A stretch of 64,000 nt of DNA from NCBI GenBank assembly GCA_020853395.1, contig JADYYY010000021.1, forward strand, positions 1 to 64,000. Direction: 5' to 3'. The notes under the pieces were generated by a model, which saw only the letters and a list, made by a program, of their open reading frames with translations, did not search any database and was not told the origin of the DNA. Positions within the stretch are counted from its first letter, which is position 1. Each line of letters begins with the position of its first letter. Source of the stretch: Acidobacteriota bacterium (GTDB lineage: Bacteria; Acidobacteriota; Vicinamibacteria; Vicinamibacterales; SCN-69-37). This document shows, piece by piece, positions 1-64,000 of this stretch. Position numbers and translations under genes: made by a program.

Positions 1-33
1 GGGCGCCGCGGCCGTGACACGGCCGCGGCGCCC
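1..33 (-). terminator. Perfect GC-rich hairpin downstream of pal
   Basis: Bases 1-15 and 19-33 are exact reverse complements around a 3-nt loop (gac), a 15-bp stem. It lies 26 bp beyond the pal stop codon on the minus strand, so it probably ends that transcript. Any U-tract would lie outside the window, so intrinsic termination cannot be confirmed. Confidence 0.5.
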
Positions 34-59
34 CGGCGATCGAAGCCGTCGGGCGGCGT

Positions 60-674
60 CTACTTCGCCGTGATGACGAAGTGGCCGCGGCGGTTCAGCG
101 ACCAGCAGCTCTCGGCCTCATCCGTGCAGACCGGCTGCTCCTCGCCCATCGTGACGATCGTGATACGCGTCGTCGGGACGCCGAGGCTGGCCAGGTAGTC
201 GCGGACGGCCGAGGCGCGGCGCTCGCCGAGCGCCAGGTTGTACTCGCTCGTCCCGCGCGAATCGGCGTGCCCTTCGACCGTCACCATGGTCGTCGTCCAC
301 TTCTTCATCCAGTCCGAGTTCTTCTGGAGGCTCGCACGCGCGGCGTCCGACAGATCGGCCTTGTCCAGGTCGAAGTACACGTCGTCGAGCGGCTTCTGCG
401 CGTTCAGCTCGGCGAGCGACAGCCGCGCGAACAGCTCGGCTTCCGTCGGCGGTGCCGGTGGAGGCGGCGGCGGAGGCGGCGGCGGTGGCGGAGGTGGAGG
501 CGGCGGCGCCGGCGCGGGAGGCGGGGGCGGCGGCGGTGGCGGGGGCTGCACGACCGGCGGCGGCTGCTTGCGGCACGCGGCCGAGAACGTCGCAAGACCC
601 GCACAGCCCACCATGAGGAGCAATGAGAGCGCGATCATCCGGCTTCTTGACGTCCGGCTTCTGTTGGAGGCCAT
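60..674 (-). CDS. pal: Pal-like OmpA-family peptidoglycan-associated lipoprotein
   Basis: Probable outer-membrane lipoprotein that binds peptidoglycan, the Pal component of Tol-Pal, which keeps outer membrane and cell wall attached during division. Of 204 residues, the first 33 form a basic and hydrophobic lipoprotein signal ending at Cys34 (SAAC lipobox; a second candidate is the earlier MVGC). A low-complexity Pro/Ala linker of about 40 residues follows, then an OmpA C-terminal domain with YFDLDKADL, GHADSRGTSEYN and the NLALGERRA...V..YL motif that binds diaminopimelate. The ATG at 674 is preferred over the upstream in-frame GTG at 683 because AAGAAGG lies about 8 nt before it. No tol genes are visible, but the window ends just downstream. 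Confidence 0.85.
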   Translation of the reverse strand: MASNRSRTSRSRMIALSLLLMVGCAGLATFSAACRKQPPPVVQPPPPPPPPPPAPAPPPPPPPPPPPPPPPPPAPPTEAELFARLSLAELNAQKPLDDVYFDLDKADLSDAARASLQKNSDWMKKWTTTMVTVEGHADSRGTSEYNLALGERRASAVRDYLASLGVPTTRITIVTMGEEQPVCTDEAESCWSLNRRGHFVITAK

Positions 675-712
675 TCCCTGCACCTTCTTTCTCCAGATGT
701 GAGTTGTGGCGA

Positions 713-741
713 GCTTAACGGGCTGAAAGTGTACCTGTCAA
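713..741 (-). promoter_or_regulatory. Candidate promoter for pal
   Basis: On the minus strand a perfect TTGACA (736-741) is followed after 17 nt by TTAAGC (713-718), a poor -10. The -35 match and the position about 40 nt before the pal start make it plausible, but the -10 is weak. Confidence 0.35.
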
Positions 742-802
742 TCAGCTTGCGACCGGAGCGCGCATCGGATCGCGGCGAGTCGCGACGATAGAATGCGCTC
801 CG

Positions 803-1540
803 ATGGAGCGGATGCTCGCGGCGACGCTGCGCGCCGAAGACACGCACTTCTGGTTTCGCGCGCTCCGGCGACAAGCGCAGCGGCTCCTCGACGACGCGCG
901 CGCATCGGCGACGCTCACGCGAATCGTCGACTGCGGCGCGGGCACGGGACGGAATCTGGACTGGCTGCGCCGGTACGCGCCTGCGATCGGCATCGAGCGG
1001 TCGTGGTTCGGATTGTCCGCGGGCCGCGCGCGCGGCCGCTCGATGATCGGCGGATCCGTGGCCGCCCTGCCGCTCTCCGACGGCTGCGCCGATCTCGTGA
1101 CGTCGTTCGACGTCCTCTACTGTCTCGACGACGAGACCGAGCGGAGGGCGATCGCCGAGATGTGGCGCGTGCTGCGGCCGGGCGGGATCGCGCTCCTCAA
1201 CGTCGCGGCGCTCGACGTCCTTCGCGGATCGCACTCGGCGCTGACGCACGAGCGCCGGCGCTACACGAAAACCCGTCTGTCGCGCCGGCTCACCGCCGCG
1301 GGGTTCCGCGTCGAGCGGCTCACCTACACGAACTGCGTGCTGTTTCCGGCCGCGCTGGCCACGCGCAGCCTGGAGCGGCTCACCGGGCGCGCGGCGGCGC
1401 CGTCGGAATCCGACCTGACGGTGCCGTCACGTCCGATCAACTGGCTGCTCGATCGGCTGCTCGCCGCCGAGGCGGCCTGGCTGCGTGTCGCCGACCTCCC
1501 GGTCGGCACGTCGATCATGGCCGTGGCGCGGAAACCCTGA
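803..1540 (+). CDS. Class I SAM-dependent methyltransferase
   Basis: A 245-residue Methyltransf_11-type protein. SAM-binding motif I is VDCGAGTGR (about 42-50), followed by an acidic strand-2 end (GIER) and the post-motif segment SFDVLYCLDD near 103-112; LRPGG marks the loop before strand 5. The C-terminal third is basic and alpha-helical with no substrate-defining motif I recognise, so the substrate is unknown. A TAGAAT hexamer (789-794) ends 8 nt before the ATG and no Shine-Dalgarno is visible, which fits a leaderless transcript. The gene is divergent from pal and convergent with larE. Confidence 0.75.
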   Translation: MERMLAATLRAEDTHFWFRALRRQAQRLLDDARASATLTRIVDCGAGTGRNLDWLRRYAPAIGIERSWFGLSAGRARGRSMIGGSVAALPLSDGCADLVTSFDVLYCLDDETERRAIAEMWRVLRPGGIALLNVAALDVLRGSHSALTHERRRYTKTRLSRRLTAAGFRVERLTYTNCVLFPAALATRSLERLTGRAAAPSESDLTVPSRPINWLLDRLLAAEAAWLRVADLPVGTSIMAVARKP

Positions 1541-1667
1541 ACGGTCCAAGCGCCACGAACCGGGCGGATAGCGGAGGCAGGCCGTGGGGCCGCGGTGAAC
1601 GGACGCTCTCTGCCGGGCGGCTGCTCGCCGTCGGCGCGCCGACGACGCTGGCGGCCAGCCTGCGCCG
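1541..1667. other. Convergent intergenic gap with 16-bp palindrome
   Basis: This 127-bp gap separates the 3' ends of the methyltransferase and larE. It holds a perfect 16-bp palindrome, CGTCGGCGCGCCGACG, at 1629-1644, which could serve as a two-way transcription stop. I see no gene in it. Confidence 0.35.
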
Positions 1668-2513
1668 CTACACCGGACGGAGCTTCAGCCCTTCGTTCAG
1701 GCTGCCGAGCCGATAGCCGCGCAGGTCGAGCGCGACGTATCGGAAGCCGAGCGCCCGCAGCGCCTCGTCGATGGCGCCGGCAACCTCGGGGTCGAGCGCC
1801 CGAGGCATCTCGTCACGTCCGATCTCGAGCCGGGCGACCTCGCCATGGTGTCGGACGCGAAGGATCCGGAAGCCCAAGCCTCGCAGTGCATCTTCGGCCT
1901 GCTCGATGACGCGAAGCTTGTCGGGGGTGACTTCCGAGTAGTACGGAATCCGCGAGGACAGGCATGCCGAGGCCGGCTCGTCCCACGTCGGCAGCCCGGC
2001 TTCGCGCGAGAGCCGGCGGATGTCCTCTTTGGTGAGGCCCGCTTCGTCGAGCGGGCTGATGACGCCGAACTCCTGCGCGGCGCGCCGGCCGGGCCTGTAG
2101 TCGCCGCGGTCGTCGGCGTTGCTGCCGTCGGCGACGGCAGCGAAGCCCCGGTCGGCCGCGAGCCTCGCCAGGTGCGAATACAACTCCGTCTTGCAGTGAT
2201 AGCAGCGATCCGGATGGTTGGCGCGGTACTCGGGGCGCTCGAGCTCCGCCGTCCGGATCACCTCGTGGCGCAACCCGAAGTCCCGCGCGATCGCCAGCGC
2301 CATGGCGCGGTGCCGTTCGGGATAACTGTCGCTGTCGGCGGTGATCGAGAGCGCGCGATCGCCGAGCGCACGCGTCGCCGCCCAGGCCAGGAATGCCGAG
2401 TCGACGCCGCCGCTGTAAGCCACGACGAGCGACGGCAGCGCCCGCAGCAGGCGATCCAGCGCGGCCTCACGTTCACGCAGTTCGTCGCCGGCAGCCGGAT
2501 CGAAATCACCCAT
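1668..2513 (-). CDS. larE: LarE-like ATP-dependent sacrificial sulfur transferase
   Basis: LarE family enzymes adenylate a pyridinium substrate and donate their own cysteine sulfur to it, building the nickel-pincer cofactor of lactate racemase-type enzymes. The 281-residue protein has the PP-loop ATP pyrophosphatase motif YSGGVDSA (33-40), the ADSDSYP loop, DRCYHCK (102-108) and the ASACLSSRIPY segment whose Cys184 aligns with the sacrificial cysteine. The ATG at 2513 overlaps the preceding stop as TGATG; an in-frame GTG at 2516 is possible. It is translationally coupled to the LysW-like gene upstream. No larA, larB or larC is in the window, so the acceptor enzyme is unknown. Confidence 0.85.
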   Translation of the reverse strand: MGDFDPAAGDELREREAALDRLLRALPSLVVAYSGGVDSAFLAWAATRALGDRALSITADSDSYPERHRAMALAIARDFGLRHEVIRTAELERPEYRANHPDRCYHCKTELYSHLARLAADRGFAAVADGSNADDRGDYRPGRRAAQEFGVISPLDEAGLTKEDIRRLSREAGLPTWDEPASACLSSRIPYYSEVTPDKLRVIEQAEDALRGLGFRILRVRHHGEVARLEIGRDEMPRALDPEVAGAIDEALRALGFRYVALDLRGYRLGSLNEGLKLRPV

Positions 2514-2779
2514 CACTCTTCCCAGTCGTCGTCCTTCTCGTCCTCGGTGTCCTCGTCGTCGTCGAACTCCTCGTCCTCGACGTCCTCACCGGCCTCTTCG
2601 TCGTCCTCGTCTTCGTCGTCTTCTTCTTCGTCGTCGCTCTCGAACTCGAGCGGGCTGGTGCTGGCGACGCGCAGGCGGCTGCCGCACTCTTCACAGTCCC
2701 ACGGATCACCGACCTCCATCTCGTCGAGATCGTCGTCGTCGATCTCCAGTTCCACGTCGCATTCGGGGCAGGTCGCCAT
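2513..2779 (-). CDS. LysW-like zinc-ribbon protein with acidic tail
   Basis: This 88-residue protein has an N-terminal zinc ribbon (CPEC at 4-7, CEEC at 29-32) resembling LysW, the amino-group carrier of the alpha-aminoadipate lysine pathway. After the ribbon comes a SPLEFE segment like LysW's and then an acidic Asp/Glu tract of about 40 residues, much longer than in LysW, ending in Asp-Trp-Glu-Glu. LysW proteins end in a similar acidic-Trp-x-Glu and are modified on the terminal Glu. GGAGAT precedes the ATG. No LysX/ArgX ligase is nearby; the only coupled partner is larE (TGATG overlap). A carrier role is inference; it may only be a zinc-ribbon protein. Confidence 0.7.
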   Translation of the reverse strand: MATCPECDVELEIDDDDLDEMEVGDPWDCEECGSRLRVASTSPLEFESDDEEEDDEDEDDEEAGEDVEDEEFDDDEDTEDEKDDDWEE

Positions 2780-2895
2780 TCGATCTCCTTCGTGGGGCCG
2801 TGACGAATCAGCGGTTCGTCCCCCTGCTGCTGAAATCGCTCGCCGTCGTACTTCAGTCGATTATAGTGACCACGGAGAAAGCGGCGTCAAGTGCG

Positions 2896-3564
2896 ATGTC
2901 AACGAAGACGGTTCTGATCGCGCACCGGCAGGCGGCCGTGCGCGATCGCTTCGCGGTGGCGCTCGCCGACGCGCGGCACGGCTGCGTGCTGACCGACTCG
3001 GAGGACGCGGCGATGGAGGCCGCCGCGCACCAGCCGTTCGACTTGGCGGTCGTCGATCTCGGGCTCTCCGCCACGCCCGTGGCGTTCGTGCGCCGGCTGG
3101 CGGGCCGCGCGGTGCCGGTCATGGTCTTCTCGGGCAGCGTGCCGACCGCCGCCGAGATCCCGCCGCTCGCGGCGCTGAACGTGAGCTACGTGAACGAGTA
3201 CGCGAGCACCGCGCAGATCCTTCCCGCGCTCGCGCCGCGCCTCTTCCCCGACAGCTTCAACCGCCGCGTGAACGTCCGGGCCGCGATCGGCGTGCCGGTC
3301 ACCTACCGTGCCGGCGATCTCGTCGCCGGCGCCGTCACGCTCGACCTCGGCCGCGGCGGCGTCGCCATCCGGACGATGACGCCGCTCGCCAAGGGCACGC
3401 CGATCCAGGTCCGGTTCCGGCTGCCCGGCGTCCCCCAGGAGATCGACGCGAGCGGTCTGGTCGCCTGGAGCGACATCAGGGTCGGGATGGGCGTCCAGTT
3501 CGATCGCGTCTCGGCGACCGACCAGCGAACGATCGAAGGGTTCGTCGAGGCGCAAACGCGGTGA
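2896..3564 (+). CDS. Receiver-like plus PilZ domain protein
   Basis: A 222-residue two-part protein. Residues 1-115 look like a degenerate response-regulator receiver (TVLIAHRQAAVRDRF, then DLAVVDLG and VMVFSG in the expected order). Residues about 120-222 form a PilZ-type domain: RRVNVR followed by VTLDLGRGGVAI matches the RxxxR and (D/N)xSxxG-like c-di-GMP-binding signature, with Gly in place of the usual Ser. It probably reads c-di-GMP or is a non-binding derivative. The ATG at 2896 is chosen because the receiver fold begins there; upstream in-frame starts back to 2800 are possible. It is divergent from the LysW-like/larE pair. Confidence 0.7.
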   Translation: MSTKTVLIAHRQAAVRDRFAVALADARHGCVLTDSEDAAMEAAAHQPFDLAVVDLGLSATPVAFVRRLAGRAVPVMVFSGSVPTAAEIPPLAALNVSYVNEYASTAQILPALAPRLFPDSFNRRVNVRAAIGVPVTYRAGDLVAGAVTLDLGRGGVAIRTMTPLAKGTPIQVRFRLPGVPQEIDASGLVAWSDIRVGMGVQFDRVSATDQRTIEGFVEAQTR

Positions 3565-3586
3565 GCGCCGGCGGAACCTCCGGCGC
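3565..3586 (+). terminator. Hairpin after the PilZ gene
   Basis: GCGCCGG (3565-3571) pairs with CCGGCGC (3580-3586) around an 8-nt loop, immediately after the stop codon. There is no U-run, so it may be a weak or factor-dependent terminator. Confidence 0.35.
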
Positions 3587-3601
3587 CGACTATTCGTCAA
3601 G

Positions 3602-3631
3602 TTGACACGTCTTTTCGGCAGGCACTACGAT
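3602..3631 (+). promoter_or_regulatory. Sigma70-type promoter for the ABC/DUF4340/dacB unit
   Basis: Perfect TTGACA at 3602-3607, an 18-nt spacer, then TACGAT at 3626-3631. This is the best sigma70-type promoter in the window. It would give a leader of about 85 nt before the ABC ATPase start at 3725. Confidence 0.65.
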
Positions 3632-3724
3632 CCGAGGTTGTAACCAAGCCGTTTTCCAAGGTTTACACCCATCCTTGCGGGCCTCTTCCGGGTCCGCGGT
3701 TCATCCCTGCCGGGGGACGCACGC

Positions 3725-4687
3725 ATGATCGAGGTCCAACACCTCACGAAGCGATACGGGCCGTTCACGGCCGTCGACGACGTCAGCTTTCGAGTCGAAA
3801 AGGGCGAGATCCTCGGATTCCTCGGGCCCAACGGGGCGGGCAAGACGACGACGATGCGCGTGCTGACCGGCTACATGCCGGCCACCGAGGGCAAAGCGGT
3901 CGTCGCCGGATACGACGTGTTCGAGCAGCCGCTCGAGGCCAAGCGACGAACCGGGTATCTTCCCGAGACGCCGCCGCTCTATCCCGACATGACGGTGCGC
4001 GAGTACCTGACGTTCGTCGCGCGCCTGAAGCTGGGCCGCACGTCCAAGGCCGAGCGGAACGCCCGGGTCGAGTCCGCGATGCGGAAGACGCACGTGGACG
4101 ACATGGCGAACCGCCACTGCGCCAAGCTCTCCAAGGGCTACCGCCAGCGCGTCGGGCTGGCCCAAGCGCTGATCCACGATCCGGAGGTGCTGATCCTCGA
4201 CGAGCCCACGGCCGGGCTCGACCCGAAGCAGATCATCGAGACGCGGGACCTCATCCGTGGCCTGGCCGGCGATCACACGATCGTGCTGAGCACGCACATC
4301 CTTCCCGAGGTCGCCCAGACCTGCCAGCGCGTCGTCATCATCAACAAGGGCCGGGTCGTCGCGGTCGATTCGCCGGAGAACCTGACCCACCAGTTGAAGG
4401 GCGCGGCGACGCTGTACGTGCAGGTCGACGCCCCGGACGGCGGCGCCGTCGAGACGCTGACGCAGGTGCCGGGCGTGCTGTCGGTCTCGGTCGCCGATCG
4501 ACACGGGACGCTCGTCGGCTACGAAGTCGAGGCCGCGCCGAACCATGACATCCGCCGCGAGATCGCCCGAGCCATCGTCAACCGCGGCTGGGGCCTGCTC
4601 GAGCTGCGTCCGATGCGGATGAGCCTCGAGGAGATCTTCCTCCAGTTGACGACCGAGGAACAGCCCGAGGAGGCCGCCCATGCGTAG
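3725..4687 (+). CDS. ABC transporter ATP-binding protein (GldA-like)
   Basis: A 320-residue ATPase subunit of an ABC-2-type exporter. Walker A is GPNGAGKTT (34-42), the signature is LSKGYRQRVGLAQAL, and Walker B with the following D-loop is LILDEPTAGLDP, followed by the switch histidine in LSTHILPE. The C-terminal extension of about 90 residues is typical of DrrA/GldA-class subunits. It overlaps the next permease by 8 nt. With the permease and a GldG-type protein it forms the gldA-gldF-gldG arrangement, which is found both in gliding bacteria and in many non-gliding acidobacteria; the exported substrate is not known. Confidence 0.88.
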   Translation: MIEVQHLTKRYGPFTAVDDVSFRVEKGEILGFLGPNGAGKTTTMRVLTGYMPATEGKAVVAGYDVFEQPLEAKRRTGYLPETPPLYPDMTVREYLTFVARLKLGRTSKAERNARVESAMRKTHVDDMANRHCAKLSKGYRQRVGLAQALIHDPEVLILDEPTAGLDPKQIIETRDLIRGLAGDHTIVLSTHILPEVAQTCQRVVIINKGRVVAVDSPENLTHQLKGAATLYVQVDAPDGGAVETLTQVPGVLSVSVADRHGTLVGYEVEAAPNHDIRREIARAIVNRGWGLLELRPMRMSLEEIFLQLTTEEQPEEAAHA

Positions 4688-5456
4688 GTCGCTGACCAAC
4701 GTCGTCACGATTGCCGGCAAGGAGCTGCGCGGCTACTTCGCCTCACCCGTCGCCTGGGTGACGATGGGGCTGTTCGCGGTGCTGTTCGGCTGGTTCTACA
4801 ACGTGCACCTCGACTACTTCGCGCGGGCGGCGATGCGCACGCAGTTCGGCCCGCCGCCGCCGCAGAACGTCAACAACGACATGATTCGGCCGCTGCTGCA
4901 GAACGCCAGCGTGCTCATGCTCTTCCTCCTGCCGATGATCACGATGCGGACCTACTCGGAGGAGAAGCGCTCGGGGACGATCGAGCTGCTCCTCACGGCG
5001 CCGGTGACCGACGTCGAGATCATTCTCGGCAAGTTCCTCGGCGTGGTCGGCCTGTACCTCGGCCTGCTGGGCGTCACGCTGCTCTACGTGCTGCTGCTGT
5101 TCGGCGTGGGATCGCCCGAGTGGCGGCCGCTCATCTCCGGCTACCTCGGCCTGCTGCTGCTCGGCGGGTGCTTCATCTCGGCGGGCCTGTTCATCTCGAG
5201 CACGACGAAGAACCAGATGGTGGCGGGCGCCGCGACGTTCGTCGTCTCGCTGATGTTCTGGATCATCAGTTGGTTCGCCGACAGCGCCGGTCCCACGCTC
5301 GGTCCAATCCTGAACTACCTGTCCGTCACGCAGCACTTCGACGACTTCGGCAAGGGCGTGATCGACACGTCGCACGTGGTGTACTACCTGAGTTTCATTC
5401 TGTTCGGGCTGTTCCTGACGCTGAAGTCGGTGGACACCGAGCGGTGGAGAGGTTAG
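4680..5456 (+). CDS. ABC-2 type permease (GldF-like)
   Basis: A 258-residue membrane protein with about six hydrophobic segments, first near residues 23-40 (WVTMGLFAVLFGWFY) and last at the C-terminus (VVYYLSFILFGLFLTL). The RTYSEEKRSGTIELLLTAP motif (about 95-115) is diagnostic of ABC-2 permeases of the GldF/NosY group. The start overlaps the ATPase stop, so the subunits are co-translated, and GGAGAGG near its own 3' end is the ribosome binding site of the following gldG-like gene. Confidence 0.87.
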   Translation: MRRSLTNVVTIAGKELRGYFASPVAWVTMGLFAVLFGWFYNVHLDYFARAAMRTQFGPPPPQNVNNDMIRPLLQNASVLMLFLLPMITMRTYSEEKRSGTIELLLTAPVTDVEIILGKFLGVVGLYLGLLGVTLLYVLLLFGVGSPEWRPLISGYLGLLLLGGCFISAGLFISSTTKNQMVAGAATFVVSLMFWIISWFADSAGPTLGPILNYLSVTQHFDDFGKGVIDTSHVVYYLSFILFGLFLTLKSVDTERWRG

Positions 5457-5458
5457 CC

Positions 5459-7033
5459 GTGAAACGACTCTTCGGAGCCATCGGCTGGCTCGGCGTCGTG
5501 CTCGTCGTCGCCGCCGTCGTCCTGCGCGTCGTGCGCCCGGAGGCGCCGCAGTGGTCCCAGCGCCTGGCCCTGGCCGGCCTGGTCGTGACGCTGCTGTACG
5601 GGCTCACGCAATGGCGCGACATCGCGCGCTCGTTCCAGGGGCGCAACGTCAAGTACGGCTCGATCGCGGCGTCGAGCGTCGTCCTGGTGCTGGGCATCCT
5701 CGTCGGGCTGAACTGGATCGCGTCACGCCAGAACAAGCGGTGGGACCTCACGGCGGCCGGACAGTTCTCGCTGTCCGACCAGACGAAGAAGATCCTCGCC
5801 GAGCTGAAGCAGCCCCTGACGATCCGCGCATTCTACACGGGCGTCGCCGATCAGTACCGGGATCGGCTGAAGGAGTACGAGTACGCCTCGTCGCAGGTCA
5901 GCACGGAGTTCATCGACGCCGAGCGGAATCCGCTCGAGGCGCAGAAGCGGGAGATCACGACCGTCCCGACCTTCCTGATCGAGTACGCCGGCCGCACCGA
6001 GCGCGCCTCGTCGGACGACGAGCAGAGCCTGACGAACGCGTTGAAGAAGGTCATCGAGGGCAAGGCCAAGAAGGCCTACTTCGTCCAGGGGCACGGCGAG
6101 AAGGACCCGACCGCGTCCGATCCGAACGGCTACAGCGGGATCGCCGATGCGCTGAAGACCGACAACTTCGACGTGGCGCCGCTCACGCTCGCGCAGCAAG
6201 GCAGCGTGCCGGACGACGCGACGCTCCTGGTAATCGCGGGCCCGAAGACGGATCTGCTGCAGGGCGAAATCGACGCCGTGAAGGCGTTCCTCGCGCGTGG
6301 CGGCAAGGTGGCGCTGCTCATCGATCCGCCGGACAAAGGCACGGCGCCCGACGTGAGCCGGCTCATCGCGCTCGCGGAGGAGTGGGGCGTGGACGTCGGC
6401 AACGATCTCGTCGTCGACGCGAGCGGGCTGGGCCAACTGATCGGAACGGACGCGTCGGTGCCGATCGCGATGCCGGTCGCGCACCCGATCACCGAGAACT
6501 TCCGGGTGATGACGGCGTTTCCGCTCGCGCGATCGGTCGCGCCGGTCGAGGGCGGCCGAGGCGGCCACGTGCCGCAGAAGGTGCTCGAGACCAGCCCGCA
6601 GAGCTGGGCCGAATCGGATCTCGAGAGCCTGTACTCGACGGGGCGGCCGTCGCGCGATCCGGACAAGGGCGACAAGGCGGGCCCCGTGTCGATCGCCGCG
6701 GCCGTGTCGGCGGCCGCGACCAATGCCCCGGCCGCGCCGGCTGATGCCGCGCCCGACGCGCCCAAGCCCGAGACGCGCGTCGTCGTCGTCGGCGACAGCG
6801 ACTTCGCGTCGAACCGTGCGCTCGGTATCCAGGGCAACCGCGACCTGTTCCTGAACATGGCGAATTGGCTGGCCCAGCAGGAGGATCTCATCGCGATCCG
6901 CCCGCGCAGCCCGGAGAGCCGCCCGCTGACGATGACCGCGGATCAGCAGGCGATGGTGTTCTGGTTCACGATGGTGATCGTGCCGTTGCTGCTCATCGGC
7001 AACGGCGTGCGGGTCTGGTGGAAGAAGCGGTAA
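5459..7033 (+). CDS. GldG-like ABC transporter auxiliary membrane protein
   Basis: A 524-residue protein with three N-terminal transmembrane helices (about 5-25, 37-53, 66-86), a large periplasmic domain of the ABC_transp_aux type (QFSLSDQTKKIL, FYTGVADQYRDRL, GHGEKDP, VIAGPKTDLLQGEIDAVKAF) and a C-terminal helix followed by WWKKR. The family resembles a glutamine-amidotransferase fold without enzymatic residues and accompanies GldA/GldF exporters. The GTG at 5459 is chosen because GGAGAGG lies 6 nt before it; a longer open frame to 5120 overlaps the permease and is not used. An Ala/Pro-rich insertion (about residues 400-440) is a low-complexity linker. Confidence 0.85.
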   Translation: MKRLFGAIGWLGVVLVVAAVVLRVVRPEAPQWSQRLALAGLVVTLLYGLTQWRDIARSFQGRNVKYGSIAASSVVLVLGILVGLNWIASRQNKRWDLTAAGQFSLSDQTKKILAELKQPLTIRAFYTGVADQYRDRLKEYEYASSQVSTEFIDAERNPLEAQKREITTVPTFLIEYAGRTERASSDDEQSLTNALKKVIEGKAKKAYFVQGHGEKDPTASDPNGYSGIADALKTDNFDVAPLTLAQQGSVPDDATLLVIAGPKTDLLQGEIDAVKAFLARGGKVALLIDPPDKGTAPDVSRLIALAEEWGVDVGNDLVVDASGLGQLIGTDASVPIAMPVAHPITENFRVMTAFPLARSVAPVEGGRGGHVPQKVLETSPQSWAESDLESLYSTGRPSRDPDKGDKAGPVSIAAAVSAAATNAPAAPADAAPDAPKPETRVVVVGDSDFASNRALGIQGNRDLFLNMANWLAQQEDLIAIRPRSPESRPLTMTADQQAMVFWFTMVIVPLLLIGNGVRVWWKKR

Positions 7034-7052
7034 CGGACGAGGGTAGACGACG

Positions 7053-8420
7053 ATGCGCGGATCGCGTTCGCTGCTGGTGCTGCTGGTCGTCGCGCTCGGA
7101 CTCGGCGCCTACATCTACTTCGTCGAGTCGAAGCGGGACACGACCGACCCGTCGCTGAAACGGGACAAGGTCTTCGCCCTGGAGCCGGGAAAGATCGACG
7201 AGGTCGAGATCCACGCGGCGTCCGGCGAGATCACGACGCTGAAGAAGAACGGCGACGACTGGCAGATGGCCGCGCCGGTATCGACCGCCGCCGATGCCGG
7301 CACGGTGTCGTCGCTCGTGTCGAGCCTCGAGACCCTCGAGAAGCAGAAGACGCTCGAGGAGCATCCCTCGTCGGTGACGCCGTTCGGGCTGCAGCCGGCG
7401 CGGATCACCGTGACGTTCAGGGTCGCGGGCGACAGCAGCCCGCGCCGGCTGCTCATCGGCAACAAGACGCCCACGGGCGCCGATCTGTACGCGCAGGTGG
7501 AAGGCTCGCCCGCGGTCTTTCTGATCTCGGCCTATCTCGAGGACACGTTCAGCCGATCGACGTTCGATCTCCGCGACAAGTCGGTGCTGAAGTTCTCCCG
7601 CGATGCGGTCGACACGATCCGGCTCGAGCCGGCCGCCGGGCCCGCCGTGACGCTCGCGCGTAAGGGCACGGACTGGCGCGTGAGCCAGCCGGTCGACGTG
7701 CGCGCAGACTTCCTCGCGGTCGACGCCATCCTGAACCGCGTCTCGCAGGGACAGATGAAGGCGATCGTGGCGGGCGACGCGGCCCCGCCGTCCGCCGCCG
7801 ATCTGAAGAAGTTCGGCCTCGATCGGCCGCAGCTCGTGGCGACCTTCGGCGCCGGATCCAACAAGGCGGCGCTCGCGATCGGCGCCAATCAAGACGGCGG
7901 CAGCGTGTACGCGCGCGACCTCTCGAGGCCCCTCGTGTTCACCGTGGACGCCAGCGTGCTGACGGACATGAAGAAGACGCCGGCGGACCTGCGCGTGAAG
8001 GACGTGTTCGAGTTCAAGTCGTTCAATGCGCGGAGCTTCGAGCTGACGCGCGGCGGCGCGACGTATGCCTTCGAGAAGACCACGGCGGCTCAGGGGACGG
8101 AGGCCGCAGCGGATTCGTGGAAGCAGACGAAACCGGCCGCGAAGGACATGAACACCACCGGCGTGACCGACCTGCTGAACGCGTGGTCGAGCCTGCGCGC
8201 CGAATCGTTCACGGATCGCCCGCTCGCGAGCGGCGAGGACGTCGTCGTGGGCGTCACGTTCGGCGACGCCACGCCCCCTGACGCGGAACGGGTCACGTTC
8301 CGCAAGTCCGGGGACGTGGTACACGCGCTCCGTGCCGGCGAACCCGGCGCCGCCGTGATCCCGGTCGCCGAGTACCAGAAGGCCCTCATCCAGTTCAACG
8401 AGCTGACGGGCACGAAGTGA
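7053..8420 (+). CDS. DUF4340 domain protein
   Basis: A 455-residue protein anchored by one N-terminal transmembrane helix (residues 7-24, ending IYFVESKR) with repeated periplasmic DUF4340 modules: the pattern 'DVD.I.L....G..v.l.k.g..W....P' appears near 45-75 and again near 190-220. DUF4340 proteins regularly follow GldG-type genes; their molecular role is unknown. The start lies 19 bp after the gldG-like stop, and its stop overlaps the dacB start as GTGA, so the five genes from 3725 to 9946 form one transcription unit. Confidence 0.8.
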   Translation: MRGSRSLLVLLVVALGLGAYIYFVESKRDTTDPSLKRDKVFALEPGKIDEVEIHAASGEITTLKKNGDDWQMAAPVSTAADAGTVSSLVSSLETLEKQKTLEEHPSSVTPFGLQPARITVTFRVAGDSSPRRLLIGNKTPTGADLYAQVEGSPAVFLISAYLEDTFSRSTFDLRDKSVLKFSRDAVDTIRLEPAAGPAVTLARKGTDWRVSQPVDVRADFLAVDAILNRVSQGQMKAIVAGDAAPPSAADLKKFGLDRPQLVATFGAGSNKAALAIGANQDGGSVYARDLSRPLVFTVDASVLTDMKKTPADLRVKDVFEFKSFNARSFELTRGGATYAFEKTTAAQGTEAAADSWKQTKPAAKDMNTTGVTDLLNAWSSLRAESFTDRPLASGEDVVVGVTFGDATPPDAERVTFRKSGDVVHALRAGEPGAAVIPVAEYQKALIQFNELTGTK

Positions 8421-9946
8421 CGCGCCGCGCGATCGCCGGCGCGGCGGTCGTGCTGGCACTCGCAGGCCTGCCGCACGCGCCGGCCAGCGCGACGGCGCCG
8501 AAAGCCTCGCGCCTCGCAGACGCGTACCCTCAGCAGCCGGACACGACGCTCACCGCCGATCTCGACCGCGTGCTCGACGCGCCGGAACTGTCGCGCGCGC
8601 TCGTGGCCGCCCGCGTCGAATCGCTCGTCGACGGGCGCGTCCTGTACAGCCGCCACGCCGATACGCTCGTCGTACCCGGCTCGAACATGAAGATCCTGAC
8701 GGTCGCCGTCGCGGCGGAGCGACTGGGCCTGTCGTACCGCTTCGAGACGCGACTGGACGCCGAAGGCGAGATCGTCGACGGCACGCTCCGCGGTGACCTC
8801 GTCGTCACCGGCACGGGCGACCCTTCCATCGGGTCACCCGACGATGGGCACGCGGCAGTGTTCCTGGAGTGGGCAGAGGCGCTGCACCGCGCGGGCATCC
8901 ACCACGTGGCCGGCCGCATCGTCGGCGACGACAACGCGTTCGACGATCGCGAGCTCGGTCCGGGATGGGCGTGGGACTACCTGGCGTACGGATACGCGGC
9001 GCCAGCCGGCGCGCTCAACTACAACGAGAACGCGGCCGTGCTGCGAATCACCGCCGGCGCCGCCGAAGGCCGGCCGGCGAGCGTTCGCGCCGGTCCGCCA
9101 GGGCACCCGCTGGACGTCCGGGCGGACGTCACGACGACGGCCAGCGGATCGGCCCCGACGATCGTCCTCGAACGGTTCCCTGGCCGCCCGACGCTCCTCG
9201 TCCGAGGCAGCGTGCCTCGATCCGGCGCGGCCATCTCGCGCACAGCCGCGGTGGACAACCCGACGCGCTTCTTCGTCGAGGCGCTGCGGCTCGCATTGGC
9301 ATCTCGAGGAATCGCGGTCGACGGCGGCGCGTGGGACATCGACGATCTTCCGCCGGCGGCTGCCCCACGGCCCAGGCAGCTCGTCGCACGACATGCGTCG
9401 CCGCCGCTCTCGGCGCTGGCCGGATACGCGATGAACGTGAGCCAGAACCAGTACGCGGAGGTGTTCCTCAAGGCGCTCGGCCGCGCGGCCGCCGCGGACG
9501 GCAGCACGGAGGCCGGGCGACGGGCCGTCGTCGAGACGCTCACCGCTTGGGGCCTGCCGGCCGATGCACTCGTCCTGCACGACGGATCCGGTCTCTCGAG
9601 GTACAACTACCTGACCGCGCTCGCGATCGTCCGGGTGCTCAGGCACGTGTGGGAGGACGAACGGCTGCGGGGACCGTTCGTCTCGTGGCTGCCGATCGGC
9701 GGGGCTGCCGGCGGGACGCTCGAGACGAGAATGCGCGGCACGCCGCTCGCCGGCCGCGTGCAGGCGAAGACCGGCACGATCAGCAATGTGAGAGCGCTTT
9801 CAGGGATCCTCACCACCCGTGCCGGAGAGAAGCTCGCCTTCGCGATCGTGGCGAATCATTACACGGCCTCGAACGGCAGGATCGACGCGATCGTGGACGA
9901 GGCGTTGAATCGGCTGGCGGCAGCCGCGCCCACGGCGATCCCGTAG
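8417..9946 (+). CDS. dacB: D-alanyl-D-alanine carboxypeptidase/endopeptidase (PBP4, S13)
   Basis: A 509-residue peptidase of family S13 that trims or cleaves peptidoglycan cross-links in the periplasm. A cleavable signal peptide covers about residues 1-25. The three active-site motifs of penicillin-recognising enzymes are present in order: SNMK (89-92), SQN within MNVSQNQYAEVF, and KTG within QAKTGTISN. The long insertion between the first two motifs is characteristic of PBP4. The GTG start overlaps the DUF4340 stop by 4 nt. It converges on the DUF4175 gene with a 21-bp gap. Confidence 0.9.
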   Translation: MTRRAIAGAAVVLALAGLPHAPASATAPKASRLADAYPQQPDTTLTADLDRVLDAPELSRALVAARVESLVDGRVLYSRHADTLVVPGSNMKILTVAVAAERLGLSYRFETRLDAEGEIVDGTLRGDLVVTGTGDPSIGSPDDGHAAVFLEWAEALHRAGIHHVAGRIVGDDNAFDDRELGPGWAWDYLAYGYAAPAGALNYNENAAVLRITAGAAEGRPASVRAGPPGHPLDVRADVTTTASGSAPTIVLERFPGRPTLLVRGSVPRSGAAISRTAAVDNPTRFFVEALRLALASRGIAVDGGAWDIDDLPPAAAPRPRQLVARHASPPLSALAGYAMNVSQNQYAEVFLKALGRAAAADGSTEAGRRAVVETLTAWGLPADALVLHDGSGLSRYNYLTALAIVRVLRHVWEDERLRGPFVSWLPIGGAAGGTLETRMRGTPLAGRVQAKTGTISNVRALSGILTTRAGEKLAFAIVANHYTASNGRIDAIVDEALNRLAAAAPTAIP

Positions 9947-9967
9947 GCGCGGCGCGCTCTGACTCTC

Positions 9968-12900
9968 TCAGCGTGACGAGCTCGTGCGGCCCGCCCCGGA
10001 CTTCTTGGAGAGCTCCCTGAAGTATTCATCGACGAGCGGCCGGTACTGCGCCGGCGCCTCGTCCGCACCCGACAGGTAGAGCTGGTTGTTCGTCGTGTCG
10101 GTGCGCTTGCGCAGCTCCCGCTCGACCATCTGCAGTTTTTCGAGGGCGCTCTGCGCCAGTTGCTGCAAGCCGGTGGGATCGCCGATGAGATGTTCGTTCG
10201 TCATCTCACGCAGCGCCCGCGCCACGTCGTCGACGGACTGCAGATCGCGCGCGTCGCCGCCCGACGACTGCAGTTGCCGGCGCAGCTCGTTGAGATCGGC
10301 GAGCATCTGGCCGGCCTGATTGCGGAACTGCCGGGCGTCCCAACCGCCGGCGCCGCCCGAGTTCATGCCGGGACGGGCATCCCCGCCAGTCAGCGGACCC
10401 GCGAAGCTCGGGCTGCCCCAGCCGAGACGCTGGTTGCCGCCCTGCCCGCGGCCACCGACCTGTCCCTGGCCGTCACCTTGACCTTGGCCCTGCCCTTGAC
10501 CTTGGCCCTGCCCTTGACCTTGGCCTTGACCTTGGCCTTGCCCTTGGCCTTGGCCTTGACCCTGCCCTTGGCCTTGACCCTGCCCTTGGCCCTGCCCTTG
10601 GCCTTGACCCTGCCCTTGGCCCTGCCCTTGACCCTGCCCTTGGCCCTGCCCTTGGCCCTGCCCTTGGCCCTGCCCTTGACCCTGCGCCTGCTGGCCTTGG
10701 CCCTGCCCCTGTCGACCCTGACCTTGCTGACCTTGTCCTTGCTGACCCTGACCTTGCTGACCCTGCTGACCTTGACCCTGCTGGCCCTGGCCTTGTTGGC
10801 CCTGGCCCTGCTGCCCGCGCTGACCTGCGCCGAGCTGCTGCTGCATCTGGTCGCTCAACGACGACAGCCCGCGGACGAGGTTGCCCGCCTGCTGACGTGC
10901 GCGATCGAGTCCGCGTCCCTGGGCCGCATTGTCGGCCGCTGACGCCGCCTCGCCCAACCGCTGCCGGACGGTCTCGAGATCGGACGAGATCCGCGACTCC
11001 GCCGCCGCGGCGTTCTCGCCGGCCATCAACTGCTTCGAGTAGTCGATGATCTCCTTCACCTGCCGGTTGCGAATGGTGCCCGCGGCCTCCTGGAGTTTCC
11101 GGGCGGCATCCCGCTGCCCGTTGTTCAGCGACTGCCGCGCCATCGAATCCACCTGCTGTTCGAGGCCGGCGACGTCCTGACGCAGTTGATCCTTCTGCTG
11201 GCCGAGCTGGCGGAACTGCTCGTCGCGCGCGGCACTCGCCGCCGCGCGGTTCGCGGCTTGCACGCCAGCCGAGATCTCCCGCTGCCGGCGCTCGAGATCC
11301 TGCGCGCGCGCGAGGGCATCGCGCGGGGTCTGGCCGGCTTGGCCGGTCTGTCCTGCCTGCTGCTGCTCGAGAAGCCGCTGTGCCTCCTGGAGACGTTGCG
11401 TCGCCTGCTGGGCGCTGGCGCCAGCGGCAGCACCGCCGGCTGCCGACTGCCGGAGCGAGCTCGCCGACTCCTGCAGCCGGCGCTGCGCGTCAGCCATCGC
11501 CTGCGTGTCGAGCCCCTGCCGTTCCGCGTCGCGGCGAAGCTGCTCGAGCTGCCGGGCCGCCTGCTCGAGCTCGTCGGCGAGCGCCCGTTGCGACGAGCCG
11601 CCTCCGCCGCCGCCCTGCGACGACTGGGCACGGCCACGCTGTGCCTGCTCTTCCGCCTGGAGCTGGCGTCGCGCCAGCTCGCGGAGGCGTTCGGCCAGCT
11701 CGTCGATCTGGCGTTCGGTCTGCTGCTGTTGCGCGCGCTGCTGCGTCTCGTACTGGTTGGCCATCCGGTCGAGCTCGAGCTGGAAGAGGTCCGCCAGCTC
11801 GCTGGCGTTCTGCTGGCCGCCGCCGCCTCCACCGCCGCCGCCTCCGCCGCCCTGCTGCACCTCCAAGTCGTACAGTTGCTCGGCCTCCTGGAGGATCTTG
11901 AGGGCGCGCCCTTCTGGCGCGAGCGCCTCCTTCGGCTTCTGCGCGCTCAACTGCCCTTCGGCCGCCTTCATCTCCGCGGCTGCCCTCGGCAACAGCTCGC
12001 CGATCTTCCGCATGTTCTCCGAGCCGCCGATCCCGACGCGCTGCCGCATCTGGTCGACGAGCTCGTCGACCTGCTCGCGCAGCTTCGACTGCGACAACCC
12101 GACGAAGACCGTGTCCTCCTTGAACTTCTCGGCGGTCATCTTCGGTCGGTCGCGCTCGACGTTGAACGTGGCCGAAATGATCTGCCGCTGCTGCTCGGAC
12201 AGCGCGCCGGCCTGGTTCTGCTGTCCGCCGCCCCCGCCCCCGCCACCTCCGCCAGCCTGGGACTGTGCGCGGCGGAAGTCCTGCCGGAACGGCCGAACCT
12301 CGATGAAGTACATGTCGCTCGACACGCTCTTCGGCCCCTTCACCGTGTCGGTGTCGGTCGCCTTCGCGTAGTACGAGACGAAGTCGCCGGGCTTCACGCC
12401 CATCTCTTCGAGGTAGACGGTGTGGCTGCCGCTCACCTCCGTGAGCGACTTCTCGCTCCGAGCGTAGAGACCGATCGTCTTCTCCTCGCCGCCGTTCACC
12501 GAGTAGATCAGCTCCAGTTGCTTCACGCCGAAGTCGTCGTCGGCTCGCGCCTGGAGAAAGACTTCCTCGACCGGGCTCGCCTTGATGTCGCGCTTCGGCT
12601 TGTCGAACGAGACGGTGGGCGGCTGATCGTCCATCGCGTCGATCGTGTACTTCGGCGACGCCGTGACGCGCTCGCCGCGCGGGCCGGTGAGCTCGACGTG
12701 GTAGAACCCGTCGTCGGCGATCCGGAAGCTGCCGGCGAGCGTCCCGTCGGGCTGCGCCGACAATGCCGCGGCGGCCCCTGGCTCCACGGCGAGCGACCCG
12801 CCCGGCGTGCTCATCGTCGGCTTGATGCGGACGCGAACTTCGGTGCCGCGCAGCGCGGCCACGTCCCCGCCCGCTTCGACGCGCTGCGGCGCCAGCCCCG

Positions 12901-13816
12901 TGTACGCGGGGAAGACCAGCTCCAGCTCCATCGACTCGACGGCCGGCAGCTCGACGAGCGTCATCTTGTACACGGGCGAGCGCACGCCGTCGGCCTCGAC
13001 CCAGTACTCGATGTCGTTCTTCAGATCGAACAGCATGCCCTCGTACGTCCCGGACTCGACGGAGGCGACGAGCGGCATCCGCTGCGGGCTGTTCTCTCCC
13101 GCCGCCTTGACCATCATCACGACGTCGCTCGATCGGAAGCCCGTGAGGTTCGCGGTGATGCTCTGATCGGATCCTTTCGGCACCGTCACGTCGCCCGGCG
13201 CGACCCTGATCGCGTAGGGGCTCGCGGCCTCGGCACTCCTCGACAGCACGAGCAGCGCCGACGCGCCCTGGCGAAAGAACTCCGGACCGATGGCGAGCAG
13301 CAGCGCCGCGAGCGCGACGAGGCTGCCGAGCGCCACGGTCTGCCGGCGCAGCGCGGTCTGCCCGATGGTCTTGCCGCCCTCGATCGCCCGGCACTTCTCG
13401 ACCGCCTGCTCGATCATCCGTTCGAGAATCACCGGCGGCACGTCGGGCACCTGCGCCGCGCCCGTGGCGCCAACGTCGACCGCGCTGAGGATCGCAGCCT
13501 GGAGCGACGGCTCCTGCTCCTCGACGTAGAGCGCGACCTGCTGGTCGGTCACCCGACGCCGCATCGGCCGGATCAGCCAGACGGCGATGAGCGCGACGAA
13601 CACGGCCAGCACGGCCAACCGGAATCCCGTGACCGAGGTCGGGCTGAATCGATACGCCTGCAGGCCCCAGGACGCGAGCCAGACCGCAGCGAGCGCCCCC
13701 ACGACGAAGACGATCGCGCCACGCAAGAGCAGCCGGGTGCGCCAGCGATTGCGCACCTGACGGATGGCGTCGACGAGCTCCCGACGGTCGGTTCCGCGCT
13801 TCAGGGCGTCTTCCAT
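9968..13816 (-). CDS. Large DUF4175-family membrane protein with Gln-Gly repeat tract
   Basis: A 1282-residue protein, last gene of the MoxR/Bat-type unit. It has two transmembrane helices at about 32-60 and 63-83, a third near 176-195, then extracytoplasmic beta-rich domains to about residue 520. The rest is a long Gln/Ala-rich coiled-coil region punctuated by poly-Gly runs (GGGGGGGGGG near 545 and 660), a Gln-Gly tract of about 120 residues, and a conserved helical C-terminus. DUF4175 proteins occur with MoxR, BatA and DUF58 genes; function unknown. The ATG at 13816 has AGGTG 6 nt upstream. Slipped-strand variation in the repeats is likely between strains and could cause assembly errors. 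Confidence 0.82.
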   Translation of the reverse strand: MEDALKRGTDRRELVDAIRQVRNRWRTRLLLRGAIVFVVGALAAVWLASWGLQAYRFSPTSVTGFRLAVLAVFVALIAVWLIRPMRRRVTDQQVALYVEEQEPSLQAAILSAVDVGATGAAQVPDVPPVILERMIEQAVEKCRAIEGGKTIGQTALRRQTVALGSLVALAALLLAIGPEFFRQGASALLVLSRSAEAASPYAIRVAPGDVTVPKGSDQSITANLTGFRSSDVVMMVKAAGENSPQRMPLVASVESGTYEGMLFDLKNDIEYWVEADGVRSPVYKMTLVELPAVESMELELVFPAYTGLAPQRVEAGGDVAALRGTEVRVRIKPTMSTPGGSLAVEPGAAAALSAQPDGTLAGSFRIADDGFYHVELTGPRGERVTASPKYTIDAMDDQPPTVSFDKPKRDIKASPVEEVFLQARADDDFGVKQLELIYSVNGGEEKTIGLYARSEKSLTEVSGSHTVYLEEMGVKPGDFVSYYAKATDTDTVKGPKSVSSDMYFIEVRPFRQDFRRAQSQAGGGGGGGGGGQQNQAGALSEQQRQIISATFNVERDRPKMTAEKFKEDTVFVGLSQSKLREQVDELVDQMRQRVGIGGSENMRKIGELLPRAAAEMKAAEGQLSAQKPKEALAPEGRALKILQEAEQLYDLEVQQGGGGGGGGGGGGQQNASELADLFQLELDRMANQYETQQRAQQQQTERQIDELAERLRELARRQLQAEEQAQRGRAQSSQGGGGGGSSQRALADELEQAARQLEQLRRDAERQGLDTQAMADAQRRLQESASSLRQSAAGGAAAGASAQQATQRLQEAQRLLEQQQAGQTGQAGQTPRDALARAQDLERRQREISAGVQAANRAAASAARDEQFRQLGQQKDQLRQDVAGLEQQVDSMARQSLNNGQRDAARKLQEAAGTIRNRQVKEIIDYSKQLMAGENAAAAESRISSDLETVRQRLGEAASAADNAAQGRGLDRARQQAGNLVRGLSSLSDQMQQQLGAGQRGQQGQGQQGQGQQGQGQQGQQGQGQQGQGQQGQGRQGQGQGQQAQGQGQGQGQGQGQGQGQGQGQGQGQGQGQGQGQGQGQGQGQGQGQGQGQGQGQGQGQGQGQGQGQGQGQGDGQGQVGGRGQGGNQRLGWGSPSFAGPLTGGDARPGMNSGGAGGWDARQFRNQAGQMLADLNELRRQLQSSGGDARDLQSVDDVARALREMTNEHLIGDPTGLQQLAQSALEKLQMVERELRKRTDTTNNQLYLSGADEAPAQYRPLVDEYFRELSKKSGAGRTSSSR
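10465..10825 (-). repeat. Six-base Gln-Gly codon repeat inside the DUF4175 gene
   Basis: Tandem hexanucleotides reading CAR-GGN on the minus strand encode roughly 120 residues, first Q-Q-G-rich, then a nearly pure Gln-Gly alternation. It stays in frame throughout. Synonymous differences (CAA/CAG, GGC/GGT) show that the tract is not freshly expanded. Confidence 0.85.
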
Positions 13817-13877
13817 GAATTCACCTGCGATGGTTCGAGCTTACCACCGGCAACCGCCGGCACCTGCCTTCGTCCTG

Positions 13878-16019
13878 TCACACGATCGATCGAGCGGCGG
13901 CAGCACCCGGCTGCGTCAGACCGGGCCGCAGTTGCCGCGACAACCGGTTCGCCGCGATGGCTTCGGCGAGGAGCAAGGCAATCCCGCCAACGAGGAGGAA
14001 CCACCAGAGCGACTGCTTCTTCTCCATGTCGGCCGCCGTCGGCTCCTGCTGTTCCAGCGACGGCCCGGCGACCGCCGTGCCGGCCGTGTTCGTCATCCCC
14101 GCGAGCAGGTCGGCCGGCGAGATCGTGGCGAGGTCCGACTCCGGCGGGTCGAGGTTGACGGCGACGGCGAACGGCCGCTGGTTGCCCATCCCGGCGAGCC
14201 GCACGGCGTAGAAGCCCTGCTCGGCGAGCTCGATCGACTGGGCGCCGCTCGTCCCGCCGAGCGTCAACTGCCGCCCTGACGGCGACACGGCCACACCCGT
14301 CATGCCGCTGCCGCCGCCCGGCGTGCGGCTGGCTTGCCCCTCGCGGACGATAGCGGCGACCGGCGCCGAGATGTCGAGCATGCGGCCGACCGTGTGCCAC
14401 GGCTCAGCCGGCGTGTACTGCGCCAGATACCGCGTCGTCTCCTGCAGGATCGGCAGGAACATGCCGTGCGTCGGGAAGTCGTTCCAGTCCGCGTCCAACG
14501 TCGAGGTGAACACGACGACGCGGCCGTTGCCGACCCGGCGCTCGGCCATCGCGGTCGCGCCGTCGTCGAACCGCGCGAGCACGCGATCGTTCGGACCGAC
14601 GGCGATGCGCCGGTATCGGAAGAAGCGCGTGCTCGCCACGTTGGCCGTCCGGGCGCCCTTGAACTGCTGGAAGATCGGGTGGCTCGAGTCCATGGCGCCG
14701 AGCGTGCCGCCGCGCAGGCCCGTGCGATCCACCGGTGCGCCGAGCGCGCCGGGCATCAGCGGCCAGTCGCCGGACACCGGCGTGTTGCTGCCGAGCACGA
14801 TGAACAGGCCGCCGCCCTGGTCCACGAACTTCGCGATCGCGCCGGCCGCGACCGACGACAGCGCCGACGCGTTGTTGAGGATGACGACGGATCGGCCGTC
14901 GAGCATGGCGGGCGTGAAGCGAGACACCGCCACCGCCTCGGCGGCGATCGGCGGCGTCCGGCTCAGGCCCAGCCCGGTCGTCAGATACAGGCTCGCGTCG
15001 CTCGATGCGCCATCCGCGTGCAGGATCAGCACCGAGACGCTGCGGCTGGGCGAAAGCACGAAGTAGAAGTCGTTGTCCTTCGGCAGCGCGTCGGTGCCGG
15101 CGCGGATGGCGCCCTGCACGTTGGCCTCGGCGACGGTGATCGGATCGAAGCTCACGGTCCCGGACGCGTTCGGCGCGAGCGAGATCGTCTGCGTCTGAAT
15201 CAGCCGGCCGTCGACCTCCAGGCGGACCGCCTGGTTGGCCACGGGATTGGCGCTGCGGTTCGTGAGCCCGGCCGTCAGCGTCGCGCGCTCCTGACCGGAG
15301 AACGACTGCCGTTGCACGGCCACCGACGTCACGGTCAGATTGGCGGTCTGGGGATCGGCCACCGAGACCGGAGTGATCGTCGCGCCGTCGGGGAGCCGGA
15401 TGTCTTCCTGCCGTTCCCATCCGGTCCGCTGGAAGTCGCTGATCAGCACGGCCTCCCGCCGCGTCCGGTCCGATCGGCTCAGGATGGTCTGCGCCTGCCG
15501 CAGGGCCGGCGCGTACTTCGTGCCGCGCGCCGACGGCATCGCCGCGCGGATCGCCACCTGCAACTCGCTGCCGAGCGACGTCGCCCGCACCGCCTCTTCC
15601 ACGCCGTCGTCGAACAGGATCAGCGTCGCGCGATCCTGCCCGCTGAGGCCGCTCGCGACACGCTGAGCCTCGGCCTGGGCCCGCGTCCAGTGATCGCCGT
15701 AGGCCATGCTGGCCGACCGATCCAGCAGGATGACGACCTCGCGCGAGCCGGTCGTCGCGGCCACGGCCGCCGCCGCGCTCTCCGTGAAGAACGGACGCGC
15801 GAACGCCGCGACGATGAGCGCCATGGCGCCGGCGCGCAGCAGGAGCAGCGGCCAGTTGTGGATCCGGCGCCGCTCGACCGACTCGTACGGAATCCGCCGG
15901 AGGAACATCAGCGACGGAAACTCGACGACCTGCTTCCGCTCGCGTTGAATCAGGTGGACGAAGATCGGCACGGCAATCGCCGCGAGCCCGCCGAAGAACA
16001 ACGGCGCAAGGAACGACAT
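13878..16019 (-). CDS. BatA-like membrane protein with VWA domain
   Basis: A 713-residue protein. The first 60 residues match the BatA/aerotolerance N-terminal module (LAPLFFGGLAAIAVPIFVHL, then FPSLMFLRR and a second membrane helix). A von Willebrand A domain follows with the MIDAS motif DRSAS in VVILLDRSASMAYG, then a glutamine-amidotransferase-like region and a C-terminal membrane helix (WWFLLVGGIALLLAEAI). It starts 2 bp after the DUF58 stop; a longer open frame upstream overlaps DUF58 and is a shadow. Bat-type proteins are thought to work with MoxR ATPases as metal-dependent chaperone or stress complexes; the client here is unknown. Confidence 0.82.
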   Translation of the reverse strand: MSFLAPLFFGGLAAIAVPIFVHLIQRERKQVVEFPSLMFLRRIPYESVERRRIHNWPLLLLRAGAMALIVAAFARPFFTESAAAAVAATTGSREVVILLDRSASMAYGDHWTRAQAEAQRVASGLSGQDRATLILFDDGVEEAVRATSLGSELQVAIRAAMPSARGTKYAPALRQAQTILSRSDRTRREAVLISDFQRTGWERQEDIRLPDGATITPVSVADPQTANLTVTSVAVQRQSFSGQERATLTAGLTNRSANPVANQAVRLEVDGRLIQTQTISLAPNASGTVSFDPITVAEANVQGAIRAGTDALPKDNDFYFVLSPSRSVSVLILHADGASSDASLYLTTGLGLSRTPPIAAEAVAVSRFTPAMLDGRSVVILNNASALSSVAAGAIAKFVDQGGGLFIVLGSNTPVSGDWPLMPGALGAPVDRTGLRGGTLGAMDSSHPIFQQFKGARTANVASTRFFRYRRIAVGPNDRVLARFDDGATAMAERRVGNGRVVVFTSTLDADWNDFPTHGMFLPILQETTRYLAQYTPAEPWHTVGRMLDISAPVAAIVREGQASRTPGGGSGMTGVAVSPSGRQLTLGGTSGAQSIELAEQGFYAVRLAGMGNQRPFAVAVNLDPPESDLATISPADLLAGMTNTAGTAVAGPSLEQQEPTAADMEKKQSLWWFLLVGGIALLLAEAIAANRLSRQLRPGLTQPGAAAARSIV

Positions 16020-16021
16020 GG

Positions 16022-16929
16022 CTAGCGCACCCGCATGAGCCGCTCGCGGTTGCCGAGGTAGCCGTGCAGCGCCTCGTCGAGCGGCTTCGACGTGTCGAGC
16101 AGCACGTAGTCGATCCGCGCCTCGGAGCACTTGCTGCGGATCGCCTCGATGTGCTCGCGCACGAGCTTCCGGTACTGCTCGGCGAAACCTTCCGGCACGA
16201 CCGGCACGTCCTCGCCGCTCTCGAGGTCCTGGAACCTCGACGGCTCGGAGTACGGAAACGACACCTCGGCGGGATCGAGCACGTGGAACACCACGAGGTC
16301 GTTCCCGAGGAAGCTGTAGGGCTTCAGGGCATCGAGCAGGTCCTCCGGCGGCTCGTACAAGTCGGACACGAGCGCGATGATGCTCCGCCGCTTGAAGTGC
16401 TCCGCCATCACCTCGAGCATGGGCACGAGCCGGCCCGGCCGATCGGCGGTCGCGCGGTCGAGCGTGTGGAGCAGCACGTTGAAGTGCTTGGCCGACGGCG
16501 GCACGTGCGTCACGATTTGCTGGTCGAACGTCACGATGCCGACGCGATCGCGTTGCCGGTGCGAGAGGTACGCGAGGCACGCCGCCAGGAACTTGCCGTA
16601 TTCCAGCTTGGTCACGCCGTGGCTGCTGAACGCCATCGACCGCGACGTGTCGAACAGCACCGAGAAGTTCGCGTTCGTGTCCGCTTCGTACTGTTTGACG
16701 AAGTAGCGGTCGGTTCGCGCGTACAGCCGCCAGTCCACGCGGCGGATGTCGTCGCCCGGCACGTAGCCGCGGTGCTCGGCGAAGTCGATCGACGCGCCGA
16801 AATGGGGCGCGCGATGGAGGCCGTTGATGAACCCGTCCACGACCGACCGCGCCACGAGCTCGAGGTCCTTGACGCGTGAGAGGACCGTCGGGTCGACGAA
16901 GCGGGCGCCGGGAACGAGGTGCGTCTCCA

Positions 16930-16930
<1 letters not shown>
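16022..16930 (-). CDS. DUF58 domain protein
   Basis: A 302-residue cytoplasmic DUF58 protein. It shows the family core GRGYVPGDDIRRVDWRLYAR-like segment (here HRGYVPGDDIRRVDWRLYAR, near 54-73) and a VWA-like fold with the MIDAS-type DTSRSM (about 94-99) and VGIVTFD. DUF58 proteins are the standard partners of MoxR AAA+ ATPases. The GTG start shares one base with the MoxR stop (TAGTG), and the BatA-like gene follows 2 bp later, so the three are translationally coupled. Confidence 0.87.
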
Positions 16931-17970
<1,040 letters not shown>

Positions 17971-17985
17971 GGGTGCATCTCCGAA

Positions 17986-18027
17986 GGCTTGGGCTCGAGC
18001 CGTAAGGCTAATGCGTGAGCCCGTAAA
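17986..18027. repeat. Degenerate heptamer repeat at the DUF4159 3' end
   Basis: Imperfect units of 6-8 bp such as GCCGTAA and GGCTAAT run through the gap and into the last codons of the DUF4159 gene, whose TAG stop lies inside the repeat. It belongs to the same family as the array at 41882-41986. Confidence 0.55.
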
Positions 18028-18793
18028 CGAACTCGTTGACCCCGAACTTGTACGCCTCGTTGCTTTCCTCGATCGGCGAGGTCCCGGTTTCCGAGTACTC
18101 CCAGTACTCGGACAGGTCGTTCTGGAAGTTCGCGATGACGTACATCCGCTTCGACGGGTCGTTGTCCTCGAACAACGCGCGAAAGATCGGACGCCCGCCG
18201 AGGTTGTACTGCGTCGCGATCTCGAGGGACTTGATCTCGAAGAACGAGTGCCAGACCGGGTGAGTGATGTCGAGGTCGATCCACTGGCTCTCTGGGAGCA
18301 CCTGGCTCATCTGCGTTTCGAACTGCTGCCACGCCCAGCTCGGGAAGTCGTCCACGATCATGAAGCCGCCCTTCAGCAGGTAGTCGTGCAGCGTCTGCAC
18401 CTGCTCGGGGGTCATCTGCCAGTAGCCGGGCTCCACGAGATAGATCACCGGGTACTTGAACGTTTCCGGATCGCCGAAGTCGAGGATGTTCGTCTCCTCG
18501 ACGTGCGCCGTCACGTTGCTCACCGCCGTGAGGATCTTCATGAAGTGCACTTCGCCCGTCGGGTAGTCGTGCGCCCAGGCCGGACCGCCGCGGCCGAACC
18601 CGGTCGGGTAGCTCATGCGGACGAACGTGAACTTGCCGTCGTACGGAACGTTGGTCTCGCTGAACCGGCTGGCGCCGAACCCGCGCTCGCCGCGCTGGGC
18701 GAACACGGAGGCCGCCAGGCCGAGCAGCACCAGCACGGACACGATCCAGCGGCCGCGCGCCTCCGGCATCGAGCGCACCCGTCCGGCGATCAT
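18008..18793 (-). CDS. DUF4159 domain protein
   Basis: A 261-residue exported protein: an N-terminal hydrophobic segment (WIVSVLVLLGLAASVFAQ) acts as signal peptide or anchor, followed by a DUF4159 domain with the recognisable segments FVRMSYPTG, DFGDPETFKYPVIYLVEPGYW and GGFMIVDDFPS. The fold is amidotransferase-like, without catalytic residues I can identify. The ATG overlaps the upstream stop by 4 nt (ATGA). A much longer open frame extends to 22276 but overlaps other genes and is a shadow. It belongs to the MoxR/Bat unit; function unknown. Confidence 0.8.
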   Translation of the reverse strand: MIAGRVRSMPEARGRWIVSVLVLLGLAASVFAQRGERGFGASRFSETNVPYDGKFTFVRMSYPTGFGRGGPAWAHDYPTGEVHFMKILTAVSNVTAHVEETNILDFGDPETFKYPVIYLVEPGYWQMTPEQVQTLHDYLLKGGFMIVDDFPSWAWQQFETQMSQVLPESQWIDLDITHPVWHSFFEIKSLEIATQYNLGGRPIFRALFEDNDPSKRMYVIANFQNDLSEYWEYSETGTSPIEESNEAYKFGVNEFVYGLTH

Positions 18794-21099
18794 GCGAGCC
18801 CCCGGGCACGGCGGTACAGCCACTCGCCGCCCATCAACCCCAGCAGCAGGGCGAGCACGATCGGCATGTCCCAGAGCTCGCGTTCCTGCACGACCGTGAT
18901 GCCCTTGCCGCTGTAGCTGATTGCCTCGGGCAGCGCCGCAGCGTCCGCCGCCCGGAAGAACCGGCCCTCGGTGTCCTCGGCGATCCGCTGCAGCAGCGGC
19001 GCGCGCATGCCGGCATCGAAGAACTCCGCATCGCTCGGCGCCACTCGCCACGCGACGGTGCCGCGGCCGACGTCGGCGCCGTCCTTGGCCGTGCCGCCGA
19101 TCGCCACGCGATAGAGGCCGTCCTCCGAGGGCGTGAACCGTCCGTGGTACTCGCCGTCGTGCTCGATGTTCCACTCCATCGGCACGTCCTCGACGCGCCC
19201 CGACGGCGACGTGATCGTGGCGACGATGCGCCCCTCGTTCACGCCCTTGTACTCGCGATCGAAGACGTCCGCGCCGATCGTCACCGGCTCGCCGCGCTGG
19301 ACACGCTCGGGCGCGACGGTCGGCATCACCCGGTCCGGCACGCCATCGATCAGCCAGCGCGCGAGCCGCTGCCAGAAGTCGCGGTGCGTCGTGTCGTCCA
19401 CGGCCATCGTGGCGTGCATGCGCCACATCCAGGTGTCCTGCACCGGCAGCGCCAGCGCCTTGCCGCGCCCGTAGCGCTGCGCGGCGAGCACGACCTGATC
19501 GCGCCCGCCCGACAGCGGGGCCGAGAGCAGGGTCTGCGCCCCGGGCTTGACGTCTCGCGTCGACACGGCGTTCACCGCCGTCAGCGCCGGCAGCGCCGCC
19601 CATTTGGCCGCGGCCGCCTCGGGGCGCTCGGTGATCTGCGCGACGGGATGGCCTTCGCCGAGGCGCGTGGGACGGACCATCAGCTCGAGCGGCGGCAGCA
19701 CCGCCGCCGGCGTCCCGCGTTCGAACGCGATCGGCAGCGCGTCGGCCAGCGGCGTTCCTGCCCACCCGCCCTGCGCGAAGGATCGGAATCCGCCGAGCGC
19801 CATCAACCCGCCGCCGCGCACCGCGACGAACTCCTCGAGCAGGCGCAGTTGCTCGGGCGTGAATGCCGCGGCCTCGATGCTGCCCAGCACGAGACCCCGA
19901 TACGTGAACAGATCCGCGGCCGACGCCGGAAAGCCGTCCGCGAGCTCCTCCGGGCCGTCCACGTTCTTCCGGTAGTACTTGTCGGGCGCGCTGACCGTGG
20001 CTTCCGCGGTCCGCTGGAGAATCACGACCTGCACGTTCGGGTCGTCGCGCGTGGCGAGGTCCACGAACTTGGCTTCGGGCCGCGGCTCGCCCTCGACGTA
20101 GAGGATCTTCTCGCGCCGGCTGTAGACGTCGACGAGCGTATCGCGCTGGTTGTTCTCGACGACCTCTTCGTTCGACTGCACGGGAACGCGGAACCGGATC
20201 GACCGCGCGCCGGCGTCGCCGGCCTTGAAGCGGACCTTCACCGTCATCGCCTCGCCGTCGGCCGGCAGCGTGATGTCCTGCGTGCTGAGCACACGCCCTT
20301 CGTCTTCGACGACGAGCGGCACCTTGGTCCCGGCGTATCCCGACTGCGTGACGACGACGTCGACCACGAGCGAGGCGCCCTGCAGCACACGCCGCGGCGT
20401 CTCGGCACGGCTCACCTGCACGTCGCGCGAGAGCCGCTCTTTCCCGACGCCCACCGCGAACACGGGCATGCCCTGCGCCTTGAGCCCGGCAATGGCCTGA
20501 TCGAGCGTGCGATCGGCGTTGTCGGCCCCGTCGCTGACGACCACCAGGCCGGCGACCGGCAGGCCGGTCATCTCGTTCCGCACGCGTTCGAGCGCATCGG
20601 CGACGCGCGTCGACGTCCCCTGGAACCCGAGCTCGACGGTGGACTGCAGCCGTTCGGCCACCGTCGAGAACCGGAAGACGCGGAGGTTGAACCGCTGCGC
20701 CAGCGCTTTGACGAGCGGACTCTCGTTCGTGCCGAACTGGTCGATCACGTACTGGCTGCGAGGCCGGCCGCCCTCGTCGGTGACGCGCATGCTCCGCGAA
20801 TCGTCCAGCACGATCCCGACGAAGTTCTGCTGCGGCACGGCGACCTTGAGCAGCAGCACGGGCCGCAGCAGCGCGAACAGCGCCACCGCGACGAGGCCAG
20901 TGCGCAGCGCGAGCAGCACGGCCCGGTCCCGTCCGCGCAGCACCGCGACCTGCCAGTAGGTCCAGAGCACGACGGCCGCGGCGGCCAGCACGATCGCGGC
21001 CGTGAACCACATCGATCGCGTGGCGCCCAGTACAAACTGTCCCTGCTCGAACACGAGCCGTTCGTACTTGAACAGAGCGCGGAACAGAGTGTCGAGCAC
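18790..21099 (-). CDS. VWA and glutamine-amidotransferase-like membrane protein
   Basis: A 769-residue protein, first gene of the MoxR/Bat-type unit. Two N-terminal transmembrane helices (about 33-50 and 60-82) precede a VWA-like domain with the MIDAS-type sequence DDSRSM (about 98-103) and VVVSDGADN. A class I glutamine-amidotransferase-like domain follows (GGGLMALGGFRSF), lacking an obvious nucleophilic cysteine, and a C-terminal helix (LALLLGLMGGEWL). The GTG at 21099 has no clear Shine-Dalgarno; TAGAAT lies 12 nt upstream. Such proteins are common beside MoxR in acidobacteria and planctomycetes. Confidence 0.8.
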   Translation of the reverse strand: MLDTLFRALFKYERLVFEQGQFVLGATRSMWFTAAIVLAAAAVVLWTYWQVAVLRGRDRAVLLALRTGLVAVALFALLRPVLLLKVAVPQQNFVGIVLDDSRSMRVTDEGGRPRSQYVIDQFGTNESPLVKALAQRFNLRVFRFSTVAERLQSTVELGFQGTSTRVADALERVRNEMTGLPVAGLVVVSDGADNADRTLDQAIAGLKAQGMPVFAVGVGKERLSRDVQVSRAETPRRVLQGASLVVDVVVTQSGYAGTKVPLVVEDEGRVLSTQDITLPADGEAMTVKVRFKAGDAGARSIRFRVPVQSNEEVVENNQRDTLVDVYSRREKILYVEGEPRPEAKFVDLATRDDPNVQVVILQRTAEATVSAPDKYYRKNVDGPEELADGFPASAADLFTYRGLVLGSIEAAAFTPEQLRLLEEFVAVRGGGLMALGGFRSFAQGGWAGTPLADALPIAFERGTPAAVLPPLELMVRPTRLGEGHPVAQITERPEAAAAKWAALPALTAVNAVSTRDVKPGAQTLLSAPLSGGRDQVVLAAQRYGRGKALALPVQDTWMWRMHATMAVDDTTHRDFWQRLARWLIDGVPDRVMPTVAPERVQRGEPVTIGADVFDREYKGVNEGRIVATITSPSGRVEDVPMEWNIEHDGEYHGRFTPSEDGLYRVAIGGTAKDGADVGRGTVAWRVAPSDAEFFDAGMRAPLLQRIAEDTEGRFFRAADAAALPEAISYSGKGITVVQERELWDMPIVLALLLGLMGGEWLYRRARGLA

Positions 21100-21114
21100 G
21101 GGAGAAATCCGATT

Positions 21115-22338
21115 CTACTCGATTGATCCTGTGGGCCCCGGCGACGTCAGCGCCGCGCGCAGCCGGTGCGCGATTTCGTTCAAGAACACGTCGGGCGCCA
21201 CGGCGATGGCGCCCTGCGCCATCGCCGGCGTGCCTCCGCCCCGGCCGCCCGATCGGCTCAAGACGTCCTTCAGCAACGCCGCCGCGTCGAGCGCCGTCCC
21301 CGCGCTCGACGCCACCACGACCGGCGTCGGCGTGCCGCGGCCGGCGAGCGCGGCAATGGTTCCCGATTCTGATACGACAGCGGAGGCCAGACCTTTCAGC
21401 GCCGCGCCTTCCAGGCCCGGCTCGCTCCTCAGGACGACACGACACGCGCCGATGATCTCGGCGGATCGCCGCAGCTCGGCCGCGCGGAACGCCGCCAGCT
21501 CCTCGTGCGCGCTCCGCAGCGCCCGCGTCGCCTCCCTGAGCTCCGCGTGCATGCGCTCGATCGCCGTGCCGATCTCCTCGACCGGCACCGAGAGGGTGCG
21601 CGTGGCGGCGCCGACGACGTCGCGCGATCGCCGATGCGATGCGAGCGCCCGGATGCCGCAGATGAACGTCACGCGCGTGGCACCCTTGAACCGTTCTGTC
21701 TGCGCGATCGCAATCTGCCCCACCATGCCGGTTCGCGCGACGTGCGTCCCGCCGCACGCCGACAGGTCGAAATCCTCGACCTCCACGAGCCTCAGCAGGC
21801 CGGTGCGCACCGGCTCCTTGCGCAGCGGCAGCCTCGCGGCCTCCTCGGCCGTCGCGAACCGCACCGTCACGGGCCGGTCGTCCCAGATCACCGCGTTCGC
21901 TTCCATCTCGGCGCGGGCGCACTCCTCGACGGTGACGTCGCGCGCCAGATCGATCGTCGAAACCATCGTGCCCATGTGGAAGCTGACCGTGCGCACGCCA
22001 GCGAGCCGGTCGAATGCCGCCGACAGCACGTGCTGGCCCGTGTGCTGCTGCATGTGGTCGAGGCGCCGCGGCCAGTCGATCTCCCCGCGCACGGTGCGTC
22101 CGGGCTTGAGCAACCGATCGACGACGTGCACGACGTCGCCGTCGTCCGTCTCGCCGACCTCCAGCACCGCCGCGTCGCCCAGCCGCCCCATGTCGAACGG
22201 CTGGCCTCCGGACGCCGGATAGAACGCCGACTGGTCGAGGCGCGCGAGCATGCGGCCATCCGCGGCGCGCTCGCACTCCCGCACGATCGCGTCGAACGAT
22301 CGAAGCGTCTGCTCGCCGTAGTAGAGACGAGTCGTCAT
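21115..22338 (-). CDS. Free-standing alanyl-tRNA editing protein (AlaX with DHHA1)
   Basis: This 407-residue protein resembles the editing half of alanyl-tRNA synthetase and probably hydrolyses mischarged Ser- or Gly-tRNA(Ala). The editing zinc site is present: HTGQH (99-103) and CGGTH (195-199). The C-terminal part from about 260 is a coiled coil plus a DHHA1 domain ending with the glycine-rich SGGRGGG segment. No aminoacylation domain exists. The ATG overlaps the queC stop by 4 nt, so it is coupled to the queuosine genes. Confidence 0.87.
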   Translation of the reverse strand: MTTRLYYGEQTLRSFDAIVRECERAADGRMLARLDQSAFYPASGGQPFDMGRLGDAAVLEVGETDDGDVVHVVDRLLKPGRTVRGEIDWPRRLDHMQQHTGQHVLSAAFDRLAGVRTVSFHMGTMVSTIDLARDVTVEECARAEMEANAVIWDDRPVTVRFATAEEAARLPLRKEPVRTGLLRLVEVEDFDLSACGGTHVARTGMVGQIAIAQTERFKGATRVTFICGIRALASHRRSRDVVGAATRTLSVPVEEIGTAIERMHAELREATRALRSAHEELAAFRAAELRRSAEIIGACRVVLRSEPGLEGAALKGLASAVVSESGTIAALAGRGTPTPVVVASSAGTALDAAALLKDVLSRSGGRGGGTPAMAQGAIAVAPDVFLNEIAHRLRAALTSPGPTGSIE

Positions 22339-23036
22339 CGCCCGGCTCCGGACTGCACCCCGTTCACGATCAGCGGATCCGGGATGCCGGCGTCCGCGAA
22401 CCCCCGCGCCCTAAGCTGACAACTGTCGCACCGGCCGCAAGGCGTGCCGTCGGGACGCGGGTCGTAGCAGCTATGGGTCACACTGTAGTCCACGCCCAGC
22501 TCCTGCCCAAGGCGGATGATGCCCGCTTTGGTCAAGTGCTGCAGCGGCGCCCACACTCGCAGCGGGCGACCGCTCACGCCAGCCCGGGTCGCGAGGCTCG
22601 CCAGATACTCGAACGCCGCGATGAACTCCGGGCGGCAGTCCGGATAGCCCGAGTAGTCCAGGGCGTTGACGCCGATCACGATCCGCTCGGCCGACAGCAC
22701 TTCGGCCCATGCCATCGCGAGCGACAGGAGGACGGTGTTTCTCGCCGGCACGTAGGTGGACGGGATGTCGGTGGCGTCGAGAGAGCGATCCTTGGGCACC
22801 TCGCTCGTGCCCAGCAGGGCGGATCCGCCGAACGCGGCGAGGTTCACGTCGAGCTCGACGTGCTTCGCACACCCGAGCGCTCCCGCGACCCGACGCGCCG
22901 CCTCGATCTCCTGCGCGTGGGTCTGCCCGTACCGGACCGTGAGCGCGTACAGCGTCCAGCCCTCACGCCTGGCCAACGCGGCCGCCGTCGTCGAATCCAG
23001 GCCGCCGGAGAGGAGCACTACGGCTGAACCGGCCAT
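22335..23036 (-). CDS. queC: 7-cyano-7-deazaguanine synthase
   Basis: QueC converts 7-carboxy-7-deazaguanine plus ammonia and ATP to preQ0 in queuosine synthesis. The 233-residue protein has the PP-loop motif SGGLDS (10-15), TDIPSTYVPARNT and the C-terminal zinc-binding cysteines HSCYDPRPDGTPCGRCDSC. The ATG at 23036 overlaps the queE stop as TGATG; a longer in-frame opening to 23120 would add 28 residues overlapping queE and is rejected. The order queE-queC-alaX is one coupled unit; queA is 15 kb away. Confidence 0.93.
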   Translation of the reverse strand: MAGSAVVLLSGGLDSTTAAALARREGWTLYALTVRYGQTHAQEIEAARRVAGALGCAKHVELDVNLAAFGGSALLGTSEVPKDRSLDATDIPSTYVPARNTVLLSLAMAWAEVLSAERIVIGVNALDYSGYPDCRPEFIAAFEYLASLATRAGVSGRPLRVWAPLQHLTKAGIIRLGQELGVDYSVTHSCYDPRPDGTPCGRCDSCQLRARGFADAGIPDPLIVNGVQSGAGR

Positions 23037-23677
23037 CACACGCCTCGCGTCTCGGGACTCCAGATGTACTTGTGCGCCTGGAGCTGGAGCCGCGCCGGCA
23101 CGCGGGCGTCGAGCATCCACCGCGCGAGCAGGTCCGGCGCCAGCACGCCGTGCACCGGCGAGAAGTGCACGGCCGCGACACGCGCGGCCAGATCATGGCG
23201 CCGCAAGACGTCCGCGGCGTACTCGAAGTCCGTCCGGTCGGCGATCACGAACTTCACCTCGTCATGGCGAGACAACTGGTCGAGATTCGCCCAGTGCATC
23301 CGTGCGGCTTCGCCGCTGCCCGGACACTTCACGTCGAGGATCGCGACGACGGCGTCCGGAACCTCGTCGATCGGCCGATGGCCGCCCGTCTCGAGCAGCA
23401 CCTCGTAGCCCTCGGCGACGAGACGCGACAGGAGCGCCGGCGCATCGGGCTGGAGCAGCGGTTCGCCTCCCGTGACTTCCACGAGCCGGCAGCCGTACGC
23501 CGCCACCGCGGCCAGCACGTCGTCGATCGACATCTTGCGCCCGCCGGTGAAGGCATACGGCGTGTCGCACCAGGCGCAGCGCAGGTCACACGCCGTGAGC
23601 CGCACGAACACGCACGGCCGGCCCGTGTGGGTCGATTCGCCCTGAATCGACTGGTAGATCTCGTGGACGGTCAGCAC
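23036..23677 (-). CDS. queE: 7-carboxy-7-deazaguanine synthase (radical SAM)
   Basis: QueE rearranges carboxytetrahydropterin to 7-carboxy-7-deazaguanine. The 213-residue protein begins MLTVHEIYQSIQGEST, the usual QueE N-terminus, and carries the radical-SAM cluster motif CDLRCAWC (Cys30, 34, 37) followed by TGGEPLLQ. The GTG at 23677 is chosen over an upstream TTG (23686): a TAGAAT hexamer at 23686-23691 ends 8 nt before it and overlaps the TTG, fitting leaderless transcription and the family N-terminus. It is divergent from the DUF72 gene, whose TACGAT lies 33 bp away. Confidence 0.92.
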   Translation of the reverse strand: MLTVHEIYQSIQGESTHTGRPCVFVRLTACDLRCAWCDTPYAFTGGRKMSIDDVLAAVAAYGCRLVEVTGGEPLLQPDAPALLSRLVAEGYEVLLETGGHRPIDEVPDAVVAILDVKCPGSGEAARMHWANLDQLSRHDEVKFVIADRTDFEYAADVLRRHDLAARVAAVHFSPVHGVLAPDLLARWMLDARVPARLQLQAHKYIWSPETRGV

Positions 23678-23735
23678 TCCGTCCAATTCTACGGCCCCGG
23701 CGCCAGCGCCTCGGGCGGTGTCGTACGATCGCGCG

Positions 23736-24659
23736 GTGATGCCGGTGCGCGTCGGGACCTCCGGGTGGAACTACCCTCAGGGCCGCGGCACGTGGAACGG
23801 GGTGTTCTACCCGGCGAAGCGGACGCGCGGGTTCGACGAGCTGGCCTACTACGCCGAGCACTTCGATACCGTCGAGGTGAACTCGACGTTCTATCGCGTG
23901 CCCCCCGCGGCGCACGTCGAACAGTGGCGGCAGCGTACGCCGCCGTCGTTCGGCTTCTCCGTCAAGCTCAACCAGAAGTTCACGCACCCGGAGCTCTACG
24001 CCGCGCGCGGCGGCGCCTCGGACTGGCACGTCACGCCCGGCGACGTGGATGAATTCCGGATCGCGATCGACCCGCTCGCCGCCGCCGGCCGGCTCCTGGC
24101 GCTCCTCGTCCAGTTCCCGCCGAGCTTCCAATGCGGCACCGAGTCGCTCGACTACGTCGGCTGGCTCGCGGATGCGTTCAGCGCCTATCCGCTGGCCGTC
24201 GAGCTGCGCCATCGCTCGTGGAGCGATCGCGGTGCCGACACCGCGGCCAGGCTCGCGGCGCACGGTGCGGCCTGGGTCCAGATCGACGAGCCCAAGTTCG
24301 CCGGCTCGATCGAGCAGTCGCTCGCCTGGGAGCAGCACGGATCCTCGCTCGTCTACGTGCGGCTGCACGGGCGCAACGCGGCAGCCTGGTGGACGCACGA
24401 GCAGGCGGACGACCGGTACGACTACCTGTATCGCCCGGACGAGCTTCGGCCGTTCGCCGACGCCGCGCGGCGAGCCGCCACGGGTGGTCGTCGGGTGTTG
24501 ATGTACCTGAACAACCACTTCTCGGCAAAGGCGGTCGCGAACGCCGCCGTCCTGAAATCCCAGCTCGGCCAGCTCGTCACGGGCGAGTACCCCCGGCAGA
24601 TCGTCGAGCGGTATCCCGAGCTCGCCGGAATCGTCGCTACTTCTGGCCTGCCTCTTTGA
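23736..24659 (+). CDS. DUF72 family protein
   Basis: A 307-residue TIM-barrel-like DUF72 (YecE-type) protein of unknown biochemical role. Family hallmarks are VGTSGWNYPQGRGTWNGVFYP at the N-terminus, YAEHFDTVEVNSTFYR, FAVELRHRSW-like (here AVELRHRSW) and the C-terminal MYLNNHFSAKAVANA. Adjacent GTG (23736) and ATG (23739) codons can both start it; TACGAT at 23724-23729 ends 6 nt before the GTG, favouring a leaderless start. Its last 23 bp overlap tail-to-tail with the cyclophilin gene. Confidence 0.85.
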   Translation: MMPVRVGTSGWNYPQGRGTWNGVFYPAKRTRGFDELAYYAEHFDTVEVNSTFYRVPPAAHVEQWRQRTPPSFGFSVKLNQKFTHPELYAARGGASDWHVTPGDVDEFRIAIDPLAAAGRLLALLVQFPPSFQCGTESLDYVGWLADAFSAYPLAVELRHRSWSDRGADTAARLAAHGAAWVQIDEPKFAGSIEQSLAWEQHGSSLVYVRLHGRNAAAWWTHEQADDRYDYLYRPDELRPFADAARRAATGGRRVLMYLNNHFSAKAVANAAVLKSQLGQLVTGEYPRQIVERYPELAGIVATSGLPL

Positions 24660-25191
24660 TCGCCACGAGCTTGATCATGTCGGCGTACTGGAGCTTGTCG
24701 ACGACGTCCATGCCCTTGATCACCTGGCCGACGATGACGTGCTTGCCGTTCAGCGAGGGGCTGGGGGCCTTCATGATGTAGAGCTGGCTGTCGGCCGTCT
24801 TCGGATTGCCGCTGTTGGCGAGCCCCACCGTGCCGCGCACGTGCGTGCGCTTCGACAGCTCCGCGACGCCGATCGGGTTGTAGCTCGATCCGGTACCCCA
24901 CGATCCCTGCTTCGTCATGTCGCGCGACTGCGGATCGCCGAACTGGACGAGCGTCGGCTCGACGCGATGGAACCGCTGGCTCCGATAGAAGCTGCGCTTC
25001 ACGAGCCCGACGATGTGCTCGACGCTCTTCGGCGCGTCGCTGGCGAACAACTGGATCTCGATGGGGCCTTTCACGGTGTCGAGCACCAGCACCGGACCGG
25101 CGGCAGCGCCGCGCCCGGCCTGGGCGTGCGCGACGGTGGCCACCAACACGAGTACTCCGATCGCGAACGTCAGAGATTTCCGCATGATCAT
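24637..25191 (-). CDS. Exported cyclophilin-type peptidyl-prolyl isomerase
   Basis: A 184-residue periplasmic cyclophilin. A signal peptide ends near residue 24 (VATVAHAQA). The domain keeps FHRVEPTLVQFGDP, with the catalytic Arg, GTVGLANSGNPKTADSQLYI in place of the usual MANxGPNTNGSQFFI, and HVIVGQVIKGMDVVD. The core positions are conservative variants, so activity is likely but not certain. The ATG at 25191 overlaps the nth stop as ATGA and has GGAGGGAC before it; an ATG two codons downstream (25185) is an alternative. Confidence 0.87.
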   Translation of the reverse strand: MIMRKSLTFAIGVLVLVATVAHAQAGRGAAAGPVLVLDTVKGPIEIQLFASDAPKSVEHIVGLVKRSFYRSQRFHRVEPTLVQFGDPQSRDMTKQGSWGTGSSYNPIGVAELSKRTHVRGTVGLANSGNPKTADSQLYIMKAPSPSLNGKHVIVGQVIKGMDVVDKLQYADMIKLVAIKEAGQK

Positions 25192-25877
25192 CGTCCCTCC
25201 CGTGTGACGCCGATTCTAGGACAATCGCGGCGCACGACACACGCGCCGCAGCGGGGGTACACGGGGCGGCAGACGTTCTGGCCCCACGTGACCAGACGCA
25301 GGTTGACGTCGGCCCACAGCCGGCGCGGCACGACCCGATACAACGCGCGCTCTGTCTCGTCGGGGGTACGCGTCCGCACCCATCCGAGGCGGTTCGCGAG
25401 CCGATGGACGTGGGTGTCGACGCAGATGTTGTCCCGGCTGGCGTGCGCCAGGATCAGCACGAGGTTCGCGGTTTTGCGGCCCACGCCGGGCAGCGTCAGC
25501 AAGTCCTCCATCCGCTCCGGCACGCGGCCGCCGAATCGCTCCACGATCTGCCGGCTCGCCTCGCGGACGTGCCTCGCCTTGATGCGATAGAAGCTCACCG
25601 GGTAGATCAGGCGGCGAATCGCCGGCACCGGCAACTGCGCCAGGGCGGCCGGCGTGCGCGCCACCTCGAAGAGCCGCGTCGACGCGGCGTGCGTCACTGC
25701 ATCCCTCGTCTGCGCCGACAGCATCGTCGCCACGAGCACCCGGAAGGGGTCGCGTCGACTGTCGTCGCTGATCTTCTCGACGGCCAGATCGTCCATGCCG
25801 CGGATCGCGCGGCCAATGGCCGCCAGGACGGTGGCGGGACTCGCGCTCGGACGCGTGGACGATTCGACAAGGGTCAT
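25188..25877 (-). CDS. nth: Endonuclease III
   Basis: Base-excision repair DNA glycosylase/AP lyase for oxidised pyrimidines. The 229-residue protein has the helix-hairpin-helix LPGVGRKTANLV with catalytic Lys135, the catalytic Asp154 in CVDTHVHRL, and the [4Fe-4S] loop C-x6-C-x2-C-x5-C at Cys203, 210, 213 and 219. It follows the BMC locus after 93 bp and is coupled to the cyclophilin gene (ATGA). Nothing suggests a functional link to the microcompartment. Confidence 0.92.
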   Translation of the reverse strand: MTLVESSTRPSASPATVLAAIGRAIRGMDDLAVEKISDDSRRDPFRVLVATMLSAQTRDAVTHAASTRLFEVARTPAALAQLPVPAIRRLIYPVSFYRIKARHVREASRQIVERFGGRVPERMEDLLTLPGVGRKTANLVLILAHASRDNICVDTHVHRLANRLGWVRTRTPDETERALYRVVPRRLWADVNLRLVTWGQNVCRPVYPRCGACVVRRDCPRIGVTREGR

Positions 25878-25970
25878 TCGAACAGTGGCTCGCGGATCGA
25901 ACCGGCGGTTCGGGCCGTCCGGGCGTGCCGGAGCGACCGCATCGCCAAGCGACGCGTCGCCATCGGCCGA

Positions 25971-26216
25971 TCAGTGCCCGTGGCTTCGGCAGTAGTTGCA
26001 GTGGTTACAGGATGCACCCGGTTCGATGACGCAGGCGTCGCCAGTGTTCACGAGCGTGATGTACACGTCCTGGCTGGGATGGCCCGCGCGATCCGCGGGT
26101 CCCACGTGCACAGCCGCTTCGGCAGGCTCGCGGACGTCGGGCGGACGAGACGTGCGCTCGGCGAGCCGGCGCGTGACGAGGTCGCGAACGAGCGCGCGAA
26201 GTTCCTGATCGTTCAT
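25971..26216 (-). CDS. Small BMC-associated protein with helix and CxxCxxC tail
   Basis: An 81-residue protein I cannot name. Residues 1-20 (starting MNDQELRALVRDLV) form an amphipathic helix like the encapsulation peptides of microcompartment cargo. A Pro/Ala/Arg-rich linker (21-48) follows, then DVYITLVNTGDACVIEPG and a C-terminal cysteine cluster, Cys70-x2-Cys73-x2-Cys76, with Cys62 and several His nearby. The cysteines could hold a metal or Fe-S cluster. AGGTGG stands 5 nt before the ATG. It is the last gene of the BMC cluster, 74 bp after the third pentamer gene. A cargo role is inference from its layout and position. Confidence 0.75.
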   Translation of the reverse strand: MNDQELRALVRDLVTRRLAERTSRPPDVREPAEAAVHVGPADRAGHPSQDVYITLVNTGDACVIEPGASCNHCNYCRSHGH

Positions 26217-26290
26217 TCACGCCACCTGCACCGAAAGCCGCTCGAGTCGCCGCGCCCGAAGCGGGGACACGTCGAGCCCAGCTTGCGCGA

Positions 26291-26575
26291 TCAATCCGCC
26301 GCGGGGGGCGCGAGGTCCACCCGGTCGACGATACCGATCACCGCGGCGTCGACTGGCGCAGCCTTCTTCCGGAGCGCCTCCCCGGCCGCGCGTCCTTCGA
26401 GGACGAGCAGCACTCTCTCGCTGACGCCGGCACCCACCGAGTCGATGGCGAGCAGCGGCGCGCCGCGCGGCGCGTCATCGGCGGCGAGCGGCTGCACGAG
26501 CAGCAACTTCGCGCCGACGAGCGCGCGGTGTTTCTGGGTCGAGACGAGCGTGCCGATGACGCGGCCAATCTGCAC
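26291..26575 (-). CDS. BMC vertex protein, EutN/CcmL family (copy 3)
   Basis: A 94-residue single-domain BMC-P protein; such proteins form pentamers that cap the vertices of icosahedral microcompartment shells. Typical segments are the N-terminal RVIGTLVSTQKH, LVGAKLLLVQPL, LLAIDSVGAGVSERVLLV and the C-terminal VDAAVIGIVDRVDL. It begins with GTG, 9 bp after the second pentamer gene. The C-terminal extension LAPPAAD is unique among the three copies. The three paralogues differ enough to imply distinct vertex positions or regulation rather than recent duplication. Confidence 0.92.
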   Translation of the reverse strand: MQIGRVIGTLVSTQKHRALVGAKLLLVQPLAADDAPRGAPLLAIDSVGAGVSERVLLVLEGRAAGEALRKKAAPVDAAVIGIVDRVDLAPPAAD

Positions 26576-26584
26576 GCGGCCTCC

Positions 26585-26857
26585 TCAGCTCGCCTCGACG
26601 TCCCAGTGATCGACGATCCCGATCACGCAGGCGTCCACGGGCGTCTCCGCCGGGAGGAACGGGTAGGACGCCTCGCGTCCCCGCACGAAGAAGACGTGCT
26701 CGCCGGCGCCCGCGCCCGCCGCGTCCACCGCGACGAGCGCGCGGCCGATCGGCGTGCGGTCGGGCCGCACGGGCTGGAGCACCAGCAGCTTGTGGCCGGA
26801 GAGCGCGGGCTGCTTCACGGTGGACACGACGTCGCCGACGACGCGCGCAATTTGCAC
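26585..26857 (-). CDS. BMC vertex protein, EutN/CcmL family (copy 2)
   Basis: A 90-residue BMC-P vertex protein with the same fold markers: RVVGDVVSTVKQ, LSGHKLLVLQPV, LVAVDAAGAGAGEHVFFV and VDACVIGIVDHWDV. It starts with GTG only 3 bp after the first pentamer gene. It carries a Cys in the last strand (VDACVIG) and an aromatic-rich loop (REASYPFLP) in the place where the other copies have short charged loops; these loops line the outer face of pentamers in known structures. Confidence 0.92.
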   Translation of the reverse strand: MQIARVVGDVVSTVKQPALSGHKLLVLQPVRPDRTPIGRALVAVDAAGAGAGEHVFFVRGREASYPFLPAETPVDACVIGIVDHWDVEAS

Positions 26858-26860
26858 GGG

Positions 26861-27130
26861 TCAGTCCTTCAGGTGGACCTGATCGATGACGCCGACGATG
26901 GCGGCGTCGACCGGACAGTCCTTGAGGCCGGCTGCCATCCTCGCCGAGCTTCCGCTGACGATCAGCACGGTCTCGCCGACGCCGGCGTCGACGGTGTCGA
27001 CCGCGACGAGATAGGCGCCGTCGAGGTTGCCCGCCGGGTCGACCGGTCTGGCCAGGAGCAGCTTGCTGCTGACGAGGCGTTCGTCCTTGCGCGTCGCCAC
27101 GACCGTCCCGACCACCTTCGCGAGAATCAT
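26861..27130 (-). CDS. BMC vertex protein, EutN/CcmL family (copy 1)
   Basis: An 89-residue BMC-P protein, first of the three pentamer genes after the hexamer gene. Markers are KVVGTVVATRKD, LVSSKLLLARPVDP, LVAVDTVDAGVGETVLIVSGSSAR and VDAAIVGVIDQVHLKD. It starts at ATG (27130), 19 bp after the BMC-H stop. The SGSSAR loop is the EutN/CcmL consensus and makes this the most canonical of the three copies. Confidence 0.93.
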   Translation of the reverse strand: MILAKVVGTVVATRKDERLVSSKLLLARPVDPAGNLDGAYLVAVDTVDAGVGETVLIVSGSSARMAAGLKDCPVDAAIVGVIDQVHLKD

Positions 27131-27149
27131 GAACGCGAGGGCCGAGCGG

Positions 27150-27434
27150 CTACTTCGCGGCTTTGCCGATGGGCAGCACGTCCTCGAGGTTGACGTGCGG
27201 GCGCGGGATCACGTGCACGGACACGAGCTCGCCGACGCGGCGAGCCGCCGCCGCTCCGGCGTCGGTGGCCGCCTTCACCGCCGCGACGTCGCCGCGCACG
27301 ATCGCCGTGACGTACCCGGCCCCGATCTTCTCCCAGCCGACCAATGTGACTTTCGCGGCCTTGACCATGGCGTCGGCCGCTTCGATCATCGCGACCAGCC
27401 CTTTCGTCTCGACCATTCCCAGTGCCTCACCCAT
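27150..27434 (-). CDS. BMC hexameric shell protein (BMC-H, PduA/CcmK family)
   Basis: A 94-residue single BMC domain protein that forms the hexagonal tiles of the shell facets. It opens [24 protein letters not shown] and has the pore segment [18 protein letters not shown]; the central pore residue is Ala39 where PduA has Ser, so the pore is slightly less polar. The ATG at 27434 is chosen because GGAGG lies 6 nt before it; the in-frame GTG at 27449 overlaps that Shine-Dalgarno. It lies 19 bp after the aldolase stop. It is the only hexamer gene in the window and there is no BMC-T trimer. Confidence 0.94.
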
Positions 27435-27453
27435 TGCCGGCCTCCACACGCAC

Positions 27454-28323
27454 CTACGCCTTGATCAACTCGTCGACGACCTCGTCGATGAGCGCCGTCA
27501 GTTGCGCGTATGTTAGCCGAATCTCGCGGTTGTCGTCTGCTTCGCCGGCGGCTGCCGGTCGCGAGGGGACGAGCCGCGCACCGGGGGCGGACGGCGCGAC
27601 GAGCGTCTGGCAGGCCAGATCGCGCGCAGGGGCGTCTGGCGCAGGCGCGGGACAGATCGGCGCCGGTGCCGCGATGCCGTAGCGCCCGCGAAGGTCCTGC
27701 AGCCGCTGGACCTCCTCGCGCGAGAGCAGGCGCTCGCGGCCGAGCTGCCGCGCGACGAGGCTGATCTTCGCGAAGTGCTCGATCGTCTCCATCTTGTAGT
27801 ACGCGGCGAACAGGTCGCGGCCGAGCGCCAGCGCGCCGTGGTTGGCGAGCAGCAGGCCGTCGTGCGCCTTGACGTAGGGCGCCACGGCATCGGCCAGCTC
27901 CGTCGTCGACGGCGTCCCGTACTCGGCAATCGGGATGCTGCCGAGCGTCGTGACCACCTCCGCCAGCACCGCGCGATCCAGCGGGATACCGGCGACGGCA
28001 AAGCCCGTCGAGAGCGGCGGATGTGCGTGCACCACGGCGCCGACGTCCGCGCGCTGCCGGTAGACGACGAGGTGCATCAGGATCTCGGAGGACGGCTTGC
28101 GGCCGGGCGCGCCCGACACGAGCGTGCCGTCGAGATCGGTCACGACCATCATCTCGCGCGTCATGAACCCTTTCGACACGCTCGACGGCGTCATCAACAG
28201 GCGGTCGGGCCCGAGACGGACGCTGATGTTCCCGTCGTTCGACGCGACGAACCCGCGTTCCCACAGCCGGCGGCCGACCTCGACGATGTCGGCGCGCAGT
28301 GACTCGAGCTCGTCAGCGCTCAC
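27454..28323 (-). CDS. Class II aldolase with C-terminal encapsulation peptide
   Basis: A 289-residue enzyme of the FucA/RhaD/AraD family that splits a ketose 1-phosphate; in sugar-degrading microcompartments it yields DHAP and L-lactaldehyde from fuculose- or rhamnulose-1-phosphate. Catalytic Glu80 (KPSSEILMH) and zinc ligands His99, His101 (VVHAHP) and His162 (NHG) are present. The aldolase domain ends near 217; a Pro/Ala linker (218-265) leads to an amphipathic helix at 270-289 (ending [12 protein letters not shown]), the classic layout of a cargo encapsulation peptide. The GTG start has GGGAGG 5 nt upstream. First gene of the BMC cluster; the exact sugar is inference. Confidence 0.9.
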
Positions 28324-28341
28324 GATTCCCTCCCGTCGAGA

Positions 28342-28617
28342 TCACGACGAACGCGCCGTCCGGTCGGCTGCCGCCAGCCACTGGTCGCGGCACGTCGTCG
28401 AGCAGAACGCGTGGCCTCCGGCCTTCACCGCCAGACGCTCGGCCACGAACGTGCCGCACTGCGGGTCGCGCACGAGCTGACCGCCGCTACGCTCGCCGCC
28501 CGACACGCGAGTCCGACGCGTCGCCGCGATCTGACGCTCGGCGAACCAGCGGAGCACGATCCGGACGATCAGCAGGATGATCAGGATCCGGACGGCCCAG
28601 AGCAGGCCCATCATCAT
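28342..28617 (-). CDS. PP0621-like single-helix protein with cysteine motif
   Basis: A 91-residue protein with one transmembrane helix (about 4-24, LLWAVRILIILLIVRIVLRW) and a C-terminal cytoplasmic segment LVRDPQCGTFVAERLA...HAFCSTTCRDQW, a TRASH/YHS-like treble-clef pattern with three cysteines, as in the PP0621 family. Function unknown; metal binding is plausible. Of three consecutive ATG codons, 28617 is chosen because it overlaps the TPR stop (ATGA) and stands 9 nt after GGAGG. The BMC aldolase follows 18 bp later, but a functional link is not evident. Confidence 0.7.
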   Translation of the reverse strand: MMMGLLWAVRILIILLIVRIVLRWFAERQIAATRRTRVSGGERSGGQLVRDPQCGTFVAERLAVKAGGHAFCSTTCRDQWLAAADRTARSS

Positions 28618-29231
28618 CGCCCCGAACCTCCGGCGGTGTCGGCGGCGTGCGCCGATCGCAGGCCGTCGAGCCCCTGCTGCGCGCGGCGGCCCTCCTCGCT
28701 CGCCGGCGCGATGGCGACGACCTGCTCCCACGATCGCTGCGCGCCCGCCAGATCGGACTTGCCGAACGCCCGGATGATGCCCTGGTTGAGCAGCGTCTTG
28801 AGGTGCCGCGGATCGAGCTTGAGCGAGTAGTCGATCTGCGCGAGCGCGCGATCCGCCTGGTTCGAGTAGTAGTACGCCACGGCCAGGTCGGTGCTGACGT
28901 TCACGTTCTTCTCGTCGAGCTGGAGCGCTGCTTCGTACCAGGTGATGGCGCGATCGTACCGCTCGGCGTCGAAGTACAGGTTGCCCAGCTCGGTGCGCAC
29001 GGCGGCGTTCTTCGGATCCGCGTTCGCCTGCCGCTCGAGCTCCGCCGCCCTGGCGGCATCGAACGGCGGCGGCTGCGACGTTCCCGACGCCGCACCACCC
29101 GCCGGAACAGCGGCCTGTGGAGCCGGCGCGGCCGGAACCGGCGCGCCGCTCTGCTGACTGCCAAGGATCCAGCCGACGAGCAAGCCGAAGAGCACGCCGG
29201 AGACCGCGAAGGCCAGGGAGTCTCGCTTCAT
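28614..29231 (-). CDS. Membrane-anchored TPR protein
   Basis: A 205-residue protein with an N-terminal transmembrane anchor (residues 7-24, FAVSGVLFGLLVGWILG), a Pro/Ala-rich linker (27-58) and three to four tetratricopeptide repeats: AAVRTELGNLYFDAERYDRAITWYEAAL, NVSTDLAVAYYYSNQADRALAQIDYSL and LKTLLNQGIIRAFGKSDLAGAQRSWEQV. It probably mediates protein contacts at the membrane; no partner can be named. It is coupled to the PP0621-like gene and separated from pdxJ by a heptamer-repeat spacer. Confidence 0.75.
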   Translation of the reverse strand: MKRDSLAFAVSGVLFGLLVGWILGSQQSGAPVPAAPAPQAAVPAGGAASGTSQPPPFDAARAAELERQANADPKNAAVRTELGNLYFDAERYDRAITWYEAALQLDEKNVNVSTDLAVAYYYSNQADRALAQIDYSLKLDPRHLKTLLNQGIIRAFGKSDLAGAQRSWEQVVAIAPASEEGRRAQQGLDGLRSAHAADTAGGSGR

Positions 29232-29252
29232 CTAGACGTCCATCATAGTGGC

Positions 29253-29308
29253 GTACGGCTTAGGGCCTGAGGCGTACGGCTCAAGGCTTGCGGCTCAAGC
29301 CGTCCAAG
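29253..29308. repeat. Eight tandem degenerate heptamers at the pdxJ 3' end
   Basis: Eight consecutive 7-bp units (gtacggc, ttagggc and so on) occupy 56 bp. The last four lie inside pdxJ and encode its C-terminal residues and TGA stop. Same family and phase pattern as the 41882 array. Confidence 0.75.
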
Positions 29309-30036
29309 TAGTCGCGCACCGCACGGTCGAGGCCGACCCACAACGCGTGGCTGATCAGCGCGTGCCCGATCGAGACCTCGTCGAGGTACGGCAGCTCGCG
29401 GAACAGACGGAGGTTGTCGAGGTCGAGATCGTGCCCGGCGTTGATCCCGAGCCCGGCCGCATGCGCCGCCTCGGCGACGGCACGGTACTGCTCGAAGCTC
29501 GCGAGGCCCGCGGCCTCGCCCGACGCGTAGGCGCGCGCGAACGGTTCGGTGTAGAGCTCCACCCGATCCGCGCCGAGGCGTGCGGCCCATGCGACCGCTT
29601 CGAGAATGGGATCGATGAACAGGCTCACGCGGATGCCGTCACGACGGAGGTCGCGAACGATGCCGCGCAGATCGTCGGCGCGCGTGTCCGGCGGCCAGCC
29701 GGCGTGGCTCGTGATCTCGCCGGGCGTCACGGGTACGAGCGTGCACTGATCGGCCCGCACGCGCCGCACGAGGGCGATCAGATCGGGACGCGGATCGCCC
29801 TCGATGTTGAACTCCGCGGCGGGCTGCCCGGCTCTCACCCGATCCGCGAGCCGTTCGGCGATGGCGACGACGTCGCCGGGCCGGATGTGGCGTTCGTCGG
29901 CGCGCGGGTGCACCGTGATGCCGGGCGCCCCGGCCGCCAGGCACACGTCGACGGCCTGGAGCACGCTCGGGATCGCGCCACCGCGCGAGTTGCGCAGCGT
30001 CGCGACCTTGTTGACGTTGACCGACAGCTTCACCAT
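29281..30036 (-). CDS. pdxJ: Pyridoxine 5'-phosphate synthase
   Basis: PdxJ condenses 1-deoxyxylulose 5-phosphate with 3-amino-2-oxopropyl phosphate to make pyridoxine 5'-phosphate. The 251-residue TIM barrel shows KLSVNVNKVATLRNSRGG, GITVHPRADERHI, EFNIEGDPRPD and the late AGHDLDLDNL segment, all family hallmarks. The final residues (LDGLSRKP) and stop codon are encoded by the heptamer repeat. It lies 13 bp after glmM on the same strand. Confidence 0.93.
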   Translation of the reverse strand: MVKLSVNVNKVATLRNSRGGAIPSVLQAVDVCLAAGAPGITVHPRADERHIRPGDVVAIAERLADRVRAGQPAAEFNIEGDPRPDLIALVRRVRADQCTLVPVTPGEITSHAGWPPDTRADDLRGIVRDLRRDGIRVSLFIDPILEAVAWAARLGADRVELYTEPFARAYASGEAAGLASFEQYRAVAEAAHAAGLGINAGHDLDLDNLRLFRELPYLDEVSIGHALISHALWVGLDRAVRDYLDGLSRKP

Positions 30037-30049
30037 GACGAACGAGCCG

Positions 30050-31387
30050 CTATCCCAGCGCCTTCCGCACCGCGTCGACGATGTCGTCGGCCCAGCGTTC
30101 GACGCGGGCCTGGTCCTCGCCTTCGATCATGACGCGGAGCAGCGGCTCCGTGCCGGAATACCGGACCAGCACGCGGCCGCGGCCGGCGATCGCGGCCGTC
30201 ACGCGCTCGATCTCGGCCTGCACGAGCGGCAGGTCGTCGATCGGCGTGCGCGTGCTGACGCGCACGTTCTTCAAGGTCTGGGGAAGCACCACGAGCTCGC
30301 CGGCCAGCTCCGTCAGCTCGCGGCCCGTCCGCGCCATCACCCGCAACACGGCCAGCGTCGTCGCCAGCCCATCGCCCGTCGGCAGGTGCTCGGCGAGCAC
30401 GATGTGCCCGGACTGCTCGCCGCCCAGCGCGAACCCGCCCCGGCGCATCTCGTCCATCACGTGCTTGTCGCCCACCGGGGTCCGCAACATGCGGATGCCG
30501 CGCTGCCGCAGCGCCAGCTCGAGGCCGGCATTGCTCATCACCGTCGCCACCACGGTGTCGCCGGTGAGCCGGCCGTCGCGCTGGTAGTCCAGCGCCAGCA
30601 TCAGGAGCACGGCGTCGCCGTCCACGGTACGGCCGTGCGCGTCCACGAAGATCGCGCGGTCGCCGTCGCCGTCGAACGCCACGCCGAGGCGGCAGCGTTC
30701 GCGCACGACCGTGTCGGCGATCCGTTGCGGGTGCGTCGACCCGCAGTCGAGATTGATGTTCCGCCCGTCCGGCTGGTCGCCCAGGGCCACCACCTCGAAC
30801 CCCATCGCTTCCAACAGCCGCGCCGCCGTTCTCGTCGTCGCGCCGTTCGCCATGTCGATCGCAATGCGCGAACCGGCGAGCGATCCGGCGTCGGGGAGCA
30901 GACGCGCGACGTGCTGCAGGTAGGCGTCGACGAGGTCGGGTCGCGGCTGTGGTGATCCGTCACGGCCCGGCACTCCCCAGCTCTCGTCCGCCATGACCTC
31001 TTCGACCGCGCGCTCCTCGGCCTCGTCGAACTTCTCGCCTCGTCCAGAGAAGACCTTGACCCCGTTGTCGGGATGCGGGTTGTGCGACGCCGAGATCACG
31101 AGGCCCAGGTCGAAATCGAAGGCACCGGCGACGTACGCCACCGCCGGCGTCGGGACGACGCCTGCGGTCGAGACGATCGCGCCTTCAGCCGCCGCGCCTC
31201 GCGCCAGCTCGCGTTCGATCCACTCGCCGGATTCACGCGTGTCGCGGCCCACCACCAGGTGGCGCGGCCGCCCTTTCGGCAGCGCCCGAACCAGCGCTGC
31301 TCCGAGGCGCGCGAGCGTCGGAGGATCGAGCGGCCAGCGCCCCGCCACACCACGTACGCCGTCGGTGCCGAACAGCCGGGGCGTCAT
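30050..31387 (-). CDS. glmM: Phosphoglucosamine mutase
   Basis: GlmM interconverts glucosamine 6- and 1-phosphate for peptidoglycan precursors. The 445-residue protein has LFGTDGVRG at the N-terminus, the phosphoserine loop ISASHNPHPDNG (Ser101), the metal loop FDGDGDR, the sugar loop GGEQSGH and the phosphate-binding RYSGTEP. The ATG overlaps the cdaR stop by 4 nt. cdaA-cdaR-glmM is the conserved c-di-AMP operon; GlmM is known to inhibit CdaA in Gram-positive bacteria, so coupled expression makes sense. Confidence 0.94.
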   Translation of the reverse strand: MTPRLFGTDGVRGVAGRWPLDPPTLARLGAALVRALPKGRPRHLVVGRDTRESGEWIERELARGAAAEGAIVSTAGVVPTPAVAYVAGAFDFDLGLVISASHNPHPDNGVKVFSGRGEKFDEAEERAVEEVMADESWGVPGRDGSPQPRPDLVDAYLQHVARLLPDAGSLAGSRIAIDMANGATTRTAARLLEAMGFEVVALGDQPDGRNINLDCGSTHPQRIADTVVRERCRLGVAFDGDGDRAIFVDAHGRTVDGDAVLLMLALDYQRDGRLTGDTVVATVMSNAGLELALRQRGIRMLRTPVGDKHVMDEMRRGGFALGGEQSGHIVLAEHLPTGDGLATTLAVLRVMARTGRELTELAGELVVLPQTLKNVRVSTRTPIDDLPLVQAEIERVTAAIAGRGRVLVRYSGTEPLLRVMIEGEDQARVERWADDIVDAVRKALG

Positions 31388-32031
31388 CGGGACCTCGCCG
31401 GCAGGATCGGAACGATCACGCGGACGCGGCGCGGCTCGACCGGCCGAACCTGCGCGTCCACCACCACGACGCTCACCACTTCGTTCACGGTCGCGCTCCG
31501 GCCCTGCACCGACACGCGTTCGGTGACGACCGAGACGCCGTGCGCCAGCCGGCGTTCCGGCCCCACGACCGTGAGCGTCGGCGGCTCCACGCGCGGCTCG
31601 CCGACGACGAACCCGGCCGCGGGCGAGCCGTCGATGGTCGGATGGATCTCGACTTCGCGGCGGCCCGACTGCTCCAGCCGCACGGTGATCGCGCCGGGAT
31701 CCACCATCAACACCTCGATGTTCACGGGCGCGAGCACCTGTTCGGTGCTCAGCGAGTACAAGTTGTCGCCTTCGTGAGCGTTGTTCAGATTCACGACGAG
31801 CCGCAGGTCGCCCGGCGCGAGCGCGCCGACGACGCGATCGTCGCCGCGGACGACGACACGCACCTGATCCGATTCGCTCGTCATCTCGTATCGCCCGGGC
31901 AGGTTGCTGAACGACACGTCCACCCGCAGGCTGCGCGTGATCTGATGGCCGCTGATTGTCAGCCAGAGCAGCACGCCCAGCGCGAGCGAGAGCAGCTTGA
32001 GCCCGAAATGCCGGAAGGGGTGCCAGGCCAT
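31384..32031 (-). CDS. cdaR: YbbR-domain regulator of CdaA
   Basis: A 215-residue membrane-anchored protein: a transmembrane helix at about 10-27 (LKLLSLALGVLLWLTISG) followed by extracytoplasmic YbbR repeats (SLRVDVSFSNLPGRYEM, GDLRLVVNLNNAHEGDN and later VTERVSVQGRSATVNEVVSV). CdaR modulates the diadenylate cyclase CdaA. The start abuts the cdaA stop directly (TAGATG). Confidence 0.87.
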   Translation of the reverse strand: MAWHPFRHFGLKLLSLALGVLLWLTISGHQITRSLRVDVSFSNLPGRYEMTSESDQVRVVVRGDDRVVGALAPGDLRLVVNLNNAHEGDNLYSLSTEQVLAPVNIEVLMVDPGAITVRLEQSGRREVEIHPTIDGSPAAGFVVGEPRVEPPTLTVVGPERRLAHGVSVVTERVSVQGRSATVNEVVSVVVVDAQVRPVEPRRVRVIVPILPARSR

Positions 32032-32850
32032 CTATGCGTCCACGTCGCGCCGGCCGGTCCCCTCGTCGCCGGACCGCCGGCCGGCCAGGATCAGCCGCTG
32101 CAGCCGATGACGGAGGTCGTCCGTGGTCAACCCGCGCGAGATCTGACCGTGGCGCGACAGCGACACCTCCCCGCGCTCTTCCGAGACGACGACGGCGATC
32201 GCATCGGATTCCTCCGTGAGCCCGATGGCCGCGCGGTGGCGTGTGCCGAGATCGCGGTCGAGCTTGGGGTTCACGGTCAACGGCAGGAAGCAGGCGGCGG
32301 CCGCGATGCGGCCCTCCGAGACGATCACCGCGCCGTCGTGGAGCGGCGTCGTCGGCTGGAAGATCGTCGTCAGCAGATCGTAGCTGACGGCCGCGTCGAT
32401 CGGGATGCCGCTCTCGACGTAGTTGCGCAGCCCGATCTCGCGTTCGATGACGATGATCGCGCCGACGCGATCCTTGGCGAGCATGGCGGTGGCCGTGATG
32501 ATCTCCTCGATCATCTCGGTCACGTGCTCCGACTGCCGGAGATACCGGAAGAACGGCGCGCGCCCGAGGTTCGACAGCGCGCGGCGGATGTCCGATTGGA
32601 ACAGCACGATCGCCGCGAAGGCGCCGTACGCCAGCAGGCTGCGAATCAGCCACCCGACGGTCTTGAGCGGGAAGGCCTGCGACAGATAGAAGAGCAGCAC
32701 CACGACGACCGAGCCGATCGCCATCTGCGTGGCGCGCGTGCCGCGAATGAGCGTGAGCGCCTCGTAGATCAGGAACGAGACGATCAGGATGTCGACGACG
32801 TCCCATGCGGAGACCTGAGGCGGGTTGAGCAAGGCAGCCAGCTCACGCAT
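32032..32850 (-). CDS. cdaA: Diadenylate cyclase
   Basis: CdaA makes c-di-AMP from two ATP at the membrane. The 272-residue protein has three N-terminal transmembrane helices (about 18-34, 43-58, 66-85) and a DAC domain with the DGA motif (172-174, in PLHDGAVI) and RHR motif (204-206, in GTRHRAAIG). The ATG at 32850 is preferred to a TTG at 32859; TACGCT ends 9 nt before the ATG and could be a -10 element. C-di-AMP usually controls potassium and osmotic balance; no effector gene is evident here. Confidence 0.93.
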   Translation of the reverse strand: MRELAALLNPPQVSAWDVVDILIVSFLIYEALTLIRGTRATQMAIGSVVVVLLFYLSQAFPLKTVGWLIRSLLAYGAFAAIVLFQSDIRRALSNLGRAPFFRYLRQSEHVTEMIEEIITATAMLAKDRVGAIIVIEREIGLRNYVESGIPIDAAVSYDLLTTIFQPTTPLHDGAVIVSEGRIAAAACFLPLTVNPKLDRDLGTRHRAAIGLTEESDAIAVVVSEERGEVSLSRHGQISRGLTTDDLRHRLQRLILAGRRSGDEGTGRRDVDA

Positions 32851-32880
32851 GGACCTCAAAGCGTATCAAACGACGGGGCG

Positions 32881-33540
32881 TCAGCCGGGATCGCTGGTCG
32901 TGACGAACCCCTCGAGGTGCGCGACGTCGTTGACGGCGAGGACGCGCCATGCGAGGCGCCCGGCCGACCGCTCGGGCACCACGCGGAGCAGCGAGCTGTT
33001 CGCGATTCCGGCGACGGCCGGCAGGCTGACGCCGGCAGCCAGCGGCACGCGCCCCGCCGCCATCAGATCGAGCAGCAAGCGGATCGGCCCACCGTGGGTC
33101 ACGACCGCCACGGCCCGGCGCTCCCGGTGCGCGTCCGCGACGTCCGAGAGCGCGGCAGAGACGCGCCGCTCGAACTCCGTTCGGCGCTCGCCGCCCGGCG
33201 GATCCCCGCCGCCCGCCGCCGCGCGCCAGATGTCGAGCTCACCGAGCGTCTGGCCCTCGAGCGATCCGAATCCGCGCTCACGCCAGGCGGCCGACAGCTC
33301 CGCGACGAGACCCAGGGCCGCGGCGATCGGCGCCGCCGTCTCGAGGGCGCGACGGAGATCGGACGAGATGAGGTGCTCGATTGGCGGCACGAAGGTGCGC
33401 AGCCGATCCGCGAGCCTCGCTGCCTGATGGCGACCGACCGCGTTGAGCGTCGTCGGCAGATGCCCCTGCAGCACGCCAGCCGCGTTCGAGTCGGTCTGAC
33501 CGTGGCGGATGAGGACGATCTCGGGCCACGCCTCGGTCAT
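32881..33540 (-). CDS. Histidine phosphatase family protein
   Basis: A 219-residue phosphatase of the phosphoglycerate mutase-like branch. The phosphohistidine motif IRHGQTDSN (11-19), SDLRRALETA, ERGFGSLEGQT and the second catalytic THGG are present. Candidates include an alpha-ribazole phosphatase or broad-specificity phosphatase; the sequence alone does not decide. The start overlaps the folP stop by 4 nt. Confidence 0.82.
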   Translation of the reverse strand: MTEAWPEIVLIRHGQTDSNAAGVLQGHLPTTLNAVGRHQAARLADRLRTFVPPIEHLISSDLRRALETAAPIAAALGLVAELSAAWRERGFGSLEGQTLGELDIWRAAAGGGDPPGGERRTEFERRVSAALSDVADAHRERRAVAVVTHGGPIRLLLDLMAAGRVPLAAGVSLPAVAGIANSSLLRVVPERSAGRLAWRVLAVNDVAHLEGFVTTSDPG

Positions 33541-34415
33541 CCGGCCTGGCCCTCGGCGGCTGCCCGAAGGTCGTCGGCCACTCTCACGACCTCCACCATC
33601 TCGGCGACGTCATGGACGCGGACGACGTGCGCGCCGAGCAGCACGGAGGCGGCCACGGCCGCAGCCGTGCCCCAGACACGCTCGTCCGGCTTGCGCGGGC
33701 CGAGCGCGTGCGTCAGAAAAGACTTGCGGGACGGCCCCGACACGATCGGCCGGCCGAGGCTCGACAATCGCGGCAGACCCGCGAGCGCCGCCAGCGAATG
33801 CGGCGCCTGCTTGGCGAACCCGAGACCCGGATCGACGAGGAGCCGATCCGCGGCAATCCCCGCCTCGCGGGCCGCGGCATCTCGTGCCTGCAGTTCGGCC
33901 GTGACCTCCGCGGCCACGTCCGCGTACCGGGCGTGCGCGTACATGTCGCTCGAACGGCCGCGCGTGTGCATGAGGATCAGCGCCACGCCCGTGCGCGCCA
34001 CGACGCCCGCGAGTTCCGGGTCGTACGTGAGGGCGCTGATGTCGTTGACGATGTCGGCGCCGCAGTCGATCGCCCGGCGGGCGACTTCAGCCTTGTAGGT
34101 ATCGACCGAGATCGGGATATCGGCGCGCCGGCGCACGCCCTCGATCACGGGCCCGACGCGCGCCCACTCCTCGTCGACCGCCACCGGCTGCGCGCCGGGG
34201 CGGGTGGACTCGCCGCCGATGTCGATCAGGCCGGCGCCGCTCTCGATCGCGCGGGCGGCCTGCGCGATCGCCGTCTCGGGATCGGCATACCGGCCACCGT
34301 CCGCGAACGAGTCGGGCGTGACGTTGAGGATGGCCATGACCGCAGTGCGATCGCCGAGCGGCAGCACGCGGCCGCGCGGCAGCGGCACGGAGAATCTGGC
34401 GCGAGGCGAGATCAC
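33537..34415 (-). CDS. folP: Dihydropteroate synthase
   Basis: FolP joins p-aminobenzoate to dihydropterin pyrophosphate in folate synthesis and is the sulfonamide target. The 292-residue TIM barrel shows [44 protein letters not shown]-like [16 protein letters not shown] and GPSRKSFL. It starts with GTG, 46 bp after ftsH, and overlaps the phosphatase downstream. Confidence 0.94.
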
Positions 34416-34461
34416 GCGAAGGGGGGACGGGTGCGCAGGCGCGCGACCCGTCCGGCGTTGG

Positions 34462-36389
<1,928 letters not shown>

Positions 36390-36393
<4 letters not shown>

Positions 36394-37790
36394 TGGTTGC
36401 CCTTCTTGAAATCCAAGATTACCACGCCTGATCCGGGCGAGGTCACGCGGCACTCCTCCGCGATTCCCACGCCCGCGACCCACACGATGCGGCCCGCGGC
36501 GTCGGCGACGAGCGGCACGCGATCCCGCTCTGTCCGTGGGACTTTGCGGTCGACGAACACGTCCTGCAACTTGCGGCGCCCGGGCGCGCCGAACGGGCGA
36601 AATCGATCCCCGAAGCGGCGGTTTCGCACCGTCAGCGGGAGAGACAACGCGCTGGCCTGGACGACAGCCCGGGTCTCGCCGTCGCCGAACGTGCGGAATG
36701 AGGAGGCGTCCTGTTCGAAGGACGCCTGAACCACCGCTCCGGTTTCACCGATCTGCACCCTTCCTGGAATCGGCAGCTCGTACGCGAACGCGATGCGGAC
36801 CGGTCGCTCGTGGCCTGCCCCGGTGAACCGCAACGCCGGGCCAGTCCGCTCGACCGTCAGGCCGGACAAGTCGAGGTGTCCCGCCAGCCGACCCGATCCG
36901 GCGAGCCGGCGGACGGCTTCGATGTCTCGAAACGACGCGGAGCCGTCTGCCCGCTCGATCGCCTGCCGCACGATCCGGCGGGCCAGCGCAGGCGGAAGCT
37001 CGCGCAGACCTCGCACGTCGAGTACTTGGACACCAGCCGGCGAAGAAAGCGTCACCGCAGGGGTCAGCTCCGCCGCCGTACGCGTCAGGAACTGCTCATC
37101 GTCATCCGCGATCTCGGCGAAGCGGGCCAGGGCGGCGACGGCGCCGGGCCACTCTCGCACGATGACGGGCAGCACCTGATGGCGGAGATAGTTGCGCGGA
37201 ATCGACACGTCCTCGTTCGTGCGATCCTCGCGCCACGCCGCGCCTCGAGCCTCGAGGTCGGCGAGGACGTCCGCCCTGCGGCAGTCGATCAAGGGCCGGA
37301 CGTACGGGCCCCGCCTGGGCCGGACGGCCGAGACGCCGCGGCTGCCGGCGCCGCGCAAGAGCCGCAGCAGGACCGTTTCGGCCTGGTCGTCCCGCGTGTG
37401 GCCGGTGGCGACGAGCGTCGCGCCGAGCGCCCTCGCGCCCGCGTCGAGCGCCTCGTATCTGACGAGCCGCGCCGCCGCTTCCACGGACAACCGCCCGGCG
37501 TCGGCTCTCGACCGGACGTCCGACCGGATCGCATGGCATGAGAGACCCAGTTGCGCCGCCAGCCCGCGCACGAACTGCTCGTCCGCGTCGGCGTCGCCTG
37601 GCCGGAGCCCGTGATGAACGTGGAGGAGTCCAACCAGCGACCACGCGGCCTTTGCCGCGAGGTCGCTCAGCGCCCACGCCAGCGCCACCGAGTCGGCTCC
37701 GCCGGAGACGGCGACCGCCACGCGGTCGCCGGAGCCGATGAGGGCGCGGGCCCGGATCGTCCGCCTGACGCGCCGCAGCAAGGGAGACAA
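36390..37790 (-). CDS. tilS: tRNA(Ile)-lysidine synthase
   Basis: TilS converts C34 of the CAU anticodon of tRNA(Ile2) to lysidine so that it reads AUA. The 466-residue protein has the PP-loop SGGADS (29-34), [21 protein letters not shown], the LIDCRRADV segment and a C-terminal TilS domain ([33 protein letters not shown]). The TTG start at 37790 is the only one giving a full N-terminus; TAGACT at 37797-37802 ends exactly 6 nt before it, matching the leaderless pattern. It is divergent from a CAT-anticodon tRNA. Confidence 0.93.
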
Positions 37791-37904
37791 GGTCGTAGTC
37801 TAGCGGGCTTACGGCTTGGGCTTACGGCCAAGACACAGGCGGTGAGCCATTCGCGGCTTCCGGCTGGCGTCTTGTCTGGAACTTGACTACGATTGACAGA
37901 ATCT
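37791..37904. repeat. Divergent tilS-tRNA spacer containing a heptamer-family repeat
   Basis: The 114-bp spacer holds a short run of heptamer-like units (GGCTTAC twice at 37807-37827, with further diverged units to about 37850) and promoters for both genes. No gene is seen. Confidence 0.5.
37888..37893 (+). promoter_or_regulatory. Candidate -10 element of the tRNA promoter
   Basis: TACGAT ends 11 nt before the mature 5' end of the tRNA, giving a short precursor leader. No convincing -35 stands 16-18 nt upstream, so the call is tentative. Confidence 0.4.
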
Positions 37905-37981
37905 GCCGGTGTAGCTCAGCTGGTTAGAGCATGCGGCTCATATCCGCAGTGTCCGGGGTTCAAGTCCCTGCACCGGCACCA
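37905..37981 (+). tRNA. tRNA with CAT anticodon (elongator Met or lysidine-type Ile2)
   Basis: All arms fold: acceptor GCCGGTG/CACCGGC, D stem GCTC/GAGC, anticodon stem TGCGG/CCGCA with loop CTCATAT (anticodon CAT at 37939-37941), a 5-nt variable loop, T loop TTCAAGT, discriminator A and an encoded CCA. It is not an initiator, since the acceptor begins with a paired G-C and the anticodon stem lacks three consecutive G-C pairs of initiator type. Whether it is charged with Met or is the TilS substrate tRNA(Ile2) cannot be settled by eye; the divergent tilS gene makes Ile2 worth testing. Confidence 0.95.
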
Positions 37982-37989
37982 CCTCTCCT

Positions 37990-38011
37990 CCCGGGGGACC
38001 CGCCCCCCGGG
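37990..38011 (+). terminator. Terminator-like hairpin after the tRNA
   Basis: CCCGGGGG (37990-37997) pairs with CCCCCGGG (38004-38011) across a 6-nt loop, followed by CTTTCT. It lies 8 nt after the CCA end, where a tRNA terminator is expected. Confidence 0.6.
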
Positions 38012-38038
38012 CTTTCTCCCCCGTAGGCGTGAACCGCG

Positions 38039-38101
38039 AGGCTCGAGCCTTGGCCATGAGCCGCAAGGCGTAAGCCATGGGCTCCAAGTCGTGAGCCGGT
38101 C
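38039..38101. repeat. Degenerate heptamer array between the tRNA and queA
   Basis: At least seven tandem 7-bp units from 38053 (gccatga, gccgcaa and so on), preceded by more diverged units. It ends within a few bases of the queA stop at 38105. Confidence 0.7.
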
Positions 38102-38104
38102 TTC

Positions 38105-39169
38105 TCAGAGCACGAGCATGGCATCGCCGTAGCTGTAGAACCGGAATCCGCGCGAGACCGCGTGGCGATAGGCGGCCATGATGAGGTCGACGCCGCCAAA
38201 CGCAGCGACGAGCATCAGGAGCGACGAGCGTGGCAGGTGGAAATTGGTCAGCAGCCCGTCGATGGCGCGGAACCGGTAGCCGGGGTGGATGAAGAGGTCG
38301 GTCACGCCAGAGCCGGCCGGCACATCGTTGGCCGGGGCCGTCGCCGCGCTTTCCAGCGCCCGCGTCGTGGTCGTGCCGACCGCGATCACGCGGCCGCCGG
38401 CTGCGCGGGCATCGGCGATCGCCCGCGCGGCGGCCGACGAGATGGCATAGCGCTCCGCGTCGACGCGGTGCGCCTCGACCTGTTCGACGCGGACGGGCTT
38501 GAAGGTGCCGTACCCGACGTGCAGCGTCACCGTGGCCCATCCGATCCCGGCGTCGCGAAGCGACTGGAGGAGCGCCTCGTCGAAGTGCAGTCCCGCGGTG
38601 GGCGCCGCGATCGACCCGCGGCGAACGGCGAACACGGTCTGATAGCGCTCGCGATCCTCCGCGCTGTCCGGCCGATGGATGTAGGGCGGCAGCGGCACGT
38701 GTCCCAGCGCGTCGATCGCCTCGTCGACGCTATCGGCACCGGCCACGTCGAGGCGGATCGTGCGCCGGCCGAAGAAGTGCCGCTCGAGCACCTCGCCCGT
38801 GAGGCGCACGCCGGGCGCGCGCGTCGGATCGTCGAACACCAGGCGCGCGCCAGGCTTCAGCTTCTGGCCGGGGTGCACGAGCGCCTGCCACTCGCGCTCC
38901 GCGGTCTGCTCGAGCAGCAGACACTCGACCGCCCCGCCGCTCGGATCGCGACGCCCGAGCAGCCGTGCCGGGAACACGCGGGTGTCGTTCGCCACGAGCA
39001 GATCGTTGCGGCGAAGCCTGCTCGGCAGCTCCCGGATGGTCGCCTCCTCCCAGCAACCGGCGTCGCGATGGACGACCAGCAGGCGCGACGCTCCGCGTTC
39101 GCTTGGATGCTGCGCGATGAGTTCCGGAGGCAGGTCGAAGTCGAAAGCGGAAACCGAGAGCGGCGACAC
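38105..39169 (-). CDS. queA: S-adenosylmethionine:tRNA ribosyltransferase-isomerase
   Basis: QueA transfers and isomerises ribose from SAM to preQ1-tRNA, forming epoxyqueuosine. The 354-residue protein begins DFDLPPELIAQHPSERGASRLLV and contains NDTRVFPARLLG, GSIAAPTAGLHFDE, HVGYGTFKPVR and the C-terminal TNFHLPRSSLLMLVAAF, all family hallmarks. The GTG at 39169 has AGGAG 7 nt upstream. With queC and queE at 22-24 kb the window encodes three queuosine steps; tgt, queD, queF and queG are not seen. Confidence 0.95.
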   Translation of the reverse strand: MSPLSVSAFDFDLPPELIAQHPSERGASRLLVVHRDAGCWEEATIRELPSRLRRNDLLVANDTRVFPARLLGRRDPSGGAVECLLLEQTAEREWQALVHPGQKLKPGARLVFDDPTRAPGVRLTGEVLERHFFGRRTIRLDVAGADSVDEAIDALGHVPLPPYIHRPDSAEDRERYQTVFAVRRGSIAAPTAGLHFDEALLQSLRDAGIGWATVTLHVGYGTFKPVRVEQVEAHRVDAERYAISSAAARAIADARAAGGRVIAVGTTTTRALESAATAPANDVPAGSGVTDLFIHPGYRFRAIDGLLTNFHLPRSSLLMLVAAFGGVDLIMAAYRHAVSRGFRFYSYGDAMLVL

Positions 39170-39204
39170 CGGATGGCTCCTGGATTCTAGACCACGCGCC
39201 GGCG

Positions 39205-39684
39205 CTACGGCAGCCGTCCCTCGAGCAGGCGCCAGAGCGAGAGCGCCATCCAGATCGCGGCCAGCATCACGCCGAACACGATGACGCCGAACAGGCCGGC
39301 GATCGTGAAGACGAACGCGTAGTCGCCACGCGTCGGGCGCCGGCCCGGGTGCGCGAACCGTTCGAGCAGCGCGAGATTCGCCGTGTTCGCGCGCCAGAAC
39401 AGGTCGGCGACGTTGCCGGCGACCGGCACCGCGCCAATCGCCGCGTCGATCAGCGCGTTGACGAGCATGCGGGCGACGACGATCTTCGGAACGCCGAGCA
39501 GGAGGCCGTGGGAGATGACGGCGAGCGCGAACACGGGGCTCGCCAGATCGCCGAGGCCCGGCACCAGCGAGAGCAGCGGATCCAACCCGAACCGGATGTT
39601 CGTGCCGGGAATCCGGAAGCGCGCGTCGAGCAGCACGGCCCAGCGGCGCAGCAGTCGCATCGTGTGGTCCGGCGCGATCGGCAC
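39205..39684 (-). CDS. DUF4112 membrane protein
   Basis: A 159-residue protein with the DUF4112 core: LLDARFRIPGTNIRFGLDPLLSLVPGLGD near residues 18-46, hydrophobic segments at about 49-63 and 77-92, VPVAGNVADLFWRANTANLALLE, and a C-terminal transmembrane helix (FVFTIAGLFGVIVFGVMLAAIWM). Function unknown. It starts at 39684 with its 3' end 35 bp from the queA start. Confidence 0.82.
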   Translation of the reverse strand: MPIAPDHTMRLLRRWAVLLDARFRIPGTNIRFGLDPLLSLVPGLGDLASPVFALAVISHGLLLGVPKIVVARMLVNALIDAAIGAVPVAGNVADLFWRANTANLALLERFAHPGRRPTRGDYAFVFTIAGLFGVIVFGVMLAAIWMALSLWRLLEGRLP

Positions 39685-39760
39685 GGTCCCCTCACCTTAC
39701 CGCGGCTCGTCGTGATGCGGGAGGCCAGGGCGATGGCGAACGCTGGCGTAAGATCTGCGC

Positions 39761-41869
39761 GTGCGCGTCTGGCCGGGCTCCCCTGCTCCCCTCGGTGCAA
39801 CCTTCGACGGCAACGGAACCAACTTCGCGTTGTTCTCCGACCACGCGACGAAGGTGGAACTGTGCCTGTTCGATCGGCCCGGCGCGCGCGTCGAACAGCG
39901 GCGGGTACCGTTCGCGGAACGGACGAACGGCGTGTGGCACGCGTACCTGCCCGACGTGCGTCCCGGCCAGTTGTACGGCTACCGCGTCCACGGCCCCTGG
40001 GATCCGGCGCTCGGCCACCGATTCAATCCGGCCAAGCTCGTCCTCGATCCGTACGCGCGGGCGTTCGGCCGGGAGCTCGACTGGGACACGGCGCTCTTCG
40101 GCTTCGAGCGCGGCACCGACGGCGACGGCCCGCCCGACATGTCGGACAGCGCCCCGTTCGCCACGCTCGCCGTGGTCTCCGGCCACGAGCCGTTCGACTG
40201 GCTGGGCGATCGCCGGCCGGTGCGCCCGTGGTCCGATACGGTCATCTACGAGGCGCACGTGAAGGGCGCCACGGCGCGCCACGAATCGATTCCGCCCGCG
40301 CTGCGCGGAACGTTCCTTGGGCTGGCGTGCCCTCCGTTCATCGAGCACCTGCTCGGGCTCGGCGTGACGGCGGTCGAGCTGCTCCCGGTCCACGCTCACG
40401 CCGACGAGTGGGAAATCGCCGAGACGGCCCGAACGAACTACTGGGGCTACAACACGCTCTCCTTCTTCGTGCCCGATGCGCGCTTCGCCACGTCCTCCGC
40501 GACGCGCACGCGCGAGTTCAAGATGATGGTGCGGGCGCTGCACGAGGCCGGCCTCGAGGTCATCCTCGACGTGGTCTACAACCACACGGCGGAAGGCGGG
40601 CATCTCGGCCCGACGCTCTCGTGGCGCGGCATCGACAACCGCAGCTACTACCGCCTCGATCCCGGCCGGCCGTCGCGCTACGAAGACTTCACCGGCTGCG
40701 GCAATACGCTCGACCTGCGGCATCCGCGGGGGCTGCAGCTCGTGATGGACAGTCTCCGGTTCTGGGTCACGGAGATGCACGTCGACGGGTTCCGGTTCGA
40801 CCTCACCACCGTGCTGGCGCGCGACTCGCCCGAGTTCACGCCTCGCGCGCCGCTGCTCCAGGCGATCGCCCAGGATCCGATGCTCGCCGGCGTCAAGCTC
40901 ATCGCCGAGCCGTGGGATGTCGGGCCCGGCGGATTCCGGCTCGGCCAGTTCCCCGCGGGCTGGTCGGAATGGAACGCCTACTTCCGAGACGACGTCCGGC
41001 GCTTCTGGCGCGGCGATGCCGGCATGCTGTCGAAGCTCGCGTATCGCCTTTCGGGCAGCAGCGATCTGTTCGGCACCGCCCGGCGCGGCCCCACCGCGAG
41101 CATCAACTACGTCATCGCCCACGACGGGTTCACGCTGGCCGATCTCGTCTCGTATCGCGAGAAGCACAACGACGCGAACGGCGAGGGGAACCGCGACGGC
41201 GAGACGAACAACTTCAGTTGGAACTGCGGTGTCGAAGGCCCCACCGACGACGCGACCGTGCTCGAGCAGCGGGATCGGCACCGGCGCAATCTGATGACGA
41301 CGCTGATCGTCTCGATCGGGGTGCCGATGATCTCGGGCGGCGACGAGGTCGGGCGATCGCAGCAGGGCAACAACAACGCGTACTGCCACGACTCGCCGTT
41401 GAGCTGGACGCCGTGGCGTCTCCAGGATCGCGACCGCGACTTCCTGGCGTTCGTGCGCCGGCTCGTCACGTTCCGGATGTCGCATCCGGTGTTCCGGCGC
41501 AGCACGTTCCTGAACGGCGCGGGTCACGCCGCCGCGGACGTGCGCTGGCTCCGGCCGGAAGGCGGCGAGATGACGCCGGCCGACTGGGCCGCCGGCGATC
41601 GGCGCGCGCTCGGGATGCTGCTCGACGGCCGCACGATCCCGCAGCGCACGGCGCGCGGCGAGCCCATCGTCGGCGCCACGCTGCTCGTGCTGTTCAACGC
41701 GAGTGACGCCGACCTCGCGTTCGAGCTGCCGGCCGCGGACGCTGCCGGCTCCTGGATCCTCGTGCTCGACACGGCCGAGCCCACGCGGCCGGCGCAGCCG
41801 ATTGGCGATCAACGAACGCTCGCCGTGCCGGCCGGCAGCCTGGTCGTGTTACAGAAGCTTACGGCTTAA
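39761..41869 (+). CDS. glgX: Glycogen debranching enzyme (GlgX/TreX type)
   Basis: A 702-residue glycoside hydrolase of family 13 that cleaves alpha-1,6 branches in glycogen. An N-terminal CBM48-like domain (GATFDGNGTNFALFSDHA) precedes the catalytic barrel with DVVYNHT (270-276), the nucleophile Asp347 in DGFRFDL, the acid/base Glu383 in AEPWDVGPGGF and HDGFTL, plus the GlgX-type GNNNAYCHDSPLSW. TAAGAT at 39749-39754 ends 6 nt before the GTG, suggesting a leaderless mRNA. The final residues and TAA come from the start of the downstream repeat. Confidence 0.94.
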   Translation: MRVWPGSPAPLGATFDGNGTNFALFSDHATKVELCLFDRPGARVEQRRVPFAERTNGVWHAYLPDVRPGQLYGYRVHGPWDPALGHRFNPAKLVLDPYARAFGRELDWDTALFGFERGTDGDGPPDMSDSAPFATLAVVSGHEPFDWLGDRRPVRPWSDTVIYEAHVKGATARHESIPPALRGTFLGLACPPFIEHLLGLGVTAVELLPVHAHADEWEIAETARTNYWGYNTLSFFVPDARFATSSATRTREFKMMVRALHEAGLEVILDVVYNHTAEGGHLGPTLSWRGIDNRSYYRLDPGRPSRYEDFTGCGNTLDLRHPRGLQLVMDSLRFWVTEMHVDGFRFDLTTVLARDSPEFTPRAPLLQAIAQDPMLAGVKLIAEPWDVGPGGFRLGQFPAGWSEWNAYFRDDVRRFWRGDAGMLSKLAYRLSGSSDLFGTARRGPTASINYVIAHDGFTLADLVSYREKHNDANGEGNRDGETNNFSWNCGVEGPTDDATVLEQRDRHRRNLMTTLIVSIGVPMISGGDEVGRSQQGNNNAYCHDSPLSWTPWRLQDRDRDFLAFVRRLVTFRMSHPVFRRSTFLNGAGHAAADVRWLRPEGGEMTPADWAAGDRRALGMLLDGRTIPQRTARGEPIVGATLLVLFNASDADLAFELPAADAAGSWILVLDTAEPTRPAQPIGDQRTLAVPAGSLVVLQKLTA

Positions 41870-41881
41870 TAATTGGGGCCT

Positions 41882-41986
41882 AGGGCTTACGGCTTACGAC
41901 TCATGGCCTGAGGCGTAAGCGGCAAGGCCCAAGCCGTGAAGCGTAGGGCGTGAGGCGCAAGCCGTAAGACCTAAGCCGTACGCCCC
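41882..41986. repeat. Array of 15 degenerate tandem heptamers
   Basis: Exactly 15 consecutive 7-bp units fill 105 bp (for example agggctt, acggctt, aagccgt). Read in register they fit about GSCNYRA. The reverse complement, rotated, gives GSCTYRN, so the unit is nearly self-complementary. Related units extend upstream to about 41860. Six other loci in the window carry shorter versions. Nothing suggests coding. Confidence 0.85.
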
Positions 41987-42126
41987 ACGAGTCCCCTGGC
42001 CGTCGGCCAGGCGCTGAAACGAGGACTGGTGTCGTTCGACGATCTCTCGTCGGGACATCGGCGCTATCGGTGACACGATTTGGCACGGTGAGCAACGCCT
42101 GCCCCGACGCCCTCGTCTAAGCGCCT
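41987..42126. other. Spacer before the orphan permease
   Basis: A 140-bp stretch after the heptamer array and before the ABC permease. I see no gene, no clear promoter and no Shine-Dalgarno for the GTG at 42127. Confidence 0.4.
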
Positions 42127-44613
42127 GTGTCAACAACATCCTTCTCCGTTTCGGCCTTTCTGATGTCGCTCATGGCGCCTGCGCTCCGCCTCCTCAGCCG
42201 AGAAAAGCGGTTCGCGGACTTTGCCATCGTCACGTTGGCCATCGGTATCGGCGCACTGACCACAGCGTTCGCGATCGTCTATGGCGTGCTTCTCAAGCCG
42301 CTCCGATACGCAGAACCGGGACGTCTCTATGCGATCGCCGAGTTCGCATCCCAGTTTGCGAAGGAGTATCCCAGCCTGCCGGTCAACGCGGCGCACTTCA
42401 ACCGATGGCAGCGGCAATGCGCGTCGTGCGAGTCAGGCGCGCTGATTCTCAGCAGCTCATTCGACCTCACCGGAGACGGCGAGCCCGAGCGTCTCGAGGG
42501 CGTGGAAACGACGTGGCAGTTGTTCCAGCTTCTCGGCGTGCGCCCGCAACTGGGGCGGACGTTCGTCGAAGACGATGACGTGCCAGGAAGTCCCGCGCAC
42601 GTGGTAATGACCGACGCGCTGTGGCGCCGCCGCTTTGCTGCGGATCCAAGCATCGTCGGCCGGACGATTCAGCTCAACGACCAGGCCCATGTCGTCGTCG
42701 GCGTCCTGGCCCCGAACTTCCGGTTCCCCGTCGGCCGACAGCTCCACTCGGTCATGGCATTGCCCGACCGCACCGAGGTGTTCCGGCCGCTTCGTCTGCG
42801 GTGGGCCAATCTGTCGGATGTCGGAGGCTTCAACTTCGCGGGCGTGATGCGGCTGCGCCCTGGCGCCACGCCCGAGCGCGCGCAAGCGGAGATGACGGCG
42901 GCCGTCGCGGACGCGGGCGTGAAGATGAAGACGGAGCTTCGGGCGCTCCTCAGTCCCCTTCACGAGCGCATGACCGGCGCGTCTCGCGATGCCTTGTGGC
43001 TGCTATTTGGTGGTGTCGGTGCGCTGCTGCTGATCGTGTGCGCGAATCTCGGTCACATGATGGTCATCAGAGCGTCCCGCCGCACGCGCGACGCGGTCAT
43101 TCGTCGGGCGCTCGGCGCACGAAGCCTGAGTCTCTTCGTCGAAACGATGTCGATAAGCGGCGCCGTCGCGGCCATTGGCGGCATCAGCGGCGCGGCGCTC
43201 GCGTTCGTTGGCGTGCGGTTGTTCGTGAACATGGCGCCAACGGACGTCCCGCGGCTGGATGAGATTGCCGTCAACGCACCGGCACTGATGTTCGCCGCCG
43301 GCATTTCCCTGGCGTGCGGCGTCATCTGCGGCCTCTGGCCCGCGATCCGGCTGAGCCGAGCGACATCGATCGCGGTGCTCAGGGAAGTCTCGCAACGTAC
43401 CACGGAAACACGAGGCGCTCGCCGGATGCGGGAAGGGCTGGTGGCCGCCGAAGTCACACTGACTACCGTTCTGGTGATCGTGGCAGCCCTGCTCGGCATG
43501 AGCTTCCTCAGCGTCATGAACGTCGATCGCGGCTTCGACGTGAACCAGGTGCTCACGGCAGACATCACGTTGCCAGCCGCACGGTATCCGGGCAGTGACG
43601 ACCGCGAACAGTTTCATCACCGGATGCTCGACGCCCTGAATACGCTGCCGGGCGTCACATCGGCCGGCCTCGTCAGCTCACTCCCATTGAAAGCGCAAAG
43701 CTGGCGAACCGTGATCAGAAAAGAAGGAGATGCGCGGCCGCTGCTCGAACATCCGTTGGCCCACTTCCGGTTCGTGAGCCCTCGCTATTTCGAGACGATG
43801 GGCATCGGCGTGCGCGAGGGACGCGTGATGTCGGATGACGATCACGGGCGCCCCGTGGCGGTGGTCTCCGCAAGCGCGGCCGCACGAGCGTGGCCCGGCG
43901 AGAGTCCGGTGGGCAAGCGCATTCGAGCAGACAGCGGCAACGGCACGGATCCGCGATGGGTCGATGTCGTTGGCGTCGTTGCCGACGTGCGCACCGTGGG
44001 GCTCGAGGAGGCGCCGCCCCTCATGGTCTACGTGCCCTATTGGGACGGAGTCCTGCACCAGGGCAATGTGTGGGGGAACGCAACGTACGTGCTCCGCACG
44101 CCGCACGATCCTGCCGCGCTGGCTGGCTCGCTCCGTCGCGCCGTCCGGGAACTCGACGCAGCGCTTCCCCTGGCGGACCTGCGGACCATGGAAGACGTCG
44201 CGCGAGCGTCGGTCGCGACGCGGCAATTCAACACGCTGCTCGCCGGCATCTTCGCCGCCGCGACGCTGGTGCTCGCCTGCCTCGGTGTGTATGGCGCGAC
44301 CGAATATTCGGTGGCGTGCCGCACGCGCGAGATCGGACTCCGGATGGCGCTCGGTGCTCAACAATCCACCATCCTACGGCAGGTGCTGCTTCAGGGCATG
44401 TCACCGGTCATTGGTGGACTCGTGCTCGGTGTATTCGCCGCCCTCTGGGTCGGACGGATCATCGGCAGTATGTTCTTCGGTGTGGCGGCTCACGACCCAG
44501 TGACGATTGCCGTCGTCGCGTCGATCCTGACCATCGTCGGGGCTGCCGCGTGCTGGCTACCAGCGCGGCGCGCGGCAGCGATCGCCCCGGCCCACGCACT
44601 GCGCCAGGATTGA
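42127..44613 (+). CDS. MacB-like ABC permease (acidobacterial orphan permease type)
   Basis: An 828-residue permease with two FtsX/MacB repeats. The N-terminal helix (ADFAIVTLAIGIGALTTAFAIVYGVLL) is followed by a MacB periplasmic core (VETTWQLFQLLGVRPQLGRTFVEDDD), three helices around 285-405, a second periplasmic core (YFETMGIGVREGR) and three C-terminal helices with REIGLRMALGAQ. No ATPase is adjacent, as usual for the expanded 'acidobacterial duplicated orphan permease' group. Its base composition looks somewhat less GC-rich than its neighbours by eye, and it lies beside transposase remnants, suggesting an acquired patch. Substrate unknown. Confidence 0.85.
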   Translation: MSTTSFSVSAFLMSLMAPALRLLSREKRFADFAIVTLAIGIGALTTAFAIVYGVLLKPLRYAEPGRLYAIAEFASQFAKEYPSLPVNAAHFNRWQRQCASCESGALILSSSFDLTGDGEPERLEGVETTWQLFQLLGVRPQLGRTFVEDDDVPGSPAHVVMTDALWRRRFAADPSIVGRTIQLNDQAHVVVGVLAPNFRFPVGRQLHSVMALPDRTEVFRPLRLRWANLSDVGGFNFAGVMRLRPGATPERAQAEMTAAVADAGVKMKTELRALLSPLHERMTGASRDALWLLFGGVGALLLIVCANLGHMMVIRASRRTRDAVIRRALGARSLSLFVETMSISGAVAAIGGISGAALAFVGVRLFVNMAPTDVPRLDEIAVNAPALMFAAGISLACGVICGLWPAIRLSRATSIAVLREVSQRTTETRGARRMREGLVAAEVTLTTVLVIVAALLGMSFLSVMNVDRGFDVNQVLTADITLPAARYPGSDDREQFHHRMLDALNTLPGVTSAGLVSSLPLKAQSWRTVIRKEGDARPLLEHPLAHFRFVSPRYFETMGIGVREGRVMSDDDHGRPVAVVSASAAARAWPGESPVGKRIRADSGNGTDPRWVDVVGVVADVRTVGLEEAPPLMVYVPYWDGVLHQGNVWGNATYVLRTPHDPAALAGSLRRAVRELDAALPLADLRTMEDVARASVATRQFNTLLAGIFAAATLVLACLGVYGATEYSVACRTREIGLRMALGAQQSTILRQVLLQGMSPVIGGLVLGVFAALWVGRIIGSMFFGVAAHDPVTIAVVASILTIVGAAACWLPARRAAAIAPAHALRQD

Positions 44614-44689
44614 ACCGGCACGTCGCGTCAATGAACCTCGAGCGGAGCGCGAGCGCCCGTCTATGGTGTTGCTTCCGTGAGCTTCCTCG

Positions 44690-44883
44690 TCCAGCCGACA
44701 GCTCCCAAGGAGACTGACTGGCTGCCGTGGGCCTCGGCAAAAAGGTCAGGGGCAGCACCCGGCCGAGGCTGTCGTGCGGCCGCTCCTGGTTGTAGATCCG
44801 CAGCCACGCGGTCGTGAGCGTGCGGAGTTCGGCGATCGATTCGAAGAGGTGCGCATTGAGCACCTCCGTCCGGTCGCTCCGAT
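44690..44883 (-). pseudogene. C-terminal remnant of an IS3-family transposase
   Basis: Minus-strand reading RTEVLNAHLFESIAELR, then WLRIYNQERPHDSLGRV, matches the final part of the IS3-family OrfB integrase, including the last catalytic-domain helix. Everything upstream (the DDE residues) is missing and the frame then runs antisense into the permease gene without a proper stop. Both boundaries are approximate. Confidence 0.75.
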
Positions 44884-44896
44884 TGCCACTACTTTG

Positions 44897-45402
44897 TCAC
44901 CTTCGTAAGGGTGGGGGAGTCTGCCGAAAGCTATCGAGCATCGCGAGGAGCCGGGGCGTGTGAATCACGTAGAGCAAGCCGAAGATTTCGCGGATCCACA
45001 AGCGGACGGTCGGTAGCGTGGGGGCGTCGAGGTCGGGCGTGCGGAGGCGTTCGGTCTGCAGGAAGGTGTGGGCCACGGCGACGAGGACCGCATGATGCGT
45101 CCACCCACGATAGCGCCGGCCTTCGAAGTGGTCGAAGCCGAGGTCATCTTTTAGTTCGCGATACTGCTGTTCAATCGGCCACCGGCTGCGGGCGAGCGTG
45201 ACGAGGTCTTGCAGCGTGGCGTCGGCATCGAGATTGAGCAAGTAGTACTTCCGGTCGGTGCCATCGGGCGCTTGCTCGCAGAGCAGCCAGCGCTCACCGC
45301 GCGCCCGAGTGGGCCTCACGCGCAACGCGAGGAACTGACCGGTCAACGGGCCCTTCGTGCCTTGGCCCCACGACGGGCTGCCACCGGTCGGCGGGAGCCG
45401 CT
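44897..45402 (-). pseudogene. C-terminal remnant of an IS701/IS4-like transposase
   Basis: About 165 codons read GQGTKGPLTGQFLALRVRP, then TLARSRWPIEQQYRELKDD, LGFDHFEGRRYRGWTHHAVL and HTFLQTERLR, the DDE_5-type transposase C-terminal half with its catalytic Glu in the ELKDD helix. It stops naturally at 44897. The N-terminal half is gone: homology runs up to within a few bases of the fabH stop at 45403, so a deletion or insertion joined it to the fabH 3' end. It abuts the IS3 remnant on its other side. Confidence 0.8.
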
Positions 45403-46397
<995 letters not shown>

Positions 46398-46404
<7 letters not shown>

Positions 46405-47420
46405 AGCCGGTTGTCCTTCCCGGGCGCGATCAGCCCGAAGTACTCGTACGCGCGCGCGGTGGCGACCCGCCCGCGCGGCGTGCGATCCAGGAAGCCGATC
46501 TGGATCAGATACGGCTCGTAGATGTCCTCGATGGCGTCCTTCTCTTCGCCGATCGCCGCGGCGAGGCTGTTGAGGCCGACCGGCCCGCCCGAGAACTTGT
46601 CGATGATCGTGCGGAGCAGCCGCCGATCCGCCTCGTCGAACCCGTGCGCGTCGACCTCGAGCAGCCGCAGCGCGTCGAGACAGACGGCCGCGGTAATCCG
46701 CCCGTCGGCCCGCACTTCCGCGAAGTCGCGCACGCGGCGCAGCAAGCGGTTCGCGATGCGCGGCGTGCCGCGCGACCGGCGGGCGATCTCGGCGGCCGCC
46801 TCGGACGCGATCGCGACACCCAGGATCCGGGCCGACCGCGTGAGGATCGTCGTGACGTCCGACTCCTCGTAGAAATCGAGCCGATGCACGATGCCGAACC
46901 GCGCGCGCAACGGGGACGTGAGCAGGCCGGCGCGCGTCGTCGCGCCGACGAGCGTGAACGGCTGCAGCGGCACCTTGACCGAGCGGGCGCCAGGGCCCTG
47001 CCCGATCATGATGTCCAGCTCGAAGTCCTCCATCGCCGGATAGAGGATCTCCTCGATGGCCGCGCTCATCCGGTGCACTTCGTCGATGAAGAGCACGTCG
47101 CGCGCCTGCAGGTTCGTGAGAATCGCCGCGAGGTCGCCCGGCCGCTCGAGCACGGGCCCGGACGTCGATCGCACCGGCACGCCGAGCTCGTTGCCGATGA
47201 CGTACGCGAGCGTGGTCTTGCCGAGACCGGGCGGGCCGTACAGCAGGACGTGATCGAGCGCTTCGTGACGCTGCTTCGCGGCGGCGATCGAGACCTGCAG
47301 GTTGGCGCGCACGCGTTCCTGCCCGATGTAGTCGTCGAGCGTCCGCGGACGGAGCCCGGTCTCGTACTGGGCGTCGTCGTCCACGCGGGATGCGGTCGTG
47401 AGCCGGGCGTCGGCCGTCAT
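46398..47420 (-). CDS. ruvB: Holliday junction branch migration helicase RuvB
   Basis: RuvB is the AAA+ motor that drives branch migration with RuvA. The 340-residue protein has [20 protein letters not shown], Walker [11 protein letters not shown], Walker [10 protein letters not shown], sensor GATTRAGLL and the C-terminal winged helix with [16 protein letters not shown]. The ATG at 47420 is used; the open frame continues upstream to 48158 but overlaps ruvA. It lies 2 bp after ruvA. Confidence 0.95.
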
Positions 47421-47422
47421 GA

Positions 47423-48019
47423 TCAGCGCGCGAGCTCCCGCAGCGTCTCGCGCAGGAGCGGTTCGAACGCGCGCGCCTCGCTGCGGCCGATGACGGTGTC
47501 GACCGTCTTCTCGACCGCGTGGCGCTGGTAGCCGAGGTTGACGAGCGCCGAGAGGATGTCGTCCCTGACCTCGTCGCCGCCCGCCCGCCGTGGCGCGTCG
47601 GCCGCCTCGTCCACGGCGGCCGGCAGCCGATCCTTCAGCTCGAGCACGAGCCGCTCCGCCGTCTTGCGGCCGATCCCCGGCGTCCGCGTGAGACGCGCCA
47701 CGTCGCCGTGGCGCACCGCGCGCACGAGCTCGGCAGGCTCGATCCCGGACAGCACGGCGAGCGCCAGCTTCGGCCCGACGCCGTTCACGCCGATCAGCCG
47801 CTCGAACAGCGTGCGTTCCAACGCCGTGTGGAAACCGTACAGTTGAATGGCCTCGTCGGTCACCCGCGTGTAGACGCCGAGCGCGACCCGCTCGCCGCGA
47901 TCGCCGACGGCGTAGAACGTCGAGAGCGGCACGAGGACCTCGTAGCCCACGCCACCGACGTCCACCACCAGTCGAGGGACCTGTTTCTCGAGCAGCGTGC
48001 CGGACAGATGCGCGATCAC
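47423..48019 (-). CDS. ruvA: Holliday junction DNA-binding protein RuvA
   Basis: RuvA forms tetramers that hold the Holliday junction open for RuvB and RuvC. The 198-residue protein shows the N-terminal OB-fold ([28 protein letters not shown]), two helix-hairpin-helix motifs ([16 protein letters not shown] and [18 protein letters not shown]) and a C-terminal RuvB-binding domain ([16 protein letters not shown]). The GTG start overlaps the ruvC stop by 4 nt. Confidence 0.94.
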
Positions 48020-48576
48020 GGCGCCTGTCGTCGGGCGCCGGCCGGCAACTGGGCGTGCCGCCAGCTCCGGAGATGGCGCGGCACGCGCGCCGGCGTGGCA
48101 TGCGCCGAGCCGGCCGACTGCGCGTGGCAGAGCGCGACGGCGAGCGCATCGGCGGCATCGTGCGGCGCGGGAGGTACCTCCAGACCGAGCAGCAGCTTGA
48201 CCATCTGCTGCATCTGCGTCTTCTCCGCGCGGCCGTAGCCGGTCACCGCGACCTTGATTTCAGCGGGCGCGTACTCGTACGGCCGGAGGCCGGCCTCGAT
48301 CACCGCGAGCACGGCGACGCCGCGAGCCTGGCCGAGGACGAGCGCGCTGCGCACGTTGCGGGCGTGAAAGAGCGTTTCGATGGCCACGCAATCCGGCGCG
48401 TGCGCGCGCAGCAGTTCGCGAAGGCCGTCGTGGATCACGCGCAGCCGTTCGGGAAGCGTCGACGCGAGCGGCGGCGACACCGCACCGCAGGCGACGAGCC
48501 GATGCCGGGTGCCGTCCGACTCCACGCAGCCGTAGCCGGTGCGGACGGATCCCGGATCGATCCCGAAGATCCTCAC
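48016..48576 (-). CDS. ruvC: Crossover junction endonuclease RuvC
   Basis: RuvC resolves Holliday junctions by paired nicks. The 186-residue protein has the RNase H-like catalytic residues: Asp7 in [13 protein letters not shown], Glu in [10 protein letters not shown] and the C-terminal [13 protein letters not shown]. The GTG at 48576 is chosen because it gives the conserved start ([10 protein letters not shown]) and overlaps the yebC stop as GTGA. The C-terminal tail after about 165 is Arg/Ala-rich and non-conserved. Confidence 0.94.
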
Positions 48577-49322
48577 GCCAGGGAGGCCTCGATTTCCTTC
48601 TCGTCGAGATCGACGTTCGACCACACGTTCTTCGTGTCGTCGTGCTCCTCGAGCATCTCCATCAGCTTGATCATCTGCTGGGCCGGCTTGCCTTCGAGCT
48701 TGATGTAGTTCTGCGGCAGCATGGCGATCTCGCTCGTGTCGGGCTCGATGCCGAGCTTCTTCACCGCCTCGAGCACCGCCCCGTGCGCCTCCGGCGCGCT
48801 GATGATCTCCCAGGCCTCGCCGTCGTCTCGCATGTCGTCGGCGCCGGCGTCGAGAACGACGTTCATCAGCGCATCCTCGCTCGCCTTGGACTTGTCGACG
48901 ACGATGTGCCCCTTCTTCTCGAACATCCAGGCCACACTGTTCGACTCGCCGAGGTTCCCGCCGTACTTGCCGAAGATGTGCCGGATCTCGCTGACGGTGC
49001 GGTTCTTGTTGTCGGTGAGCGCCTCGACGATGAGCGCCACGCCGCCGGGACCGTAGCCTTCGTAGGTCACCTCGTCGTAGCTGACGCCCTCCTCCTCACC
49101 CGTGCCGCGGCGGATCGCGCGCTTGATGTTGTCGGCGGGCATGTTGACCTGTTTCGCGTCCGCGATCACGGTGCGAAGCCGCGGATTGGTATCCGGGTCG
49201 CCGCCGCCGTTGCGGGCCGCGACGGTCAGCTCCTTGATGATCCGCGTGAACACCTTGCCGCGCTTGGCGTCGGCGGCGCCCTTCTTGTGCTTGATCGTGT
49301 GCCACTTGGAATGGCCGGACAT
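48573..49322 (-). CDS. YebC/PmpR family protein
   Basis: A 249-residue member of the YebC/TACO1 family, formerly described as transcriptional regulators and more recently linked to translation of difficult stretches such as polyproline. It has the invariant N-terminus MSGHSKWHTIKHKKGAADAKRGK, then TKLIKEL-like FTRIIKELTVAAR, RAIRRGTGE and GPGGVALIVEALTDNKNRT. It is first in the yebC-ruvC-ruvA-ruvB-fabH unit, a common bacterial arrangement. Confidence 0.93.
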   Translation of the reverse strand: MSGHSKWHTIKHKKGAADAKRGKVFTRIIKELTVAARNGGGDPDTNPRLRTVIADAKQVNMPADNIKRAIRRGTGEEEGVSYDEVTYEGYGPGGVALIVEALTDNKNRTVSEIRHIFGKYGGNLGESNSVAWMFEKKGHIVVDKSKASEDALMNVVLDAGADDMRDDGEAWEIISAPEAHGAVLEAVKKLGIEPDTSEIAMLPQNYIKLEGKPAQQMIKLMEMLEEHDDTKNVWSNVDLDEKEIEASLA

Positions 49323-49361
49323 TGCTCGCTCGCTTTCCCAGATATCGAAGACGGACCGCGA

Positions 49362-49390
49362 ATTTTAGCATGCGGTCAGGACCGTTTCAG
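49362..49390 (-). promoter_or_regulatory. Candidate promoter of the yebC-ruvCAB-fabH unit
   Basis: On the minus strand CTGAAA (49385-49390), a 17-nt spacer and TAAAAT (49362-49367). TAAAAT is a 5/6 match to the -10 consensus and stands about 40 nt before the yebC ATG. Confidence 0.5.
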
Positions 49391-49474
49391 CCTGCCGTGC
49401 GAGACCTCAGCGGCGGCCGTCCCGGCGGCATCGCATCGTCGTCCGCCACCCGCAGCGCCGCGTACAATGACCGT

Positions 49475-49729
49475 GTGTCCCGCGAGGATCTGATCCGATT
49501 CGTGAGGCGCGACTGGGCGAGGGTCGCTCGAGCCAAGGATCAGCACTGGCTTCGGCAGAAGCGCAGCCGGGTGGCGTCCGACGCCTGCCGCGCGGCTGAC
49601 GACCTGCGCGGTCAGGCGCGGGATGCCGCCCGCCCGCGAACCTCGTCGCTGGCCGACCGGCTCGCGGATCTCGAGACGCATGGTCGCGTCGGGCGCGCCT
49701 TGCGTGCCGTCACTTCCTCCGTCCGCTGA
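49475..49729 (+). CDS. Small protein paired with a nucleotidyltransferase
   Basis: An 84-residue, Arg- and Asp-rich helical protein (SREDLIRFVRRDWARVARAKDQHW at the start). I recall similar short genes directly upstream of AbiEii/MNT-like nucleotidyltransferase genes, but I cannot assign a biochemical role; an antitoxin or partner function is guesswork. TACAAT at 49463-49468 ends 6 nt before the GTG with no Shine-Dalgarno, fitting a leaderless start. Its 3' end overlaps the nucleotidyltransferase gene by 50 bp in another frame. Confidence 0.6.
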   Translation: MSREDLIRFVRRDWARVARAKDQHWLRQKRSRVASDACRAADDLRGQARDAARPRTSSLADRLADLETHGRVGRALRAVTSSVR

Positions 49730-49997
49730 ACTCTTGGCCGCGCTGTCGCGCGCGCTCGCCGACCTCGGCGTCGGATGGTACGTCTTCGGCGCGCAGGCCG
49801 TGGTGCACTGGGGACGGCCTCGTCTCACCGAGGACATCGACGTGACGGTGCAGCTCGGCACCATCGGCACGGCGGACGCGATCGAACGGCTGCAGCGAGC
49901 CGGGTTCGCCGCGCGCGGCGAGGACACACCGGACTTCATCGCGACCCGGGTAGGCGTCCCCTCGCCGCTGTGGGCGTATGATGGCATATACATATGA
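49680..49997 (+). CDS. Truncated AbiEii/MNT-like nucleotidyltransferase
   Basis: A 105-residue protein with only the first half of the nucleotidyltransferase fold: LADLGVGWYVFGAQAVVHWGR followed by the catalytic-type TEDIDVTV (two carboxylates) and a helix. Normal members continue for at least another 60-100 residues with the third carboxylate. Here the frame ends with TGA inside the vapB start (ATGA). It is either a degraded toxin-like gene cut by arrival of vapBC, or a shortened functional form. The overlap with the upstream small gene is retained. Confidence 0.65.
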   Translation: MVASGAPCVPSLPPSAELLAALSRALADLGVGWYVFGAQAVVHWGRPRLTEDIDVTVQLGTIGTADAIERLQRAGFAARGEDTPDFIATRVGVPSPLWAYDGIYI

Positions 49998-50311
49998 AGC
50001 GGACGACGATCTTCATCCCGGAGGAGCTCGAACGCGGGCTGCAGATTTACGCCGGCCGCGTCGGTAAGCCGGTCGCGTTCGTCGTCCGCGAAGCCATTGC
50101 CGCGTACATTGCCGAAACGCCCGGCGCGCGCGTCCTGCCGTCGTTCGCCCGCGCGTTCGACAGCCGCCATTCGGACACGGCCGAGCGTCAAGATGAGCTG
50201 GTCTTCCGGGGACTGGCGCCGCACGGCGACGACACGCGTCCCCGCCGCCGTAACGCTCCCGCCGGCGATCGCAAGGCGCCGCGGCGACGGCGCGTCCGCG
50301 GGCCGCGCTGA
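49994..50311 (+). CDS. vapB: Ribbon-helix-helix antitoxin VapB
   Basis: A 105-residue protein whose first 42 residues form a CopG/Arc-type ribbon-helix-helix (KRTTIFIPEELERGLQIYAGRVGKPVAFVVREAIAAYI), the DNA-binding and autoregulating part of VapB antitoxins. The rest is Arg-rich and probably contacts the toxin, though it is longer than usual for VapB and may reflect a late frameshift. It overlaps the nucleotidyltransferase stop (ATGA) and shares TGATG with vapC. An AT-rich patch tatgatggcatatacatatg at its start is striking in this GC-rich DNA and may be the operator/promoter. Confidence 0.8.
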   Translation: MKRTTIFIPEELERGLQIYAGRVGKPVAFVVREAIAAYIAETPGARVLPSFARAFDSRHSDTAERQDELVFRGLAPHGDDTRPRRRNAPAGDRKAPRRRRVRGPR

Positions 50312-50718
50312 TGCCGCTGCTCGTCGATACGGGCATCCTCTACGCGCTGGCCGACCGGCGCGACGCCTGGCACCAGCGCGTGATCGAATACGTCGAAGCA
50401 TCCCGCCAGCCCATGCTTGCGCCGATCACCGTGCTGCCGGAAGTCGCGTACCTCCTGCGCGAGCGCATCGGGCCAGAAGCCGAGCAGGCGTTCGTGCGCT
50501 CGGTAGCGGACGGCGAGGTGGCGGTCGAAGGGCTCACGCGGCGAGACTGGACGCGAATCGAGACGCTGATGGCGACGTACGGATTCCTCGGGATGGTGGA
50601 TGCGTCGATCGTGGCCATCTGCGAACGCCTGAAGCTCAGAACGCTCGCCACCACCGACAGGAGACATTTCCACGCCGTACGGCCCGCGCACGTCTCGGCG
50701 CTGGCGCTCGTGCCCTGA
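50311..50718 (+). CDS. vapC: PIN-domain ribonuclease toxin VapC
   Basis: A 135-residue PIN domain nuclease, probably cutting tRNA or rRNA when freed from VapB. The four acidic metal-binding residues are present: Asp6 (LLVDTG), Glu44 (LPEVAYLL), Asp97 (GMVDASI) and Asp116 (LATTDRRHF). It is complete and translationally coupled to vapB by TGATG. Confidence 0.9.
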   Translation: MPLLVDTGILYALADRRDAWHQRVIEYVEASRQPMLAPITVLPEVAYLLRERIGPEAEQAFVRSVADGEVAVEGLTRRDWTRIETLMATYGFLGMVDASIVAICERLKLRTLATTDRRHFHAVRPAHVSALALVP

Positions 50719-50766
50719 CGCGCGTGGCGCGGTGCGGCCGCGCAGGTGAGCTGCTATGCTCGCCCG

Positions 50767-52851
50767 ATGCCCCGCAGCGACGAACCGGGGAGCCGGCTCG
50801 CTGAGCCAGCTCCGAGCCGCCGCGTGCTCGCGCTCGTCGCGGCCGCGCTCGTGCTGGCTGCGCAGCCCGCCGCACAGGATCCGCCGGCGCCGCCGCAGAC
50901 CTTCCGCGCCGGCGTCGATCTCGTCCGCATCGACGTCACGGTCCTGGACGAGCAGCACAGGCCCGTCCGCGGTCTGACGCCCGCCGACTTCACGATCAAG
51001 GAAAACGGCCGACCGCAGCGCATCGTCGCGCTCGACGAGATCCGCGCGGCCGACGTCGACAGCCCGCCGAGCGCCTGGATGCGGTACGCGCCGCGCGACG
51101 TCGCGTCGAATCGGCTCGCCGACGATCTCGGCGACGGCCAGGCCGTGGCGATCGTGCTCGACGATTTCCATACGCCCGACGACAGCACCGACATGGCGGT
51201 CGGCACGCGCGAGGTCGCCCGGTTCATCGTGGACCACCTCGGGCCGTCGGATCTGGCCGCGGTGGTCCATCCCTTCAAGCCCGGCCGCACGCAGGACTTC
51301 ACGCGGGATCGGGCGAAGCTGCTCGACGCGATCGATCGGTTCGACGCGGAGCAGCCGGAGTTCATGGTGATTCGGGAGCGAGTGTCCGGATCGGTCGGGG
51401 GCGACATCCAGCGCGACAGCCCGGCGCTCGGGCGGGATCCCTGCTTTCAAGCGCAGCCGGTGATTCCCACGCTGCGCGCCGTGACCGCCGCGCTCGCCAC
51501 CGTGCCGCAGCGGCGCAAGGCGCTCTTCTTCGTCAGCGTCGGCCTGCCGTTCAGGTTCACCCCCGGGAACACGCGCTGTCAGGGCCTGCTCTACGACGAG
51601 CTGCGCCGCACGTTCGAAACGGCACAGCGCTTCAACGTCAACATCCATCCGATCGATCCGGCCGGCGCGGCCGGGTACATGCGCTTCATCCAGCAACCGC
51701 GGCTTCGCAACGCGCGCATCGTGCCGGGCCTGACGGCCGCGCAAGCGAGCCAGGCCGCGCACCTCCGGCACGACTTCCTCGAGACGCTGGGCGAGCAGAC
51801 GGGCGGCCGGCCGATCGTCGCGACCGACGATCTGCAGGGCGCGATCGCGGCCGTGTTCGAGGAGTACGGCTCGTACTACCTCGTCGGCTACGAGACGGCT
51901 CCGAACTTCGACGGGCGCTTCAGGCAGATCGCCGTCACGGTCAACCGCCGCGACGTCGAGGTGCGGGCCCGGCGAGGCCGCTGGGCGCCGAACGCGACAG
52001 ACCTCACCGCGACCGGCGCCGGCCCGCGCCGCGTCACGTGCGTCTTCGATTGCTGGTATCTGCCGCCGAAGCCGAGCGAGGTGCAGCTCACCGGGCTGAG
52101 CCCGTACGAACCGCTGCCGCTTCGCGCGCTGGCCGTACCGGTCGCCGCCGCGCGCGACGGCTCGACGACCGAGATCGCCGCGGTCATCACCGTCCGGCTG
52201 CCGCCGGTCGTGAGGCCGCTCGACGAGACGCTCACGCTCGTCCGCACGGTGTACGACGCCAACGGTCGCGCGAGCCCGCCCGTCCTCGAAACCGCGACGC
52301 GCCGGATCGAACCGGGCCCCGGCGAGGCCGCGGAGTACGACGTCTGGTCGCGGTTCAGCCTTCCGCCCGGGCGATACGACGTGCGCTTCAACGCGACGAG
52401 CCGCCTCGCGGACGCGAGCGGAAGCGTTCACGCGGAGGTGACGGTTCCCGCGCCGGCCAGGACGCCGGCCGCCGGGCCGATCGTGCTCGGGAAGGACGCG
52501 AGCGAGGGCCGCGCCGATCCGTTCCCGAGCCTCCTGCCGGTGGCGCCCACGACGAGCCGTGAGTTCGCGAGGAGCGATCGCATCACCGCCGTGATGCGGC
52601 TGTTCGCGCCCGGCGGGGCGCCCGAACACGACGTGCACGTCACCGGCACCATCGTCGGCAGCGACGGCCGCGAGGTGCTGGCGTTGCCGAGCTCGATGAT
52701 TCGCGCCGACGCGTTCGCCGCCACCGGCTGGGCCGACTACCGGCTCGACCTGCCGCTCGCCGAGCTCCCCTCGGGTCTTCACCTGCTGAGCCTGACGGCG
52801 AGGTTCGATACCACCTCCGCCCGGCGTGACGTGGTGTTCAGGGCAAGGTAG
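50767..52851 (+). CDS. VWFA-related acidobacterial domain protein
   Basis: A 694-residue exported protein of the family described as VWFA-related acidobacterial domain (TIGR03436-type). A signal peptide precedes QDPPAPPQTFRAGVDLVRIDVTVLDEQ, then VRGLTPADFTIKENGRPQ and a VWA-like fold with VAIVLDDFHTPDD at the MIDAS position and ALFFVSVGLPF, ending in a sequence of beta-sandwich domains. It probably forms a secreted or periplasmic adhesion-like platform; the function is unknown. TATGCT at 50755-50760 ends 6 nt before the ATG at 50767, supporting a leaderless start. Confidence 0.85.
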   Translation: MPRSDEPGSRLAEPAPSRRVLALVAAALVLAAQPAAQDPPAPPQTFRAGVDLVRIDVTVLDEQHRPVRGLTPADFTIKENGRPQRIVALDEIRAADVDSPPSAWMRYAPRDVASNRLADDLGDGQAVAIVLDDFHTPDDSTDMAVGTREVARFIVDHLGPSDLAAVVHPFKPGRTQDFTRDRAKLLDAIDRFDAEQPEFMVIRERVSGSVGGDIQRDSPALGRDPCFQAQPVIPTLRAVTAALATVPQRRKALFFVSVGLPFRFTPGNTRCQGLLYDELRRTFETAQRFNVNIHPIDPAGAAGYMRFIQQPRLRNARIVPGLTAAQASQAAHLRHDFLETLGEQTGGRPIVATDDLQGAIAAVFEEYGSYYLVGYETAPNFDGRFRQIAVTVNRRDVEVRARRGRWAPNATDLTATGAGPRRVTCVFDCWYLPPKPSEVQLTGLSPYEPLPLRALAVPVAAARDGSTTEIAAVITVRLPPVVRPLDETLTLVRTVYDANGRASPPVLETATRRIEPGPGEAAEYDVWSRFSLPPGRYDVRFNATSRLADASGSVHAEVTVPAPARTPAAGPIVLGKDASEGRADPFPSLLPVAPTTSREFARSDRITAVMRLFAPGGAPEHDVHVTGTIVGSDGREVLALPSSMIRADAFAATGWADYRLDLPLAELPSGLHLLSLTARFDTTSARRDVVFRAR

Positions 52852-52997
52852 GGCTTGCGCTCATGGCTCACGGTGCGGCGCGGGTGGCGCCGGACGGGGC
52901 CGGCGCAGGCGACGCCCATGATCACGCGTGGTGCGGAGCACCCGCAGGGCTGTCCGGCGACAGGCCCCGCGCTCGCCGACTGGCGTAGGGCTCCCGG
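52852..52997. repeat. Convergent spacer with short heptamer-family repeats
   Basis: Between the VWFA gene and the methyltransferase. Heptamers such as tagggct and atggctc occur at 52852-52878, and a second cluster (gtagggc, tcccggc, tacggct) at 52985-53007 runs into the methyltransferase 3' end. No gene is seen between. Confidence 0.5.
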
Positions 52998-53819
52998 CTA
53001 CGGCTTGCGGATGAGCTTCTTCGCGAGGATTACCCAGGCCTCGGCGTCGGGTGTCCACGCTCGGCCGCGATAGTCGCCCAGCACGGCCTCGACGCGGAAG
53101 CCGGCGGCCGACAGTCGCGCGGCGATCTGTTGCACCGAGACCGTGCGGAACGTGAGAGAGAACACGCGCACGAGCTTGCGGCGGCCGCGCCGTTCGATGA
53201 ACTCCTCGTCGAAGATCGTGAGGCCGCGCCGCCGATCCTGTCGCACCGTCTCGACGAGCGTGACGTGCGTGCCTCGCTCGCTCCGACCACGCAGCCGCAC
53301 CTGCTGCCGGTACTCCTTCCACGCTGGCAGGTCCGGCACGAGATCGATACCGAACGTGCCGCCGCGCTTCAGGACGCGCGCGACCTCGGCCACAAGCGCG
53401 TCGAGGTCGCGATCGTGGAGCAACGATTGCAGCAGTCCATACGCGGCGATCACGGCGCCGAACGTGTTCGCGGCGTACGGCAGCGTCCGGATATCGCCGC
53501 GGACGATCGCCGGTCGCCGGCCGCGCTCCAGCCGCCGCGCGCGGACGCGGGCGCGTTCGAGCATCGGAGCCGACCGATCGATGCCGACGACGGGAACACC
53601 GGCGCGCGCGATCGGCACGAGGACTCGGCCCGTGCCGCAGCCAAGCTCGAGCACCGGCGGAACGGCCTGACGCGCGATCGTCTTCCAGAACGCAACGTCA
53701 CGGCGCCCGAACGTGCGCGCGTTCTCCCAATCGTAGAAGGCGGCGTACTCGTCCCAGCCCTGCCAGCCGTGTGGAGATCTTCCGGAAGGCTTCACTACTC
53801 CGGACCTTTCGACAGCCAT
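52998..53819 (-). CDS. Class I SAM-dependent methyltransferase
   Basis: A 273-residue methyltransferase. Motif I is VLELGCGTGRVLVPIA (about 55-70), the acidic strand-2 residue is in VVGIDRSAPML, DIRTLPY is the adenine-side loop and AVIAAYGLLQSLLHD marks strand 4. The C-terminal half (DLPAWKEYRQQVRLRG, FDEEFIERRGRRKLVRVFSLTFR) is of the Methyltransf_25-plus-lid type. Substrate unknown. The reading frame ends in the heptamer repeat (RKP stop). Confidence 0.78.
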   Translation of the reverse strand: MAVERSGVVKPSGRSPHGWQGWDEYAAFYDWENARTFGRRDVAFWKTIARQAVPPVLELGCGTGRVLVPIARAGVPVVGIDRSAPMLERARVRARRLERGRRPAIVRGDIRTLPYAANTFGAVIAAYGLLQSLLHDRDLDALVAEVARVLKRGGTFGIDLVPDLPAWKEYRQQVRLRGRSERGTHVTLVETVRQDRRRGLTIFDEEFIERRGRRKLVRVFSLTFRTVSVQQIAARLSAAGFRVEAVLGDYRGRAWTPDAEAWVILAKKLIRKP

Positions 53820-53843
53820 GAGCCCGTAAGCCGCAAGCCCCCG
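53820..53843. repeat. Short heptamer-family repeat
   Basis: Two or three units (taagccg, caagccc) fill the 24-bp gap between two minus-strand genes. Same family as 41882-41986, probably a decayed copy. Confidence 0.45.
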
Positions 53844-54596
53844 TCAGTCCGCGACGATGAGCTCGCCCGGCAGGATGGGACGCGTGCGCGGCAGCACGCC
53901 GCGTCGAGCGAGATTGCCGACGAACGCCAGGACGGAGAGAAAGACGACGAGCTTGAAGACGTCGGACGTGCGCGTCAGCGGAAGCACCTTCCACAGCAGC
54001 CAGAGCACCGGCTGCGCGATGCAGGCGGCCCACACCGAGCCGTAGAAGTACCGCCGCTCCTGCCCCTCGCCCTTCGTCGATCGCCGCACGCGCGGCAGCC
54101 ATCCGAGCGCGCCGAGCACCCAAAGCGTGCCCGCCAGCGGCAGGTACCCGGCGTCGTAGATCGCTCGCATCCGCCACGTGCCGTTCACGATCGCGTCCAC
54201 GAGCCCCGCGATGTTGAGCACGGCGTAGCTCACGACCTCGCTCCAGGCGAGCGTGTAGCAGATGCGGCGGTAGAGAGGATTCGGCCGGTCTTCGTTGAAC
54301 CGCAGGATGTACGGCGACGGCTCGACGCCGGGCAACTGGCCGACGTACCCGGCAATCCCGGTGCCGGCGAGGACGACGGCGAGCCACGTCAGGATCGTGG
54401 GGTCGGGCCCGTGCGCGAAGAGGTTGAACGTGATCGGTCCAGGCGCGATGAAGAACACCCAGATCCAGATCGGCCAGTGCGCCACGCGATAGCTGATCTT
54501 GTTGCGCGATCGGAGCTGGCGATCGTTGGCCAGCTCGACCCATTCTGCGTGTCCGACCTTCCTGCGGTACGACGGGGGGAGCAGAGAACGCGGCAA
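53844..54596 (-). CDS. Conserved-looking membrane protein of unknown function
   Basis: A 250-residue protein I do not recognise. About six hydrophobic segments are visible (WPIWIWVFFIAPGPITF, ILTWLAVVLAGTGIAGYVG, WSEVVSYAVLNIAGLVDAIV, AGTLWVLGALGWL, VWAACIAQPVLWLLWKVLPL, FKLVVFLSVLAFVGNLA). The N-terminus is basic and cytoplasmic. The TTG start at 54596 has TAGACT 9 nt upstream, weakly supporting a short-leader transcript. Upstream and downstream genes are not obviously related. Confidence 0.6.
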   Translation of the reverse strand: MPRSLLPPSYRRKVGHAEWVELANDRQLRSRNKISYRVAHWPIWIWVFFIAPGPITFNLFAHGPDPTILTWLAVVLAGTGIAGYVGQLPGVEPSPYILRFNEDRPNPLYRRICYTLAWSEVVSYAVLNIAGLVDAIVNGTWRMRAIYDAGYLPLAGTLWVLGALGWLPRVRRSTKGEGQERRYFYGSVWAACIAQPVLWLLWKVLPLTRTSDVFKLVVFLSVLAFVGNLARRGVLPRTRPILPGELIVAD

Positions 54597-54676
54597 AGCG
54601 CAGCTAGTCTACCGGACTCGCGCGGCGAGTCGACAGGACGCGCGGCGCATCGCAATCCGCGAGATCGGTCACGAAG

Positions 54677-54710
54677 CGGGGCGGGCCGGCCGGCGAGACC
54701 GTCCGCCCCG
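54677..54710 (-). terminator. Hairpin downstream of the dienelactone hydrolase gene
   Basis: CGGGGCGG (54677-54684) pairs with CCGCCCCG (54703-54710), 8 bp, around an 18-nt GC-rich loop. It lies 5 bp after the hydrolase stop on the minus strand. There is no U-tract. Confidence 0.4.
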
Positions 54711-54715
54711 GTCGT

Positions 54716-55603
54716 TCATCGCAGCGTCGTGTTGAACAGCGCGAGCGTCCGTTCCCAGGCGAGCTTCGCGGCGGCGGCGTCGAATCGCGGCGTCGTGTCG
54801 TTGTTGAAGCCGTGCTGGGTGCCCTTGTACAGGTAGCGCTCGTGGCGGACGTTGGCGGCCTTCAGCGCTGCTTCGTAGGCCGGCCAGCTCGCGTTGATGC
54901 GCTCGTCCACCTCCGCGGACTGAATCAGCATCGCCGCCTTGATCTTCGGCACGTCCTCGAGGTTCGGCGCGCTGCCGTAGAACGGCACGCCGGCCACGAG
55001 GTCGGGCACGCGGGTGGCCAGGAGATTCACCATGCCGCCGCCGTAGCAGAACCCGACGGCGCCGACCTTGCCATTCGTCTCGGGCCGCGCTTTCAGCCAG
55101 CCGAACGCCGCGACGAAGTCCTCACGCGTCTTGGCCTGATCGAGCTTTGGAAACAGGTCGCGCGCCTTGTCCTCGTCGCCGGGATAGCCGCCGAGCGGGA
55201 ACAGCGCGTCCGGCGCGAAGGCGACGAAGTTGTCGACCGCCAGGCGGCGCGCGATGTCCTCGATGTGCGGATTGAGCCCGCGGTTCTCGTGGATGACCAG
55301 CACGGCCGGTAGCCGGCCGGCCGCCTTGGCCGGCTGCGCCAGGTACCCGCGCATCTTGCCGTAGCCGTTGGGAGACGCGTACTCGACGTGCTCCGCCTTG
55401 ATGCGCGAATCCTCCGGCTTGATGACCTGCGCCTCGAGGAACTTCGGGCTGAGCTGATCGAGGAGCATCGCCGCCGTGACGCCGCCAACGGTGTACTTGG
55501 CGGCCTTGTCGAGGAAGCCGCGCCGGTCGATGAGACCGTGCACGTAGGCGTCGAAAAGGATCAGCAGCTCTTGATCGAAGTCGTGTGCGGTCTTCCGTTC
55601 CAT
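54716..55603 (-). CDS. Dienelactone hydrolase family protein
   Basis: A 295-residue alpha/beta hydrolase. The catalytic Cys186 sits in GFCYGGGMV, with the later Asp (about 240, in QSAEVDERI) and His (about 268, in KGTQHGF). Dienelactone hydrolases act in chlorocatechol breakdown, but many homologues have other ester or lactone substrates, and nothing here points to aromatics. Residues 26-50 (IDRRGFLDKAAKYTVGGVTAAML) form an internal twin-arginine-like segment, so Tat export is possible. The ATG at 55603 has GAGGAGA 5 nt upstream. Confidence 0.82.
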   Translation of the reverse strand: MERKTAHDFDQELLILFDAYVHGLIDRRGFLDKAAKYTVGGVTAAMLLDQLSPKFLEAQVIKPEDSRIKAEHVEYASPNGYGKMRGYLAQPAKAAGRLPAVLVIHENRGLNPHIEDIARRLAVDNFVAFAPDALFPLGGYPGDEDKARDLFPKLDQAKTREDFVAAFGWLKARPETNGKVGAVGFCYGGGMVNLLATRVPDLVAGVPFYGSAPNLEDVPKIKAAMLIQSAEVDERINASWPAYEAALKAANVRHERYLYKGTQHGFNNDTTPRFDAAAAKLAWERTLALFNTTLR

Positions 55604-55636
55604 GGTGATCTCCTCGCGCCGACGCATCGATCCCCG

Positions 55637-55656
55637 CGCGAGGCGATCGCCTCGCG
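55637..55656. promoter_or_regulatory. 20-bp perfect palindrome upstream of the hydrolase gene
   Basis: CGCGAGGCGATCGCCTCGCG is a perfect 20-bp inverted repeat centred about 44 bp upstream of the hydrolase start codon. Its size, symmetry and place suggest an operator for a dimeric regulator, but no regulator gene is adjacent and a simple hairpin is possible. Confidence 0.4.
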
Positions 55657-55801
55657 TCCTCCTCGTCGACGGCACGCCGTTGCCGGCGCTCCCCGTGATG
55701 GCCGGAGGCCGCCCGTGCCGCGATCGGATCGAGTGTCGTCAGCCTGTGTGAGTCAGTGATGATACCGGCGAATGCTGGACCGGGCAATCGCCGGCGCCGG
55801 A
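55657..55801. other. Intergenic gap upstream of the hydrolase gene
   Basis: About 145 bp between the palindrome and the 3' end of the DUF5916 gene, both flanking genes on the minus strand. No gene or convincing promoter is visible. Confidence 0.4.
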
Positions 55802-58477
55802 TCAGGGGTTGAACCAGTACGACCACTTCACGACGAAGACGTTGTTCGACCGGGCCTCGAACAGGCTGCCCAGCGCGCGGTCGAAGCCGAAGTCGTCCAT
55901 CAGCTCCCGGTTCGCGCGCTCCTGTTGCCAGACGAAGAACAGCGTGCTGCCGGGCCGGTACTCCCAGCGGACGACGGCGTTGCCGCGCAGCGATCGCGTC
56001 GTGAAGCTGCGATCGGGCACGGCGAACGTGCTGACGCCGCCGGATCGGGGAACGGTGACGGCGTACGCGCGGCCGTCGCGCTCGACCGTCCCGAGATCCT
56101 GGCCGTAGGTGGCGAAGTCGTACGCCGACGGCCGAAGGAACTCCTTCGGCGCGCCGTACACCGCGTGGGATACGAGCGGCTGCATGTACAGCTCGAGGGT
56201 GAGGTCGCGCGTGAACGTGTAGTTCAGCCGCGTCACGAGGCCGAGCTCCCGTTGATCGAGCGGCGCGAACACGTATCGTGTTCCGAACGTCTCGCGCGCC
56301 GCCGCGTCGGGAATGCTCGTGACGTATTGCGCGTCCTGCCGCGCCCGGGTCAGCGACGGGCCGAACGTCAGGTTCCATTGCGGCGACGTCCGGAGCGACA
56401 CCGACAGATCGGCCCGGTCGATGCGGCCGCCCACGCGGTTGCGCCATCGGCTCAGCAGCAGGTTGCCGCCGACCGTCTTCCGCGGATCGGACGTGACGCT
56501 GACTTCGCCGTAGAGCGCCCTCGGCGACACCGCGAGCGGCCCGCCGCGGGTGAACCGGTCGTCCATGCGCTTCGGTTCATAGCGGATCATCGCCGACACC
56601 GTCCAGTAGCTGAGGTGCTGGAACTGCCCGCGCACGAAGTTGCGCGCATCGACGAGGTCACCGTCCCAGTTGACGGAGAAATCGTTGCCCGTGAAGACGT
56701 TCCACGATCGAAAGAACGATCCCGGCTGCAGTTGCTGATAGCGGATTCCGCCGCCGGCCGCGTGCCGGTCGGCGCGCTGCTGGAACCCGGCGTCGTTCAT
56801 CTCGAAGCCGGGCGAGGTCGTCGCGACCCAGCCGTCGCCGGTCCAGTGCGTGCCCGACACCTTCCGGAACTGCACCGACGCGGCGAAGCCGTTCAGCGAC
56901 GTTCGGAACGGATCGAGCCCGAACGACGCCGCGTCCGGACGCTGGAAATAGCGCGTGGACGATCGCTGCGTGCGCGCGATCGCGTCGGGCGTGCCCGTGA
57001 CGTGGCTGCCGACCGCGAAGGCTCCCACGTTCCAGCTCCGGTTGGCCCACTCGTGGTAGACGTCCACGCCGCCCGCGTACGCCGCCGAGTGCAGCGCGCT
57101 CGCGGCTCGCGGGTCGGAGACGTCGCGGGTCACCGCCGTGAAGATCGGTCCGAACGTCGTCTGCCCGGCCCGCATCTCGCGGTTGAGCCGCCCGACGAAG
57201 TAGTTGGTCAGCGGCTCGGTGAGCGCCGTCGACACCCGGCCGTCGGCATCGAGGAACCGGCCATCCTCGCTGCCGGTCACGGCGTTGAGCAGGCCGACGG
57301 ACCAGCCGTTCGACGTCTTGCCCGTCACCTTCGCGGCCCCGAGGATCCGCGCCGTGTCGGGCACGTCGGCCTGCCCCGACAAGCCGAGCTGCGGCGCACG
57401 GCCGATGCGCCGCGAGTAGAACATGCCTTGCGCGAGCGCCGACGGCCCGCCGAGCGCGCCGGCGAACCGGAAGCTCGCCGCGCCCTCGACGAAGAACGGG
57501 CGCCGCTCGTCGTACCGCGTCTCGAAGGCCGTCAGGTTGATGACGGCCGGGTCCACTTCGACCTGCCCGAAGTCCGGGTTCACCGTCGTGGTGAGCGTCA
57601 AGTTCGACGTGATGGCGTAGCGGGCATCCACACCGGCGTTGGCGTGCACTTCGCGATTGCTGCGGAAGGGATTGTCGCCGGCATCCACGAAGTCGGCCTC
57701 GCTGACCATGTAAGGCATGACCTCGAGGCGCTGTCCCGGCCGGAGCCCCGGCAGCCCGGTGAGATGGCCGAACGCAGCCACGCCACCCGGCTCCGACTTC
57801 CGCGCGAAGGAGAACAGCGCCAACTCCTGGCGGCGATCGAGGACGCGCTCGAACTGGACGCCCCACGTCTGCGCGCCCTGCACGAACCGCAACTGGCTGA
57901 AGGGAATGCGCAGCTCGGCCGTCCAGCCGTCCGCGTCGACCGAGGTCCGGGCGTCCCACACCGCATCCCACGCGAGATCGCCTTCCGGTCCCGTGAACCC
58001 GCCGCCGCTGCTGCCTTCGCCGCCGAGAATGCCGTCGCGGCGCACGCCGGAAGGGTTCACATCGAAGCGGTACGCGGTCCGGCGATCGAGGTAGCTGTCG
58101 AAGCTGACGCGAAACCAGTCCGACGATGGCAGCGTCATGTCGCGGCGTCCGAGGCGCGTCGTCACCGGGCTGCGATCGAACAAGCGCGCGCCGACGTAGA
58201 TCGCGTGGTCGTCGTAGAGCACCCGCACCTCGGTGCGCTCGCTCCCGGCCGCGCCCTCTTCGGGATCGCGCTGCGTGAAGGACGCGACGATCGGCGCGGC
58301 ACGCCAGCCTTCCTCGTCGAGATGCCCGTCGATCAGCGGTGGCTCGTCCGTGGGCGCAGCCGTTACGACCGGAATGATCCGCGTCGCGCCGCCGGCCCCG
58401 AACGAGTCTGGCGGCACGACCTGAGCATCTGCCAGCACAGGAGCGAACACCAGGAACGTTACGACGCCGAATTTCAT
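55802..58477 (-). CDS. DUF5916 protein with N-terminal CBM9-like domain
   Basis: An 891-residue probable outer-membrane or exported protein. A signal peptide (about 1-19) precedes a carbohydrate-binding family 9-like domain (PPLIDGHLDEEGWRAAPIVASFTQRDPEEG to about 200), then a DUF5916 beta-barrel-like region with NPDFGQVEVDPAVINLTAFETRYDERRPFFVEGA, which is diagnostic. The C-terminus ends with Asn-Pro as in many such barrels. Function unknown. TAGCCT at 58484-58489 ends 6 nt before the ATG. Confidence 0.85.
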   Translation of the reverse strand: MKFGVVTFLVFAPVLADAQVVPPDSFGAGGATRIIPVVTAAPTDEPPLIDGHLDEEGWRAAPIVASFTQRDPEEGAAGSERTEVRVLYDDHAIYVGARLFDRSPVTTRLGRRDMTLPSSDWFRVSFDSYLDRRTAYRFDVNPSGVRRDGILGGEGSSGGGFTGPEGDLAWDAVWDARTSVDADGWTAELRIPFSQLRFVQGAQTWGVQFERVLDRRQELALFSFARKSEPGGVAAFGHLTGLPGLRPGQRLEVMPYMVSEADFVDAGDNPFRSNREVHANAGVDARYAITSNLTLTTTVNPDFGQVEVDPAVINLTAFETRYDERRPFFVEGAASFRFAGALGGPSALAQGMFYSRRIGRAPQLGLSGQADVPDTARILGAAKVTGKTSNGWSVGLLNAVTGSEDGRFLDADGRVSTALTEPLTNYFVGRLNREMRAGQTTFGPIFTAVTRDVSDPRAASALHSAAYAGGVDVYHEWANRSWNVGAFAVGSHVTGTPDAIARTQRSSTRYFQRPDAASFGLDPFRTSLNGFAASVQFRKVSGTHWTGDGWVATTSPGFEMNDAGFQQRADRHAAGGGIRYQQLQPGSFFRSWNVFTGNDFSVNWDGDLVDARNFVRGQFQHLSYWTVSAMIRYEPKRMDDRFTRGGPLAVSPRALYGEVSVTSDPRKTVGGNLLLSRWRNRVGGRIDRADLSVSLRTSPQWNLTFGPSLTRARQDAQYVTSIPDAAARETFGTRYVFAPLDQRELGLVTRLNYTFTRDLTLELYMQPLVSHAVYGAPKEFLRPSAYDFATYGQDLGTVERDGRAYAVTVPRSGGVSTFAVPDRSFTTRSLRGNAVVRWEYRPGSTLFFVWQQERANRELMDDFGFDRALGSLFEARSNNVFVVKWSYWFNP

Positions 58478-58544
58478 CCGTTCAGGCTACCATCGCCCGC
58501 GCGAAAGCCCGCGCGAGCACGCGGCGCGCGAGGCGCTGCGGCCG

Positions 58545-60890
58545 TCACGTGTCCGAGCGCCGCACGATCCGGTGCGTCGGCGTGGCCGTCCATGGATCGT
58601 CGGGCCACGGGTGCTTCGGGTAACGTCCGCGCAGTTCCCTGCGCACCTCCGGGTACCCGTGGGCCCAGAAGCTCTTCAGGTCCGACGTCACCTGCACCGG
58701 CCGGCCGTTCGGTGCCAGCAGCTCGAACGTCACCGGCACGCGGCGCGGACCGATCCGTGGCGTCTCGGTGAGGCCGAACAGTTCCTGCAGCTTGACCGCG
58801 GCGACGACACGCCCTCCGTGCCGGTAGTCGAGCCGGACCCGCCGGCCGCTGGGCACCGGCAGCTCCGCCGGCGCGTGGCGCTCGAGCCGCTGCCTCACGT
58901 CGAACGGCAGCGCGGCAGCGAGATCGAGCCCGTGCAGGTTCGGATGGATCCGCGCCGCCGACAGCACGAGCGCCGGCAGATCGATCGGCTCGCCGCCGTC
59001 GAGGGCCGCGACGGCGAGCCGGGCGAGCAGTTGCTCGTCGACGGGGCGCGGGCCTCGATCGAGGAACGTTCGCGCAACGAGCGCGGCGGCCTGGTCGGGA
59101 TCGATCTCGACCGGCGAGCGCCCGAGCGCGATGGCGCCATGCCAGTCCGTCCGCACCGCGCGCGCGTCACCGCGCTGCGGATCCAGCACGTGCTCGGTCT
59201 CGGTGTGCGTGACCGGTACCCAGTCCCGATCGATGGCGCTGGCGATGCGGATCACGGCCTCGGTCCGAGACGTTGCTCGCGTGACGTCGACGGCCGAGAC
59301 GAACTCTGCCTCGAAGACGCCGCTCTCGCGGCCGAGCGTCGCGCCGGTTCCGCTCGCGAGCAGGAAGCGGTCGCTGCCCGGTGCGCGGCGGCGCGCGACC
59401 CGATCTGGATATCCCGCATGGATCGCGCGCCGGAAGTCGTCGTCCGGAATCGTCGGGCGCACGGCGGCGCCAAGCGCGCGCCGCGCTGCCGCTTCGATCT
59501 GATCGGCCACGCGTCGCACGTGTCCGGGCCATCGGACGGCCTGGTCGGCGGCACTGAGCAGATCGGAGGTGGTCGCGCACCCGCGCTCCGGCAGAAAGTG
59601 GCGTTCGGCGAGCGCGGCGCACGCCAGCGCCGCCACGCGCGCGCCGCTGGCGGCGAGCAGCACGCGCGAGAGCCGTGGGTGCAGGGGAAGACCTCGCATC
59701 GCTTCGCCGACGCTCGTGAGCCGATTGGCCGCATCCACCGCCCCGAGGCGGGCCAGCAGCGCGCACGCAGCATCCACCGCCTGCGGCGGCGGAGCCTCGA
59801 ACCACGGAAACGATCGCGGATGCCCGCCCCAGGCGAGGATGTCGAGCACGACGGAGGCGAGGTCGATCCGGGCGATCTCGGGTTCGCGGTGCGGCGCGAG
59901 CCGATCGCGCGGATCCCACAGACGCAGCGCGCGGCCTGGACCGATCCGTCCCGCCCGGCCGGCGCGCTGATCGGCGGCATCCTGCGAGACGCGCTCGAGC
60001 TCGAGGCTGTCGATTCCGCGATCGGGATCGTACCGCGCCACCTTGTGACGGCCGCCGTCGATCACGGTGCGGACGTCCGGCACCGTCAGCGTCGTCTCGG
60101 CGATGTTCGTCGCGAGGATCACGCGCGGGCGTGCCGACGGCTCGAGCGCGCGATCCTGCTCATCCGCGCTCAGTGAACCGTGCAGCGGCAGGATCGGCGC
60201 CTGCAACCGCGCACCCAGTCGATCCATCGCGCGCCGAATCTCGGGCGCGCCGGGCAGGAAGCAGAGCACGGCGCCCCGGGCGCGCGGCACCTCGTCGACG
60301 ACGACGGTCTCGAGATCGGCGCCAGGCCGGTACTCGACCTCGACGTCGAACGCGCGGCCGGGCACGTCCAGCACAGGACAGCTTCCGAGAAAGCGCGACA
60401 CGGGCTCGGCGTCGAGCGTGGCCGACATGACCACGATCCGGAGGTCGGCGCGCGCACGCCAGGCCTCTCGCGCGAGCGCCAGCCCGAGGTCCGCGTGGAT
60501 GCTGCGCTCGTGGAACTCGTCGAGCACGACCGTCGTGACGTCGCTCAGGAGCGGATCGGCTTGGAGCCTCGCCGTCAGCACCCCTTCGGTCGCCACGATC
60601 AACGCGGTGGCGTCGTCGTAGCGGCGGTCGAATCGGACGTGCCAGCCCACCTCGCGGCCGACCGTCCACCCCTGCTCTGCTGCGATCCGCCTGGCGATCG
60701 CCCGCGCCGCGACCCGCCGCGGCTGCAACAGCAGGACGCGCCCCGCGCCGACGAGCGCCGGCGGGACCCGAGTCGTCTTCCCCGCACCCGGCGCGGCGAT
60801 GAGGACGAGCGCGCGATGCGCGTGGAGCAGGCGCACGACGTCCGGCACGACGTCGTCGACAGGGAGCGGCGCTCGCCGGTGCTCGGTCAT
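58545..60890 (-). CDS. hrpB: ATP-dependent helicase HrpB
   Basis: A 781-residue DEAH-box family helicase. Walker A APGAGKTT (33-40), DEFH (124-127) as motif II, SATLD as motif III, then TNIAETTLTVPDVRTVIDGG, QRAGRAGR as motif VI, the helicase-associated domain and the HrpB-specific C-terminal domain (SFWAHGYPEVRRELRGRYPKHPWPDDP). HrpB is widespread and may act on RNA; its precise role is unsettled. It diverges from the dus gene with only 23 bp between start codons. Confidence 0.93.
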   Translation of the reverse strand: MTEHRRAPLPVDDVVPDVVRLLHAHRALVLIAAPGAGKTTRVPPALVGAGRVLLLQPRRVAARAIARRIAAEQGWTVGREVGWHVRFDRRYDDATALIVATEGVLTARLQADPLLSDVTTVVLDEFHERSIHADLGLALAREAWRARADLRIVVMSATLDAEPVSRFLGSCPVLDVPGRAFDVEVEYRPGADLETVVVDEVPRARGAVLCFLPGAPEIRRAMDRLGARLQAPILPLHGSLSADEQDRALEPSARPRVILATNIAETTLTVPDVRTVIDGGRHKVARYDPDRGIDSLELERVSQDAADQRAGRAGRIGPGRALRLWDPRDRLAPHREPEIARIDLASVVLDILAWGGHPRSFPWFEAPPPQAVDAACALLARLGAVDAANRLTSVGEAMRGLPLHPRLSRVLLAASGARVAALACAALAERHFLPERGCATTSDLLSAADQAVRWPGHVRRVADQIEAAARRALGAAVRPTIPDDDFRRAIHAGYPDRVARRRAPGSDRFLLASGTGATLGRESGVFEAEFVSAVDVTRATSRTEAVIRIASAIDRDWVPVTHTETEHVLDPQRGDARAVRTDWHGAIALGRSPVEIDPDQAAALVARTFLDRGPRPVDEQLLARLAVAALDGGEPIDLPALVLSAARIHPNLHGLDLAAALPFDVRQRLERHAPAELPVPSGRRVRLDYRHGGRVVAAVKLQELFGLTETPRIGPRRVPVTFELLAPNGRPVQVTSDLKSFWAHGYPEVRRELRGRYPKHPWPDDPWTATPTHRIVRRSDT

Positions 60891-60913
60891 GCAACACAGG
60901 TAGTATCTGACGC

Positions 60914-62047
60914 ATGGTCTTCCTCGACGCGCTCGAGGGCGCCGTCGTCATGGCGCCGATGACCAAAGGGTCGAATCTGCCGTATCGGCGCCTCTGCGCG
61001 GCGCTCGGCGCCAGGGTCGTCGTGAGCGAGATGGTCGTCGCCCGCCGGCTGAAGCAGCGTCGCCGCGGCGAGTTCGCGTTGATCCGGCGAGCCGCCGAGG
61101 AGCCGTGCTTCGGCGTCCAGCTCGCCGGCACGAACCCCGAGGAGATGGCCTGGGCGGCCGCGCTCGTCGAGAGCCGCGGCGCCGACTTCGTGGACGTCAA
61201 CCTCGGATGCCCGATCGATCACTTCACGCGCCGAGGTCTGGGCGCGGCGCTCGGACGGCAGCCGGCGCGCGTGCGGCGCATCGTCGAAAGCATGCGGCGG
61301 GTCCTCACCGTGCCAGTGACGGTCAAGATCAGGCTGGGCTGGAACGCGCAGCAGCGCAACTACCTCGAGCTGGCGCAGGCCGCGGTCGACGGCGGCGTCG
61401 CCGCCATCACCGTGCACGGACGCACGCGGGAAGCGCGCTACCGGCAGCCGGCCGACTGGGACGCGATCGCCGAGATCGCGTCACGCGTGGAGGTGCCGGT
61501 CATCGGCAACGGCGACCTGCTCTTCGCGCACGAGATCGCGCACCGGCTCGCCACGTCGGGGTGCGCCGCCGTCATGAGCGGACGCGGCGTGCTGATCAAA
61601 CCGTGGCTGTTCAGAGAGACCGTCGGCGGCTACTGGGACATCACGGCTGACGAACGTGTCGCGCTGTACCGGCGGTACGTGGATCTCGCCGTCGAGCACT
61701 GGGGGCGCAAGCGCGACGCCGGCGCATCCGCCGGCGTGCACGAGGACGTTCCGGAGGTCGAGCCGGCGGTGGACGACTACGGGCGCGAACGGATTCGCGA
61801 CTTCGTCCGATGGCATGTCGGGTTCTGGGTGCGCTACGCGCCGCGGCGAGCGGACGGATCCTGGCCGTCGATGCAGCAGCGCGAATCGCTCGTCGAACCG
61901 CGATCGCCGCTCGAGGCCTTGCTCGCGCGCACCGACGATCGGGCGATCGACTACATCACCGACGAGCTCATCGGCGGTGGCGATCTGGCCAGCCCGCCGC
62001 CGCCCGGCCGGACCGAGGATCGTCCGGCGATCGTCGAGGCGGGCTGA
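60914..62047 (+). CDS. tRNA-dihydrouridine synthase, Dus3-like
   Basis: A 377-residue FMN-dependent enzyme that reduces uridines in tRNA. It has MAPMTKGSNLPYRRLC, catalytic Cys99 in VNLGCPIDHFTRRGLGAAL, KIRLGW, TVHGRTREARY and VIGNGDLLF. The GCPID followed by a Gly-rich loop resembles eukaryotic Dus3 more than the bacterial DusA/B/C consensus, as does the long C-terminal domain (FVRWHVGFWVRYAP). TAGTAT at 60901-60906 ends 7 nt before the ATG, a leaderless-type start. Confidence 0.87.
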   Translation: MVFLDALEGAVVMAPMTKGSNLPYRRLCAALGARVVVSEMVVARRLKQRRRGEFALIRRAAEEPCFGVQLAGTNPEEMAWAAALVESRGADFVDVNLGCPIDHFTRRGLGAALGRQPARVRRIVESMRRVLTVPVTVKIRLGWNAQQRNYLELAQAAVDGGVAAITVHGRTREARYRQPADWDAIAEIASRVEVPVIGNGDLLFAHEIAHRLATSGCAAVMSGRGVLIKPWLFRETVGGYWDITADERVALYRRYVDLAVEHWGRKRDAGASAGVHEDVPEVEPAVDDYGRERIRDFVRWHVGFWVRYAPRRADGSWPSMQQRESLVEPRSPLEALLARTDDRAIDYITDELIGGGDLASPPPPGRTEDRPAIVEAG

Positions 62048-64000
62048 TGCCGCACGCCGCCGCCTGGCTCCTCGCATGGCTCATCGCCAGGCAGGCGGTG
62101 CCGGCGCCGGTTGCCGTTGAGCCGGCGATCATCAAAGGTCAGGTCGTGAACGGCCGCACGCTCTCGCCGATCGCGGACGTGCTCGTCGCGCTCAGCGAAA
62201 CGGACCGGTCCGCGCGCACGTCGCCGGACGGGCGGTTCGCGTTCGAGGACCTGACGCCCGGAACCTACACGTTGACGGTCTCGACGGTGGGCTACATCTT
62301 CGTGCGACGCCCCATCACCGTGTCGTCGGGGTCGATCGTCGACCTCCAAGTGCCGCTCGCCGAGGGCACCGGCACGTACGAGGAATCAGTACACGTGACG
62401 GCGGGACCGGCCGATCACACGCCGCCGACCGCGTCGGTGGCGCTGACTTCATCGGCCCTGCAGGATCTGCGCGAGATGGCCGCCGACGATCCGGTCCGCG
62501 CGATGCAGGCCCTGCCCGGCGCCTCCACGGGCGACGATTTCCGCGCCGAGTTCTCGGTGCGCGGCTCGGCATTTCGCCACGGCGGCATCGTCGTCGACGG
62601 CACGCCGACGAACCTCATGTTCCACGCGATGGGCGGGCTCGAGGATCCGGGCTCGATCGCGATGATCAACACGGACGTGCTCGCGAGCGCCTCGCTCGAC
62701 GTGGGCGCGCACGCACTGACGCACGGCGACTGGCTGGGGCCGACCATCGCCTTCGACCTGCGCGAGGGCTCTCGCGATCGGCGCGCGTTGCGCTTCGCCG
62801 TCAGCGGCACCAACGCGTCGGTCGTCGCCGAAGGACCGCTCGGCGCCGGCCGCCGCGGCTCGTGGCTGGTCTCGGTCCGGAGAAGCTACGTCGACTGGCT
62901 GGTCCGCGTCCTCGAGCCGGACATCGACGCCACGGTGGGCTTCTACGACGGACAGGCGAAGGTCGGCTACGACCTGACGCCGCGCCAGCACGTCGAGGCG
63001 CTCTTCATCGGCGGCCGCGCGCACTACGAGAACTCGACGGCCACGGGCGCGAACCAGATCAACCACGCCTGGTCCAATGCGATGCTCGGATCCGCAGCCT
63101 GGCGCCTCACGCACGACCGCGTGCTCGTCAGCCAGCGACTGTCGTTCGTCGGCAACCACATCGACATCACAGGGCGATCCGGCCAGGCGCTTGGCGTCGG
63201 GCAGACGCGGTCGCTCCTCTGGCGGGCCGATGCCTCGTTCTTCGCCGCCCCGGGCTGGCAGATCGACGGCGGCCTGAAGGTCGAGCGTTCCTCGACGGAT
63301 CAGACGCTGCGCGCGTTCGCGAACGCCGCGGGCGTCCTCGAGCTTCGCGCCGACCTCCCGTTCGATCGTGCCCGCACGATCGGTGACGGGTGGGGACAGG
63401 TGATTCGAACCACGTCTCGCGGGCGTCTCGCGATGGGCGCGCGTGTCGCGCACGACACGGCCACCGGCAGCACGGGGACGTCGCCCTGGCTCGTTGGCCA
63501 CCACGAGATCGGCATCGTCCACGTCTTTGGCGGCGTGAGCGGCGCCCGCCAGTTCCCGGCGCTGAGCGAAATGGGCCGCGCGCCAGAGCCTCTGCAGGCC
63601 GAACGCGCCTGGAACGCCGATCTCGGCGTGGCGCAGCCGATCAGCGCGAAGACCCATTGGCGCGTCGCGGCGTTCCGACGCCGCGAGTGGAACGGCCTGC
63701 GAGCGATCGAGGAGGACCGGCTCGCATCCGGCGACAGGATCGTGGGCTCGCCCTTCACGCTGCTGGCGTCGCGGCTCGACACGCGCGCGAGCGGCGTGGA
63801 GCTCGTGCTCGAACGCCGATCCGAGACCGGCGCGAGCGGCTGGGTCGGCTACACGTGGTCGCACGCGCGGGCCACGGACACGACGACCGGCGAGGGATTC
63901 GATGCCGACTTCGACCAACGGCACACGTTCAATCTCTTCGTGCAGCAGCGCGTGTCGTATCGGGTGAAGCTCTTCGCGAAGCTCCGGATGGGCTCCAACT
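62047..64000 (+). CDS. TonB-dependent receptor (partial, runs off the window)
   Basis: An open frame from the ATG at 62047 to the window end, 651 codons with no stop. A signal peptide (about 1-22) precedes a carboxypeptidase-like regulatory beta domain (IIKGQVVNGRTLSPIADVLVALSETD..RFAFEDLTPGTYTL), then a TonB-receptor plug (DDPVRAMQALPGASTGDDFRAEFSVRGSAFRHGGIVVDGTP) and the first part of the outer-membrane beta-barrel. It takes up an unknown large substrate. The start shares TGATG with the dus stop, so the two are coupled. Confidence 0.85.
   Translation, partial: MPHAAAWLLAWLIARQAVPAPVAVEPAIIKGQVVNGRTLSPIADVLVALSETDRSARTSPDGRFAFEDLTPGTYTLTVSTVGYIFVRRPITVSSGSIVDLQVPLAEGTGTYEESVHVTAGPADHTPPTASVALTSSALQDLREMAADDPVRAMQALPGASTGDDFRAEFSVRGSAFRHGGIVVDGTPTNLMFHAMGGLEDPGSIAMINTDVLASASLDVGAHALTHGDWLGPTIAFDLREGSRDRRALRFAVSGTNASVVAEGPLGAGRRGSWLVSVRRSYVDWLVRVLEPDIDATVGFYDGQAKVGYDLTPRQHVEALFIGGRAHYENSTATGANQINHAWSNAMLGSAAWRLTHDRVLVSQRLSFVGNHIDITGRSGQALGVGQTRSLLWRADASFFAAPGWQIDGGLKVERSSTDQTLRAFANAAGVLELRADLPFDRARTIGDGWGQVIRTTSRGRLAMGARVAHDTATGSTGTSPWLVGHHEIGIVHVFGGVSGARQFPALSEMGRAPEPLQAERAWNADLGVAQPISAKTHWRVAAFRRREWNGLRAIEEDRLASGDRIVGSPFTLLASRLDTRASGVELVLERRSETGASGWVGYTWSHARATDTTTGEGFDADFDQRHTFNLFVQQRVSYRVKLFAKLRMGSN

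Follow-up and report, generated by a model that had tools for sequence, protein, structure and literature searches.

What is a protein of 81 residues, which begins like an encapsulation peptide (EP) and ends in a cluster of cysteines, doing as the last gene of a bacterial microcompartment (BMC) operon? The question arises from a 64,000-nucleotide stretch of acidobacterial DNA (hereafter, the window), in which a reading of the sequence alone had proposed such an open reading frame at 25971-26216. The frame is present on the minus strand: it starts with ATG at 26216, ends in a stop codon at 25971-25973, and has a putative ribosome-binding site, AGGTGG (26222..26227, minus strand), 6-11 nucleotides 5' of the ATG. 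The complete sequence of its product, here called the small protein (SP), is MNDQELRALVRDLVTRRLAERTSRPPDVREPAEAAVHVGPADRAGHPSQDVYITLVNTGDACVIEPGASCNHCNYCRSHGH.

A small gene at the end of an ACI-type BMC operon

SP is a real gene under purifying selection, since homologues occur in 12 of the 14 genomes of the same GTDB family and dN/dS is about 0.13-0.23 across four homologue pairs. It is last in an operon with the order class II aldolase, BMC-H, three BMC-P genes and SP, all on the minus strand. The aldolase, the ACI signature enzyme (27454..28323; PF00596, E 8.9e-50), carries a C-terminal EP-like helix with a hydrophobic moment at P 0.005 on a 16-mer. The BMC-H shell protein (27150..27449; PF00936, E 3e-30) is followed by the first (26861..27130; PF03319, E 7.4e-31), second (26585..26857; PF03319, E 1.5e-27) and third BMC-P (26291..26575; PF03319, E 5.5e-29), the third lying directly upstream of SP with a gap of 74 nt. 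The whole genome holds exactly three PF03319 and three PF00936 genes, and an AldDH is encoded on a satellite locus (G000:C3:154247) beside the second BMC-H.

In the passages of Sutter et al. 2021 that bear on it (PMC8217296), the ACI type of BMC is described only from Acidobacteria, and 'several proteins of unknown function' are counted among its contents; SP is probably one of these. The locus matches this type in its tagged class II aldolase, BMC-P triplet, BMC-H, satellite AldDH and acidobacterial host, and differs from it, as described in those passages, in missing the hydroxyacid dehydrogenase. In relatives, the gene for this enzyme lies between SP and nth; it is absent from the locus here, with no close copy elsewhere in the genome, a pattern that we read as gene loss. 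A PduL-type phosphotransacylase (PF06130) was also looked for across the whole genome, and none was found.

Several other features of these loci deserve mention in their own right. Just upstream of the aldolase (28342-28731, minus strand) is a gene whose small, membrane-anchored product has a YHS-like Cys motif, DPQCGTFV...AFCSTTCRDQW. A distant ACI-like locus (L146, 5505-5765, minus strand) encodes a protein with a similar motif, DPVCETYV...YFCSEDCRRKH, upstream of its aldolase. The third BMC-H gene (L094, 5634-6032, minus strand) is solitary and far from both BMC loci, divergent from or close to a MerR-like regulator gene (5174-5644, plus strand). The ACI AldDH (L093, 6245-7966, plus strand; L131-L142) has no N-terminal EP and bears a C-terminal extension of about 100 residues, which ends in a conserved module containing an invariant Cys, FVCExDVRxAI...RTIITPxAR.

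Distribution of the SP family and its linkage to shell genes

Scans against Pfam and NCBIfam gave no Pfam family for SP and a sole, insignificant NCBIfam match, in agreement with the earlier failure to recognise a described family. A profile built from 33 SP sequences and searched in 396 Acidobacteriota genomes gave matches in 90 of them at E <= 0.05. For co-occurrence, a threshold of E < 0.001 was used, at which 87 genomes are SP-positive. The vertex-protein family PF03319 is found in 85 of these 87 genomes versus 164 of 396 overall (Fisher P ~2e-37, which overstates the number of independent events because the genomes are related). One exception, G147, is 67% complete and has its SP at the edge of a contig; the other, G162 (L119), is a false match with neither tail nor BMC. 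A match in G062 was likewise judged a false positive, having no tail and no BMC. Within the order to which the window belongs, SP occurs in 37 of 40 BMC-positive genomes and in neither of the two BMC-negative ones. No SP was detectable in 79 BMC-positive Acidobacteriota genomes, three of them in the order, so not every BMC of this kind requires SP.

The linkage is equally tight at the level of gene order. Among 83 genuine SP loci (a few genomes being counted twice), 80 have BMC-P immediately upstream on the same strand, at a median end-to-end distance of 260 nt; in two of the remaining three the shell genes lie about 28 kb off, and the third is at a contig edge. In L065 and L069, from a distant acidobacterial family (f31), SP lies about 28 kb from the shell genes and beside a pdxJ-like match. 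ACI-like loci that lack SP (L144, 2136-3389, minus strand; L146; L147; L151) have the hydroxyacid dehydrogenase or unrelated genes directly after BMC-P. GTDB species genomes were scanned with the pattern C[DN]HCGYC[KR], which could miss divergent relatives outside the phylum; the matches were all in acidobacteria-labelled MAGs, save two labelled Acidimicrobiia, both with the same gene order at the SP locus.

These counts confirm SP as a real, previously unnamed family encoded beside ACI-type BMC shell genes. The sequence-only reading had held that homologues found mostly outside BMC loci would speak against it; they are instead almost exclusively within such loci.

The N-terminal helix and linker

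EPs are described as terminal helices of 15-20 residues with alternating hydrophobic and hydrophilic pairs, joined to a disordered linker (PMC8217296, PMC12108088, PMC12339742). The alternating-pair pattern is given for BMC signal sequences (PMC12108088), and the combination of terminal amphipathic helix and disordered linker appears also in PMC11157265 and PMC12339742. SP has the same arrangement of terminal helix and flexible linker. Its residues 1-20 (26157..26216, minus strand) make up the EP-like segment, where AlphaFold2 predicts a helix at 3-21 (block pLDDT 95/88), while residues 22-45 (26082..26153, minus strand) form a linker predicted at low confidence (pLDDT ~44-55). Across 29 divergent sequences, positions 6, 9, 10, 13, 14 and 18 are hydrophobic in 79-100%, and positions 2, 3, 7, 11 and 16 are polar. 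The linker varies in length (members from the GTDB family span 64-102 aa), and its family-wide composition of 20% Pro and 19% Ala bears out the Pro/Ala-rich linker that had been proposed. It is followed by a conserved H-[PSA]-S motif at residues 46-48 (26073..26081, minus strand), in which S48 is nearly invariant.

The predicted helix and the family register speak for the amphipathic helix claimed for this segment. The hydrophobic moment of the single SP sequence is not significantly higher than that of shuffles (P 0.35-0.89), but this test is without power here, since the PduP EP is not significant either (P 0.15-0.37). A PDB search with the same PduP peptide gave no match. The conserved register and the confidently predicted helix support a match to the published EP pattern, and it is quite probable that the helix functions as an EP. 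Alternatively, it may not target the lumen at all, and SP may be a cytosolic or outer-face factor, for example in positioning or regulation, that shares only the operon. Room for this is left by the fact that we infer the EP function, and by PduE, whose look-alike N-terminus does not target cargo (PMC12108088). Conservation of the EP register together with linkage to vertex-protein genes suits targeting better, and we consider a factor outside the lumen rather improbable.

The cysteine tail

Residues 62-81 (25974..26033, minus strand) form the tail CVIEPGASCNHCNYCRSHGH, a candidate metal site, which AlphaFold2 models with moderate confidence (pLDDT ~54-74). The CxxCxxC described earlier is borne out, with cysteines at positions 62, 70, 73 and 76. 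All genuine members end in C-x2-[E/D]-x4-5-C-x2-[C/S]-x2-C-x3-G-[H/F/Y/L]-stop, two of them with an additional residue ahead of the last Cys, so that the exact C-terminal end is itself conserved. Among 18,986 stop-terminated frames of the DNA examined, a loose version of the pattern has three occurrences that do not belong to the family. The cysteines are conserved, as the first reading required: C62, C70 and C76 are invariant, as is G80, and C73 is Ser in nine of 63 regular distinct tails. Among the most distant relatives, three have Asp in place of E65. In the nine Ser-bearing tails, a terminal His (five tails) or a Cys beside C70 (three tails) offers another potential ligand, but L112 has neither, so that a strict Cys4 site is not universal. 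A strict exchange of C73 for H81 as ligand was considered and rejected, on account of L112 and because the sampling is too small.

Metal binding by the tail is the probable reading. As to which metal, the Cys spacing of C-x7/8-C-x2-C-x2-C (x7 in its order, x8 in part of the f31 members) closely resembles the zinc motif of QueC, C(x)8CxxCxxC (PMC13329287). The four cysteines have the same order and nearly the same spacing, followed a few residues on by Gly-[Phe/Leu], although SP lacks the QueC domain (PF06508) and the likeness is one of motif only. QueC itself is encoded in the same window (22335-23120). A second likeness is to the structural-zinc loop of MDR alcohol dehydrogenases (EPxxxCxxCxxCx7C), whose EPxxxCxxCxxC string SP shares. 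In the NCBIfam scan 6 of 33 members match this loop weakly (E down to 0.025), and it is the only PDB match of SP, also weak (E 0.16). In contrast to these enzymes, the fourth Cys of SP lies upstream, the chain stops short of the position of theirs, and there is no MDR fold; Pfam gave no match to ADH_N or ADH zinc-binding domains, and a fold search with the AlphaFold2 model found no match. The QueC-like spacing and the recurrent match to the alcohol-dehydrogenase loop favour zinc over Fe-S, a preference that we hold with modest confidence, and the spacing suits a structural site of zinc type better than a redox carrier.

The tail might instead make SP an internal electron carrier or cluster scaffold, with three or four cysteines binding a [4Fe-4S] cluster that passes electrons inside the lumen or across the shell, in the way proposed for PduT/PduS and GrpU. 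A CxxCxxC with one further Cys also suits Fe-S, and the tails that have lost C73 retain three invariant cysteines, as many as form the [4Fe-4S] site of the QueC-related LarE (PMC13329287). Accessory FeS proteins are found in most GRM-type BMC loci (PMC6325248), and one of the 33 members matches Fer4_2 in the Pfam scan, the best Fer4-type match (E 0.7). Yet the similarities that recur are to zinc sites rather than ferredoxins, and SP, unlike ferredoxins, has no Pro after the distal Cys. Nor is there a redox partner, PduS-like or other, among the nearest genes around SP in the window, and the pathway enzymes seen (aldolase, AldDH and hydroxyacid dehydrogenase) need no Fe-S. We regard an electron carrier or scaffold as unlikely.

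Class II aldolases are a zinc-dependent family, and SP, with its metal-type tail, is encoded in one operon with such an enzyme; it might thus be a local metallochaperone that supplies or buffers zinc for the aldolase in the lumen. Most free-living class II aldolases are not known to need a chaperone, however, some loci with an aldolase (L144, L147, L151) lack SP, and the spacing of the tail fits structural rather than exchangeable zinc sites, which makes this role improbable.

Longer relatives

Relatives from other acidobacterial families (L102-L107, L109) are about 175-242 aa long and encoded directly after BMC-P. They combine an EP-like N-terminus and the same Cys tail with an extra region of about 100-150 residues between them, which has no significant Pfam match. 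PF15953 (PDU_like) was rejected as its identity, there being one weak match (E 0.16-0.29) and better PF15953 matches elsewhere in such genomes. As the long variants keep both tag and tail, these are the constant parts and the middle is optional. The same relatives could be taken to mean that a longer EP-domain-tail protein has dwindled to SP, a vestige with little function left. This is very unlikely, given the purifying selection seen in dN/dS, the conservation of the short form with invariant cysteines through the whole order, and the fact that short forms are also common in the more distant family f31.

Proposed role

We propose that SP would serve the ACI-type BMC as a small accessory protein of the lumen, without enzymatic activity of its own. 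The helix at its N-terminus, acting as an EP, would associate with the inner shell face and/or the EP-driven cargo condensate, and the flexible linker would bridge the gap to a tail that may fold round one metal ion, most likely Zn2+, as a tiny knuckle. This knuckle could dock a partner from the cargo, namely AldDH or the aldolase, or else the BMC-P vertex protein encoded next to SP. In favour of AldDH as a candidate is its presence in 13 of the 14 genomes of the family, and in favour of the adjacent BMC-P the conserved gene order. The hydroxyacid dehydrogenase as sole client was rejected: SP persists in genomes without that gene, including this one, and, being kept where the gene is lost, does not depend on the enzyme. 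SP may also be an adaptor that is needed since AldDH has no N-terminal EP of its own, against which stands a helix-like stretch in the C-terminal extension of AldDH.

A linker or assembly role is the better of the three offered by the sequence-only reading, the others being redox carrier and cluster scaffold. We prefer it because the spacing suits structural zinc and because known EP-bearing non-enzymatic BMC proteins act in assembly; on its own, we rate this role as plausible, at slightly less than an even chance. The reading as a whole, an EP-tagged accessory with a metal knuckle that serves as shell-cargo linker or assembly factor of the ACI BMC, is similarly placed, falling a little short of an even call. 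More tentatively still, SP may represent a novel class of BMC components: a mini-metalloprotein with an EP tag and, at its extreme C-terminus, a metal knuckle, which tethers cargo to shell in a metal-dependent way (or relays electrons within the lumen), and into which longer lineage variants insert a region between tag and knuckle; we put this forward as a possibility that is rather less likely than not to hold.

ACI BMCs are common in Acidobacteriota and little studied. SP offers a compact marker for them, carried by roughly half of the sampled genomes that have a BMC and, within its order, by nearly all. It is also a single small protein on which the idea that metal-dependent linkers organise metabolosomes can be examined. 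Should its tail be a docking tag, it could provide a very small module for cargo loading or tethering.

Comparison with known systems

PduT, PduS and GrpU resemble SP in having Cys-based metal-type sites in a BMC context, but they are shell proteins or large flavoproteins with clusters, and no similarity to SP was found. Closer in kind are PduM, the N-termini of PduB and EutQ, and CcmN, EP-bearing or EP-binding non-enzymes that link shell and cargo or aid assembly (PMC12108088, PMC12487888). Like these, SP is non-enzymatic and encoded in a BMC operon, with a terminal helix of the EP pattern and a flexible linker; it is much smaller than PduM or EutQ, and at the profile level the Pfam and NCBIfam scans of 33 members gave no PduM, EutQ or CcmN family. 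We know of no Cys metal tail on PduM, PduB, EutQ or CcmN, and to our knowledge a metal-type tail on an EP-tagged mini-protein is undescribed. The ACI locus with its uncharacterised proteins, and EP-tagged accessory proteins as a kind, were already known; the SP family itself has no name in Pfam or NCBIfam.
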